From Polytrichum commune (lineage: Eukaryota > Streptophyta > Polytrichopsida > Polytrichales > Polytrichaceae): DNA of 64,000 bases. Position 1 is the first letter of the stretch; the number at the start of each line of letters is the position of its first letter. The stretch lies in assembly GCA_950295325.1 (NCBI GenBank), contig OX485807.1, positions 18,757,666 to 18,821,665 on the forward strand, in the 5' to 3' direction. Positions 1 through 64,000 of the stretch are shown here, in pieces. Both the position numbers and the translations under genes were made by a program. The notes under the pieces are model-generated. The model made no database searches, was not told the DNA's origin, and saw only the letters and a program-made list of their open reading frames with translations.

Positions 1-153
1 TCTCATCGATAGATCCAACAACATCCTTACAAACCCAAACGACATTGCATAAGAAATACACACCCAACAATCAATCAATAACAGGCCCACCGTCCCAACA
101 TGTTATTATCAACCTGATCATACACCACATTGCATATGCGGAGTCAGATAATA

Positions 154-2110
154 TCCGTGGCATGACCTAAACGGATACACCATTGAAAAAAGAGGCGACG
201 CACTTACCCCCCTACATACATACCTAGACCAAACAACATATGACATATGCCTACAAAACTTGGCCAATGGAAAAACCCCCGGACCCGATAAAATCCCTAA
301 CGCCATACTAAAAACTATGCCACCAAGATTCCACAAGTTTCTTGTACTATTCTTCACACATTGCTACAAACAAAAACAAATTCCCGAAGCTTGGAAAACA
401 AGCCTTACAATACTCCTATACAAAAAAGATAACCCCCATCACCTTACCAACCATAGACCCATTGCACTCGCTAACACAATTTATAAGTTATTTACGAGCA
501 TCCTCTCCTCATATGGAGAAAAATACCAAATTTTACATGACAGCCAAGAAGGCTTTCGAGCCGAAAGATACACCGCCCGGCAACTACAAACTCTAATTGC
601 AGCATTAGAAGATGCAAGAATTACTAACCAAGACATCTACATATTATACATTGACTTTAAAAACGCCTTCGGCTCTATCGATCACGCTAGACTCCTTACC
701 CTTATGAAAGATCTAGGCTATCCACAAGACGTTGTAACCCTAGTAGGCAATATCTACTCACAATCTACCACCACATTTACTGGAGAACATTTCGGTAAGA
801 CACAACCAATACCTATCCAAAGAGGAACCATACAAGGGGACACATTGAGCCCATATCTTTTTCTCATCTTCCTAGAACCATTTTTTAGATGGTTACAAAG
901 AGGGAACAATGGATATATTTTTAAAACCTCCGATATAATACTAAGCTTTGCAGCCTACGTAGACGACCTAGCAGCAATATCCAACAACGTGGCATCCATC
1001 AAACTCCAACTAAATAAATTAGACAAATATTGCGAATGGGTTGGAATGGACCTTGGCATTACAAAATGTGCAGTCACGGGCTGCCCTAACAAGTCCAAAC
1101 TCAATCCTCAAGCCTTTAAAACACATTTATAAAACACTAATATAAACTTTAGGAACCAACCCATTCCTATCCTAAGCCAACATGAATCATATGTCTACCT
1201 TGGAATAAATTTGGTTCCATCACTACAATGGAAAACTCAAACACACATAACAACAACCAAACTGATCAATCAATGCAAACTACTAATCGCATGCCCAGCC
1301 ACCATGAAACAAAAAATACAAATGATGGACACAGTCATAAGAGCCGGCATAGCCTATAGCTTCTACGCCGTCCCATACTCATTACCTGCCATTAAGAAAC
1401 TTGATAAAAGAATAATCGTCCTTCACAAGACAATATGTGGTCTTCCAAAATGTATGTCAAACGCAGTTGCACAACTACCCCAAGATATGTTTGGTACAGA
1501 AGTCTTCTCACTAAAAAATGTATACATTACATGCATAGGCGAACAACTCATTAATGCCCTCAATGACAAAGGGAGACTTGGTAGCATATACAAAGGACTC
1601 ACAAAACACATACTCACCAAACATGGCGGATCACTAAACATATCACGCATATCCCAACATGATTGTATAAGATCACCAATCACAAGAACATTATTCCTAC
1701 TCAAAACAACTAGTGGCACCCACTTAAGAAGTACACTCGCAAAATTCCCTCTCCTCCCCACACAACTCGAGACACAGTGGATGCGCCAAGCACAAAACAT
1801 ACCTACATTAACCCCCACAACTTCCCTAAAATACTTACATAAATTAATACTCCACAACATAACCGAACTTAGACACATAATACAACCTAATGGCACACAA
1901 CTAATGACCAACGATGAATTCAAAACCTACTACAACACACCCACTAAAACAATCAAAGCCGCCCTAGACCAAGCCCGAATACTCTTTTGCGAACCATCAT
2001 GCCACAACCAATGCCCAAATAATTGTCTAACGCATGCCCCACCAAACACCCTCAAAAGTGCATACAAAGTACAAAATCACCTCACAGCCGCAAGAACGAG
2101 CCAACATAAT
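154..2110 (+). pseudogene. Reverse transcriptase domain of the retroelement
   Basis: The open frame can be followed from an in-frame stop near 148. It reads through GKTPGPDKIP (about 269), the RPIALANTIYK block (about 452), GFRAE (about 554), the first catalytic aspartate in YIDFKNAFGS (about 650), RGTIQGDTLSPYLF (about 820) and the catalytic YVDD box at 956-967. All polymerase aspartates are present. A TAA at 1130-1132 interrupts the frame, which then continues in the same phase (YVYLGINL, about 1190) through the thumb and connector to about 2110. There a run of C-rich repeats (2117-2137) coincides with loss of phase. The function is target-primed reverse transcription of the element RNA. 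This copy cannot make a full-length product unless the stop is read through. Confidence 0.85.
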
Positions 2111-2189
2111 GAACGCCCCCCGCCCCCCGCCCCCCGCCCCCACCACCCGAATACCCAAAACCACCCCCTCACATCCAAAAAAACCACAT

Positions 2190-2758
2190 ACAATTTCCAA
2201 TACACTCCATAATTAATGACCGCCCCCACAACTACAAAGATAAAAACAAAATCACAAAAAAATATACATCCTTTCTATGCCAATGGACACTCCCAAACGA
2301 AACAATATATAACAAATGGCTCCCCCAAAAAGACTTATTCCCATGGGAAAACCAAAATACCATAAACCATAACATCTTACTACTAACACAATACTATACT
2401 CACAAACAAAACCAACATTTCATCAACATTTTAAATTTAAACTTCCATAAAGAACAAACAAGAGACACTAGACACATCCCCCCCCCCCTCACAAATCCTA
2501 CCACTATGTCACATCTATACTAACGAATGTAACCCAGATAACGATATCACATGCACACACGCCACCATCCAAAGTCAACATGGCACATCACATATATATG
2601 ATGATGATGGGCGCCACATAATTACCATCCCCGAACAAAGATTACAGTGGCTATGGGAACAGTACCAAAATGCATTACACCAACCGCAAAACTTAACACC
2701 CCCCATACAATCCTTTGAAAAAGAAGTTGCATGGTTATACCAACGTTACAAATGTAGA
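2190..2758 (+). pseudogene. Connector between RT and methyltransferase-like block
   Basis: After the frameshift around 2110-2180 a coding-like frame resumes and runs to a C run at about 2480, where phase changes again. It then continues into the frame that opens at 2759. The residues are hydrophilic and rich in N, Q, H and T, as in the flanking element protein. I recognise no domain here. It is listed because it joins the two recognisable halves of one original open reading frame. Confidence 0.55.
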
Positions 2759-4958
2759 ATGCCCAAAAATGACCCCCTCAAACTCTCTCAATACACACTC
2801 CCTAATGCCATCCTTGAACACATCATAGACTCATTCCAAATCACACACTCATACTTCTCATCACCGGTAACATGCCCTACTTCACTAAGACAATTCTCTT
2901 CCCCATTTACCAGAGACAAAGTATTCGGGTCAATAGGGACCGCATTCCAACACAAATGGATAGGGAATGGGTTTGCCCATCCACATTCAGAAAAAGACAC
3001 CCAACAAGCCCTACATTGGGCAAGACTTGCAGCCAAAAACAACCCAGACACAGTAACAATACTCATAACAACTGACCCTAACTGGTATCATAACCTCCAC
3101 CCGCATGAAGGCCCTTTCCTAGACTCACACGTCATCACACACTTCAAGGCAGATACTATTACATATGATGAACCCACAATACCACCAAAACTACGAATTG
3201 AACCCCGAATAGAAAGCCGAGACATCCAAGTACTGTACATACACCACAAAACCTCACCCCTCGGACCGCAAGGATATGCACATTGCATGAATATTATTGG
3301 CCACACCCTACAAATACCCACTATGTTTAACACCAACGTACCGCCAACACCCATGGACATATCAGTAAATTGCAATAAGAAATGGTCCCAACTCACATAC
3401 CCGCCTCCACCACCTACGACACAAACCAACAATATCCCATTAATCAACAATCAAAACATATGCCTACCCCTTAAATACCAACCACAATTTTGCTATTACA
3501 CGGATGGATCATTTATACCTCCCAAGGCCATAACCCAAGAACAGTGGAGGAGAGAAAAAGTAGGATATGGCATATATAACCCTTTCAAAAATCTCGAAAT
3601 AGCAGAACGACTACTAGGACTCCAAAATATCCTACGAGCAGAACTTATGGCTATACATCACACCCTCCGCCTCCTCATTACCATATATCAAAATGAACCA
3701 GCACACATTTTCACAGACTACATCAATGCTTTATACCTCCTAAACACACAAATAAAACACCCAACCTTACACAATAGTCACCCAGACAAAAAAAATACTT
3801 GAATCCATAATCAAAATGTTGCAATCCCGCACACAAATCACCACATTACATAAAGTCAAAGCCCACACAAACATAAGTGGCAATGAACAAGCAGATAAAC
3901 TAGCCAAAAGGGGTTGCTCATTAATACATAGAGACGCAATGGAAACATACGAACATGCCCACCCCACGCCATACTACCTCCAAAAGGATTGGTGGCACTC
4001 CATGCAAGACACACCAGATAAAGGTCCCATCCGCCACCTTGGCAAATACATCCTCAAACATGACAAAAAACACAATCTAACAATCATAGCAACCCAAACA
4101 CACCAATTACACAAATGGCTTGACAACAAAGACATTGACAAAGACCTATCAAATGATTTTTGGAACAACCCGGCCATCACAGATAAACAAAAAACATGCC
4201 TAGTAAAATTTAGAACCGGACAATATATGGGACATGCCCGGAAACAACTCTTCTTTGGAAGAAACGCATACCCATCTAACACATGCCCAATTTGTAACTC
4301 ACCAGACGCTGACACATGGCTACACGTACTCCTTAAATGCAAACAACAACATATCCATGCACTAATCACAAATAGACACAACAAAGCAGTATGGGAAATC
4401 CGAAAACTTCTTGTCTCAAATAAAGTAACCCGACACTATATACTTATGAATGCTGGCACATACAACGAATCCCCACAAGAAAACACAGTACCCAGTTGGT
4501 TACTCTCATGCACATGTATTACCCAGAAATGTCATTGCAATGCTAGGCTCAAACCCGACATATTATGTGTCATTGGACATCCATACAACTCCCCGCCACC
4601 ATAAACACCCACACCGGAAATCACCATACAATTCATCGAATTCACATACTGTAATGACAGGTTCTCCACTGAAACCATAAATCAAAAAATTACAAAATAT
4701 CAACCACTCATAAATAATATTATCGCAAAGGGGTGGAACGTAGCCCCACTTATTGTATTAGCATCTGGTGCTAGAGCCACAACTCACATCCCCTCAATGA
4801 ACGAACTTGAAACAAAGCTTAAACTCCCTACATCACAAATTAGGAACACATTCAAACAACTTAACATAATTGCCATACAATATGCACACTCAATATTAAT
4901 TCACAAAAGACGAATAGAAAATAGACAACCCATCACAGACCTACAAAATCATAATTAA
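2759..4958 (+). pseudogene. PCIF1-like methyltransferase block, RNase H, CCHC knuckle and PD-(D/E)XK endonuclease
   Basis: From 2759 one frame runs to 3802. Its residues 20-180 resemble the catalytic core of PCIF1-type N6-adenosine methyltransferases: FSSPVTC, then VFGSIGTAF, then GNGFAHPH where the family has the NPPF catalytic loop, then TILITTDPNW. Here the loop reads AHPH, so catalysis is doubtful. RNase H follows, with YTDGS (D at about 3503), RAEL (E at about 3641), FTDYINAL (D at about 3716) and, after a frameshift near 3770, KAHTNISGNEQAD (D at 3894); all four acidic residues are kept. Next come C-x2-C-x9-H-x4-C (4284-4340), RHN (about 4374) and KPD (4551-4559). A TAA at 4602 then interrupts the frame, which continues in phase with FIEFTYCND (E at 4638) and a KxxKY motif, ending at TAA 4956. 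The last part matches the restriction-like endonuclease fold of R2-type elements. Confidence 0.75.
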
Positions 4959-5589
4959 AAATTAGAGAGGGGTAGTGGTCAGACCACTAGTTATTAAAGT
5001 TACCACCTATAGCTCAAAAAGGCGGGGAGTAGCCGGCTGGTTGGCATAACTTTCTTGCCTATGATTAACTCACTTGCAGCACCAAGTCATAGTGTATTGC
5101 ATTAACACGCTTAGACGGATTCAACGCGAATTGAACCCGGACCGTATTAACATAACACGCACGTCCTCATCCAACCAACCTTGGAACCATGACTTGGCGA
5201 CCAACCATACAACCAACCACCACTTATACTCCAAACAAATACGCACGCTTCTAGTCTCAAACAAAGTAGCAAAACCCACAAAACACTAAATTAAAACCCA
5301 TGCACCCTACATACCCCCTTTCCCCCCCCCCCCCCCCGGTTTAACCGGCTAAAACATCTGTTACTAACATAGTGTCTACTCTCTGCAAAGGGTGAAGTAG
5401 TATTACACCCAACGCCGCTACCCTGGGGTACGGCCAAGGTTGTCCTACGAACAGACACTTTATTCACTCCGGTCCCTAATAGGGACTAGAGTTCTTCTTT
5501 TTCTTCTGGAAAGTTCAATCCTCGACAACTTATACTCCTAGATTTGCCCATGTCACTCTTCAATTTCTTGGTTGTGGATGTGACAACAC
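4959..5589 (+). other. 3' flank of the retroelement: hairpin, short repeat of element sequence, 16-C run
   Basis: Just past the last stop lies a perfect hairpin, TAGTGGTCAGACCACTA (4973-4989), a candidate 3' UTR structure. A 27-base stretch at about 5246-5272 matches element positions about 4400-4426 with five differences, so part of the element may be repeated here. A 16-base C run sits at 5322-5337. The true 3' end of the element and its target duplication could not be fixed. Confidence 0.4.
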
Positions 5590-6245
5590 TCTTGAGTGGC
5601 AAATGCTTTTCATTTCGGTTATAACTTCAACAATTTTGGTGTTGATGACCACATTTGTACACAAAACAACTTGCACATAATTTGGCAACCATTGACCTCC
5701 TTTGCATTGGTTATGGCACTGGAAGATATTTACAATATGGATGAGATTGGTTTATTTTATCGCGGCCAACCAAACAAGACACTAAGCGCAAGTTTGTGGG
5801 CACAAATTTAGAAGAATCGTTTTACTCTTATTGTAATTGCAACATACATTGACAAGTTGAAACGTGTGATTATTTACAAATCTCTATGCCAAGATGCTTT
5901 AGAAGGTGGTTGCCAACAAATTATGTGTGGTGGTTGCAAACTAAATGGCCTAGATGACATCAAATGTACTCGAGAGTTGGATGATGAGCCTCAATGTACA
6001 TTTTAGATCTCAGAATCTGAAGGTACTTTTAATTATGGACAATTTTGCTACTCATGCCCTTAAGCAAGTTGGTAGGGGCAAATTGTCTGGTTTTTCAACC
6101 TTGCGCTATTACTATTGCTTTCTTACCACCTAATGTTACAAGTGCGGTACAACCTTTAGATCAAGGAACAATAGTCAACCTTCCTCAAGCCCATGGGTAT
6201 GCCCAAAATTTGCAGTGCAACATCATTCAAAGTTTTTGGTTGTAG
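5590..6245 (+). pseudogene. pogo/Tigger-like DDE transposase remnant
   Basis: The first catalytic region reads EDIYNMDEIGLFYRGQPNKT (about 5726-5785), a close match to the NMDETGLFY signature of pogo/Tigger transposases. A TAG at 5809 follows, and the same phase then gives LIVIATYIDKLKRVIIYKS. A later frame holds LLIMDNFATHALKQVG (about 6025), the second aspartate region. A third frame holds FLPPNVTSAVQPLDQG (about 6125), the third acidic region. All three catalytic stretches are therefore present but split by stops and frameshifts. No N-terminal DNA-binding domain is recognisable upstream and no terminal inverted repeats were found. It is a dead remnant of a Tc1/mariner-superfamily element. 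Confidence 0.8.
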
Positions 6246-7048
6246 ATGTGATAAACATGTAGTCTTTTATGGATAAATTGAACAAGATGCCAATTTCCAA
6301 CTTCAACAAACATCATTAGAAGACAATTACTTTTGTAGTGTGTGATATGGTGCAAGACACCGTCATGGGACTATATATATATATATCCATAATGTGTGAC
6401 GTTGTGAGCATCTTTCTTTAATAAAAAAAAAACTCTTTCATATCTATGCATCTTCATTGATTATACGAATTGAGATTTTACATTGAATCAAGCCATTTTC
6501 TTGAAAGACCTCGATAATATGACATTTGAAGCTAAATTGTCATACTATGCAAAATATGACATTTGGATTATACGACACTTTCTTGGGCAACCAAACATGT
6601 TATATTGAAGGGGGAGAACAATAGTTTGGTATGTGGTTTTATTGATTGTTCATTCATATCAAAAAATGTCTTGTATAGTTAGCAATTGCGAACCACAAAT
6701 AGCATGTTTTGAAGTTTCATATTTTGAAAATGACATGCAAGCATTATAACAAGTAGAAATGAAGATTCCTTCTTATATTTCCAAAATATCATATAGGTTC
6801 CCCCAATCATGTTCCCCGAATTGTGTTCTGCTTGTATCTAGAATTGTTAATTGTATTTAAAGAACAGTTCTAGTCACAATGTGTCCCACTTTTAGTTGTT
6901 GAATTTATGACTATTTGACCTTATCAATTGGATCGAGTACACAAGTAAGCTTAGCATGATTGACTCACTCAAAACCAATTTAACATTCAAATTTTGAACC
7001 GATACATAAGCAAGAATTAAAAGCACTTCATTCAAACTCACAGCTATA
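6246..7048. other. AT-rich intergenic stretch
   Basis: No gene or repeat could be supported. An (AT)n run lies near 6373-6386. Confidence 0.5.
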
Positions 7049-7500
7049 TAGGAATCGTTAGCACACTGATTATCCCAATTAGCGAGGGAGGGATAATAGT
7101 GAATGTAGGAATTTAGTGGAGGTGATACTTGTTTTTCTTTACGCTATGAACTTAGTGCCACCAAAAGATCTAGGAAGCATCATTCATCTTCGCACTGTTC
7201 ATAGCAACACTACTCACTCAAAGTACTAACACTATTTCATTTTTGGCGTTGTTCATAGCAACACTATTCACTCAAAGTACTAACATTATTTCATTCTGGC
7301 ATTGTTCACTGACAAACATGTGTTTGCATAGTATTTTGTTTTATTTTATATTATCACTCTACAAGCATCTTAGAGCACACACTGGTTTTCACTACATGTT
7401 TATGATAAATGAGCATGTATTCATGAATTTAGTATCACGTAGTTTACATTTCAGCCCTCACTAATTTGGGACTAGGCAAAATAGAGTATGTTTCAGCAAT
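7049..7500 (+). repeat. Inverted-repeat element, AATTAGYGAG family, copy 1
   Basis: The left end CACACTGATTATCCCAATTA (from about 7061) and the following 150 bases match the element at 28962-29381 in the same orientation. The right end is diverged (CCTCACTAATTTGGGA). It has no coding potential. Confidence 0.5.
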
Positions 7501-7636
7501 AATTTATCTATCAAAACAAGCGTAGAAACACAAAAACTTTGTTAACTTGTGAAATTGATCAGAGTCCAAAGATCTCCAATTTGTTGAATTGGAGTCGACT
7601 TGTGCTATTTTGGAAGGCACTAGGTGTACCTTAAGG

Positions 7637-7735
7637 CCACTTCACACACGAGACTGAGAGCCCATGACCATTACGCTTCAAGCACTCTCATTGGTGGAAA
7701 AGGCGGTGCCGGTCCAAGTTCGCTTCACACTCGGT
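7637..7735 (+). repeat. Left-end fragment of the 501-bp GGGCCACTTCACAC element family
   Basis: GGCCACTTCACACACGAGAC and the next 80 bases match the left end of the full-length copy at 9099-9599. The rest is absent. Confidence 0.7.
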
Positions 7736-8127
7736 TCAAGTTCACGGTTCGAATTCAATCTTAGGAATGTCAACTTTAAAATTAGTGATTCAAAATGTGG
7801 TAATTTGAGGAATTTAGCATATACATAAAATTATATATAAAAAAAGGAATGATAAACCCCTCTGAAAGAGAGAGCTCTTGTGTTAGACCTCTTTTTTTAG
7901 TTAAGCATATTTTGAACACTTCACTATCATAGTTGTTAAATCTTCTAAATAAAAGAAGAATATGTCTCATAAATTTCCATATGAAAATGTTGTTTGATCC
8001 ATAATCAAATTTTTAAATGGAGAACATCTAGTCATCTTGAAATCGTGTACACGAAGACCTTAATCATACATAAATCCTTTTTTTTCTTTTTTTCTTTTAA
8101 AAGAAAAACCCAGTCCAACACACCTGA

Positions 8128-8740
8128 GGGGTTGTTTACACCGTGGACCATGAAGTCGTCTCAAGGCCATGTAAAATATGTGATTGGCTTTTGAACTTGT
8201 CCCGGGACTACTTCAGTTTACACCAAGGAAAAAAAAACATATGAGTGACCATGGAGTTCGAGCCCCCAAAAAGACATATTTTAAGGCCTACATTATCCAT
8301 TGACATGGTCCAACGGTGGGAGAGGCAAAAGCGGTGCACCAGTAGAAACAGGCAAGGGCCCATGAACCAAGATATCTTGTCATAATAATTGTGAAAATGT
8401 TTTTGGGAAGAGAATATGACGAGAAGGCAAGAGAAGGTAAAAGAATGGTCAAACCTTTCTCCCTTTTTTTCCTTCCAAAAGTGCCCTTTGTGGACATCTA
8501 TCTAAAAAAAATCATCACATTCGCATTTTGGTGCATGGTCATTCCTCTTGGTCCACATTCACTGTACACCTAGTGAGTGGCCCAAAAGCTTTGTAAATTG
8601 GTTCTTCTTGTTAAGAAATCAGACCATGAAAGTTGGACCATGGGAAAAAGCCACCACTGACCACGAGGGGGGGGGACCAACAGAGAAAGGGCTTTTTTAC
8701 ACCATGGACCATGAAGTCAGACCATGGAAGATGGCCCCTT
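8128..8740 (+). repeat. Nonautonomous inverted-repeat element, copy A, with adjoining second left end
   Basis: It begins GGGGTTGTTTACACCGTGGA and matches, over most of its length, the inverted copy at 36585-37152. Near 8690 another left-end sequence (TTTTTACACCATGGACCATG) appears in the same direction, suggesting a second truncated insertion. A 15-base C run follows at 8751-8765. Short open frames here have no recognisable product. Confidence 0.6.
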
Positions 8741-8765
8741 CTCCGTTGCGCCCCCCCCCCCCCCC

Positions 8766-9098
8766 AGGTGGCAATGACCAGGATATATATGCAGAGGGGG
8801 GAGGTTGAAACTCCAGCTCTGGTACTTGGTGCAATGTGTGTTTCAAGCTCATGGGGGAGGTCGGTGACTTCATTGAAGGCCCAAAGGAGTCAATTAAAGC
8901 ATTGAATGCAAGTGCCCAGGCAAGGCAACCTTTGCAGGACGAATGTAGGAGGTAGGCAGGCACACAACAGACTCGGTGTAAGACAGTTAAGTAAGTCCTT
9001 TGGAGTGATCATGAAGTACACTGGAGTCTTGGCCGTAACTTAACTTAGTCCACACTAGCAACCCCACTAAACTAATGGCGTATCCCGACTAAGGGTGA
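8766..9098. other. Intergenic, nothing recognised
   Basis: No coding frame or repeat could be supported between the C run and the next element. Confidence 0.4.
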
Positions 9099-9599
9099 GG
9101 GCCACTTCTCACACACGAGACTGAGAGCCCGTGACCAGTACACTTCAAGCACTCTCATTGGTGGAAAAGGCGGCGCCGGTCCGAGTTCGTTTGAGGGACC
9201 GACGGAGTATGTGAATGCAAGATGGATGTAAAGTCTACGTGGATGCCTACATGGCATCGAATGGGTTGTGTTTCATGGTCACTTGGACTATTCTCAAAAA
9301 CCACCTCTTGGAGGTAGGCTTAACCCAAAACCATTGGGAGACCATGGCATTCCGAACGTTCACAACCATTCAGTTTTATTATTTTTATCATGTGTGAGGA
9401 CCCCACGTGAATAGAAATTCATTGAATTAGCATTTGGTTGAGGGCCCAGTCACATATGACTTCACACTACACTTGAGGGCCCGTGACCACACTACATGAT
9501 TTTGGAGGTGTGTTGGGAATGCCTTTGGACACTTTCTCGTGGGCTCTCACAATTTCATGGTCACGGCTCTTGGCTCTTGGCTCGTGTATGAAGTGGCCC
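9099..9599 (+). mobile_element. 501-bp nonautonomous TIR element, uninterrupted copy
   Basis: The left terminus GGGCCACTTCTCACACACGA and the right terminus (read inverted) GGGCCACTTCATACACGAGC form imperfect inverted repeats of about 40 bases, both continuing into a GTGACCA motif. An inverted copy at 30279-31108 has the same net length once its insertion is removed. A deleted copy lies at 59739-60050. The target duplication is not clear, so the superfamily is open (hAT or Mutator are the candidates). Confidence 0.75.
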
Positions 9600-9705
9600 T
9601 AAGTGTACCCATGGTTATGTGCGCACCCAAACCCTACAATTGGGAACGAGGAAACTTATTGCACACGAGCGGAGTACCTCTCGTCTATTCTATAGTGTCC
9701 ACAAA

Positions 9706-10120
9706 AATTTTAGGGCATATTCGATCAAAACCCTGGTGTTTCCAAGTCCAATTGGTTACGTGTTGTGATCTTTGGGTTTTTTTTAAAAGATTTTGAGGCA
9801 TACCGTAGTGCCTTTACCACGTTGGCTATTTATAGGAGACCAGTTATGACAATGTCTATTTGCAGATTTGGCAATCCCGTACTTCGAGAAGAAGAAAATT
9901 CAAGTTTTTCATGTTCATTTTTTATATTCTAAAAAGTACAACTCCCTAAAATTTTGGTTTTCCTAAAAATTTGTTTAATTAGTGCCAAACTGGTAGAGGT
10001 ACTATGGTACTTTGAATATTCCTCTAAAATGTTCAGTTATTTTGTTGAAGTCTTGAACTTCAACCGGTTAATTCTCAAACTCAACCAGTTCATCTATTAT
10101 GAACAATTGGTTCTCCCCAT
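9706..10120 (+). repeat. Dispersed repeat with CCAACCGGTTACATG-type core, copy 1
   Basis: The blocks TGTTTCCAAGTCCAA and GTCTTGAACTTCAACCGGTT also occur at 56588-56895 and 58575-58790. A shorter related stretch lies, inverted, at about 45855-45910. It is noncoding. Confidence 0.55.
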
Positions 10121-10320
10121 TCATTGCTATCCAACACAAAACTTGACCCCCTATACGTTTTGTTGTTAATTTATCTCAAATGCCCTCTAGTATAATATAC
10201 TAGTTTGGGGTCTGTAAAGAAAACCCCAATGTCAAATCAACTAAAAAGAGTATCCTTCACATTGCATAATATTTTAGGGGTTGTATGTCGGATGAATGAG
10301 AGGTACGCTCGTATATGATA
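10121..10320 (+). repeat. GGATGAATGAGAGGTAC MITE family, copy 1
   Basis: The right terminus GGATGAATGAGAGGTACGCT (about 10291-10310) and the inner CTTGACCCCCTATA match copies at 43260-43475 and 52558-52781. The left terminus is eroded. Confidence 0.6.
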
Positions 10321-12975
10321 ATTCCCTCTCTCTCCCTGGAACCGTGCACTCGTCGCATCTCAATCATGGATTTAGGATCGTTTTTTTTTTCCCCCATGTA
10401 TGGGGCATCCTGGTTGAAATCTCCTAAGGTAGACGTGCCTAATTCGGTTACTTATCCTACTTGGACACCTATATTTGAGTGGTATGTGGGTTGGCGTGGC
10501 TCCAAGAACAAATACCAAAAAGACATGTGTTTCAAGGAGACTGGACTACGTGCTCAAAATATGCTAATTGTTCTAGGTTCAGTACATGATTAGGGGAACT
10601 TATACGAACAACTAATGAGCACGAATATCTTCGCTTTGTTAATGGTTAGAATATTCACAAGAGCTCCATATGATATGCAGCAAATGGCTACGGGCATGAT
10701 TTGGATTTGTTGATCATCTCGCACTAATTACGTGTTTCATATCCTATGAGAAGTGGGTGTAGAGAGCATTGCATGGTGCACAACAATAAGAACATTGGCA
10801 CGTGATAATAGGAACATTGGTACACAATAATAGGGACAATGAAGATAGATATCCACCATCTACCTATGTTCAATGTGCAACAATTTTTGGATTCCATGAC
10901 TTTGTGAACGTGATGCGTTGTCTTAAGTGTCATAACATTAACTTGGTTTTGAACATTTTGATCCAAAAAGATCTATAAAAAAAACTTTTCTTTTCACTAC
11001 AAACTATTCACCATAGTGTGTTTCCTCCCAAGTCATCATAGCTTTTACTATGGCATTAAAAACTTAGTATGCCAATTCAAAGCTATTGTACACTAGAGCA
11101 TGAGGGCCCTTTACCCATGATATACAAATCATGTGATCAATCGAGAAGCCTTGAGATGTTCACACTATATCCCTAAGGCCCGAGGGACCCAAGGAATTCA
11201 CATGGATGACAAATCTACATGGCGTCTTACATCCTAGCAAGTGAGAGATGTTTCATGGCATACTGAATATTACAGCATATGGCCCATCAAAAAGAGGTGG
11301 GTCTAATACAAAACTAGGGACCGTAGCAATCAATTAAACTACCATCAACTCCTAGAGATATCATATTGCCACGGCGAAGACCCAAAACCACATAATAAGT
11401 ATCACGTAGAGCAACGTCCAACCCCCTTCTCCCAAGCTTACGGGGTCAATCTGTCGAGTCCCTTCAACATGGTTTTGTCTTGTTATAGTACTTACTTTTT
11501 AACCTGATTCATTTGCTTATAGAGGCTTTTAGAACCCGAACGTGTGTTGCGATCCCTCAACATATCCACTTTCACTTTACACATAAGCCTGAGGGCCCAT
11601 CAATTACAAAATTGGATTCCTATTTCCCACGATATGACATTTGGATGATGTTCAAGATGCCCTTGTATATTTGTAATATTAGTTAAGCCTACCGTGCGGC
11701 GTGGACCTTCGGTTGTGTGCGTGTGTTTCTTGTCCTTGTTGTCATAGTGTGACATAGCCCCCCCCCCCCCCCCCCAACCACACACGTGCCTTGACCTGCA
11801 ACTTTCATTTTGCACATAAAATGTTCATAACTTAAAACTAAGTAGCTTCAAGCTTGGATCCATGAACCGTGTGCTCGAATTACAAGTTAGGTATGCGGGT
11901 GTTATTTAGTCGATGCAAGTTGTTCTCCATCTTGTATTCATCCGATTTACGTCATGAAAATAGCAAACATTTGATGTAATATCCACACAAAAATAAACCA
12001 TTTTGAAATTTGGACCTTCCCTTATTAAGTTAAGCTTATCGGAATTGCATGTGTGTTTATTTGTCTGAGGAATACATCGTGTTTTGTTTGGGTTTGTTGT
12101 TTTGTCTTCACTACTGGGTGTAGATTAGTTAATAGAAGTTCAAGACAAAGTTCAACATTTTCTAGACATGTGTTTTTATGGTGTCTCTGACCGTGCGTTA
12201 TTCAAATAGAGGTGTCCAGTTAAGAAAAACACCAAATACAACTTGTGCACCTTAAGCACAAGAAATTTTGCAGATGAGGTCAATATCAGTGTTGTACAAG
12301 TCTCACTATGTTTGATACCAATTGCGTCCGTATAATAAAGTCATCTAATTATTTATTAGTATTACAAATTTTGACACTTTTGATAACACGTATTTAAGGG
12401 AAAATAATAAATTTTGATACAACCGCATTTATGTACCATGCAACAATCTCAATACTTGTCAAATTACACACATATCAATACGACATCGGGTCTTCTTAAG
12501 ACCATGACTAGGTATTGATGTTCGCAATGTGCCTATTGTAATTCGGGATACCAATTACACATGTCCCACAAACCATTGCACCAACTCTAGGTGAACTGTA
12601 GTGATACCCGCACAACATGGGTGGAAGAACCACAAATGGAAGTTAGGTATATGGCCTTGATGTGAGCACTTTCAACTCCATGTTTGCTTTTGGTTGTTGG
12701 TAATTGTCTCATCTAGTTAGCAAGTTCAAATCACATACATTGTCTTAGAGATGCAAAATTTATAAGAGTCTAAAGTAAAGATTCTCTCGTTTTATAAATG
12801 ATCACATAAGATATATTGTAGGCATTTCCAATTTCACAAACCCTATTTGGCCGTTGGATCGACGAGGTGAAGAAGTCATCTTTATTAGTAATTTTAAACA
12901 AGGAAGAGTGTTGGTGAGGAATTTGCAGTCAAAGTTGGTGTCCATTCTTTAATGGTGACATAATTTGAGAACTCG
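10321..12975. other. Repeat-derived intergenic DNA
   Basis: About 10480-10760 is a dispersed repeat. Its first part recurs inverted at 37210-37480 and, more diverged, at 17830-18005. Its later part (AATGGCTACGGGCA) recurs at 40290-40460. An 18-base C run occupies 11758-11775. No host gene is supported in the remainder. Confidence 0.5.
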
Positions 12976-13381
12976 CACGGGGAGGTCACTTCATTGTCAA
13001 GTTGACACCACGTGCGGACAAAGTTTGCTACCCCTATATTACATGTCATATATAATTTTAAAATTTATGATATTTTTTCTACATATACATAACCATTGAT
13101 ATTATCTTTTTTATATTTTTAGTTATATTTAATTTTTTAGTAATTGTTTTAGTTTAATTATGTGTCATTCTAGTTAGAAACGGTATGTTTTATGAAAAAA
13201 ACAAATCATCAAATTTAGTTACCACTTTTAACTATGTCATAAGTAATGTGTATATCTACTCATGAAAAAAAATTGATAAAATTTTGACCCATTTTGGTGG
13301 TGCAACTTACCAAAAGAAGATTTTATTTGGTCGCACGTGGTGTTCAACTTGACAATGGAGTGATCTACCCATGAGAACTCG
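12968..13381. mobile_element. Nonautonomous hAT-like element with 8-bp target duplication
   Basis: The element spans 12976-13373. It is flanked by a perfect 8-bp direct repeat, AGAACTCG, at 12968-12975 and 13374-13381. Its termini CACGGGGAGGTCACTTCATT and (inverted right end) CATGGGTAGATCACTCCATT form inverted repeats of about 40 bases that continue through TGTCAAGTTGA and CACCACGTGCG. The 8-bp duplication and the CA-GGG type ends fit hAT. The AT-rich interior has no coding capacity. Confidence 0.88.
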
Positions 13382-13921
13382 TTTGTCATACTTGTGTCAT
13401 TGGCGTCCATTTTCAAACCCTCAAAAGTCCAAGAGACCCATTATGATCCTTGTGACGTCATACATAGATGTTCAAGGCGGCTTATTGTCATTTTTAATAT
13501 CAAAATATCAAAAGTGGCTACACCTAGAATGAAGCCATCCATGAATTACACTCTTCCAAATCATAGCATAGATTTATGAATGAAAAAATGTTGGGACATT
13601 CGGGCTCCCATAAATGACCTAGATTTAAATACATGTCACATATTTCCTTATCACCGTTGTTACTTATGATTACATTTTCACCTCATGTTTGTATTAGGGT
13701 TGTTGAACACAATTTCAATCACATAGATTCTAAAAGCACTTGTTGGGGCTTGTGTACACTATTCCATAAGCCATACAAAAAGTATACCCATCAATGTATT
13801 TAAGGTTAACTCCAAACATGGCTTCAAGTTTGTGGGGTCTATGTAAACTCATCCACCGTGAATGAAGGGGCTATGGTCAAAACAAACCCTCTTGCATGTT
13901 GAGGGCCAAGTCATTTCAGGC
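13382..13921. other. Intergenic, nothing recognised
   Basis: No gene or repeat is supported here. Confidence 0.4.
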
Positions 13922-15206
13922 TGATCATGCTAGACTAATTCAGGCTCTCTAATGCCAGTTCCACAATTAAATCGTTTAAAATCGGTCATTTTCAAGCTAT
14001 ATGCTACATTAAATATTGTGTTAGTAGCATATGTATTTTATATCATTGTGGTGAGTTTTCTAATGACACTTCTTATGAATAAGTTTACAAATATTGTCAC
14101 CCGATTCACTTATAGTTCGTCCACTTTTGGGATATTTTGCATCCTAACATTTATGTAAAGAATTATTGTCACGGATGATTAAAAGTTGGATGGCAAACGC
14201 TTAGTAAGTGGCAATAATTGCAACATTGTAAATCTACAATGTCCAATTCTTTACAAGGAATGATGTCCAAATAAGTTATGGTTTATAGTTAATGTTGGTG
14301 ACACTACACGCGCTATTTACACTTATTATTGAGCAAGACAAGATAGAATCGGTAACGCTAAATACACTATGCCATGTTTCACCTTCCTCATGGATGAGTT
14401 CACGTAAGTTAGACACCCACAAATCCCTTGGTCCTCCAAACCTCGTCACATATCTTACCACTCAAATATAGTATATGTGATCACAAAAGACACGCACACA
14501 CACCTTGCTCATCTCAACATAATCATGCTAGTCTAGTAATTATGGATCTCTAATGCCATGTCCAGAGTCAAATGGTTTCAAAAGTAATCAATTCAAGCCA
14601 TATAAATAGTTTGCCATGTTTTCACCGTCCTCGTGGACGAGTTCACATAAGTTAGACACCCACAATCCTTTGGCCCTCCAAACCTCATCACATACCTTAC
14701 CACTCCATATAGATAGAATAGATAGAAACTCCGGTCTCTTTTAAGGGGCCGGCGTGAATAAAGTGTCCGTTCGTTATGCCAATGACCCGATGCCCACTGG
14801 ACAAGGGGACATTGGGACAATACATTACCACTCCAATATAATACAGATGATCACAAAAGACACACACACAAACCTTGCTCATTTCAGCTTGATCGTGTTG
14901 GTCTAGTAATTCAAGGTCTCTAACGCCATTTCCAGAGTCAAGTCGTTTTAAAAGTAATCATTCCAACTTGGATCATGCTAGTATGGTAATTCAAGGTCTG
15001 TAATGTCATTTCAAGAGTCAAATTGTTTGGAAAACAATCACTTCAAGCTATCTTGATAGTTTGCCATGTTTTCACCTTCCTCATGGATGAAGTTCACGTA
15101 AGTTGGGCACCCACAAATCCCTTGGCCCTCCAAACCTCGCCACGCATCTTACCACTCAAATAATATAATATAGGTGACCACAAAAGGCACACACACCTTC
15201 CCATTC
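13922..15206 (+). repeat. Degenerate tandem array with GATCATGCTAG and CCTTGGCCCTCCAAACCTC blocks
   Basis: Two blocks alternate. Block one begins GATCATGCTAG (13922, 14522, 14890, 14974). Block two contains GTTAGACACCCACAAATCCC and CCTCCAAACCTCGTCACA (about 14371-14515, 14618-14720, 15066-15206). An unrelated GC-richer insert of about 100 bases (about 14721-14822) splits one copy. The short minus-strand open frames here are repeat translations, not genes. Confidence 0.7.
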
Positions 15207-18110
15207 TAGTGGGTATGACAAAGATGTGAGAACGTGTGGTATTTTTAATCAACAATGACGTTCTTGTCACCTTGCACACGAAAACCGTCTATTCATTCTA
15301 CAAGTGACCCTTTGCTTGCTTTGTTGGCTGGATATGTATTGGGGTTTACGGTGGCAATGGAGGCCACGTGGCACCACAACTATAGTATTCGGGTTCCTTT
15401 GACAACGGACTTATTACTTATGTAGTTGTCGCCAATATGAGACGTTAACGCTTAAAAAAACAAAGAAAAAAAAAGGATGATGAGGCCATGTTTAGTTGTT
15501 TGTACACTTTCTTTATTAGGTCCATGGATTTTGTTCTATATCCATTTTTGTGATTTATAGGAATCAAGGAGTTCGTCTAGCAATAGTGCTATTTGGAATC
15601 GTAAAAATCATGATGAACATTTCATGTTTTTTGGACACGGGGGGTTCATTTTTGGCATTGAGGCAACTAGGTATAATTAGGTCCAATAAGAATTGAATTG
15701 GACCCAAAAATCTTTAAAAGTGTTAAGTATACATATCTAGCATGTTTTCAAATACGTGCATCTTCTTAATTTACCATTTAGGTTCTGGTACTTGGGAAAT
15801 GTGTAAGTTGTTGAACAAACTATTAAAAGCAACCCACATTTGACATGTGCCCAAAGCAAGCCCACCAAACCATGATTTATAAATTTAAAAAAAATAGTTT
15901 CTTTACATGTGCTAAACTCACACATTGAGGTCTAGCAGGCAAAATGTTGCAGCCAAAAAATCAATACGACCATCAAGAGGCCAACTCAAGCATGAAGCTA
16001 GATTTGACACCCCGTGCGGACTATACCATTGTCGGGGTTTCACGTCCTAAAAGAAACCGCAACAACCAAAATGCTCTCGAATCGCAGAAGAATCAAACAT
16101 CAGTGCCCTCATAACCGCTATATTCAGTTTATGAGGATGGTTTCAAATCCATTATATATATATACACACACACATACGTATACACACACACGCGCTAACT
16201 TCCCCGATTGCAGACGGGGGAAAATGATGTTGTGGTGAATTCTTGTTTGCTCTATACGTGGTCCATTAGGGGTTAAGACACGGGATGGGAGGAGTTGAGG
16301 GTTGAGAGTTGAGACTCTTAATAAGGGTCACACGGCGTGGGCGGTGCCACTAGAAAACCGTGGGCGGGGGGTGGGGATGATTGTGATGTTTACTCAAACC
16401 GTGTTGTCCGCCACTCCGGCCTTGTGGGGCACTCTATCCCATTGCACTCCTCCCTCACTTGTTCACACTTGTGTTGTTATCCCAACTCCCATCCACCCCT
16501 CCCATATATAAATCATACGTTTTAACCCTTCAAGGTGCCGATATCTATTGCAAATAATTGCAAGGTCTCACGGTTTTGTCTACGGTGGGAGTCACGTATT
16601 CATCCGATCCGATTGTCGCGTATTTTTCATTCCATATCAAAACTTGTTCAAGAAGTAAACGAGGCTTAACCTTACTCACCAATTCAAGGGTTTGCAATTC
16701 ACTTGGTTTTTGTTGTTGTTGTCTGGTCTACCTAGAGTTGATTTTGTTGATTTTTTTTTTCTTTTCGGTTCATACAACTACCACATGTATGCCAAATACC
16801 TTAACTTCTCGACTTCAGGTGTTACCACCTTAGCCATTTCAGCTTCAATTCTAGAATGCAGAAAAAATACGTGGGGGCAGCTCAAGTGTGACAATCCACC
16901 CTTGTTCTTCTCTCCACACAAAGGAGAGAATTCGAAAACAATTGGGTACCGATCCTAAGTTTCCAAATGAAATCGATTTTAGAGTTTGGAAAACCAAAAA
17001 GCTAACGAACCTGAAAATACATCAGGATGGTTTTCCAAGCTGGCTATTCCCCGAGTAGCAGAGCCTCCGTGAGATAGAGGATAATATCAACTCGATGTTC
17101 CCAAAAGTAATTGGTTTTTGAAAACACATATACTTATAAGGTCAAAGCCCTATAAAAAAAAGTGGAAGACATCAATCTGGAACTCTTTAAAAGGCCATCC
17201 GTTCACCATGCAGTGAGAATTTTACGCAGTAAATGCTTGCATGGCAGATATTTTCATCCATCCGCATGTGTGTGTCTGTTCTGTTTACGTGGCGGGTCGA
17301 TGTTTTCTGTCGCCCGGGCAGGGTTCGTTCATCCCACCCTCCCCCCCCCCTCTGCCGGAAAAGTAGGCAAGCGTCCCCGCCCTCCCAACTACTGTACTCT
17401 ACTACCCGAATACGTAGACCTCACTCTACGCCGTATGTAGACTTCACGTATTCATCCATACGGGCTACTCATTCATCCATCAACCAGACAGCCTTTTCTT
17501 CAGCTACACCTATGTGTCACTTGCGGCCCACTATAATTTTGTCACATCACAATAATTTTGGTCGTGTCCATTGTCTTGAACCCCAACCCCTTTGCGAGAC
17601 CACTGCATTATACGCTTGAATTAGGACTACGAAATCAAAGCTTTTGCACAACCATAGAAATAGTGTGGGTTGAAAGATACGGGATCGATACCGTGGTAAG
17701 TTTTTAGCGAATTCTATTTGAAATAACGATAGTCTATTGATTTACGAGCCGTCCTAATTTTTCAACCCACACGTAGAACACATGACTAGTATAATACGGT
17801 TAGCGAATCCGAATCAAGGCAAGCCAATTTCTCCATAATTGTCATAGTTCACATGACTATCTTATCCATTATCAAAGAGAAGGTTCTCATGTTCGTTAAG
17901 TGGTCATGTAGTCATGAATGCTTATATGATTTGACCACACAGTCCAGTCTCTTTCAAATACATACTCTTCTTGAAATCTGTTCTTGGAGTCACACCAAAC
18001 CACACACTATTCAAATATTAGGTGTCTAACAAAAAACGTAACCGAATAAGGGTGTATGTCCCCCCCCCCCCTTCCTCCCCCACTATACATATGTAACTTA
18101 GCGGGGCTAT
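15207..18110. other. Intergenic with microsatellites and homopolymers
   Basis: A mixed (AT)n/(AC)n microsatellite lies at about 16156-16194. A 10-base C run starts at 17341. A TATATAAA string at about 16504 could be a promoter element, but no coding frame follows it. 17830-18005 is a diverged copy of the dispersed repeat at 10480-10640, inverted. A 12-base C run is at 18060-18071. Confidence 0.4.
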
Positions 18111-18111
18111 G

Positions 18112-18339
18112 CCTTGATTCGTTCGACAAGTAATCAACCAATAACCCCAGCTTTTGCACAAACACGACAATCGGGGCATGTGAACGGGCGCCTAAAAGCA
18201 CATGACGCCCGATGCTTTTGTCGGTCACCACATCAATCAAGCCCCGCTTTTGCACAAACACGGCTCACACTCAGTGGTGCAAATCATCGGGATGTTCATC
18301 GGAGTGCTGTCAGATCCCAAGCTTATCGCAAATCCCTCA
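18112..18339 (+). repeat. Leader block of the tandem array, with internal repeats
   Basis: AGCTTTTGCACAAACACGAC (about 18149) recurs as CGCTTTTGCACAAACACGGC (about 18244). The following CTCAGTGGTGCAAATC to GATCCCAAGCTTA segment recurs, diverged, at about 19725-19775. Confidence 0.55.
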
Positions 18340-19085
18340 TACCCATCTTCATACCCGCTCAAATCTACATACCCGTGAATTGACGAGGATAGCACTCCAC
18401 TGGCAGGGAACAAGAATAAATGTTCAAGGTCCATGGGTATTACCTGTCCTAGACCTGAGCATTCACAAGTGTTTTCTTCTTCTTCTAGCTCGGGCTTGGA
18501 ATCCCCATCAGATACCCGCCCAAATCTATATACCCGCGACTTCATAAGGATAGCACTCCGCTAGCAGGAAAACAACAAATGTTCAAGGTCCTTGGGTATA
18601 CCCATCCTATACCTGTGCATTCACAAGTGTCTTCTTCTTCTAGCTCGGGCTTGGGATCCCCATCTAGATACCCGCCCAAATCTACATACCCGTGACTTGA
18701 TAAGGATAGCACTCCAATGGTAGGAAACAATAAATGTTCAAGGTCCATGGGTATACCGATCCTATACCTGTGCATTCACAAGTGTCTTCTTCTTCTTCTA
18801 GCTCAGGCTTGGGATCCCCTTCTAGATACCCGCCCAAATCTACATACCCGTGACTTCATAAGGATGGCACTCCGCTGGCAGGAGAACAACAAACGTTCAA
18901 GGCCATTGGGTATACATGTCCTATACTTGTGCATTCACAAGTGTCTTCTTCTTCTAGCTTGGGCTTGGGATCCCCTCGTAGATACCCGTCCAAATCTACA
19001 TATCCATGACTTGATAAGGATATCACTCCGATGGCAAGGAAGCAACAAATGTTCAAGGTCATTGGGTATACCTGTCCTCACTCAA
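18340..19085 (+). repeat. Tandem array of a ~157-bp unit, about 4.6 copies
   Basis: Units start with AAATCTACATACCCGTGA-like sequence at 18361, 18522, 18678, 18836 and 18992, giving spacings of 161, 156, 158 and 156 bases. Each unit carries TCAAGGTCCATGGGTATACC, CATTCACAAGTGTCTTCTTC and GCTCGGGCTTGGGATCCCC. A unit close in length to one nucleosome repeat is typical of satellite DNA. The 141-residue open frame at 18717-19142 is just the repeat translated and is not called as a gene. Confidence 0.9.
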
Positions 19086-19592
19086 GGAATACTTTTCCCG
19101 TTCAAGAATGGAACTCTTTCTATCTCTCAGGGAAGAAACTAGATTACCCTTCACTTCAAGGATTTTATCAAACACAAATGTGAAATATACTTAAAGCAAC
19201 TATTGACACCACCCCGACGCAATAGCGTTGTTGCTTACTGCACCTCGGATCATAGACTTGCTGTTGAAATTGGACAGTGGTCGACGATAATGTGTCCATA
19301 GATAATCAATTGTGTTCCTTTTGCAGTTATCATGTAAATGTTGAAGATGAGACACCCTTTGTGTTGGAGTGTCCTTTATATACCTCCATTAGAGATGAGA
19401 AGTTTCTATCACTCTTTGAGAATGTAGTATGAGGGAGTTCTCTAATCTTTTCTTTCAATCAGACCATCAAGTCGCTATCAACCTTTATCTCACAGAAGCT
19501 ACCGCACTTCCCCACTCTAGAAAATTAGCTGGCGTGACACCACCTTGATGTACTTTTAGTCCCATAAGCCTTTACGCTTCCCAAACTCTACA
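19086..19592 (+). mobile_element. LINE 3' fragment A (C-terminal knuckle and 3' end)
   Basis: It abuts the tandem array directly. Sequence from CTCAGGGAAGAAACTAGATT on matches the 3' part of the LINE at 44100-45850. The C-terminal knuckle codes for CSFCSYHVNVEDETPFVLEC-like residues (about 19315-19375). Stops and small indels make it a remnant. Confidence 0.75.
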
Positions 19593-19674
19593 ATCAATGT
19601 CATTTCATACCCATACATCTACAAGGGTGTATTATTATTGTTGTTGTTATTTTAATAATTATGGTATAGCCCGG

Positions 19675-19890
19675 GCTTGGGATTCTTGTCGGTCAATCAA
19701 GCCCGGCTTCTACACAAACATGACACTCAGTGATGCAAATTGGGATACGCATAGGAATGTTGTCGGATCCCAAGCTTACAAGCTCTCATACCCACCCTGA
19801 TACCCGTGTCGATCTAGATGCCCGTGTATTGGTAACAATTGCATGGACAAGCTTTCAAGGTGGTTGGGTATACCCGTCCTATTCGGATTC
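19675..19890 (+). repeat. Diverged single copy of the 18.1-19.1 kb array unit with its leader
   Basis: CGGGCTTGGGATTCTTG, then TCAATCAAGCCCGGCTTCTA, the GATCCCAAGCTTA block and TTGGGTATACCCGTCCTA follow the same order as in the array and its leader. It separates LINE fragments A and B. Confidence 0.65.
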
Positions 19891-19954
19891 TTGCCACTCA
19901 TGTATGGGGTCTAGTAATAACCAATTCCATGTTAGCATGTATGACAACTTTGGT

Positions 19955-20845
19955 GGTAATCTTAAGGAAAGAAGCAGTAGTTGGAGTCACATGTTAAGAA
20001 TTCAAATCTTATTTAAAGATTTTGGTGATTTGAACTTTCACATTTGGTGCAGAGATATGGAGATGGGATTTGGAAAAAAACTCATTGAGATGTTGTTTTA
20101 GTAAGGCGTGAATACACATATGATATCTCATGAGGAACTGTATTCTTTGACAACCTACCATATTTTGTGGGCCGAATTTGAATGACTATCTGTGGGACTT
20201 ACATGCATTTAAGCTAACTTTGAGCTGTCCAACAACGATTTTCCCACCTACCCTCCTCTTGGTTAGTTAGTCACGCAACCTTGCTTTTTTGACACCTGGT
20301 CGAACAAGGATTTGACACCTGACACCAAATGACAACCATGTGGAAGGCACCATGAGGTCAACCTCAATGAGAAACCCGTGACATTCCAACACCATGGAAA
20401 ATCACATTTTGATGCTCTCAAGGAGGCCTTTCTTGCTACAGAGTGGGACTCTTTTCACCTCATGGGATGGGACTTAGATTACCTTCACCTCCACGACTTC
20501 CTCAACTGTGAATGTGAATCGTACTCGAAGAAACCATTCACACCACCCCAACTCAAAATCATTGCTCTGATAACGTAGTTGAAAATGAGGCATACTTTGT
20601 GTTGAAGTGTCCCTTATAAAACCCCATTAGAGAGATAAGTTCCCTTCCATGTTTGGGATGTAGTACTAGGAAGTCTCAAGACTTTCTCCCAATTGGACTA
20701 TCAAGGCAATATTAATAATTAGCCTCTATCCCCTGCTACACTCCGCTACTCAAGGGAATCAACTATGTGCACCATCTTGATGTACTTTTTGTCCCATAAG
20801 CCTTTTGACTTCCCAAACTTTAAATTCATATCATTTCATTCACAA
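19955..20845 (+). mobile_element. LINE fragment B (post-RT region to 3' end)
   Basis: It matches 44900-45850 along its length: AAGGAAAGAAGCAGTAGTTG, the CCCACCTACCCTCCTC block, GAGTGGGACTCTTTTCACCTC and the C-terminal LKCPL region near 20600. It has many stops and a decayed frame. It belongs to the same family as fragment A. Confidence 0.75.
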
Positions 20846-21069
20846 CTATATTGCTATTTTATTATGGTACATCTTGAGATTCTTGCCACTCATGTTAGGG
20901 GGGTTCACTAGAAACCCACCCTCTATTGGTTAAGGGTTGGTTCATCCGAACTTTATCCCATTAGACTAAATCCATATTCATATTTGCTTGAAATCAATTC
21001 TTCTAACTATAAGGGTTTCTCATCATGTTCATTTTTGACTTATTTGAGTGACTCAAATTCTTGGTCGGT

Positions 21070-21809
21070 ATAGCTGGCTCGGGGGGTGCACCTTTCATTA
21101 AAACCTAGAATCACGTGCGTTCACTGCATACTCTACAAACCCCCTATATACAAGTTAGTTTTTGTGAAATGAAGCAATACACATACAATTGCAACAATAA
21201 ATATACAAGTGACAATATGTATACACAAAAAAACATCCATTCATATATAGTCATTAACATAAGTATACAAATATACTTTTGAACAATAATCAACCCCTAT
21301 AATATGTATAACAAAATATCCTAGTTTTCATCAGCAAAGTCGTTGAAAACTTTTTCATCTCCCGGATGTAACTCATAAACATTTGATTCACCAATATATG
21401 TCAATGTAGCCAATGCAATTATTGTCTCTAAGTGTACCATCAAATGATCAGTAAGATCATATGTCCACTTGTTGTTAGCCCCTTTTTGATACCAACACAA
21501 ACCAATCTCCACGTTTGATGGACGGTCCATCAAGTCAATTGGATCCCTATACTCCACCCAACGATTACCCAACGATTTCCAAACGATTTCATCTAATATG
21601 AAAACTTATGATATGTAGTATAGTAACAGTACCATACAAGTACAATTATTGTATATTTTTTAAAGGCCTTCCATATATGTACGTAACTATAAATTATAAC
21701 ATGTATACCATATGTATACATATATTGGCAAGGTCCAAATCAATACCCCTCCTGTGCACTCACGTATACTCGTACATGTTTAGTACAGTGCACCCCCCGA
21801 GATAGCTGG
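21070..21809. mobile_element. 724-bp TIR element with 8-bp target duplication
   Basis: The element is 21078-21801. It is flanked by a perfect 8-bp direct repeat, ATAGCTGG (21070-21077 and 21802-21809). Both ends are the exact 14-base inverted repeat CTCGGGGGGTGCAC. The 8-bp duplication fits hAT, although the termini are not the commonest hAT type. It carries a short minus-strand open frame that could be cargo or an internal piece of a larger parent. Confidence 0.85.
21321..21572 (-). CDS. Small unknown open frame inside the 724-bp element
   Basis: This is an 83-residue frame on the minus strand; in-frame sense codons continue about 13 residues upstream to a TAA. The product is acidic and soluble-looking, with GNRWVEYRDPIDLMDRPSN near the start and YIGESNVYELHPGDEKVFND near the end. 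It has no low-complexity run. I do not recognise the family. It lies wholly within the inverted repeats of the surrounding element, so it may be the last exon of an element gene or a captured host exon. Whether it is translated is unknown. Confidence 0.35.
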   Translation of the reverse strand: MGNRWVEYRDPIDLMDRPSNVEIGLCWYQKGANNKWTYDLTDHLMVHLETIIALATLTYIGESNVYELHPGDEKVFNDFADEN

Positions 21810-22698
21810 CTATATATCCTAAGGTCAAGGATTTGTGGCGGTCATGTTAGTAAGTTGAAAGTAAAAATATTGGTAAAAATTCCTTTTAGTTCATAAAAAA
21901 ACATTTTAAAATTTGATATGAGCCCATACTTAGCATTATAGACCTTGGATTAGTATATGAAGTTTATGTTGTGATAAATCAACCACACAAGTATACTATA
22001 GAAGATATATTGGACCTCCTACCATGGCCACTATGAATTTCAAGCCAAATACTAAGCTTGGTATCCATACATTCATGTTAGGTTGTTGCTCTAACAAATG
22101 GGTCAAGGCTAGATACCCACCTCTTTGAGCTAGCCCCCCCCCCTCCCTCAACATTACCGAGGTAAAGGAGGTCTAGTAAACACTCAAGTCGCATATATTT
22201 AGATTAGTTTATCTCAAATAGGTATCATTACAATAATCATGGACCTCATATGCTAATTTTAGGATCAAAATGTTAAAATATAATAATACATACTATAACA
22301 AATATGACTGCATTTTCACCTTGTGTAATATTGGTGATGCCCAACTCAAAGAGGTGGGTTCTAGCCATGATTCATATGTAGCTTCTTAGGCGGTCCTTGG
22401 TCACTCACTTTTTTGAGTTTGTAGTGTGTGGCTTCCTCCTTTTCTCTATGAGATGGTGACTTGTGTGTGGTGTTGGACCTTGGCAAATGTTCATTTGTGC
22501 CAATCTAACTTATGCACTGTATTTCAATTTACATGCCAATTGACATGTGCTATTTTGGCAATGACTTTTGGCTCATTTGCAAATTTTAAAGGTGGTTTGT
22601 GGTGACCTAGTTCTTAAGTTTATAACTTAACTTGTGTCGTCCTCCATGTTATAGGACGACATTTGCAAGGCTTGTGCTTTGCCGTGCTTCAAGCGACG
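21810..22698. other. Intergenic, nothing recognised
   Basis: A 10-base C run lies at 22134-22143. No coding frame or clear repeat is supported. Confidence 0.4.
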
Positions 22699-23055
22699 TA
22701 ATACAATTATATTATTTATGGTATTTAGTGTCACATACACAATTTACAAAGGGCCTAATTAGATGCCTAGAAATCTAGTAGTGTCACGTCTACTGATTGT
22801 TAACATGACATTATTCATCAATATCGGAGTGCAAAACTTTTTACACTATGACATTTGGTATAGCATATCGGGGTGCTTGAGATGATAGATTGTGCTTTGC
22901 ACGAAAAGATAAAATGGAGCATACAACTAACAAATATCATGTATTTTCACTATTCGCAATCCTTGTTGACTAGTAATGTAACCTAGGATAGATCTAATAT
23001 TAGGGCAAGTGACACTATTAGTCAGGTGACACTAAGTAACATATATTTTGGTAAT
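22699..23055. mobile_element. CACTA-like nonautonomous element, ~357 bp, upstream of the UPF0496 gene
   Basis: The left end contains TTTATGGTATTTAGTGTCAC and the right end (inverted) TATATGTTACTTAGTGTCAC. The interior blocks AAGGGCCTAATTAGATGCCT and the TTTACACTATGACATTTGG region match the element at 27503-28050. The outermost bases are eroded. Confidence 0.65.
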
Positions 23056-24408
23056 GGCCGATGTTGAGCCGGGTAACAGAGGCCGGGTAAGAAGGCGCCG
23101 GGTATGGGCCAGTTTAGCAGACTTGCCAGAGAAGGAGGGTAATGAGGGTGTTGCGAGGCTTTTAATTTGCTGTGCTTGTTCACTGCTGGAACTGCTGCTG
23201 CTGCTGCTGAGTCCGCATCGTCATCCATGGCGGCGAAGGCTCGCCCTCCCCGGCCTCCTATTCTCTTGAGCACTCGCTGTCTCTTGTTGCCTACGGGAAT
23301 CCTAGCTGGGCCGCTCTTCCGTGAAGAAAGGCCTGTGTTGTTGGATGTGGTTTCCTTCGTTTGTGTCTCTCTCCCCCCTCTCTCTCTCGCTTGCTTGCAT
23401 GGAGTATTTCACAGTCCTCTCCCTCGCTCACGTTACTTTACATTTGTGCTGTCTCTCTAGTGGTCCGACTACTCTTCTTGCTCCCGACTCACCGCATTTA
23501 TTACCATTGCGCGACATTCTCCTGGTCTCGATGACCCGCGAAATCAGCATCTGCGCCGCTAAGGTCCCCTAGCTAGCTGCGTCCTCTGCTTTTAATTTGG
23601 CTTCGAAGTCATCAGCACGTAGGAATGGTCACGTAGCTTGCTGAAGAAGAGCGGCCTTGGAAAGTTCGTTCCTCGGGGTTCCTCTCCTCGCTGTCTTTCT
23701 CGCTGCTGAACGGAGCGCAGGTTTCCACTCGGCCTTGTGAGGAGTTATGATTGAAATCAACTTCCTTATCATTCGCTGGTTCTTGTTCACCCTGCTTCTG
23801 TTTATGTTATTCTTCCAATAGTATTCTCCATGTCCTGGTCCTAATAGTCTTCGCCTTGGTAGAGGTTGAGGATTGCAGCGCCAGCTGTCTTAGAGGGGTT
23901 GGAGATGGTATAAGTCTATGTCGGAAGCAAGGCGCTGTTTAAGTGTCATATTTGCTCCTCGAGATTCGCAAGCCAGAACTGCGCTTGGAGCGTCCCGATG
24001 ACTGTGTTTCGGGAAATATCCCGTATTGAGTGAACTGCGTTGAAGCCATGCCCAACTGGAAGCTAGCGGCCACACACATGAAGCTTGTGTGCAATTGAGA
24101 CCTTAGCATTTGTTATTGTTGGACTTGTTTGAATCAAGCGGTGCCTGCACAATTTGGATGCTCAAAATCGAGCAGAGTTACTCCATTAGAAGAGATCTCC
24201 CCTATTTTGTTGATAATGCCCTTTTACTACACAGAAGAGCATCGGCATTCACAGCACGTATACCTAGGCATCTCTTTATTTTCTCTCCTTTCTGGTGTTT
24301 ATTGCGTACAAGAGTGATAATTTTCATTTTGGGAATGTCATTGCTCAATCTTGTCATTGGATACAAGAACGTGGCACGCGTGTTTTTTCCTTGAAAGGGA
24401 AACCCCGA
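23056..24408 (+). promoter_or_regulatory. Probable promoter and long 5' leader of the UPF0496 gene
   Basis: This region is GC-richer than its surroundings and strongly CT-rich (for example CTCTCTCCCCCCTCTCTCTC near 23370), as plant leaders often are. It holds upstream ATGs, one at about 23227 opening a frame to 23460, so upstream-ORF control is possible. A CTG/GCT repeat near 23190-23212 produces the poly-alanine or poly-leucine short frames seen on either strand; those are not called as genes. A leader intron may end near a TTGCGTACAAG or TTGGATACAAG acceptor (24310-24370), but this is uncertain. No TATA box is convincing. Confidence 0.5.
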
Positions 24409-25512
24409 ATGACTTGCGTTATGCCACCAAGACGAAGGAGCAAGGATCTCGCCTTCGCCATCGAGGAAGAATGCAAGAAAATCTACACTAGTGCCTCGTT
24501 CAACCTGTTTAAGGGAAAGGTGTGTGACTACGACTCCGGTACTGCCGACTCCACTTTCCTGAGTCCCGACCAAGAAGCAGTTGACAAGTTTTTTCAAAGA
24601 ACAAGAGGCGGCCCCCCGCGACCTGATGTTCGTAATGTCTTGGAGACATTTTTCTACAGCACTGTTAAAGCATGTGATCTGTACAGGATGTTGCTCAAAG
24701 GGATCCAAGTAGCGAAGCAGAACCAGACCAGCATCAACCAGGCCCTGCACCTGGTCCACATTGTGCAGCAGGATGGAAACAATATTCCTAGTCCCAGCCT
24801 TCACCACTCCGTACTTGAAGAACTGAAAACTTTTGCGGCATCGGAGAATCCGTTTCCTCAAGAGACACTCGATCAGTTCAATCTAGTGAAACAAGGATAC
24901 GGTCACCTTGAACAGGACCTGGGAGAGATGAAGAAGACACTAGATGCTGAGCTTCGAAAAGTCACAAAACGGACGAGGATCTTGCAATTCGTTATCGTGG
25001 CTGCTGGAAGTCCCGTCCTACTATGTTTGGCCCTTCCTGCAGCATTGGCAGGCCTAGTGGTGTCCACTCTTTCCAATTCAAATGTGATGGCTACAGTAAA
25101 GTCGTGGTGGTTTGCAGTGAAAGAGCAGTTTAATAACGATGTCCTAAAAGTTGAGTGTGCTCAGCTCGACGCGGCTGGTAAAGGAAATTATATTATCATC
25201 CAGGACCTGATGACTATTGAACGGCAGGTTACGCGCCTTCGAAACGATGTGGAGAACACCAAGCACCGGATATTGTATTTTGAGGAAAAAATGAAGGATT
25301 ACGGTTGCCTCTGCGTTGTAGTGCAACAGATTAGAATAAATACAGCGAGCGCTGAGCAACAGATGCAGGATTTTAGTGAGCAGGTTGTATTATGCTGCCG
25401 TACCCTCGAGAAGGCTCGCCAGCTTGTGTTCGAGAAGATTACTGGCCACCAGTGGGACAGAACTATGGACATAGATCCTGAGGATACCTTGTCCTCAGGT
25501 GATGACGAATAA
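24409..25512 (+). CDS. UPF0496 / At14a-like (DUF677) protein
   Basis: The frame gives 367 residues from the first in-frame ATG, or 363 from the ATG at 24421 just before PPRRRSKD. By family knowledge this is a plant-specific, membrane-associated helical protein; Arabidopsis At14a has been linked to plasma membrane and cell-wall/cytoskeleton contacts, and the exact role of most members is unknown. Seen (numbered from 24421): an N-terminal helical part with the family's LSPDQEAVDKFF motif (47-58), the DLYRMLLKGI helix (86-95), a heptad-like region (130-185), one hydrophobic segment at about 188-214, then DLMTIERQVTRLRNDV (262-277) and the closing ARQLVFEKI (332-340). The tail is acidic (SSGDDE). 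Length and layout fit the family, usually a single coding exon. It is intact, with better codon order than anything around it. The antisense frame at 24202-24861 is a shadow. Confidence 0.85.
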   Translation: MTCVMPPRRRSKDLAFAIEEECKKIYTSASFNLFKGKVCDYDSGTADSTFLSPDQEAVDKFFQRTRGGPPRPDVRNVLETFFYSTVKACDLYRMLLKGIQVAKQNQTSINQALHLVHIVQQDGNNIPSPSLHHSVLEELKTFAASENPFPQETLDQFNLVKQGYGHLEQDLGEMKKTLDAELRKVTKRTRILQFVIVAAGSPVLLCLALPAALAGLVVSTLSNSNVMATVKSWWFAVKEQFNNDVLKVECAQLDAAGKGNYIIIQDLMTIERQVTRLRNDVENTKHRILYFEEKMKDYGCLCVVVQQIRINTASAEQQMQDFSEQVVLCCRTLEKARQLVFEKITGHQWDRTMDIDPEDTLSSGDDE

Positions 25513-25860
25513 GAGGAGACAGATTGATCATTTGGTTCCTGCCACCCTTGATCATGGTGGAGAACGTCTGATTTACATAGTTTTTCCAGCGAGAGGCATG
25601 AACAACTCTGGATCTGCGTGTAGAATTTCGGAAGGCTCCTGAAGTTCAAGCACATATGATGTGGATTACAATTTTTTTGAATACACCTGCTGAAGCTAAG
25701 GCTTCCTCTCGGAAGAAGGGTCGTGTTGTCCTAAAGGTCGAGGAGCTCACTGCTCAATGTCTAAATGCAAGTTAAATGCATGCATCAGGAAATATTAAAT
25801 TCTGCTGAGGATTCAGTTAGTATCTCCTCAAAATAAAACTCATTAACCAGATATGTTGTT
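25513..25860 (+). terminator. Probable 3' UTR with AATAAA signal
   Basis: AATAAA occurs at 25832-25837, about 320 bases after the stop codon, at the end of the GC-richer stretch. It is the best candidate polyadenylation signal for the UPF0496 gene. Confidence 0.45.
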
Positions 25861-27502
25861 AGGAGTTTTTTTTCCGAGTGCTGTGAACTTAGATTCATCA
25901 TTCTGGTCGAGACTCTGTGGATAGGAGGTTAATGTGATGCATGTCTGATCGAATGTAGCGTTCTGAGAAATGTTTCTCAAGCAACGGCGGTTAGGGAGGT
26001 CAAGAAACCGGGGGCAGTGCAAATTAATTTTTAAGATGCCGTTCATTGGACATTGAAGAAGACCTTCGTAATTCTAGAAGACAAAAGATCCCTGGTAAGG
26101 CATCGGAGCACGGAGCGTGCTGCAAAAGGTTAGTTGTCCTAATTGGATGCGACATACATTCTACTCTTGAGTCTGGAGTTTACACATTCTTTTCATCAAT
26201 TCTGTATGACTTGTTCCAAATTCGCCCCGTCTTGGAGCCGTGTTGTTAGTGTTTCTTGTAGAACTTGTATTTAGCTCCCGCGTAAAATATATTCCAACTT
26301 CATTCAACTTGCTGGTATATTCCGTTCATATTTATAAAATCATGTTATCCTATCTTATGTTCAGATATGCAGTTGGGGAATTTGATCTTGTGCCTAATTT
26401 GGATTTCACCTACATGATGCTTAACAGGTGAAGCACTTTCAACTGGAGCATAGAACGATAAAGATGATCATTGAGTAAAATACATGTAAACATTACGGGG
26501 ATGGTTTTCTTCAGCAGCGCAAGTCCGGAATCCTAGTAGAGCGAGATGTCTTTTTCAGGAATGTGTGAGTTTCTGAAGAGCCGAAGTGGAGAGACTTTGA
26601 TATTGTTGAAGCATTGATAACGCTTGCAGAGGCTTAAAAACAACAAAATGGTGTGAATCATTTGTGTATCTCCAAAGATGATTTGAGTGGTTACATACCC
26701 GTATGCTGCCACAACTCTGCAGATTTCCAAGCATGTGACTGCCCACTTCGATCGAGGTCTTCAACGGTGCCAAAGACGCAATCTGCAGTCCATCCAGGTT
26801 CTTCATGTCAAACTGTCTGCATACCTTAAGTGCATTTTTGTTTTAGAATCGAGGTAGCTAACTGCAAATTTCAATGCAATGCCATGGTCCAACCTCACAC
26901 TTCAGTGTAATTAGAACCCAAAGCTTGACCTAAGGATAAAGTTGAGAACTATGGGGTCCTAGAAATACCACACCAGAGACAACTGTACTATTTTTTTGAT
27001 TGCGAACGCCTTCTCGAAATGCCTCACATTTTTTAATGATTGTTTGATGCAAATTAATACTTGCAGAACGGGCCATTAAGTAAAACTTGAAGATTAAGAT
27101 TCCAACCATACCACTCCTCCAAACATGTCCAGCAAGGAATGTAGAGAAGTCTTTAAACGGGCTACAAATGCGACTATCAAAGCAGCCCAAGAACTGTCAT
27201 GCATCTCTAACCTCTAAATTCAAAAATCAATACTGAGTTCACATTGATTCAACCACTTTAAACTACACCATTGAATCAGTACTGCTACAAATTGTATCTG
27301 CAAGTTAGAGGGCTCTGTGATTACTTTCGAGTCATGAACCCAAGTAATTTCCAAAATGCATTCCAATCCTGGCGTTATGCATCAAAGAGATGATCACAAC
27401 CTATTTCAAAGTATTATCTTGAGTACTCTTTCAAAGGTTGGAATAATTTCCCAATAATTTGCAGCCTGCCTGCCCGAATGATATCCGAACTTCATTCATT
27501 AG
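25861..27502. other. Downstream intergenic, nothing recognised
   Basis: Short open frames on both strands lack recognisable domains or good codon bias. Part of this may still be transcribed 3' of the UPF0496 gene. Confidence 0.4.
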
Positions 27503-28050
27503 CACTACACTGTTTATGGTATTTAGTGTCACGTACACTACTTTCGAAGGGCCTGAACTAGATGCCTACAGGTCTCAAAGTGTCACGCTCGGTAATTTTC
27601 AACATGATTCCATATATCAACATAAGTAACTTCTTTAAGGTGACAAAATGTTTACATTATGACATTTAGAGTAGCACATTGGGATACGTTAGATGTTAGT
27701 CTTGTGTTTTAGTATGCAAGGGGAAGATATTTTTGAGCGTACTAATAGCAAGTGTCACGTGTTTACATTTTAGTATCCAAGAGGAAGATATTCTTTAGCA
27801 TACTAACGGCAAGTGTCATTTGTGTACACTTTGATCAATTTGTAGACCATTATGTAACATAAGAATGCACCTCATAACACTATTAAGCATACTCATGCCA
27901 AGATATTAGTAAGCAGACTTGAATGCCAAGTGTCATGAGTTAACATTTAGGGTGAAGTTGTTAACCATAAGTGTAACCTAGCATACGCCTCAAAATAAGG
28001 TGAGTGACGTTATTACACATGCGACACTAAATATCACAAATGTTGTAGTA
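27503..28050. mobile_element. CACTA-like nonautonomous element, 548 bp
   Basis: It starts CACTACACTGTTTATGGTAT and ends, read inverted, TACTACAACATTTGTGATAT; both run on into TTAGTGTC. An internal duplication (AGTATGCAAGGGGAAGATAT / AGTATCCAAGAGGAAGATAT, about 27710-27800) lengthens it relative to its relative at 22699-23055. It has no coding capacity. Confidence 0.75.
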
Positions 28051-28253
28051 CCTCTTCCATTGCATGCCAAAAAGATTTACCACAAGGCTAAAATAAAAAA
28101 AATCAAGGGATCCATGTCATGGCAAAAGTGAAATATTCCTAGGTCAAGTGCAAACTTGTGATTGAATCAATGCAAAGTGGAGGTCACGTGAAGTAAGGTT
28201 GCTCTTGTTGTATGTTTGCACACACATGCTTTCCCTTTTCCAATCATCTAAGC

Positions 28254-28580
28254 CACTAGTAGAAAACTATGCCAAAAAGAACCATAGCCGAAATCGGTTG
28301 TTCTTTTGACCAGCCTGATCTGCAGTGGCTAAATGATTGCAGATTTGTTTTCAGGTTTAGCGACTGAATTTTTTTAAGGAATTTGGGCTGTGTAATATAT
28401 CATTGGAAAGGTCTTGAAAACACCTTTCCAACGGTATATTACATGCCCCAAAAATTTTCAAATTGCAGTCGCAAAATGAAAAAGAAAAATCTAGTCTTTT
28501 AGCGACTGCAGATCAGGCTCGTCAAAAGAACCGCAGAAGAAATTGGCTGCGGTCTTTTTGGGCATGGTTTTCTACTAGTG
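28254..28580. mobile_element. Foldback CACTA element, 327 bp, copy 1
   Basis: It begins CACTAGTAGAAAACTATGCC and ends with the inverse, GGCATGGTTTTCTACTAGTG. The whole element is a long imperfect palindrome; inner arms include ATATATCATTGGAAAGGT and ACCTTTCCAACGGTATAT. CACTAGTAGAAAA termini are typical of plant CACTA (En/Spm) elements. Copy 2 is at 30674-30999. Confidence 0.88.
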
Positions 28581-28961
28581 AATGTAGCGGTGATTACACT
28601 ACTTGGTGGTCGCATTGCATCCTTGAGCATCAAGTGTCGCAACAACTAACCTACTTGGGAGTCTTTTTCTTACTTGTTACTTTATCTATAAGACCTTTTA
28701 TAAAGGCATTTTGTAACAAGGAAAGCAAAATCGTTTGTGATTCAATGTGCCATGTGTGCAAATGGGAAGGACTGAACTCAAACTGCACACTTATTCCAAT
28801 TTTGAGCACAACTTTTTTTACTTTGCAACAACCGCAAAACAGAGTATGAGGTGAAGACTTACGATCATAGAATGTTAAATGAGAGGTGGGTAGGAGGTGG
28901 CAAGATTTGAACTCAAAAGTCGTAAAGAATGAGGCAGATGTTTTCTCAATAAGGAAATTAA
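28581..28961. other. Intergenic, nothing recognised
   Basis: An open frame ending at 28849 is partly made of the foldback element and has no recognisable domain. Confidence 0.4.
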
Positions 28962-29381
28962 CATTACAATGATTTATCCCAATTAGTGAGGGAGGGCTAC
29001 TAGTGAGTGTGGGAAATTAGTGAAGGTGACAGTAAATTTCTTTACGTTATGAAATCAGTGTCACCAAAAGATCTAAGAATATTGGCACTATTTTCTAAAA
29101 ATACTATAATTCATAATAACATTATTCATTGAAAGTATTAGCACTTGGCACCATTCACTAACAAGCATGTGTTTCCATGTAATTTTTTTATTTTTATTGT
29201 CACTCTTCAAGCATCTTAGAGCACGCACTAATTCTCTTGAAACCTATGGAAAATGAGCATGTATTCATTAAATTTAATCTCCCACATTAAAAATTTCAAC
29301 TCTTGGTAACGTTGAGATTGGCTAAATAGTGCACGCTTCGGGAATTAGTACCACGCTCACTAATTGAGATAATCAGTGTAG
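28962..29381 (+). repeat. Inverted-repeat element, AATTAGYGAG family, copy 2 (~420 bp)
   Basis: The left end CATTACAATGATTTATCCCA and the inverted right end CTACACTGATTATCTCAATT pair into TIRs that share CAATTAGTGAG. It is homologous to 7049-7500. Confidence 0.65.
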
Positions 29382-30278
29382 CAAGTCTATGACATGTTGT
29401 CTTAAAAAATAGGTAAAAAGAAAGAAAAGAAAAGAAAACAATTTGTCACTTGAGAGAATTTCAAACCACCTGCGCATGGTTCACTTGTGGTTGTTGTCCG
29501 AGTGACTTACAATGTGTGTGGTCCTTATGCGTTCACTCTTCTTAATTGAACAACTATATTTGAGTCGTATATGGCAAGGCTTGTGGTTGAGAATGCACAC
29601 CCAAAAAAAGCATTTGTGATGATGAAGATTGGACTGTGTGCTCAACATAAAGACACCATTCTAGATTGAATCGCCAACAGAATTGGGAGAGCCTATATGA
29701 ATACTCAAAGAGAAAGACTCCTATACCTTCAAATTGCACCTCGAATCCGATTTTGAAACTTGAGATAACAATGTGCGTGATTTTGCAAGTGTCAACAATT
29801 GGATGAGACATTTCCGAATTCGATCCCATGGTCATAATTGGTCTATGGAGTTGAAATTGCCACGATGCGGTTGCATAGATTAGCAGCTTGGAGATGGATG
29901 AGGTCCACATGATATTCAAGGTGTTGGAGTTTGTGTTCTAATTTGCCATCCCCGAATCTTGACCGAGTGGGCAGGGACATGGAATTGACTACCACCACGT
30001 GTGCTCGGGAATTCAACCACTCCTTCACAGGAAACAGAAATCTTGACTTCTTCGAACAGCATCAAACCTTTTATTTTAAAAATAAATAAATTATTTAACA
30101 TAAATAAAAATAAAAATAAATGTTTAATTTAATGATTTTGATTTTGATTTTAATTTTCTGGCACACTTTTCTAAAGAATTGAGAGGAAGAAACCCACGTG
30201 TCAATACCTCCTCAGACACAATCTTTGCTTTGTATATTCAGCAAAATCTTGGCAGCCTCTCTGCCTCCTCAGGAGTCA
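29382..30278. other. Intergenic, A/T-rich tract at 30060-30130
   Basis: No gene is supported. An AAATAAA-rich low-complexity tract lies near 30076-30120. Minus-strand frames at 29554-30101 lack recognisable domains. Confidence 0.4.
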
Positions 30279-31108
30279 GGGCCACTTCACACACGAGCCA
30301 AGAGCCGTGACCATGAAATTGTGGGAGCCCAAAAGAAAGTGTCCAAAGGGCGTCCTTAGACATCTCCAAAATCATGTAGTGTGGTCACGGGCCCTCAAGT
30401 GTAGTGTGAAGTCATATGTGACCGGACCCTAAAAAATATAATGTTATTTCACTAAATTTCTATACATGTGGGGTCCTTACACATGATAAAATGTAATAAA
30501 TCAACGATTATGAGATTTCAGAGTGCCATGGTTTCCCAATTTTGTGTTAGGTTTTCCTTCATGAGGTGGTTTTTGAGAATAGTCCAAGTGACCATGAAAC
30601 ATGATCCATTTGATGCTATGTAGGAAGGAATCCATGTAGACTTCACATCCATCTTGCATTCATGTACTCCGTTCACTAGTAGAAACCTATGTGAAAAAGA
30701 ACCGCAGTCATTTTGTGGTTCTTTTGACCACCCTGATGTGTAGTTGCTAAACTACTATAAATATTTCCGTTTTGTTTTTCGACTGAAATTTTAGGAATTT
30801 GGGGGCGCGTAATACACCGTTGGAAAGTTATTTTCAAGACCTTTTCAACAGTATATTACAAGCCCCCAAATTCCTAAAATTTCAATTGGTAAATTAAAAA
30901 ACAAATATGCAGTCGTTTAGGGACTGCAGATCAGGGTGGTCAAAAGAATTGCAATGGGAAAATGACTACGATTCTTTTTCGCATAGTTTTCTACTAGTGT
31001 TTGGTCCCTCAAGCGTAGTGTGAAGCGAACTTGGACCGGCTCCGCCTTTTCCACCATTGAGAGTCCTTGATGTGTAATGGGGCGGGCTCTCAGTCTCTGA
31101 AGTGGCCC
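30279..31108 (-). mobile_element. 501-bp TIR element, copy 2, interrupted by a CACTA foldback
   Basis: The termini are GGGCCACTTCACACACGAGC and (inverted right end) GGGCCACTTCAGAGACTGAG. The gross length is 830 bases. Removing the 326-base insertion at 30674-30999 and one 3-base duplication leaves 501, exactly the length of the uninterrupted copy at 9099-9599, which lies in the opposite orientation. Confidence 0.85.
30674..30999. mobile_element. Foldback CACTA element, 326 bp, copy 2, nested
   Basis: CACTAGTAGAAACCTATGTG at the left and CGCATAGTTTTCTACTAGTG at the right; the whole length folds back. Flanking bases GTT (30671-30673) and TTT (31000-31002) fit a 3-bp CACTA target duplication with one change. 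The host element's empty site at 9099-9599 reads straight through this position. Confidence 0.9.
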
Positions 31109-31129
31109 TTAAGAGCGGGTTATGTATTA

Positions 31130-31207
31130 GGTAATTGTTTTATTGGAACCGGTTATCGGTGCAGAACCGGTTCTGCACCGATAACCGGTTCCAATAAAAC
31201 AATTACC
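31130..31207. repeat. Perfect 78-bp palindrome with three phased AACCGGTT motifs
   Basis: The arms 31130-31168 and 31169-31207 are exact reverse complements with no spacer. AACCGGTT, itself palindromic, occurs at 31147, 31165 (the centre) and 31183, exactly 18 bases apart. It sits 21 bases beyond the 501-bp element and abuts the inverted-repeat unit at 31209-31394. Confidence 0.97.
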
Positions 31208-31208
31208 G

Positions 31209-31394
31209 GACGTAACTGGTTGGCCGCTTTGTTGAGCCGCGTAGGTGACCTAAACAGTGGGTCACCTGTCACCATAACCGATTTAGATGATCATAACCGG
31301 CTGGGATGTCGAGGTTATCGTCTGCAAACCTGTGTGCTCAGAGCCAATCGTGTAGTGCCACCTCGGCGAAACAAAGCGGCCAACCGGTTACGTC
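31209..31394. repeat. Inverted-repeat unit, 186 bp, beside the palindrome
   Basis: The arms 31209-31233 and 31370-31394 match at 24 of 25 bases (GACGTAACTGGTTGGCCGCT and onward). The interior is GC-richer than the surroundings and repeats GGTGACC/GGTCACC motifs. Another AACCGGTT is at 31382-31389. The open frame at 31067-31417 runs through palindrome and arms and is not called as a gene. Confidence 0.85.
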
Positions 31395-31456
31395 ATTTAA
31401 TGGATGTGTGCACTTAAGATTCCCAAATTCCGTAGGAGTGTAATATTAGAGGTCAA

Positions 31457-31590
31457 ACTACCACGGCTACACCGTTTATAATATTTAGTGTCACCTACTA
31501 TTTGGAGTTACAAAGTGCTACAACTTCTATTTCCCGAGAATGATATATTTTGCCAAGTAAAGTCATATATGTTCTTCAATCTTTGAGCAA
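31457..31590 (+). repeat. Left-end fragment of the 231-bp CACTA-like MITE
   Basis: CTACACCGTTTATAATATTT, then TAGTGTCACCTACTATTTGG and AGTTACAAAGTGCTACAACT match the left end of the full-length copies at 32911, 35156 and 49577. The right end is missing. Confidence 0.7.
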
Positions 31591-32910
31591 CCTAATATTC
31601 AACCTTACCCCATAAGCATTTGTGGTCGTTGGATTTGACTAGGAATTGTCTCGTCCAATTATCAATTACAAATCACGAAGGTTGTCATTTTAAGTTTTAG
31701 AATTAGAGTTGACATGTAAAGTTGTAAGAGGTCAAAGAGAATATTTTTTTCCTCCTTCAAACGTCACAAAGGTTCTCTCAATTTTGTTCATTACGAAACT
31801 TATAAATTTTGACCATGTTGTTCAATCTCATTGAAACATGTGTCATTTGTGTGTCTATTCAAAACTACAAGCAAGTCATATACCACTCAAATATAGATGT
31901 TTGACTTGGGGGGGGGGGGGTGACCACACTAGCCGTGTCTACCTTACAACTTATCATAAATGTACCACAAAAACCATGTTGAGGCTTCATAATCCCACAA
32001 CAAGGAAATAGGAGTTCATTTGATATGGCCCATTTGACACTTGAGGGGTGTATATATTCTCCATTGGAAACCTAAATGGCATGGATAGGTGACTATAAAA
32101 TAAATGAAAATGAAATGTATACATATTAACAGTAGGGTAAAAAATGAACTCATGTATCTATACTAAACTTTATAATTAAATGTGATAAATGCCTCCACTA
32201 CATACACAAAATATAAATCATGAAATAAACAAGCCTTTGTTACATATACAAACCATTGTCACTTTCCAATGAGAAAGTAGGTGTACACTTTTTCATCCAT
32301 AAGATGTAACTCTTAAGAATCAAACCTTAAAACACACGTCATTTGGATGGAAAATATATATTGGATGAAACTAGCATATCTATTGTCAATCTTATCTCTA
32401 CATCTCAGGGCCCCCCCTTTTGGACATCTACCTTACTTCAAAAAATTGATAACCTGATGAAATGTCCACTCTAGAGAAAAATGATACCCGTCCTTGTTAT
32501 ATGCTATGCACGCTAATGCCTCAAAGAATACCACTTTCTACACCCACGTGAGTTTGTACATGTATGAAAGTCCAACCCTTGGAATTCAACATACATCAAA
32601 TTGAATCATTTTACAAAGTGCATTGATTTAAGTCTTGGATTACATATGTAAATTGGGTCATGTCAAATGGACTTCTACTTCCTTGGTGTGGTCTTTAAGG
32701 GTTACACGTTCAATACATTGACCAAGCGTTAGCAATAAATGTAGGGTACGTGAAAAATGGTGAAGTCCCCACTTATTTACGTATGTGGTTGGCTTGACTA
32801 AACTTTGCGCGCATAGGAACTTTCCATTATCTCAATGTGAAGGGTGTGGTCAAAGTGGTCACCGTAATAACCCAGTCACAAAACAAACTAAATGGCACAT
32901 TCAAGAGGAT
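31591..32910. other. AT-rich intergenic with 13-base G run
   Basis: A 13-base G run is at 31908-31920. No gene is supported. Confidence 0.45.
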
Positions 32911-33141
32911 CACTCCGTTCATGGTATTTAGTGTCACTTACTATTCGGAGTCACACCGTGCTATAACTTTGTACTTTATAATGAACTTTTTTTTTATCAA
33001 AGTAAAAATGTTTGTATTCTACAATGTCTAAACAACTGAATTGATCTTTGTTAGTGAAAGAATGATATCTACACCCAAAAGTCTTTAGCATTACATAATT
33101 CCAAATAGTAAGTGACACTAAATACCATAAATTGTGTAGTA
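32911..33141. mobile_element. 231-bp CACTA-like MITE, copy 1
   Basis: The left end CACTCCGTTCATGGTATTTA and the inverted right end TACTACACAATTTATGGTAT both lead into TTAGTGTCACTTACTATT. The TIR is about 45-55 bases. Confidence 0.8.
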
Positions 33142-33479
33142 CACTTTGGCACCGCTGAGCTTAACCCTCAAACCCTAATGTCTTTGAGACTCAAACCTGG
33201 GATGGCAACTAGTGTAAAATAATTTGTAACAGATAATCCATCCATATTGTCCTTGTACATTCATACCAAAGAACAATTTTACAGAATTTAGAATGGAGTG
33301 ATGTAGTGCTCATTGAGACTGCCCATAATACGTAACAATTCTTTGATTTGAACATGTCTATGTATTATAATACATGAAAAATTTGAGAATAATGTGGACT
33401 TTCTCTTGGACAGAGGGGCTAGTCCATAATCTGGTCTCCATCGTACCTAATTTTAATTTATATAATCTACAAAATTTTG

Positions 33480-34690
33480 AAGATAATATAGATTCTGTTG
33501 GCTTGTAAGCCCTAATCCTAACTCTCTTCCCAACTTCTCTCGGTCGCTTCTCTCCCGCTTCTCTTCTGAAACTCTTTAGCCCCTCTTCAATACTTGAAAG
33601 TTGTAGATTATTTGAAACATAATCTAGATTTTATGTACGATTATGTGTACATAATCTATGCCTATGTGAAAATTTTGGACGAACCCCCTGTAATTATTTG
33701 TTTGAGTTGCCACCCCAGGAGCTCAAATCATGTCTTGCTGCAAAGCATACGTTTTATCTGAATGAGGAGGAAGACTTGTTCTATTGACATCCTTTGTCTT
33801 CACCAAAATCTTGCATCTAGTTTCAAGCTTTTATACGATTTCAAGTTTATTTTCGTTTTTAAATGAAGGCAATCTTTAAGCTCCTAGAGCAAGCTCTTGC
33901 TTCGTCCTCTTGCGGTCGTCTGCTTCATCTTCGTCAAGCGCTCGCTCGCCGTTCTGGACACTACACTCATCTTCATCTTCACGAGCGTTGTCATGAATCT
34001 GCCATCCCAATTTTCAATCTTCATGAGTGTTGTCATATATCTTCGATCGCTGACTGCGAGTCGGGGTGAAGCTCCAGTGCAAATCGGCGGTCTCCTTTAC
34101 TTTACTTTCTTCATTTTCTCGCTTCGTAGCCAAGAAATTCAACCTGCGACGTTTGCTTTGTAGGAGAATCCAGGCTTGACTTCGAATGGCCTGCTAGTGT
34201 AACCCGTTCCTCTCGCTCGCAATTATCTTCTTCCAGTTGTAGCCGAGTCCAGCGCACATGGTAGGCACTCACCGATCAAGAGCTCTGGACGGCAGCAAGA
34301 TGAGCAAGCAGCAGAAATTAGTTACACCGTCTGAGTAGAATTTCTGCAAAGCCTTCTATCTAGTGAACTGGCTTGATCTATGGAACCTCGGACTCCTTGG
34401 CAAATTATTGCGGGAGAGTTTTTGTCGAGCTCGGAGTCCTTGAAGCTGCCGTGCCTGTACGTTGTTCAGCTTTTCGAGCTTCCTAACTGGAGAGAGCATT
34501 CGACACCGCCATAGCCATTGCCATGATTTCTCCTCTCGTTTCTTTTGATTGCGTTCTCGATTGACTTCCTCATAAATGATCTCTCCAAAGGTTCGTTGAG
34601 GTTCATAACCTTTTACTCAGCATTCAGCTCTTGTTCTCTGAGCCCTCGGAATATTATAGTTGGATGTTCGAAAAGTTGTGCATGAGACTC
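33480..34690 (+). other. Leader-like CT-rich region without a recognisable coding sequence
   Basis: This stretch is clearly richer in G+C and pyrimidine than its flanks (CTCTCTTCCCAACTTCTCTC, CTTCTCTCCCGCTTCTCTTC near 33530-33565). It resembles the leaders of the two genes at 23.1 and 53.0 kb. Open frames of 60-90 codons (for example 33863-34069) show no recognisable domain. The region ends where the tandem inverted-repeat units start. It could be a noncoding transcript, or the leader of a gene whose body was lost or moved. Confidence 0.4.
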
Positions 34691-34697
34691 ATAGCCC

Positions 34698-34981
34698 GAT
34701 CACACCAAACTTTCCGTCCAATTCCAGTCATAAAATTGTTGGGATTATGTTCAGAAATAGATGTTGGCCCACCACTTCTCACACTATTACAGCCGGAGAT
34801 GTCGACGGATGGTGTCTGAACTGGCCGGTGTGATTAGTCCCTCATGCCCCGATCACACCAAACTTTCCGTTCGGTTCCCAGCCGTGAAATTGTTGGGGAT
34901 TATGTTCAGAATTAGATGTTGATCCACCACTTTCCACACTATTATAGCTGATGGATGGTGCCAGAAGTGGTTGGTGTGATC
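34698..34981 (-). repeat. Two tandem units of the GATCACACCAA inverted-repeat element
   Basis: Units 34698-34835 (138 bases) and 34851-34981 (131 bases) each begin GATCACACCAAACTTTCCGT and end GGTGTGAT(T/C), with a 15-base spacer. They are the reverse orientation of the three units at 51947-52401. Confidence 0.85.
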
Positions 34982-35155
34982 GGCCCCTCAAATAAGACCC
35001 AACTCCCAACATCTCACTAATATATTATGAGTAATGTTATGTTCAATCGATTGAGGTTTATTCTCTTCTTGTCCTTCTTCTTCTTGCGGTGCATCATCAT
35101 GAGCGTTGATCACCTCCATTGTCTTGCACACATGGTCCATTGTCAACTTTCAAAT

Positions 35156-35386
35156 GTCTACACTTAATATGATATTTCGTGTCACCTACTATTTAGAGTT
35201 ACACATTGCTATATAGATATATTTATTATTGAAGTCATTTTTTACCAAGTAATGCTATTAATGTTCTATAATGTCCAAACAACCTATTTGACATTTTTTG
35301 GTAAAATTTGAGATGTACAGTAAAGAGATATAGCATTGCGTAATTCCAAATAGTATGTGACACTAAATACAATATATAGTGTAGTA
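35156..35386. mobile_element. 231-bp CACTA-like MITE, copy 2
   Basis: The left end CTACACTTAATATGATATTT and the inverted right end TACTACACTATATATTGTAT continue into paired sequence as far as TTACACATTGCTATA, giving a TIR of about 55 bases. Confidence 0.82.
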
Positions 35387-36478
35387 AGTCACTACCAAGG
35401 CTAAGAATCTAGTTAACCATCCTCATATGCATGTGGTAAGTTACCACCTAAGTTAGGCGTTAAAAGTGTAGTTAGCTTATTTTGAGGTAACCTAACCCAT
35501 GCATGGTGAGTTGATGTTTGAGTTAAAGTAACCATGGACCATGTGAGAATGCACTTATAAATAATCGTGATGTTAGCAAAAGATACCCATAGGTGTGAAC
35601 CCTCCCTAATTATGGTTTTGGACATAAATCTCATGATGTTAAATATTTTGAACTTGGAAAGTTTATCACATTCCTTGAATTCATTATAAACTTGAGGACA
35701 TCATAAAAAAAAATGTAGAATATCATCAATTAATTGTATTCTTACTACATTTTAAACAAATTATAGACAATTACTTTGGAGATGATTTGAGTGGAGGCTC
35801 GATTAAAAAAACCGACCCCAATTTAAGTTCTAAACTATTGCCCCTCGAGACCACTATTGACAGTCCTATTATAATCTCCTACATTACATATATAACTTCA
35901 ACGCTTAAAATTCGGATTGTGTCACCTCTAACCTACAAACATCTATACGGTTGGAATTGTCAAAAAAATCTTTAGACCTTCAGTTACGGTCACATTTTTT
36001 GGGCAGATTTTGAGGGAAATTGGGCGTGGAAAGTTAAAGGGTTAAGTTAGCCCAAGAAGTCCTTCACACTTTAAGTCTTCCCCTCATCACAGCTTTCTCC
36101 TCATCATGCACTGGCCGACTGATCGAGGTCCCAATCGAGAGCTGGCGGAGTGTGGACGTCCCCAGGAGACGGCACCTGGGTTACGTCTCCTGATTTGGGG
36201 TCCCAAGCGGCGTCCCCACCGACGAGGGTTCCAAGGAGCAAATCTAGGCACGTTCCTAAGGCTGCGTTGACTGAGAAAAAAGTCCACGTGCCGCTTTAGC
36301 CCCGTCACTGATTGGTGGAACTGTGTATCAGAATCGTTTGTGCCCCCCCCTATCATAGACCCTAAATCTAGGCCACGTGTATAGCATCCGTCCACTATGC
36401 TATACACGTGGCCTCCTACTACATTACATTAAGGTAGATGGTTACTTTTCCCAACGAAGTTAAGGGCCGGTTTCCATG
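35387..36478. other. Intergenic; GC-richer patch 36110-36300 of unknown origin
   Basis: The patch at 36110-36300 contains a 106-residue minus-strand frame with many R, G and S and no recognised domain. TATAGCATCCGTCCACTATGCTATA (36381-36405) is an inverted repeat, with CACGTG just outside each arm. Confidence 0.4.
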
Positions 36479-36571
36479 GTTGGGGCGGACCAACCCGTAC
36501 ACTGGTTCTTTGGAGGCAAGGGTTTAGGCATCTAACAAGGAACGAGTGTATGGGTTGGTTCTTCCAAATCT
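36479..36571. repeat. ~93-bp hairpin MITE, copy 1
   Basis: ACCAACCCGTACACTGGTTC pairs with GAACGAGTGTATGGGTTGGT, forming a near-complete hairpin. The second copy is at 59308-59400. Confidence 0.75.
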
Positions 36572-36584
36572 GGTTTCCATTTGT

Positions 36585-37152
36585 GAACCATGAAGTCGGA
36601 CCATGGAAGATGGCCTTTTCTCATGGTCCAACTTCATGGTCCAACTTTCATGATCTGATTTCTTAAAAAATCAATTTGTAAAGCCTTTGGGCCTCTCACA
36701 AGGTGTAAACTGAATGTGGACCAAGAGGAATGACCATGTACCAAAAAAGTGAATGTGCTGATTTATTTTCAATATATGTACAAAAAGGGTAGTTTTGATT
36801 ATTATTATTATTATTATTAGTTTGACCATTCTCTTGTCTTCTCTTGAGTTCATCTTCTCTTCCCCCAAAAAAAATTCATTGAAAACAAATTATAACAACA
36901 TTTCTCTGCCATGGGCTCCCGCCTTTTTCTACTATAGCACCTCTTTTGCCTCTCCCACCGCAAAACTCATTGGACCATGTTAGTGGATAATGTAAGCCTT
37001 AGAATATGTCTTTTGGGGACCTCTAACTCCATGGTCACTCTAACATTTTTCCCTTGGTGTAACCTAAAATGGCCCTGGTACGAGTTCAACAGCCAATCAC
37101 AAATTTTACAAGGCCTTGGGACAACTTCATGGTCCGTGGTGTAAACAACCCC
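36585..37152 (-). mobile_element. Nonautonomous inverted-repeat element, copy B (~568 bp)
   Basis: It is the inverted counterpart of 8128-8740. Its right end reads, inverted, GGGGTTGTTTACACCACGGA; its left end is TTTGTGAACCATGAAGTCGG. An (ATT)n microsatellite lies within at about 36798-36820. Confidence 0.65.
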
Positions 37153-37209
37153 TAAGGTAGGTGTGAATTAATTGAACATACATAACATTATTCAGTTGTT
37201 TGAGGGAGT

Positions 37210-37480
37210 TGGGTGAGCTAGCAAATTAAAATTGTAGCCACTTTCCTCATAATTATTGGAGCTCCTATGACCATCTTATTCATTGTCAGAGTGAAGATTC
37301 TTGTGCACATGAAATGGTCATGTAAGTCACCCCCAATTATGTTGATTATTGAGCCTAGAACGGTTATCATATTTTGGGTACGTAGTCCAATGTCTCTTAA
37401 ATACATGTCTTTCTTGGCATCCAATCTTGGAGCCGCATCTAACCACACAATGAGCACTCATGCACAAGTCCCCGATCGAG
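37210..37480 (-). repeat. Dispersed repeat related to 10480-10640
   Basis: Read inverted it follows the same order as 10480-10640, including GACATGTATTTAAGAGACAT against GACATGTGTTTCAAGGAGAC and a shared CTAGGTTC-like block. Confidence 0.5.
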
Positions 37481-38031
37481 GTTAGTATCCGAATTAGGCA
37501 CGTCTATTTTATTAAGGGATGTGGTTGGGCACTTAACAACTTCATTGACAATCTTGACCATTGGAACAAATCGTTGAATTGTCTCATTTGGTGAGCAATT
37601 GTAATTCACACAAATTTTCATATCAAGTGTCAAAATTGGAGTTGAGAGGCAAAAGTTATAAGAGATGAAAGTGAAGATTCTCTTTCTCTTTAAGTGGCTG
37701 CATAACTTTTCCCATTTTTGTTCATCACTGAACCTAAGATGGTTGATATGATTTTAGCACATAATCCAATCACCACTTAACACATGTCTTTTTAAATTTC
37801 TATTCCTAATTAATACCTTGCCTTACAAGCCCACCCAATCATTTTTGGTTTTTTAAGGAAAATGTTGAGTTGGCTACAAGAAATACAAGCATTGTTGGCA
37901 TAATGACAATTTTGAATTGTCATTATAGTTGGCGATGGGGGGAACAATATACATGTAGCCAGTGACAACAAAATTAGATTGTGTAGAAATTCTTGGCAAC
38001 TAACTTTTATTGGTAAAATGTATGCTAAATT

Positions 38032-38414
38032 TAGAGTAGAGGCATCCATAACCGATCACTTAAGAGAATTTGCCCCAGGTCTGAAATAGTTCAAGGTGGT
38101 TCAAATTGCTCCCATGTTCTAAGATTAAAATCATGACGGCTGCAATTTTTCCGGTAATTTTGTTCCTTGAATTGAAATTAATGTGGCTTTTTGAAGCCAA
38201 AAGTTGGTCCAAACATATTACCAATGGCTAGAGTTTGTCATAACCACTCATTTAAATTGCTCATTCCTTCTCACATTAGCACTCAAAACCAAAACATGTG
38301 TCATTGCACTATTGGTTCCAACCCAATCGAAATTGAGTCCAAACCTGATTGAAATTACGGGTACCCTATAGATTGCTGATGAGATCTTGATCTGGAATAG
38401 GTGCCTCTACTATA
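38032..38414 (+). mobile_element. ~383-bp MITE with TAGTAGAGGC termini, copy 1
   Basis: The left end TAGAGTAGAGGCATCCATAA and the right end AGGTGCCTCTACTATA are inverted repeats. The whole sequence matches 48258-48646 in the opposite orientation. Confidence 0.75.
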
Positions 38415-39483
38415 TTCATTGTTGGGTAGGGTTTGTGAAGGGCCCTTGCATGTTTTTTTGGTATCAAAACACCACAAGAAACATATGTGTTTTTATGAGG
38501 CGTTTTATGTTTGATCCTAGGAAAATTTTAGGTCCCTTGTATTTTCTAAGGCATAAATTTTGTGGGGCCCTTGTGGGGAGTTTAACTTTTTAGACATGTG
38601 GTAGAATTATGTAAAATATGTGAATTCTGCATTCCATTTGCAGTTAAGGCCAAAGTGCACTAAACACCCACAAACACAAGAAAGAACCACAACTACTCAT
38701 ACATTCCAAGTATGGCAAACAAGAACGACTTAGAAGCAATCATTCCAACAACAAACTACAACATATTGGACAACCAAGGGCTTGCAAACATCCAATACAT
38801 TTCTTGAGCACAAACATGCAATCTAAACAAACTTATTCCCTTCGTTCCAAAATGATTTTCCTACTTCCCGGATTTTTTTGTCCCAAAATGATTGTCCAAT
38901 TTATCTGCCCAACTAGAAATTTCAAGCTCAAGCTCAAATGTTTTTGTGCCAAACTTTCTATATCAAGAAGTCTTTCGACACCGCAACTTCCGGGGGTGTG
39001 TTGAAGTAGTTCTTAATTTTTTAAATTAAGATTCATACTTACAACTACTCAGTCAATGGTCAGTAGGCCTTAATCTCACCAAAGTTAGAAACACGGACAA
39101 CCATTTTGGGACGGATGGAGTACAATGTAGTCCGAACCTTCCAAATGAGGTTGTCTTCATAAACACAATGCACCCTTTGAGATGAGGCCTTGCCCTGGCA
39201 TAGGTTATGAACACATTATCTTAAAAAACACCAAGCAACCAAACCGTGGCATTTCAAGGTCTCACTATCCTTACAAATCTACTACAATATGCTACTACAA
39301 TGAAAAATTCACACTTGTAGAAATTACTCCACAAATCGAGTTCAATAGTTTAAGGTGTGATCTGAAACCAATTATGTCACACAAAAACTGCTCAACTGCA
39401 TCCATACTGCACCCTTTCTCTGCTGGAGTAACCCACAAAAAGGAAGATTCTCAATGTTGGCGGCGCGATAAATGACATCGATC
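38415..39483. other. Intergenic, nothing recognised
   Basis: No open frame with a recognisable domain and no clear repeat. Confidence 0.4.
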
Positions 39484-40186
39484 GACATCAAAACGACTCA
39501 TAGAAAGCACATCTCTCAACCTAATAACTCTCGCAATGACAAGCGAACATTCATCAGGTGCGATGGGATGTGCATGGACAGCCTCATGCTTACAGATAAC
39601 CAGTTGTAGTTCACAAAGAATTCGGACTCCACTAAACCGTCTCTTGGAGTCCAGTGAACTCCTCCAACCTCGATCCCAACCTGATGATGCGCCAACGAGT
39701 GTTGGTTGCTCGCATCTTGAAAATCAAGTTACGAGACTCCCAAGATGGTGGATCAGCTGCACGAACCTCTGAGGTGCACCGTGCTCCAACAGATCCTCGC
39801 GGACATCAAAACGACTCATAGAAAGCACATCCCTCAACCTAATAACTCTCGCAATGACAAGCGAGCATTCATAAGGTGCGATGGGATGTGCATGGACAAC
39901 CTCATGCTTACAGACCACCAGTTGTAATTCATAATGAAATCGGACTGCACAAAATCGACTAAACCAGTGAACTCCTCCGATTGTGTGCATGTCATAGAGT
40001 ACAAGCCAAAAGTGCGTGGGACTCCAACCTCGATCCCAACCTGATGATGCGCCAACGAGTGTTGGTTGCTCGCATCTTGAACATCAATCGAAGAGACTCC
40101 CGAGATGGTGGATCTGCACGCGGGCGTTTGATCGATGTTGCACGAAAATTAATCTGAGGTGCACCGTGCTCCAACAGATCCTCGTG
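39484..40186. repeat. Direct tandem duplication, units of 318 and 385 bp
   Basis: Unit 1 is 39484-39801 and unit 2 is 39802-40186; a third start (GACATCGGCGACC) begins at 40187. Shared blocks include GACATCAAAACGACTCATAG, GATGATGCGCCAACGAGTGT and GCACCGTGCTCCAACAGATC. The sequence is GC-richer than its surroundings and contains minus-strand frames with a repeated DLLEHGAPQ string, so it may derive from a protein-coding exon that I do not recognise. Confidence 0.85.
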
Positions 40187-40289
40187 GACATCGGCGACCC
40201 TAGCCTCTCGCCTCCTGTCGATCTTTCCCCACAATCCATTGCAGGCGCAATACTCAACATGATTGGGGAGACCTATACGATCACGTCAT

Positions 40290-40460
40290 GAGCATGACAA
40301 ACTTTCACGTTGATAATGAATGAAGATATTCACACGAGCTTCCAAAAATATGAGGCAAATGGCTACGGGCACGATTTGCTTATGATCTTGCACTGATTGC
40401 ATGGTTCGTATCCTACGGGTGCAGATTGAAAGAGTATCCGAATAAGACACGCCCACCTTA
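40290..40460 (+). repeat. Dispersed repeat related to 10640-10760
   Basis: GAGGCAAATGGCTACGGGCA and the flanking 100 bases parallel 10640-10760. Confidence 0.5.
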
Positions 40461-41639
40461 TGCATCAAAGGGCTAGTGGACTTACTTTCGTTATGTGCTT
40501 TACATTCTCGTCAAGGCACCACATTTAGGACCTTGAAGGTCTAAGAGACCGAATAAATTTGAATGGATGGAAAGTCTACCTGGGTCCTAGATGGCAACAA
40601 GTGGATAATTGTAGATACCGCAGGTTTTTGATTTGGGTTCAATTGAACAAAACACACAGGAAAGGTTAAATAAGTGTCAGTTTGGGGTTTTAGGTGTCAC
40701 TATTAGGTTAATTGGTAGGTCACAATGAGTTTTAATTAAGAGAAGGGTACCAAAACCTAAATTAGATTCAGTTTTGGGTGATTTTCATGGGGGTAAGGTG
40801 AGATTGAAAGTTGTATTACAAGGATCACTAAGTGCAGTATATACAATTGTGCAGTCTTTGTCTTACAACTAACCATAGTCCAGTAGTAACAACTCGCTAT
40901 ACCATGAATTTCAATGCATGGAGTGTCTTATAATTAGGGACAAGCGCGTCCCAATATGAATCATATTCTTTCTTTAACTAAGTGATAATTTGATGGATCA
41001 TAAAATATTGTCACAGAAACCATGTAGGGTGTTGGATTAGTTAATTTATCTTGAATTTAATGAGTCTTTCCAGCCATTGCCCTTACTTCGACCAATTGAA
41101 GGACATCCACCTTTAAGTGTCCAGAATTGTTGTCCATGGCAAGTTAGGAAGGTGCCAAAAAAATTGTCCATTCCTTGATTTTTAGATGAGTTTAATTACA
41201 ATTCATCCTATTAAAAGATCAACAATCAATTCTTAATTCTTTAATTATTCATAAATTTCACAGGGCCATGGTCAGCTTTTATCTATAGAGGGTCTTCCAC
41301 AACTCCCTATTACAAAGGGAACTTTCTTGTGCACCTTCAGTAATTCTATTACTGGTACAAATGTCTTGTCCTTTCACTTGACCATGGTCTCCCCACGCTT
41401 CTCGTTCCTCGCCTCTTCGTCTCCACAAGACGATAGACCTCTTGCTGGCTATGATTTTTCCTCTTCGGCCAAATAACTTAGACTATGGTCTTTCCAAACT
41501 CATAGTTGATGGTTCATTGTATTCATAAATTAGTCAATCATGGTTTCATTCATTATGAAACAACTACACACAAATACATTATTGAATTTTGAGCCTCTAC
41601 AAATTAGTCAATAGTCTTTTACTCGACGATAAGACATAG
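40461..41639. other. AT-rich intergenic
   Basis: No gene or repeat is supported. Confidence 0.45.
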
Positions 41640-42500
41640 TTCAGAGCTTCACACTCTAATCGAACTACGGCTTTGAACGATTACAATCCATTATTATTCA
41701 ACTAGTCCCCTCACTCAACTCATGTAATTATAATGTGTCACTCACACTCCCTGATTCACATATGAGAAATTGTCACCCCTATCCATCATCCACTTTCCTC
41801 TCAAGAGAAGAACAAGTTATTGCATAATCAATTTAAGGTGAATTAACACACATACGTCACAACTCGGTAATTACTCTTGTTAAATCATATGCTTCACACA
41901 CTAAAAATTTACTCAAGCTATCCATATAGACAACGTATGATATTCACTTTGGGAGACAAGCATATGGCCCGTGAATCATACAAGACTACTCATCCAATTT
42001 ATACATCAATCCACAACTTCTTTTTGTTCATTCAAGGGCGTCACACCTTGTAAGTATGCTTATGGCTATAACCAGGTTTTGATCTCTCTCTCTCTCTCTC
42101 TCTCTCTTTGAGAATCAACACAATTGGTTTGTACACAATTTTAGGACGAACTATCACAACAAAAGCAAAGGCCTTCCACCCAAGGATCTCACTCAAACTA
42201 TGGTAGTAATCAATTATACAACATGAATCATCCTTTTTCTTTCAGACAATCACACAACTCTTCCACTCATGAGCACATGACATATCTTCACAATCCAGAG
42301 CTTCACACCCTTTCTCCTCTTTGCTTAAACTATTGCTTCAACAATTCAAGTGTGTAATAATTAAACTACTCTCTCCCTCGACAGTCAAGCAACTAAACAA
42401 TTAAATTTTCATAAAACGAATTGTCACAAAAAAATCCGCGATTAGAAACTATGCTTTCTCAAACAAGGGCCTGACACCCAATAGCTTTACTTCAGACTAT
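41640..42500 (+). repeat. Highly degenerate tandem-like array and (TC)n tract
   Basis: A motif of the form AGGGC-TCACACC followed by CAAACTATGG recurs at about 41640, 42034, 42168, 42297 and 42463. A (TC)n tract lies at 42083-42107. The resemblance is weak. Confidence 0.35.
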
Positions 42501-43259
42501 GGCACTAATAAAATTTACATTTGCAAAATAACCAATCCCGTATTGAGAGGAAGTTAATTGTTCAAACACTTCTTGAGCCTTCTATGACTGCCTTACTTAC
42601 TATGTCTATTGCATGCCTTATAAGGGAGGAGGATACAAGAGAGTCCTAGCCTCAACATGCACAACTGTCCATAAACAAATTCCAAAATCCATTGGGCTAC
42701 ATCCACATGTCTATTGCTCGGTTGCTTAATTCTCTCCTAATCCTTGCCCATTGTGTAATGGATTAACTTAACAATCATTGATCTTTTTTCCTACTCAAGA
42801 ATGACTAGTTTCCACATTTGTTACCAAATTAGAGTTTTGAAAGTGTTTGTTTTCTATTAAATAATCAAATTTAAAAAATCTTCCAATTCTTGCCCCCAAA
42901 AATAATGTGTATGACAATAACATTTCATGGCCTTTAAAAAAATGTGGGTTTACCATTTCACACAAAATTGGGCGTTGTGGTCATCATTTAAATTGCCATT
43001 GGCTTCTAAAAATACTATATCAGCATGGTGGGGACCCCAGTGTGAATGTAAGTTGCGGTCCCTCAACATGGTCCACTTTCATTATTCACCCAACTTGAGG
43101 GCCCGTCAATTGCAAAATTGGAATTCTATTCCCACATTACAGCCAAGTTTGGATGATTCCCAAGGGCCTTTAAATTTGCAAGGGTCACAACCTTCAATTT
43201 AATCATTTTTTAAAATTCAAGATTGAGTTAGAAACGAGCATGAATAACATGAGAGAGGG
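42501..43259. other. Intergenic, nothing recognised
   Basis: No gene or repeat is supported. Confidence 0.4.
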
Positions 43260-43475
43260 AATCATCATAAACAAGCGTATCTCTCATCCACCCAACATGG
43301 AAACTTGACCCCCCACAGGTTTGTTGCCCTCTCATTTCAAATGATCTCAAATAGATTAATTCGGGGCTGTAAAGCTAATTTCGGTGTCAAATAAATTTTC
43401 TTTTTTGCCTACGGACTGCACATTATTTCATGGCTTTTATGTTGGATGAATGAGAGGTACACTCACATGTGATAA
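43260..43475. mobile_element. GGATGAATGAGAGGTAC MITE family, copy 2
   Basis: The left end ACAAGCGTATCTCTCATCCA and the right end TGGATGAATGAGAGGTACAC pair as inverted repeats. The interior TTAATTCGGGGCTGTAAAGC matches the other copies. Confidence 0.7.
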
Positions 43476-44099
43476 TATCTTCTCTCTCCGGAATAACATG
43501 TGCTTAGGACACCCCACTCTTGTTGCAAGTTGACACCATGGGGAGACTTTATTCCTTGTGTGTTATTGAACACATGTTAGGGGAATGTGATCCCATGTGA
43601 TAAAATGCAAGTTATAGGCTTATAAGGTAGCTTCAAAAGATGCTAAGTGACAGTCTACCAGTAGGACTCCATCATCATGGTAATATAATATGGTAGAAGT
43701 ATAAGCACGCAAAACCGTAATGATCCTAATTTTGTCCCTTTTAAATGTGCACATGTGAATTCTAAATATGTCAGTTCCTTGCAACTTGAAACAACCCAAA
43801 TTCCAATCAACTTGTAGTATCTTACCACCAATGATATTTTACCACCAATGATATCTTACACCTCGTGATAAAGAACCAATGATCATTTTGTTCTAAACGT
43901 TCATTTTCCAATTGTTTTTATAGAAGGGGGGAAGTATGGACCACTATGAAAGATTTAGCAAATCACAAGGCATGAGATATTCGTGGGCTAAAACTTGAGT
44001 TTCTAAAATGGGCTGCAAATGATCTATGTGAGCTAATCACAAAGATATTAATTGAGTGGCTAAAGGAGGGTTTCCAACTTCATGGACTACCAACCTTAT
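43476..44099. other. Intergenic, nothing recognised
   Basis: No open frame or repeat is supported. Confidence 0.4.
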
Positions 44100-45850
44100 T
44101 CAAATGATCTTCAAATTTGACGAAAGAAACACCAGGAAACTATGGGACCATAATGTTAGGCATACTCCTTGGCAAGCTCTATAATGGCTTCGTTTTAGAA
44201 AACATGATTAATCTATGGGTGGGATTGAAAGGGATCAGAGCAGAAGACAAACATGTCTTTGGAAGGTACATCTACTTCAAACCACATTCTTACATTATGT
44301 ACTTTAATTCAACAAGGAGTGTTTGCAGGTCGATGTCTCTATTTCTATTTTGTTGATTTCATAAAAGCTTTGGGACACGGTTCCACGTGACAAACTTTGG
44401 GAATGCCTCCAATATTTAGGTGTACCACTACATTTACAACAAGTTGTAAAAGTGATGTATACCATAACCTATGCAAAAGTACGAATCAATGGATATACAC
44501 ATGGTGAAGTAATGTCCGACATCGGTGTTAAAAAAGGATGTCCCTTTCCCTCACATTTTTCAACTTATACATTGATGAACTTGAAACATATTTGGATGTG
44601 ATCAATGGGGATTCTCCATGTTTATTTAATAAGGTGGTTGTCGTTCTTCTCTAAAGCATAAACATGCTTACAAAGAATTTTGAACAAGCTATCTACGTTT
44701 TCCTAGCCTTGATGTCAATTTATCTAAGACCAAAATCATGATCTTTGGCCGCAACAAAAGAAAATTAAACCACGAGGCATTTTACCTAGGCAAAGACCAA
44801 ATGGAGATAATCCATGAATATAAATACATTAGGATTGATTTCTACTCACATGGCCACTTTGAACCCTCAAGTAAAAGGCAAAGAATTATAGGTTTGGAAG
44901 CCATGATGGGCACCTCAAGGAAAGAAGTAGTAGTTGGAGTTACATGTTGGAAACTCAAATCACATCTAGTATTCAAGGCTTTGGTGCTTCTAACCTTCAC
45001 ATATGGCACCAGAACTTGGGGAGGTGACTTGAACTCTTATTGGAAGGTTTTTGAGAAGGGCATGAAGATACATATGATGTCTCGTGTCAAAATGTGTTCT
45101 TTGAAAACGTATCATATTTTGTCGGCTGAGTTTGGAGAACTTCCCATGGAATTATATGCTCTTAAAACTAACTATGAATTTTCAACAATGGCTTGCCCAC
45201 CTACCCTCCTCCTAACTAGTTAGTCGAGCATTCTCAGTTTTCGTCACCTTGCTGAACAAGGGGCTACCACCTGGCATAAAACTTCAACCATGTGGAAAGC
45301 ATCTTGGGGTTTATCTCATCATGGGGACAACCCAACAACATCAAAAATCATATTTGACAATATCAAAGAGGTCTTTCTTGCTAAAGAGTGGGACTCTTTC
45401 CATCTCTTGAGGAAGAAACTAGATTACTCTTTCCATCTCAAAGCATTTTCTCAAATACGAATGTGAATTTTACTCGAAGGAACTATTGACACCACCACAA
45501 CACAAGATCATTGTTAATTACCGCACCTCGAATCAGAGACCTGCCCTCGAAACTAGACGGTGGTCAACAATCCCCATCTTTGGTGCCACTTTTGCGCTTG
45601 TAATGTAGTTTTAAATGAGGCACACTTTGTGTTGGAGTGCCCTTCATACAACCCCATCATAGGTAAGTTTCAATCATTGTTTGAGAAGGTAGGATTAAGG
45701 AGTCTCCAGATATATTTCAACTAGACCATCAAGTTGATATTAACCTCTAACTCATGGAGGCCACGGGATTCCATCACTCTAAGAAATTAGCCGGTTTGAC
45801 ACCACCCTAGCGTATTTTTAGTCCCACAAGCCTTTTGACTTCCCGAACTC
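44100..45850 (+). mobile_element. LINE fragment C: reverse transcriptase to C-terminal knuckle, degenerate
   Basis: Split frames give FVDFIKAL, then DTVPRDKLWECLQYLGVP (about 44375-44430) and VKVMYTITYAKVRINGYTHG, DIGVKKGCPF (about 44520-44550), all typical of LINE reverse transcriptase. The longest intact stretch is 44738-45223, with KTKIMIFGRNKRK just upstream and LVLLTFTYGTRTWGGDLNSY inside. Near 45590 the knuckle reads CHFCACNVVLNEAHFVLEC. Frameshifts and stops are numerous, and the YxDD box is not recognisable. Fragments A and B (19086-20845) belong to the same family. It differs from the element at 1-4990 in domain order and codon use. Confidence 0.82.
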
Positions 45851-47598
45851 AACATGTAACCGGTTGGACTCGGAAACCCTAGGATTTTGATCGGTTATGT
45901 CCAATAACCACCCGGGACACTTCTTTACCACTTGCAAATAATGGATGTTTGAGGGTGATGGAATTGGGATGGAAGCGCCTACGTGGTCATGATATTAACA
46001 ACATATTATTGTAGATCCAATGTAATTTTGTTTCATGTTGAGATTTGGATTCCTTATGCATTTGTATTGTATGTCACTTGAAATTGAAATTGAGTCATGT
46101 TGATTCAAAGCATATAGGTTCAATTACTCAAACTGCCAAAACAAGTGCCTCTTCTATAAGTGTCACCCCAAACAAGGCCACTTTTAGTGAAACACATACC
46201 TCACAATTGGATTCCACATATTACATGTCACTCATCCTATATATAGATAGATAGATAGATAGATAGATATAGCTCATCCACAATCGTTCATAATATTAAG
46301 TAGCAATACTTGCAGGGTACCCTTTGAGTACTCACAATATTACCTCAACAAGAAGGTAAAAACTTGCAAAGCTAGGGTGAATGAACGGGCACTTAACCAA
46401 AATATAATAGCTTCACAAAGATGTCGAAAAGGTTTCCAATGCGGGTTTCAGAGGACTTTTCAAGAAAGTACAACTGCCTTTTTGACCCCACCAACTTTTT
46501 CCCATTGCTTTATAGCTATTTAGGGTGTGTTTGGATTCTAATTTAGCCTAGATTAGCACCTTTACCACCACTTAGCAATAGTTTTGTCCTACAAACTTAA
46601 ATAAAAAAAATAAGTAGTGAAAATAACTACCCAAGTAGCTTAAAATAGCCTCATAAAACTCAAAGGTAACGCCACCTTTGCTCTCGAAAGAGCATCAAAC
46701 CGGTGCACAATAATTTGATGCTCTTTTGAGAAGGTCATTCTAGGCCTATTACTTAATGTTATGTTAAAAAAATACTATAAAATTGAATTATTCCTCCAAC
46801 TTGGTCTCGTTTTCATATACAATGCATTGAGGTTTTCTCGAGTACATATATAGTGCCATTGATGCCTCGTGCAATAGCGTCGTCATGGGCTTTGTGGTAG
46901 GAATCACGGTAAATAATGCAATACTACATCGACCTTTAATTTCATCAGTACAATAAATAAGATATTTAGTGTTTGATACACTAAATACGAACACATACAC
47001 TAAATATCAATAACCATATGAAAGTAAGTAACATTAAATGTAAACTCAAACACTAAATATCAACTATGGTAATATGTGGAAGTTACATGTTTGAATTTAG
47101 TGGTAGTAAAAATAAGAAGAAAAAAAATTAACAATGATAAATAGAAGAATTCCAACATATTTTCTAACACTAATTGTCAAGAAATTGAAAATTAGTGTTG
47201 AGCATGGGAGGGTGGTATCAACATTAAATATAATGAGGCACTAAATATCCTATTTAGTGTAGTAGTAGTGTGGACCACCACTTCGAAATTACCAAGTGCT
47301 ACAACTTTCTTACGGAGCATGCAAACCTACCTTCTTTTTTTTAATCATCATCAATTTTATTATAAATTATGTTATGTTCCATTAAAGTTCACACTTTCTA
47401 TTTGTGTCATCACCAACAAAACAAATTGCATCCTCGGTAAAAGGTGATAAAATTTGTGAGTCCAAATGGTATCCACACTAATAGAAATATAAGGGTGTCC
47501 TTGGCATGAATCGGGCAAGTGTGAGGCTTGAGTTTTGATATATAGAGTACCTCTTTGGATGGGCCTTGGTAGACGTCGTCACGAAAGCCATGGCTAGT
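45851..47598. other. Intergenic with (ATAG)n and element remnants
   Basis: (ATAG)n lies at 46242-46269. A stretch at about 45855-45910 is related, inverted, to the CCAACCGGTTACATG repeat. Around 47260-47320 is a diverged left end of the 231-bp MITE (AAGTGCTACAACTTTCTTAC). No gene is supported. Confidence 0.45.
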
Positions 47599-48090
47599 AC
47601 ACTCTAAACTCCGTGGTATCACTCCTGAGGTAACCAAAGTGCACATGATATTACGGAGTTTTGTAGTGTGAACATGGATGCGTGATATTATAGAATTAGT
47701 GTAGCGTGTGACGTTATGGAATAACACAAGGGAGATGTGAGGACAATTTGAATTCGTTCTCCAGTCACCTACGCTAGTGTGGTCCACTCCACTTGACCTT
47801 CCTGGACAATGTGGCAGACGCATGCACCAACATTCAACAAGTGGAAGAAGAAGAAGTCGAAGAAGAAGAAGAAGAAGAAGAAGACACTCCACATGTTGAC
47901 ACATGGCGCAATGCGAGGGTGTGGGTTGACTTCTTGGGTGGTTTGCATTAATGACAAATTTCGTGATATAAGGGAGAGAAATATGACAATAAGGAGTGAG
48001 ATTTGAACTACGAACATCCATTCTTTGGGGTTTCGGCATATTAGAGAATGTGTGACATTATGGAAGTTGATATTACGGAGTTTAGGGTGT
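47599..48090. repeat. Possible foldback element with ACTCTAAACTCCGT ends
   Basis: TACACTCTAAACTCCGT (47599-47615) is nearly the reverse complement of ACGGAGTTTAGGGTGTA (about 48073-48089). A (GAA)n tract lies at about 47843-47883 and produces poly-lysine or poly-leucine frames on the two strands. Confidence 0.4.
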
Positions 48091-48257
48091 AGTGTGGTTT
48101 GAAAGGGAGTGGTTGTTATGTACAATAAATATTTCCAAGCATTGAACGAGTCAAATGAGTTGCATGGAAAGCAAGTTAGGTGTCATGTTTGACAACCGGG
48201 TCTACCTTGACTTGTGACCAAGATACGGTGAAGTTAGGTGACCCCAATACAAACCTA

Positions 48258-48646
48258 TTATAGTAGAGGCGTCTATTCTCGCTCACAACACCATTGGCAA
48301 TCTATACGGTACCGTGATTACAATCATGTTGGGGCTCAATTTCGATTAATTGGGGGTTCGATTTCGGTCAAGCCGGAACCAATAGTGTCATGACACGTGT
48401 CCTAGTTCTGAGTGTTGAAATGAGGAGGAACAAGCGGTTTAAATGTGTGGTTATGATAGATTCTAGACATTGGTAATATGTTCAAGCCAAATTTTGACTT
48501 GAGAAATCCACAATAATTTTAGTTTAAGGAATGAAATTCACCGTGATTTCTATCAATCTACATGGGAATTTCTTGCACCGCCTTATACTTCTCTGGACTT
48601 GGCAGAGAATCTTTTAAGTGATCCGTTATGGGTGCCTCTACTCTAC
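48258..48646 (-). mobile_element. ~389-bp MITE with TAGTAGAGGC termini, copy 2
   Basis: The left end TATAGTAGAGGCGTCTATTC and the right end GGGTGCCTCTACTCTA are inverted repeats. It is the inverted relative of 38032-38414, sharing ATTTTGACTTGAG-like and GGAATGAAATTCACCG-like blocks. Confidence 0.75.
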
Positions 48647-49576
48647 TTGATCCAATGCAAGATGTATATAATAGGTCTAAAGGGTGTTGGGTCAAGTAGG
48701 TTGATAGAGTAGACAAACCCATTTCCTATTGGAATAAATCACACATGTAGCCGACACATTTGGCTTGATGAAAAAGTAAGTTAAAAGAGCACATATTAGG
48801 ATTCCTTGAAAAGGGCACTCATTGCACTCAAGTTCTCATCTCCCAATTTTTGGAAATAGGTCAACCTCTGCAGCAAATATGGGTTGGGAGAGAATCTTTG
48901 TGTTTAAAATTTTACGATCATTACAAAACTTGAAATAAAATGTGGTTTTTTTGGGTTAAACATTGTGATATCAATTTCCAACTTGTGAGAAATCACTCTA
49001 GTATCACACATGTACTACACTTATGCAAAATTACTTAGGTTAACAAAAATGGGTTTCTCTACCACTTCTAGCACACACAAGTCCTACATAATCATCCCAC
49101 GTCGATGAAAGAACAATGCAAATCTACCACTGTGCTAGATTTGGAGATTTTCCAGTTTCATAGGGCAAGTTTCCAGTGACGTAGGTCAATCGCCTAGGAC
49201 TCATGTGCTTGTAGTGTACTCTATATGGTTTCACCTATCAAGTTACTATTGTTGCCTTTACAATCGGCAACTTTCAAAATGAACATTTACAATGGCGTAA
49301 AATCTTGGTTATGTATCATTCAAGCCAAGATGACGCCCAACTTCCAAGTCATGGGTATTCTCGATCCAAAAAGAAGTTGTTAGAGGAAACCCAGTTATTC
49401 CTTACAGTTGGAGTTCCATAATGGAAAACTGTCAATCGTGTTTTAAATCCTCGAGTAGATTTGTAGAATTTGTTTTAGTGGAGATGACCACCAATTCCTC
49501 CCCATAGATAGCAATTGCATGGAACGACTTATATTAATATTGACACGGTATATCTCTTATCAAAATTACCTCCAAC
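48647..49576. other. Intergenic, nothing recognised
   Basis: No gene or repeat is supported. Confidence 0.4.
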
Positions 49577-49808
49577 TTCTAATACGCCATTTATGGAATC
49601 TATTGTCACTTGTTACTTGGACTTACGCAAAGTTACAACTTCTTACTATAAGCCTTCATTTTTGCTAACAAAAGAGTACATAGGTCGTATGGACATCATA
49701 CGATATAGAATGATTTTACTTGGTAAAAAGTTACATTCCTAGCAAGAAGTTATGGCAGTGTATAACTCCAAATAGTAAGTGATGCAAAGTACCATAAACG
49801 GTGTAGTG
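49577..49808. mobile_element. 232-bp CACTA-like MITE, copy 3
   Basis: The inverted right end CACTACACCGTTTATGGTAC keeps the best CACTA terminus of the family. The left end TCTAATACGCCATTTATGG is diverged. Pairing extends about 70 bases, to the ACAACTTCTTACTATA region. Confidence 0.8.
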
Positions 49809-50734
49809 AACCCTCTAAACAATATTCCATAAATGTGAGAGAAAAACGAATTTGTGAGGTGGAATTTATAGAGGTAGGATTTTCCAGATGGAAAGATGAC
49901 TGGAATGCACTCTAACAAATAAAATAAATAAATAACAGTAATGTCAAGTTTTACTTCATACGCTAACGTGAATGAGAGCCCGTTCTTCTCTGCCGTGGTC
50001 ATGTTTAACCAAGCTTCACGGTAAGGGTACTTCCATCCTCTCGAAGGGTGAGCTCCTTTTGTACTCTAACAAACACAAGTATAAGTTAGTCTATCTTCCT
50101 TCCGTCCCTTCCTTCCTTCCTTCCTTCCTCTATCTCCTCCTTAATCTTTCTTTTCTCCCACTTTCTTCTTGTCTTATGACACTTTTTGCCCTCATACATA
50201 TTATATTACAACAAGCTACAATAAATTTTGATAAATTACAACTATGTGTCTCAAGGAAAATTGTGGAGACATGCAAGCACCGACCAAATAACCAAGAGAA
50301 ATGAAAGAAATGCAACTATCTATTACATTACATAGGTATTCAATTTAGTGTTGGCATAGAATTGGCTACAACTGAAGTAGCCTCCATGACTTTGACAAAT
50401 GTTCATTGCCATCTACTATGGTTGCAAAACAACATTTTGGTCAATGATAATAGTGTGGGCCACACTAAACCGCATGTCTAGTGTAGATAACTTTAAAATA
50501 GGTAACGAACGTTGACTGCCAAATGCATCCCTCAATTTGGTTTCATGGTCACTATCGTTTAGAAACACGCGCATAACGTAATAGGACCCGACCCAAAATT
50601 CTCCCAATTTTATCCCCAACTACACCAATTTATCCGATCTTGTCGGTTACATGCATTACCAACTTGTTAGTTGAGAATGAGTCCATTTTTTTTTTACCAA
50701 GTAACCCTAAACTTATTCTCCGTATTCTTTGATG
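49809..50734. other. Intergenic with (CCTT)n
   Basis: (CCTT)n lies at about 50097-50128. No gene is supported. Confidence 0.45.
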
Positions 50735-51038
50735 TGCATACTAGCTAGGTCCGCGATGACCCTAAACTACCGGGTGATAGTGGAGAGGTACCCAATTCCG
50801 AATGGAGTGGTTGATGGTTCGATTCCCGCTGTGAATTTTTCTCTCTGCTTGACGGAAAGAAACTAGCTAGGCAGGTAGAAAGGCAAGAGCCCACCCACCG
50901 TAAGGCAGGTAGTGAACCCCACCCTACACCAAGAGGATTATTGAGCAGGGTAGGGCCAACAGGCTCAATTTCACGTCGGATTGCCCGATGTTGGTTGGTT
51001 ATTTATTTACTTAGTTATTTATTTATGCATACTATCTA
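50735..51038 (+). mobile_element. tRNA-derived SINE with target-site duplications
   Basis: The element is 50748-51025 (278 bases). It is flanked by TGCATACTAGCTA (50735-50747) and TGCATACTATCTA (51026-51038), a 13-base target duplication with one change. A pol III A-box-like GGTGATAGTGG (50773-50783) is followed 32 bases later by the exact B-box GGTTCGATTCC (50816-50826). The tail is a T-rich ATTTATTTA repeat. Spacing, tRNA-like head and variable-length duplication are the standard SINE signs. No second copy was noticed in the window. Confidence 0.88.
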
Positions 51039-51185
51039 TAGCCTATCACTAGTAGAAGATGATATCCTCAGTTGTAAGGTACAACAACATGTAACTACAA
51101 AGGATAACTCACACTAATAGGACAAATCAATGCACCTTCCATACACCTCCTTTGCCCCCCTGCATGGCCAAGAGAGTACTTTGTC

Positions 51186-51320
51186 ACATACACACAAACA
51201 TACCTCTCACCCATCCAATAGGAAACGTGACCCCCTATAAGGTTGTGGTTGATTCAACTCCAATGACTTAACCTAGACTGATTCAAGATCTTTATTATGG
51301 TTTCTAATAAACTAAAAAAA
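51186..51320 (+). repeat. Left-end fragment of the GGATGAATGAGAGGTAC MITE family
   Basis: CATACCTCTCACCCATCCAA and CGTGACCCCCTATAAGG match the left half of the copies at 43260 and 52558. Confidence 0.55.
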
Positions 51321-51946
51321 CAACTGCCAATTTGAAAGCAGGGTGAAATGCTCACCCCTCTGAGTTGGGCCCCTTCCCACTATTGTTCCAAGGTGAAAAC
51401 AATAGCCACTATATTTATAATCCAAAAGTTTATAAAGTTTTCATTACAAAGATGGATGGATCCTGAAATTAGCATCAAAGACCTTGAATTCATTCACAAG
51501 CTACCGCTTGAAACAAATTAACTATTTACCTTATAATTTTTATCGGTGGCATTTGTCTTTTCACATACTAAACCTAGCCATGTATTGGCACGGTACTATT
51601 CACTTGTCATAATTCACAATAATATTTTTTGTTCGTGGACACAGTTCATTGTTGTTTTTTACCGCTTACAATGAATATAAGCCTCCCCCATTTTCAATTC
51701 TAGTGTGTTTTTTGGCGAGTATTTAAGTACTCTTTGGTTTGGGCAAGCAAACGGGGGACTTGGTGCTAGCCCCACCAAAACCCAACTTCCCTAGTTGAAA
51801 ACTCCTATGTTATGGGGATCATGTTTTTAGTAGACCCCTTTACTTTGGTAACAATGCTAGGGGACCATCTCAAAGAGGCAGGTGTCTAGCCTTGACCCCA
51901 CTTTGCATACTAATCTAAGGTTTTGATGTTGGATGAGTGAGGGGTT
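51321..51946. other. Intergenic, nothing recognised
   Basis: No gene or repeat is supported. Confidence 0.4.
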
Positions 51947-52401
51947 GATCACACTAGCTAGTTCTGACATCATCCGTCGGCATCTCCGGCTGTAATAATG
52001 TGAAAAGTGGTGGGCCAACATCTATTTCTCAACATATTTCCTAACAATTTCACGGCTAGAACCAGATGGAAAGTTTGGTGTGATCGGGGCATGAGTGAAG
52101 GGTTGATCACACCAACCGCTTTTGGCACCATCCATCAACATCTCCGGCTGTAATAGTGTGAGAAGTGGTGGGCCAACATCTATTTCTCAACATTATCCCC
52201 AACAATTTCACGACTGGAACCAGATGGAAAGTTTGGTGTGATCAGGGAATGAGTGAGGGGTTGATCATACCGGCCGCTTCTGGCACCCTCCATCGGCATC
52301 TTCGGCTAGAATAGTGTGAAAAGTGGTTGGCCAACATTTATTTCTCAACATAATCCCCAACAATTTCACGGCTAGAACCGGAGGGAAAGCTTGGTGTGAT
52401 C
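51947..52401 (+). repeat. Three tandem 139-bp units of the GATCACACCAA inverted-repeat element
   Basis: Units are 51947-52085, 52105-52243 and 52263-52401. All are exactly 139 bases, separated by 19-base spacers of the form GGGGCATGAGTGAAGGGTT, so the period is 158. Each unit starts GATCACAC(C/T) and ends TTGGTGTGATC, so every unit is itself bounded by inverted repeats. The inverse orientation occurs at 34698-34981. Confidence 0.92.
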
Positions 52402-52557
52402 AAGGCCTGAGAGGTACACTCAAACCTCATATACAATAACCCCCCCCCCCCCTTTCGCCCCCTGCTCTCATTGGTTGTTGTTGTTGTTGTTGTTTTCTTT
52501 CTACAAACATCAAGTTAGCAAGACGGACACTGCAACAAGGAGGGAGAGAGAGAGAAG

Positions 52558-52781
52558 TATCATATACAACGTATCTCTCACCCATCCAACATAAAAACAT
52601 GCCCCCCACCTCCCCCCTTATAAAATTATTGCCGATTCATCCCAAATGACCTCCTCTACACTAATTCGGGATCATTGAAACTAATTCCAGTGTCGAATCA
52701 ATCAAAAAAGGCAAGCTCGGGGCTGCATACTATATCAAGGCTTTTATGTTGGATGGATGAGAAGTACGCTCATGTACGATA
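52558..52781. mobile_element. GGATGAATGAGAGGTAC MITE family, copy 3 (224 bp)
   Basis: The left end TATCATATACAACGTATCTC and the inverted right end TATCGTACATGAGCGTACTT continue through CATCCAACATAAAA, giving TIRs of about 40 bases. This is the best-preserved copy. A C run (52440-52452) and a (GTT)n tract lie just upstream. Confidence 0.8.
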
Positions 52782-52929
52782 AATCAATCTCACTCTCTCT
52801 CTCTCCATCTCCATTGGAGGAGCAATTTATAGGCCCACATTACATTGGGGAGTCATGAGTCAGGGTTTGACTGGTGAGAGTTCAACACTAGGCACTCCCC
52901 TTCTTTATAATTTGGGGGGGGGGGGGGGC

Positions 52930-54020
52930 TGATTCTGGAAACCGGGAATTGTCTAATTTGGGGGGCCATCAAATTATCCTTCTGCTGGGGACTGAGTCAG
53001 AGGCTCAGGACCTCATTTACGTGGCAGTCGGTGCGATTGGGGACCTCAATTGGGGACCTGGGATTGTAGGCTTGTACAAAGGCTTCGCTGTGTGTGTGTC
53101 TTCTTGTGTGCGTCGTTCTTCCTTTTTCCCTTTACACAAAGCTTGCTCGCCACTCCGCCTCCGACGTCGTCCTCTCCATTTCTGCGTTCCCACATCCACG
53201 CTTCCTTCTCCGGGACCTCGTACAGGGGAGGGAAAAACCGACTGGAAGAATTTGAGCCAGAAATCGTGAATTTCCGTCCACATTTGAGCACGGTTGGTGT
53301 GTCCGTCTCTGTGTCTCTGTTTTTTCTAGCGCTCCCTCTGTGCAGAGTTTTGGTGTTGAGGAGTTTGAGGACTCTCTCTCTCGCTCTCTTCTCTTCTTCT
53401 CTTCTCTTTGCGGTGGTGTGTCTTCCCTCGGGTTCGGTAGAGGAGGAATTTCACCAGCGGTGAGCGAGATAAATTCTTTTATCTTTCTGAAGTTCGCTTT
53501 CTTTCAGAACTGCCGTCTCTGGCCATCTGCGGGTGTCTTCTCTCTTTTGCAAGATTTATTTGACCGGGGGTCATCAAGTCTCTTTGATAGAATCCGTCGA
53601 GATTGGCTTGCGACTTCCAAGTCTGCGGTTCGTCTTTCCTCTCCTTCGTCGTCTCGTCCATTCGTACATCACTGAAACAACAGAGTCTGGAATTCTCGAA
53701 GATTGTTTTTTTTTAGATTTGGCCTCTAGAGACCACTACTAAGGAGACCATTATCATCAGTTTGAGTGAATTTTTTTCAGATTGAGCACAAGTTGTATTC
53801 TCTCTTGGTCAACAAAGGAAGAATCTCCTCTTCACGAAGGACATTTCAATGCGTCTGCTCTGGTTCGGAGAATTAGTTCTTTTTGCGAGCTGTAACAAAT
53901 AACTGGAACTCCAAGCGAAGCATGAGCGATATTACATCTTTGGAAGCAGATTTTGTATTGAAGCGTGAGATTCGAAGACATCAAGTTCATATTCAAGATT
54001 AGAGGAAGAAGCCTTGAGGT
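52930..54020 (+). promoter_or_regulatory. Probable promoter and 5' leader of the BPS1-like gene
   Basis: After a 15-base G run (52914-52928) the sequence becomes GC- and CT-rich (CTCTCTCTCTCGCTCTCTTC near 53372-53391), like the leader at 23.1 kb. A candidate leader intron runs from GT at 53460 (context CAGCG|GTGAGC) to the AG ending at 53780 (TTTTTTTCAG|ATTG), 321 bases. Upstream open frames exist, so translational control is possible. No convincing TATA box was found. A TGA at 54015-54017 closes the coding frame just upstream of the ATG. Confidence 0.5.
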
Positions 54021-55106
54021 ATGACACACCAACATGTGACCTCCTCGAAGTTGTTCGCTACGCTCGGTGCCGTCCTCCCTCACTTCACTCTTCGCCATGT
54101 CGCACATAGCGGCTCGCTGAAGCGCCATCCTGTGTTACAGGAATTTGAGAGCAGACTGACTGAGAAGCTGGAGGCTCTGAAATCAGCAGGAGATGAACTT
54201 GGATTTCTCAGTATAGATTGGCTTCTGCAGGCCATGACCGTCGTCCTCGCCACGCATTCCAATGTTGAAGAACTTATTCCAAATCTGGAGTTTCCGCCCT
54301 CCGACAGGGATGACAAGTGGGTGGATGAGTATCTAGATGACAGTGCAAAGCTTCTGGATGTGTGCAATGTTTTGAGAGAAGGAATCTCGGAGGTAGACCA
54401 TTACAAGATGCATGTACAAATCGCTCTCCGAAACTTGGACCTAAAGGATTGCAAACTGTACCGCGCAAGGAGTGCTTTACATGATTGTTTAGGAGGAATC
54501 AAGAAGAAAGATACAGAATACAGACAAGGGCATCCGAAGTCGAAGCTTGAGAGCTGCAGTTCCATGCTACGGGTTATGGGAGAGAAGCTTGTAAATCCCA
54601 AGGGAGTTGAGGCTACCAAGGGGAACGGGTTTCTCAATGCTATCTACGGTGCCAAAGTCACCACCATCTTTCTCTGTGGTTTACTTGTTACTGCTCTTGC
54701 ATGTAAACCGAAGCGGCCGTTGGTGAATCTGCATGTGGCCAGTCACTATCTATGGTCTCCCTCCCTTGTCAGCCTGCAGGTTGCTGTGAAGGAAGAGACG
54801 GATAAGCGCAAGAACAAAGGTTCCATTGCACTTCTTCGGGAGCTTGACAATGTTGATTTGCTCGTGCGGAGGTTGCATGAATTGATAGACCGGAAGTTGA
54901 ATGAGAAGTGTAGCTTGCCTCTAGATAAAGTTGAAGGGGAGGAAATCAAGCAATTGGCGGAAGAACTTAGCTCGGAGTCTGAAAATCTCGGCAGAGGGTT
55001 GGCACCTCTTGAGGAATGCGTGAATGAGCTCTTCAGAATGCTCATAGGTAGCCGACTTGCCCTCTTGGATCGCCTAAGTGCCTCCCAAAAATCCATAGTC
55101 CAGTAG
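54021..55106 (+). CDS. BYPASS1/ROH1-like (DUF793) protein
   Basis: The frame gives 361 residues from the first ATG after an in-frame TGA. In Arabidopsis, BPS1 limits a root-derived mobile signal that arrests shoot growth, and the related ROH1 binds an exocyst subunit; the function here is inferred from family only. Seen: an N-terminal part of uncertain reality (1-39), the conserved LQEFESRLTEKL start (39-50), SIDWLLQAM (64-72), the family signature KWVDEYLDDSAKLLDVCNVL (99-118), a basic region (143-173), one hydrophobic segment TTIFLCGLLVTALA (214-227), and a helical C-terminal half ending in LFRMLIGSRLALLDRL (337-352). Length and order fit the family, usually single-exon. One caution: a GAG|GTATGA donor overlaps the ATG and a TGTTACAG acceptor precedes residue 40, so an alternative model would skip residues 1-40. 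Downstream and antisense frames are shadows. Confidence 0.87.
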   Translation: MTHQHVTSSKLFATLGAVLPHFTLRHVAHSGSLKRHPVLQEFESRLTEKLEALKSAGDELGFLSIDWLLQAMTVVLATHSNVEELIPNLEFPPSDRDDKWVDEYLDDSAKLLDVCNVLREGISEVDHYKMHVQIALRNLDLKDCKLYRARSALHDCLGGIKKKDTEYRQGHPKSKLESCSSMLRVMGEKLVNPKGVEATKGNGFLNAIYGAKVTTIFLCGLLVTALACKPKRPLVNLHVASHYLWSPSLVSLQVAVKEETDKRKNKGSIALLRELDNVDLLVRRLHELIDRKLNEKCSLPLDKVEGEEIKQLAEELSSESENLGRGLAPLEECVNELFRMLIGSRLALLDRLSASQKSIVQ

Positions 55107-56587
55107 TGCAGATTGGCAGGATTGAAGTTCATCCCACAGTGATGCAGGTGGCCATCCGATATCATTCATCTTGAGATCTGGCTCAAAAGACCCCCCGAGC
55201 ATCGAATTCCTTACATTCCGATCAATTTACCAGGACCAATGCTCTTTGTTGCCCAGAGTTCTAATCTTCCTCTCAAGGTGCAAGAGGGACAGAAGGCGAC
55301 AACAAATCTTGCTTCCAAGAATTCGATATAGCAGGCCCGTGTATGATATGTAAGTGATGCTAACACTCTGGTTCCTCACTCGGACACCATAGACACATAC
55401 CAGCTTCGTGCTCACTAAGTCCTACTAAGTTCGTCATGATAGGGCAAACAAATTAGGCAGGTTACGGAGGTCACTGTACTCATTACAAAAGGTCAAAACC
55501 CCTCAAATGTGCACAATTACTATTGTTAGTAGTGTGCCAATTTACAGAATGTGCACTCAAAAATTACAACAGATATGTAAACTATATGACATGTTGCCTG
55601 ATACAAGGTCCAACGCTTGCCACTTGATAATACAAGTTAAGATTCCCACGAGGACTCTCTTGAAGGGACTGTCTTGTATGATAGTAATCTCTCATTTTTA
55701 CTCTTTGTGATTTGTGTATACCTATGAAACAGTCTGTATTTGACACTTGCAAACGGGTAGCATACACTTGATCAAGAGCATTCTGTACCACTGATTTGTA
55801 CTGATCAAGGTCATATTGTCACTCCCACTCATACTTTCCACTCTTCCAGGAAACTATGGATCGATTACCATCCTACAGAGAGGTCATGTGTGATACATTA
55901 AACGTGCCTTTCAAATCCCTGCTCAAATGTTTAGAAGAGGTACCGACGAGATTTCAGTAGTCCCCAAAGGAAGATTATCATTTCATCATGCAGGTTGGAG
56001 AAGATAGTCAGCCCTCGTGGATGTCATATGAACTTTCCTCTGTTTTCATGTCACTCCCTTCATCTGCGATTCCTACACCACCTATGCTTGCCGTTCATTG
56101 TGCCTTCAGTTCATTACCATGTTTTGTGCATTTACTCAGGGTCACAAGAAACAAACGTGGTTGTGTTAAATTTTGTGCAAGAGCCTCATGAACCCTAATT
56201 ACCAAGGTAGGCATACCCAAAATCTACACATGACCTAAAACCCGGCACTGGGTACCATTGTCATCCATTTGAAGCCCCCAAAATAGGTATATGATTGTCA
56301 ATGAAATGTTGGGTCTAAGTTTGATGATGGTATGTTTTCGGGATACGTACCTTAGTATATAAGCCACTCTTATTGTTAGTAACATTATTCGCCTCAAATT
56401 AGCCAAGGTATATGTCTTTATGAATGCAACAAGCTGTATAGAATAGCATCTCTACCTAGCCACCTTCTCGATAGCGTAATTCTGTGCCGAATTACAATGC
56501 AGGAAAACAACCGATCATTAGAGTTATCTGTGGAATATACCTTAAATTATTAAAGAAAAACCGAAAGATGTCAACATGGAACTGGTG
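55107..56587. other. 3' flank of the BPS1-like gene, nothing further recognised
   Basis: No canonical AATAAA was noticed close to the stop codon. Small frames lack recognisable domains. Confidence 0.4.
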
Positions 56588-56895
56588 GGACTTCAAAACA
56601 CTCGGATTTCGACTGATTATGCCCCAAAATCTCCCCGGGCACTGGTTGACAATATATATTGTGATGGCAGTAATCGATGTAACACAGTGATCGGGGAGAT
56701 TGTTGAGCATTCATAATCGGTTGAGATCCCAGTGTTTGCAAGTCCAACCGGTTACATGTTGACATTCTTCGGTTTTCCTTCATTAAATTGGGGTATATTC
56801 TTCTATAAATTCCTCTAAAATGATGGGTAATCTTCCTGGAGTCTTGAACTTCAACTGGTTCCTCTGTAACTAACTGCTGGTTCTCCCCAATCATA
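56588..56895. repeat. Dispersed CCAACCGGTTACATG repeat, foldback copy
   Basis: GGACTTCAAAACACTCGGAT (about 56588) pairs with ATCCCAGTGTTTGCAAGTCC (about 56727-56746), around an AT-rich centre TTGACAATATATATTGTGAT. The right-hand part (CTTGAACTTCAACTGGTTCC) matches 9706-10120 and 58575-58790. Confidence 0.65.
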
Positions 56896-57889
56896 GGTGT
56901 AAGCGTATTATATATGTTTTCATATTGGACAACAAGTCAACAAAACCTCGAGTGCAGTCAAAAATGATCAGTGAACTGGAATCGAGGAGCCAAGGCTCCT
57001 TATTCTATGAAGTCAAAGGATGTACTTTCTGCTCTCTTTTCGTACTAAGCTATGAATGACTTCAGTTGTTTTCCTCATCTATGGAAACGAAAATGTACAA
57101 TAACCCTCCTTGTGAAGAAGACTCTATCTAGCTAGCTACCAGAGTCGTAAACAAACCGTCCTATGGTCGGGCTATTTTTTTTCAACTAGCCCATTGCTCC
57201 TACGATATGGATGGATGGATCAGAGTTCGGGAAGTTTTTGAAGACTTAGTGGCTAATTGCCGGTAGTTGCTACGAAGGGTAGGATTCTTTCCAATTTACA
57301 TCGGCAAGAGCCGGTCTTTTGTAAAATCAATCGGCCAATTGCCTATATTTTCATATTTTCATTGGCCAATATCCAATTAAATGGAATTCATATCGGCACT
57401 AATTGTTAAAAAAATGTATGAAAAGTTATTAGAAATCGTTTCTTAGTACAAAATCTTGAATAAGTGAAAAGAAAGGCATGTTCAAAACTTTAAATTTGAA
57501 GAGTTAATATCCTTGGCAGGAATTGAACCTAGCAATGCCTTCACCGCTTGAAGGCCAAGGGTCCCCCAATTCTTCATAGAAGCAATTGGATTTGGTCATG
57601 GAAAGGTTGCATAATTCAAAAAGTTTAAGGTTTAGGGTACTTCCTCAAGTGCATCATCATATGCCCCAGACAAATAGCGCTCTGGATGCTTCCGGCTGAA
57701 ATCCAGTAACTCACAAGAAGAATCGGCTACATTTCCGGGACATTTTCTGGTCCATCGGCTAATTGCCGGAGGATTGAAATTACAGTCGGATTGCCATCCG
57801 ATGGTTGGAAATTTGGACCGGCCATGAGGGGAAATCCATCGGCTGATAATGAACTAGCCGTCGGTTTTCCCCGAACATAGGGATGGATG
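56896..57889. other. Intergenic with repeated CGGCTAATTGCCG-like motifs
   Basis: GGCTAATTGCCGG (about 57250 and 57763) and CGGCCAATTGCC (about 57331) are short palindrome-like motifs spread over 600 bases. A tRNA-like minus-strand stretch lies at about 57508-57567. No gene is supported. Confidence 0.35.
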
Positions 57890-58060
57890 TTCACGACACC
57901 TACTAATTAAGGGGGAAGGGTGAGAATGGTGGTCTTATTGTAGAGATTGGTGATTGTTATATATAGTAAAGTAATTCTCAAATCGAGGTCAAAGACCCTG
58001 AATTAGTTTAGTGAGCTTAAATTGGATGAATCAACGACCAACTTATAAAGGGATATGTTT
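57890..58060 (+). repeat. Dispersed repeat, CACGACACCTACTAATTAAG family, copy 1
   Basis: The blocks GAGGTCAAAGACCCTGAATT and GGATGAATCAACGACCAAC have counterparts at 60055-60240. The opening block also has one at 61608-61750. Confidence 0.5.
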
Positions 58061-58574
58061 TTTAATTACTACCTCATTGATAGTTGTTATGAAACCAACT
58101 CCCTAGATAGTAGGTTAACATGCGATTAGTTCAAGATGATCGACCAATCCAAGGTGATGTTGACATAGTTAATTTCCTCAGAACAGGCGAATGTGAGTAT
58201 CTTACTCAATTATCAAAACAAAGAATCTTTTTCTTCTTGCACGGTCATTTACCTACCCCCCCCCCCTTCTTTTATGTGTTGACTTATTATACTTAGAGTA
58301 GTTATCAAACTTTGAGCACGTAGTCGAATCATTTTTAAACACTTTTTGTTTTGACAACCGTTCTTAGATCCACGTGTGATCGCACACGACTCAAATATAA
58401 ATGTATGATTAAGATGAGTGATTGAATCGGGCCGCTTACCTTACAAGGAACAGAAATACTCCATGATTCACGGCATAGGAACCACTTGTCAATGTCCACG
58501 ACTTACAAACTACTTTAGATGCGAGTTGACCATGAATATCAACAATGTTATGTCCCCGGATTCAGTGTCCAAGG
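58061..58574. other. Intergenic with 11-base C run
   Basis: The C run is at 58256-58266. No gene is supported. Confidence 0.4.
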
Positions 58575-58790
58575 AGATTTTTGGACATAAATGGTCAAAA
58601 TCCTAGTGTTTCCAAGTCCAACGGATACTACATGTTGTGATCTTTCAATTTTTTTTCTTTATTCATTTGAGATACATTCCCTAGATTCCTCACACAATGA
58701 TGGGTAATTTTCCCGAAGCCTTGAACTACAATCGGTTATTTCTCAAGCTCAACCAGTTCATCTGTAACTAGCAGTCAGTTCTCCCCGGCC
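58575..58790 (+). repeat. Dispersed CCAACCGGTTACATG repeat, copy 3
   Basis: GTGTTTCCAAGTCCAACGGA and CAAGCTCAACCAGTTCATCT closely match 9733-10095. Confidence 0.6.
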
Positions 58791-59307
58791 ATTCATTACA
58801 ACTAGGTTTGATTTTCGGAAACAAATGAATTTATATTGCAAATAACCACACCAAAAAAACAAAACAAAACAAAACACTGAGACTCCCAAAACAAGTTGGG
58901 CTTGCAAACTTAGGGCGACTTTGAGCCTGCCAGCCCTTAACTCGTGATATACAAATTATGTGAGTGGTCCAAGTTCACTTTACAACACACCTTGAAAACC
59001 AAAGAGACCAAAGAAATATGCATGAGTGAAAAATCTATGTGACGTCCTACATGCAGCAAATAGAAGATGTTTTATTGATTACTAGATATTACATTAGGCT
59101 CATCAAAAGAGGTGGGGTAACACAAATCCACCACCGTGATAGATCACAAGGCGTAATACAAATCATCCACCAACACAAGATAATCACCCGGGACTCATAT
59201 TCTTGTAGTCCTTCTTTTTTGCTTCTTAACCCCCCCCCCCCCTAGAAGAGGGGTACTAGGTACATGACTTCAATGAGTCAAATCTCGATAGAGACCCAAC
59301 ATGTCAG
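58791..59307. other. Intergenic with (AAAAC)n and a 13-base C run
   Basis: (AAAAC)n lies at about 58857-58875 and a C run at 59230-59242. No gene is supported. Confidence 0.4.
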
Positions 59308-59400
59308 GGCTGGGGCGAACCAACCCGTACACTGGTTCCTTGGAGGCAAGGGTTTAAGCATCCAACAAGGAACGAGTTTATGGGTTGGATCGCCCAAATC
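59308..59400. repeat. ~93-bp hairpin MITE, copy 2
   Basis: GAACCAACCCGTACACTGGT pairs with ACGAGTTTATGGGTTGGATC. It is near-identical to 36479-36571. Confidence 0.78.
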
Positions 59401-59738
59401 ACGTGGAAGTCGTAAGCCTTAAAACGTGCCCTCGAGTTTGTGTACATGAGATGGTAAAAGCTTTGGAACACCTAACTTAACATCATTCCTTTCTTCCCCT
59501 TCCCTTCCCTTTCCTTTCCTTTCATAATCAACCCACGGTAACTTTAACTTAGTTAGAGAAACTGGCCACAGTCTCTATGGCCGGCCTGCTGGCCAAGAGC
59601 TGGATGCAGCTCATAACAAAGCAAGCAAGTAAGCAAGTACTTCCTCGAATGCATGTCTCTTTCTTGGACTTCCCGACTTAAGGTGTTGCATTCACAGCTG
59701 GGGATAGTTGGATTTCCCAACCGAAATTTGGCCATGAA

Positions 59739-60050
59739 GGGCCACTTCACACACGAGCCAAGGGCCGTGACCGTGTAATTGGTGAGGGCCCTGGGTTCTC
59801 ATCTAAAGGTTGTGTGTACTACTGACATGGTCTTTTGGAATTTGCGCCATGCGTGTCTCTTGGAGGTGGGTTTGATGCAAATTCCAGCAAACCATGAAAC
59901 AGTGTGAATAGTCTGCCATGTAGGAATCCATGAGAATTTCCTTGGGCCTGTAGGCTTTCACCTTCTAGTGTGAAGTCTCAGCTTTTGCGGTCAATGAGAG
60001 ATCTTAGAATGCAATGGTCACGGATCTTTAGTCTTGTGTGTGAAGTTGCC
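59739..60050 (-). mobile_element. Deletion derivative of the 501-bp TIR element (312 bp)
   Basis: The left terminus GGGCCACTTCACACACGAGC is intact and the inverted right terminus reads GGCAACTTCACACACAAGAC. About 190 bases are missing internally relative to 9099-9599. Confidence 0.75.
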
Positions 60051-60054
60051 GTGG

Positions 60055-60240
60055 GTGAATGTTCACAATAGCTACTGAGGGGAAGGGCGAACTGGGGGAA
60101 GGAAGGTTGAAAACGTTGATTGTTGTTGTAGAGCCTAGATACACTAACCTCCAAATTAGGGTCAGAGACCCCAAATTAGTTTGAAGAGCATGGAATGGGA
60201 TGGATCAACAACCATCCTATAGGGGGTCAATTTTTACTAT
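60055..60240 (+). repeat. Dispersed repeat, CACGACACCTACTAATTAAG family, copy 2
   Basis: AGGGTCAGAGACCCCAAATT and GGATGGATCAACAACCATCC parallel 57965-58045. Confidence 0.5.
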
Positions 60241-61607
60241 TTACCCCTCATTTGGTGTTAGAACACCAAATTGAGCTACCGTAATACCATGAAGGAGGGT
60301 GAAAACTCAGAGAATTTGTATTAAACAATGATGTTCGTTTATATATTATTTGACTTCTAAATCAAGGTCGATGTCTTTGATTTGGGAAGGGAAGGGTATC
60401 ACCACACTCCCCATGGTACACTCAAAGTCCTATTAATTCTTAAGAGCTCATGCAACCCAAAATGGGTCACCACCTAATAATCTCATGGGGTTGCGACCCA
60501 CAAGGTGGCAATCTACGTGGATGGAAGGTATGTACCAATTTAGGGTGTTGCCACTACCAAGTGGGTCATAATAACATATATAAAAAGCCATACTCCAAGC
60601 ATGCAGGATTTTTTTGAGTGTTTGGAACAACTTGCTTTGGGAGGTGGTCCCATGAGCTATCCAATGTGCGTCAATGCGACCTTTCTAGTTTGTAGCCCAT
60701 ATTTTTCAACTAGGATATCCAAATTAGGTGAGGTTTTTCCCACGGGTCAAGTTCATGGATGTGCATGACTCTGTACACATGTTGGGCAAACTTTGAGTGC
60801 ACAAATTGAAGACTTCAGTCAAAGGGTAAATCTCCATAAATGTCATGATTTGGCTCTCCAACTTTGAGGGCGACGGAGCTAATATAAATTTCATAGAAAG
60901 AAACTCAAACTTTTGGGAGGAGCTCACTTGACAACCATATAATACATTATGGCCAAATTTACAACCTACAAATTTTTTTGCCCTAGCCCAAGTGGCCATC
61001 AAATGGAAAATTTTAGAATTTTTTTTGGAGCTACCCCCCTTATGAAGGTCCTCTTCACATGTCAAAATGACCTTGCAAATGTGGTCTAATTGGCTCCAAA
61101 TTTTCACATCAAAAATATATGATAGTGTAGTTCACATCTATACTATTGGAATTGAAGAAAACTAGATTATATTTTGCTACATAACTAAATATTCAAGCAC
61201 TAGTGGGGAACTTGCCCGAATATGGAATATGAACGCTTGGGCATTTAGGGGTTAATGTGGTTGGAGATTTATTATGGAAATAATTAACATGGGCCACTCT
61301 AATCCTCTAGTCAAGGTGGAAAGAATGTGGATCCAAGATTCAAGACCCAATTTTCCTCTAAGTCTTCCTAGAACCTCCGACCAACACTCTATAGACCAAA
61401 AAAAAAGATAGTTACCCACATCAAATTCCTATGAAGAAAATAAATTTGGCCCTCAATAATTTTAAACTAAAAACTTGGCATGGGTTAAAAATTAATGTGG
61501 GCTCTAGAGAAATTTTGTGGCATATACTAGCAGGGCTATCTAGTTTAGCCGTCATGAACTGAACCCCGATTTGGATGTAATATTCTTAAACTTAAGAAAT
61601 GGGTAAA
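60241..61607. other. Intergenic, nothing recognised
   Basis: A 127-residue minus-strand frame at 60724-61107 has no recognisable domain and lies in otherwise featureless AT-rich DNA. It was not called. Confidence 0.4.
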
Positions 61608-61750
61608 TATTCATGACACCTACCATGAAGGAGGGTGGACGTGGAGACAAACATTGTATATAGTATGGAACTTTCTATTTCTAGTTGAATTAACCCCCGA
61701 GTAGGATCATAGACTATTTAATCTAGGTAGTTGGGTCCAGTTCGAATAAA
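61608..61750 (+). repeat. Dispersed repeat, CACGACACCTACTAATTAAG family, copy 3 (weak)
   Basis: CATGACACCTACCATGAAGG and a TTGTATATAGTATGGAACTT block resemble the left part of copy 1. Confidence 0.35.
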
Positions 61751-62957
61751 TTAACAACAAACTTGGAGAGCATGTTTGTGCCACACCCCTGATGATACCC
61801 TAATTAATATTCTTAGTGTGGATCAAAAATATTCTCTAAAGCTCATTAATTCCTATAATCAGTGTTAGACTACTAGTGTGGGTTACACATGGGTAGATCA
61901 CTCTAAGGCATTTTTGTGCACCACGTGCGGCTGGGGTTTTTTTTGTTTTGGGGCTATTTACCTTCAAGGGTTGATTAAAGCCTCCCTATAAGTACTTAAT
62001 TTTCAAAAATGGCCCATTTGTTTGCACCCTTCCATTACTTATATTGTCCAAGTCATTGCATTTTTTTGTACTCTATATTCCTTTTAAGTAATTTTGGACA
62101 GACGGAAATCCCAATTATCATCCATCCCCGTGAGTCCTAAACCCATTTACATACCATACTAAACATACCTTCTAGGATCCTTATCTTCAGCCCCTATATT
62201 AATTTTACAAAAAAATAATGGCCCACATTTTATGTCCATCTAACTTACTTATAATGAGATTGTCTACATTTAATGGCCCCTTCATTATTTGGAATTCCTT
62301 TATAATTTTTATTTCAAATGACTTTAATCCTCTCTATATTATGCCGCACGTCGTTTTTAAAATGCACTAAGTGATCTACCCGTGGGGTTACAACGTTCCC
62401 AAACCATGCTAAATCTCTAGTTCTAAATTAGTGTGGAAAACATTAAATGTTTTCTTTCTAGAAATTTCATGTGGGTGAATATTTTCCTTTATGTACTTTT
62501 GTTATAAGATGACTATTATATTTCAGTCCGGGTGTTGGTTCAAAGTGTCTTGGACCCACGTTATTACCATCCCGATTGAACATTTAGAGTGACCCACGTT
62601 AATTTTCCACCCACACTAATAGCACAATTTAGTGTAGTTGACATTAACCGACATTCCCTTGCAACATGTGCCTTTCCATCTTTTTCTAGAACAAATTCGG
62701 GGTTGTTTGGGAAATGACTAGGGTGGCCCCTTGCGTGCTTAACAATACCCGGAGGCAAGTTGACAAACACAACCGCAATGTTTTAAATTCCTAGTATCAC
62801 ATGCCAGTCTTATTCCTTGGAGCTATGTGGGGAATAGGAGCGGCACAAGCTTGTCGTGTGGCTATAAGCTACACTCGTGTATGCAATTAGGTTGCCCCAC
62901 ACTAATTTTGTCAACCATCCACGCTATTCTAGATGTTCATTACCACAATGACAAAAC
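61751..62957. other. Intergenic, nothing recognised
   Basis: No gene or clear repeat is supported. Confidence 0.4.
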
Positions 62958-63206
62958 GGGATTGTTAAATTGACCACACGCTGGTCAAAATGACCACAAA
63001 GACTTGTAATTGAGCTTCTGCGAGTGGACTGAGCTTTGACTCGTCAGTCAAGTTGGCCAAGCTTGTTAATACTAACACACAGTTGATTTCTTGTGTCCTC
63101 TTTCATGTGTGGGATGACACAATCAAGTTTTGACGTCAAGTCATGTGGTCGAGCGACACATCTTTGTGGTCGTTTTAACAAACTACGTGGTCGATTTGAC
63201 AATTCC
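62958..63206. mobile_element. 249-bp MITE with ~50-bp inverted repeats (GACCAC-rich ends)
   Basis: The left end GGGATTGTTAAATTGACCAC and the inverted right end GGAATTGTCAAATCGACCAC continue into AATGACCACAAAGA and AACGACCACAAAGA. ACAAAA lies close to both outer edges, but an exact target duplication could not be fixed. Confidence 0.8.
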
Positions 63207-64000
63207 TTAACAAAATGCACGTACTATGCTTCATTGTGGTTGCTATGTGGATGAATTTTAAAAAAAAAGTTATAAGCTTTTGTGATCCGATTTTGGCTCA
63301 AGATAATTTTCATGGGTAAAAAGACCACATGTTTACACATGGCAATGTAGCTTGATTCCACATCCTAGTATCGTCGTCTCCCTTCTCACAAAACTATCAT
63401 TGAGGCAAGCCTAGGGGTGCATTTCTTTTTTATTTCTTTTTAAATATGCATTTTAGAATGCATTTCAAAGTATTCGGCAAATTTTGAGGCATTTTTTATG
63501 TTTTCAATTTTAAATTCACTACTACAGTCAGTCCAAGTCAATAAGGAAAATATAGGTACGCGCAACTTCGTCAATTGTTCCATATTACCATATAGCATTA
63601 TTACATTCAAACTCAACAACAATATCGAAGCCCTGAGCCCTGCCACATGAATTGACCAATACCAGAATATGGATTTTGCACCGGGGATTCATTGCTCCCA
63701 CTTTACTCTTCTCACAACCCCAACATGTGTAGTATCCACATCATTCCTTTACCCCACCCGATGATTATGGCAATGGAAATATCGTCAAATCTAGAGTTTA
63801 TAGTGGCTCTTCCAACACTTTCATAGCAGCTTCATTGCCAAGTATCCCAACATTTTGAGAGCAGAACTACTGTATATACACTTCTCATCGCAGTAGACAT
63901 GTATTTTGGATGACGTACACTTCTTATGAATAAGCGAACAAATATTGTCATGGATGGTTTACAAGGAATGACAAATAATGTTGGGTTAACATTTAGTGTT
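63207..64000. other. Intergenic; last 100 bases related to 14050-14280
   Basis: ACACTTCTTATGAATAAG, ACAAATATTGTCA and TTTACAAGGAATGA occur in the same order at 14063-14260 and 63918-63975, in a more compact form here. No gene is supported. Confidence 0.45.

Follow-up and report, generated by a model that had tools for sequence, protein, structure and literature searches.

Does the retrotransposon copy that opens this 64,000-nucleotide stretch of Polytrichum commune DNA (the window) carry a methyltransferase-family domain inside its polyprotein and, if so, is that domain still an enzyme? A sequence-only reading had proposed a PCIF1-like N6-adenosine methyltransferase block embedded between the reverse transcriptase (RT) and RNase H of the element, with a catalytic loop that might be inactive in this copy or in the whole family. 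The features of the window copy are collected in Table 1. The window holds the part of the element that extends from the RT to the 3' end; the coding homology runs on upstream of the window into the endonuclease region (flanking locus L046), with a 2A-like motif also lying upstream, and the similarity to other copies stops at about 5504-5511. The copy carries a stop at 1130-1132, a frame change at ~2113-2441, a second frame change at 3756-3802 and a further stop at 4602-4604. On the + strand, the frame 2441-3799 contains FSSPVTC, QFSSPFTRDKVFGSIGTAF, GNGFAHPH and DPNW in that order.

Table 1. Features of the retrotransposon copy, in window coordinates, with the basis for each.
Feature	Position	Strand	Basis
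Broken non-LTR retrotransposon copy	1..5507	+	coding homology to other copies; 3' end placed within a few bases
Reverse transcriptase domain (PF00078)	422..1078	+	Pfam, E = 3.8e-25
PCIF1/CAPAM-like methyltransferase domain	2666..3070	+	PF12237 match
FSSPVTC, counterpart of PCIF1 FASPLNC	2855..2875	+	PDB alignment register, copy alignment
FGSIG, counterpart of PCIF1 FGSRG	2924..2938	+	PDB alignment register, copy alignment
GNGFAHPH, position of the PCIF1 catalytic loop NPPF	2963..2986	+	alignment register
DPNW	3074-3085	+	translated frame 2441-3799
RNase H domain, split here by a frame change	3488..3917	+	Pfam, two halves, each below cut-off
CCHC zinc-knuckle-like motif CPICNSPDADTWLHVLLKC (C-x2-C-x9-H-x4-C)	4283..4339	+	sequence reading
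Candidate restriction-like endonuclease ((K/R)PDI ... FIEFT ... KxxKY)	4551..4955	+	motif reading; stop 4602-4604 inside
3' end: hairpin-like inverted repeat, then TTC-rich tail	5467..5507	+	read by eye

The element shows a strong strand asymmetry (GC skew of -0.36 and -0.46, AT skew of +0.26 and +0.34 over window positions 1-4000), with the consequence that stop codons are rare from composition alone and long open frames arise easily. At the 3' end (5467-5507) the hairpin-like repeat is conserved in L047-L053 and is followed by TTC repeats, with the loop and part of the stem differing among eight aligned copies; in another subfamily of the element the 3' end consists of CTAT repeats. Elsewhere in the window, an open frame at 44684-45220 has, by eye, the look of a decayed RT from a different non-LTR element and gives nothing in Pfam at E <= 0.01, two tandem arrays at 18342-19078 and 51933-52402 have repeat units of about 156 and 158 bases, and gene-like frames for a DUF677 protein and a ROH1/BPS1-like protein lie at 24268-25509 and 54018-55103.

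The identity of the inserted domain was addressed with profile searches. Pfam model PF12237 matches residues 76-209 of frame 2441-3799 (E = 4.7e-10; a score of 39.8 bits, above the curated threshold of 31.1), and it also matches each of 24 aligned copies scanned alone (24/24) and all four long copies scanned (4/4, above cut-off). The match begins upstream of the ATG at 2759 from which the sequence-only reading had started the domain, so its extent is 2666-3070. The Pfam name of this family refers to a WW domain; the model itself describes a CAPAM-like methyltransferase, according to the available part of PMC7641849. No WW-domain family was detected in Pfam scans of five window frames and four long copies. 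Searched against the PDB, the window domain sequence alone returned PCIF1 as its top match at a non-significant E = 0.24, and the 24-copy profile, searched against all PDB sequences, returned 6irx (E = 3.8e-4) and 6irv (E = 0.0068), both PCIF1, and no further sequence up to E = 10. The PDB profile result does not depend on which sequences PF12237 was built from. We take 6irx to be zebrafish PCIF1 and 6irv to be human PCIF1. A figure legend in the accessible text of PMC10544176 gives the two species the other way round.

The order and register of FSSPVTC, FGS and GNGFAHPH in the window copy agree with the PCIF1 alignments. F-S-S-P-x-T-C is present in 24/24 aligned copies, with FxSPxxC and FG invariant and the S and G that follow each varying in a single copy; FSSPxTC and FGS are conserved across subfamilies A to C and mostly retained in a divergent subfamily, whose copies differ at F-S-S-P-x-T-C. 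In the segment that corresponds to the PCIF1 active-site loop, through to FG, 11 of 25 columns are invariant, compared with 57 of 267 over the whole 24-copy alignment, and an upstream helix of the domain (LYQRY) equals the loops in invariance. The helical domain of PCIF1, described as the m7G cap binder in the accessible text of PMC10544176, was matched by the 24-copy profile over one helix only (0.7 and -0.4 bits). An AF2 model of the window domain, computed from the single sequence, has a mean pLDDT of 35.1. As judged from these profiles and alignments, homology of the domain to PCIF1 and its retention by the element are well supported. Chance or compositional similarity is rejected on the strength of the profile statistics together with the purifying selection described below.

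In PCIF1 the catalytic loop N553-P-P-F556 is required for activity, and APPA and SPPG mutants serve as inactive forms (PMC10544176, available part). NPPF is kept in none of the 72 distinct copies of the element with a readable loop, and all 72 have His at the position of the catalytic Asn. This set combines 66 distinct copies from a systematic reading with six divergent copies read separately: 76 of 87 loci gave a row (the other 11 being stretches beside the domain), from which eight misread divergent rows and one deletion copy were dropped, leaving 67 rows for the 66 copies. One divergent locus (L061, the same as L079) has an unreadable loop and lies outside the 72. In subfamilies A to C nearly every copy reads A-H-P-H/P/N followed by a variable residue, and the residue at the F556 position is S, T, N or K in the 24-copy alignment. 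The divergent subfamily reads G-(Y/F/L)-A-H, followed where readable by I-T or M-M, with the Pro gone; all six divergent copies have A-H in the loop. As A-H occurs in both the main and the divergent subfamilies, the replacement must have happened before the subfamilies seen diverged, and it has been maintained ever since. The change of the loop is family-wide and no defect peculiar to the window copy.

Since both N553 and F556 are replaced, the PCIF1 mutational data indicate that N6-methyltransferase activity has most likely been lost. The sequence-only reading is thus borne out in its homology, register, position and suspicion of a family-wide loop change; a working RNA methyltransferase finds no support, given the fate of the two residues that matter in PCIF1 (PMC10544176, as far as the available text goes). 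Neither of the outcomes that it had named as refuting occurred: the profile search does lead to a methyltransferase, PCIF1, and the FxSPxxC and FG positions hold across the aligned copies. A related change is reported in the accessible sections of PMC9479742 for Drosophila PCIF1, in which the Phe of NPPF is replaced by His and flies are without m6Am. According to the same sections, honey bees also are without m6Am and show a Phe to Tyr change that the authors deem an unlikely cause; the absence of m6Am despite so mild a change implies that motif and activity are not always coupled.

Selection on the domain was assessed from dN/dS within subfamily A, using Nei-Gojobori counts for 20 copies (19 with the domain aligned, window copy excluded) and intervals from a codon bootstrap; the pairs are non-independent and post-insertion mutations inflate all values, and only comparisons between regions are used. 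The domain (0.111, interval 0.082-0.140) and RNase H (0.112, 0.079-0.151) gave near-equal values. Linkers upstream and downstream of the domain gave 0.204 (0.121-0.310) and 0.255 (0.176-0.345), respectively, the RT thumb region 0.177, the region after RNase H 0.109 and the C-terminal domain 0.148. Of the stretches measured, the seven loop codons (GxGYAHP) have the lowest point estimate (0.042, 0.003-0.106), although this interval and that of the whole domain overlap. No clear reduction relative to the whole domain is seen in the FSSP-FGS block (0.097, 0.040-0.188), the stretch after the loop is higher than the domain (0.150), and the stretch just before the domain stands at 0.098. Comparisons between subfamilies, in which dS approaches saturation, give 0.08-0.17 for the domain. 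By these substitution ratios, the domain is under purifying selection to the same degree as RNase H.

The wider family was examined in one genome of 408 Mb in 64 contigs. Four matches to the LEAFY family (PF01698) in this genome, together with the DUF677 and ROH1/BPS1 frames of the window, point to a land plant. Searches with the window domain gave at least 145 matches (from 2036 first-look candidates), PF12237 gave at least 150 scored matches, all above cut-off (from 697 candidates), and a further search gave at least 150 (from 1336 first-look candidates); these numbers are lower bounds for overlapping sets for which no union was computed. Three long open copies, L041 (2912 aa), L042 (2890 aa) and L043 (2169 aa), contain the RT, the PCIF1-like domain and RNase H by Pfam, and the order APE endonuclease, RT, PCIF1-like domain, RNase H is found over cut-off in L041 and L043; there was no Pfam match to APE in L042 and no endonuclease match in the L045 frame. 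The domain thus lies between RT and RNase H in the long copies, as in the window, and RNase H, split in the window copy, is unbroken in L041, L042, L043 and L045 (Pfam E = 3.5e-12 to 8.3e-15). The full order in the long open copies is 2A-like motif, APE, RT, PCIF1-like domain, RNase H, CCHC motif and a possible restriction-like endonuclease. The 2A-like motifs upstream of the endonuclease region read DIETNPGP, DIKPNPGP and DIHPNPGP (L041, L042; L046:4914), which suggests possible co-translational splitting of the polyprotein; the long, A/C-rich frame ahead of the motif could be coding or non-coding. Copies of the divergent subfamily are decayed, with domains about 35-48% identical to that of L043 (38-57% for the RT in L083); their domain lies between RT and RNase H in L083 and between the RT-thumb region and RNase H in L082 and L084.

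Elements that bear the domain have moved recently. Over 2 kb, the identity among L042 and three copies from other chromosomes is 99.4-99.8%, which marks these copies as recent, and one copy is flanked by a 12-bp repeat, TTTTGTGTGTGG, a target-site duplication by eye, with three extra bases at the 5' junction. That copy, probably 5'-truncated, has its start some 170 bases upstream of the 2A-like motif. The near-identical copies and the target-site duplication together indicate recent target-primed reverse transcription by domain-bearing elements.

Among known groups, Dualen/RandI appears closest, on the basis of the combination of APE, RNase H and a candidate C-terminal restriction-like endonuclease, and membership is putative. 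Dualen carries a cysteine protease; none was detected in the Pfam scan of four long copies. The RT of one copy, L043, ranks R2 (best E = 4e-22) ahead of LINE-1 (best E = 2e-10) by E-value order. Dualen/RandI elements are described as having both an APE and a restriction-like endonuclease (available parts of PMC4640811 and PMC3636483), and APE, RT, RNase H and CCHC are common to that group and the present element, which may share the C-terminal endonuclease as well; unlike that group, this element has a PCIF1-like domain between RT and RNase H. Its host is a land plant; green algae are the source of the RandI families in the table of PMC3747384, as far as its accessible part goes. The C-terminal endonuclease is itself a candidate recognized from motifs: CCHC, (K/R)PDI, FIEFT and KxxKY are kept in 4/4 aligned copies (in L044, PN replaces PD and the remainder is missing), and the four CCHC residues are the same in 5/5 aligned copies. 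Single-copy and four-copy searches of this region against the PDB gave no relevant match, and an AF2 model of it from a single sequence has a pLDDT of 35.5.

Possible sources of the domain were sought within and outside the genome. A 69-residue stretch of PCIF1 chain 6irx gave 139 genomic matches from as many first-look candidates (best E = 0.0019), none of which aligns past query residue 57; NPPF occupies residues 66-69, so the matches miss it. The 22 matches that were read (20 together with L054 and L055) are the retroelement domain or its divergent subfamily, with no host PCIF1 exon among these 22 of 139, although introns or gaps could hide one. Scans of viral contigs and of bacterial and archaeal genome contigs, with two short peptide patterns per scan, gave no relatives of the domain.

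Taking these results together, the domain has most likely become fixed as a pseudo-methyltransferase that serves in binding or as a structural part, and is not an active N6-adenosine methylase. We propose that a Dualen/RandI-like lineage of a land plant took up the PCIF1/CAPAM methyltransferase core, which became established between RT and RNase H; that NPPF became G(Y/F/L)AH, mostly followed by P, ahead of the split of the subfamilies seen; and that selection went on acting on the new loop and on the counterpart of the active-site loop even as catalytic activity, most likely, disappeared. Within the polyprotein, the domain would now bind RNA or nucleotides without catalysing a reaction. In target-primed reverse transcription it might keep the element's own RNA, perhaps by its capped 5' end, close to RT and RNase H, in the way that METTL14 serves METTL3. 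To this course of capture, loss of catalysis and retention as a binding module we give an even chance. Its more specific form, a non-catalytic reader of the element's own capped or cap-adjacent methylated RNA that selects full-length template, we regard as unlikely: failure to detect the cap-binding helical domain of PCIF1 speaks against a cap-binding role, and cap reading is one of several possibilities. The conserved counterparts of FSSPxTC and FGS would suit a retained pocket, yet the upstream helix is equally invariant.

That last point is shared by the view that the domain is purely a structural spacer or a protein-protein docking module, making no contact with nucleic acid or cofactor. 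Conservation alone is silent on what is bound, the LYQRY helix is as invariant as the loops and dN/dS shows no clear drop in the FSSP-FGS block relative to the whole domain, all of which such a spacer would accommodate; the density of invariant columns in the active-site-loop counterpart up to FG (11/25 against 57/267) and the keeping of the changed catalytic loop itself count the other way, and we consider it rather unlikely. A conserved changed loop is also compatible with an altered but active enzyme, that is, a methyltransferase whose loop has been remade with His in place of Asn and which acts on another substrate, for example the 5' end of the element RNA, its cDNA or a protein. Such an enzyme would account for a loop whose dN/dS is the lowest of the stretches measured, albeit with an interval overlapping the domain's, and for the conservation of FSSPxTC and FGS in subfamilies A to C and largely in the divergent one; replacement of both PCIF1-essential residues, variation at the F556 position (S, T, N, K) and loss of the Pro as well in divergent copies readable past the loop make it quite improbable. 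Convergent or low-complexity resemblance, produced without homology by the strongly A/C-rich coding strand, would draw on the ease of long open frames under the GC skew of the first 4 kb and on the E = 0.24 of the window sequence alone. It is already disfavoured by calibrated profile scores that lead to PCIF1 in Pfam and to PCIF1 alone in the PDB, by the agreement of motif order and register and by purifying selection on the domain, and a search with the C-terminal part of the polyprotein brings up nothing of the kind; we hold it to be extremely unlikely.

A PCIF1-type domain that sits between RT and RNase H, is multiplied across one land-plant genome and has a remodelled, conserved loop is a concrete protein in which binding of RNA, cap or SAM may be sought. 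If the enzyme is inactive, the element offers a natural case of a pseudo-methyltransferase maintained by selection. How LINEs choose full-length copies of their own RNA is, to our knowledge, largely open, and a reader of capped or cap-adjacent methylated RNA, if real, would give a LINE a built-in means of selecting a full-length template. Among the papers listed in the literature searched (the best 20 where more matched), outside which lay Repbase, preprints and most subscription journals, we found no description of a PCIF1-type domain in a retroelement; as far as that literature shows, a CAPAM-type domain would be new to retroelements.

Compared with PCIF1/CAPAM itself (6irv, 6irx), the element domain shares the sequence family, the F-x-SP-x-x-C loop, FGSxG and the motif order; it differs in being without NPPF in any readable copy, in that no WW domain was found and the helical cap-binding domain was not detected, and in its location inside a retrotransposon polyprotein. 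METTL14, a degenerate partner serving METTL3, likewise belongs to an N6-adenosine methyltransferase family and has an altered catalytic motif, but it is a cellular gene and not a mobile-element domain. The same likeness and the same difference hold for Drosophila PCIF1, as described in the available text of PMC9479742. Among mobile elements, DNA methylases are known from retroelements, DAM in DIRS and DCM in Ty3/Gypsy and DIRS, and transposons with DNA methylases are given as absent from land plants such as tracheophytes, both according to the accessible part of PMC6338049. These DAM and DCM retrotransposons resemble the present element in being retroelements with a methyltransferase-fold domain, known here by sequence family, and differ in methylase family and element class as far as that part extends; beside them, a PCIF1-type domain would bring to three the kinds of methyltransferase that retroelements have acquired, here in a land plant. 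The orchid Ty3/Gypsy elements that carry an AlkB m6A demethylase active in vitro (PMC9289625, available sections) provide a further plant parallel. They too are plant retroelements with an acquired domain related to RNA N6-methyladenosine, and by the same sections they differ in being LTR elements in which a separate ORF encodes an eraser, in contrast to the writer-like domain found here within the polyprotein.
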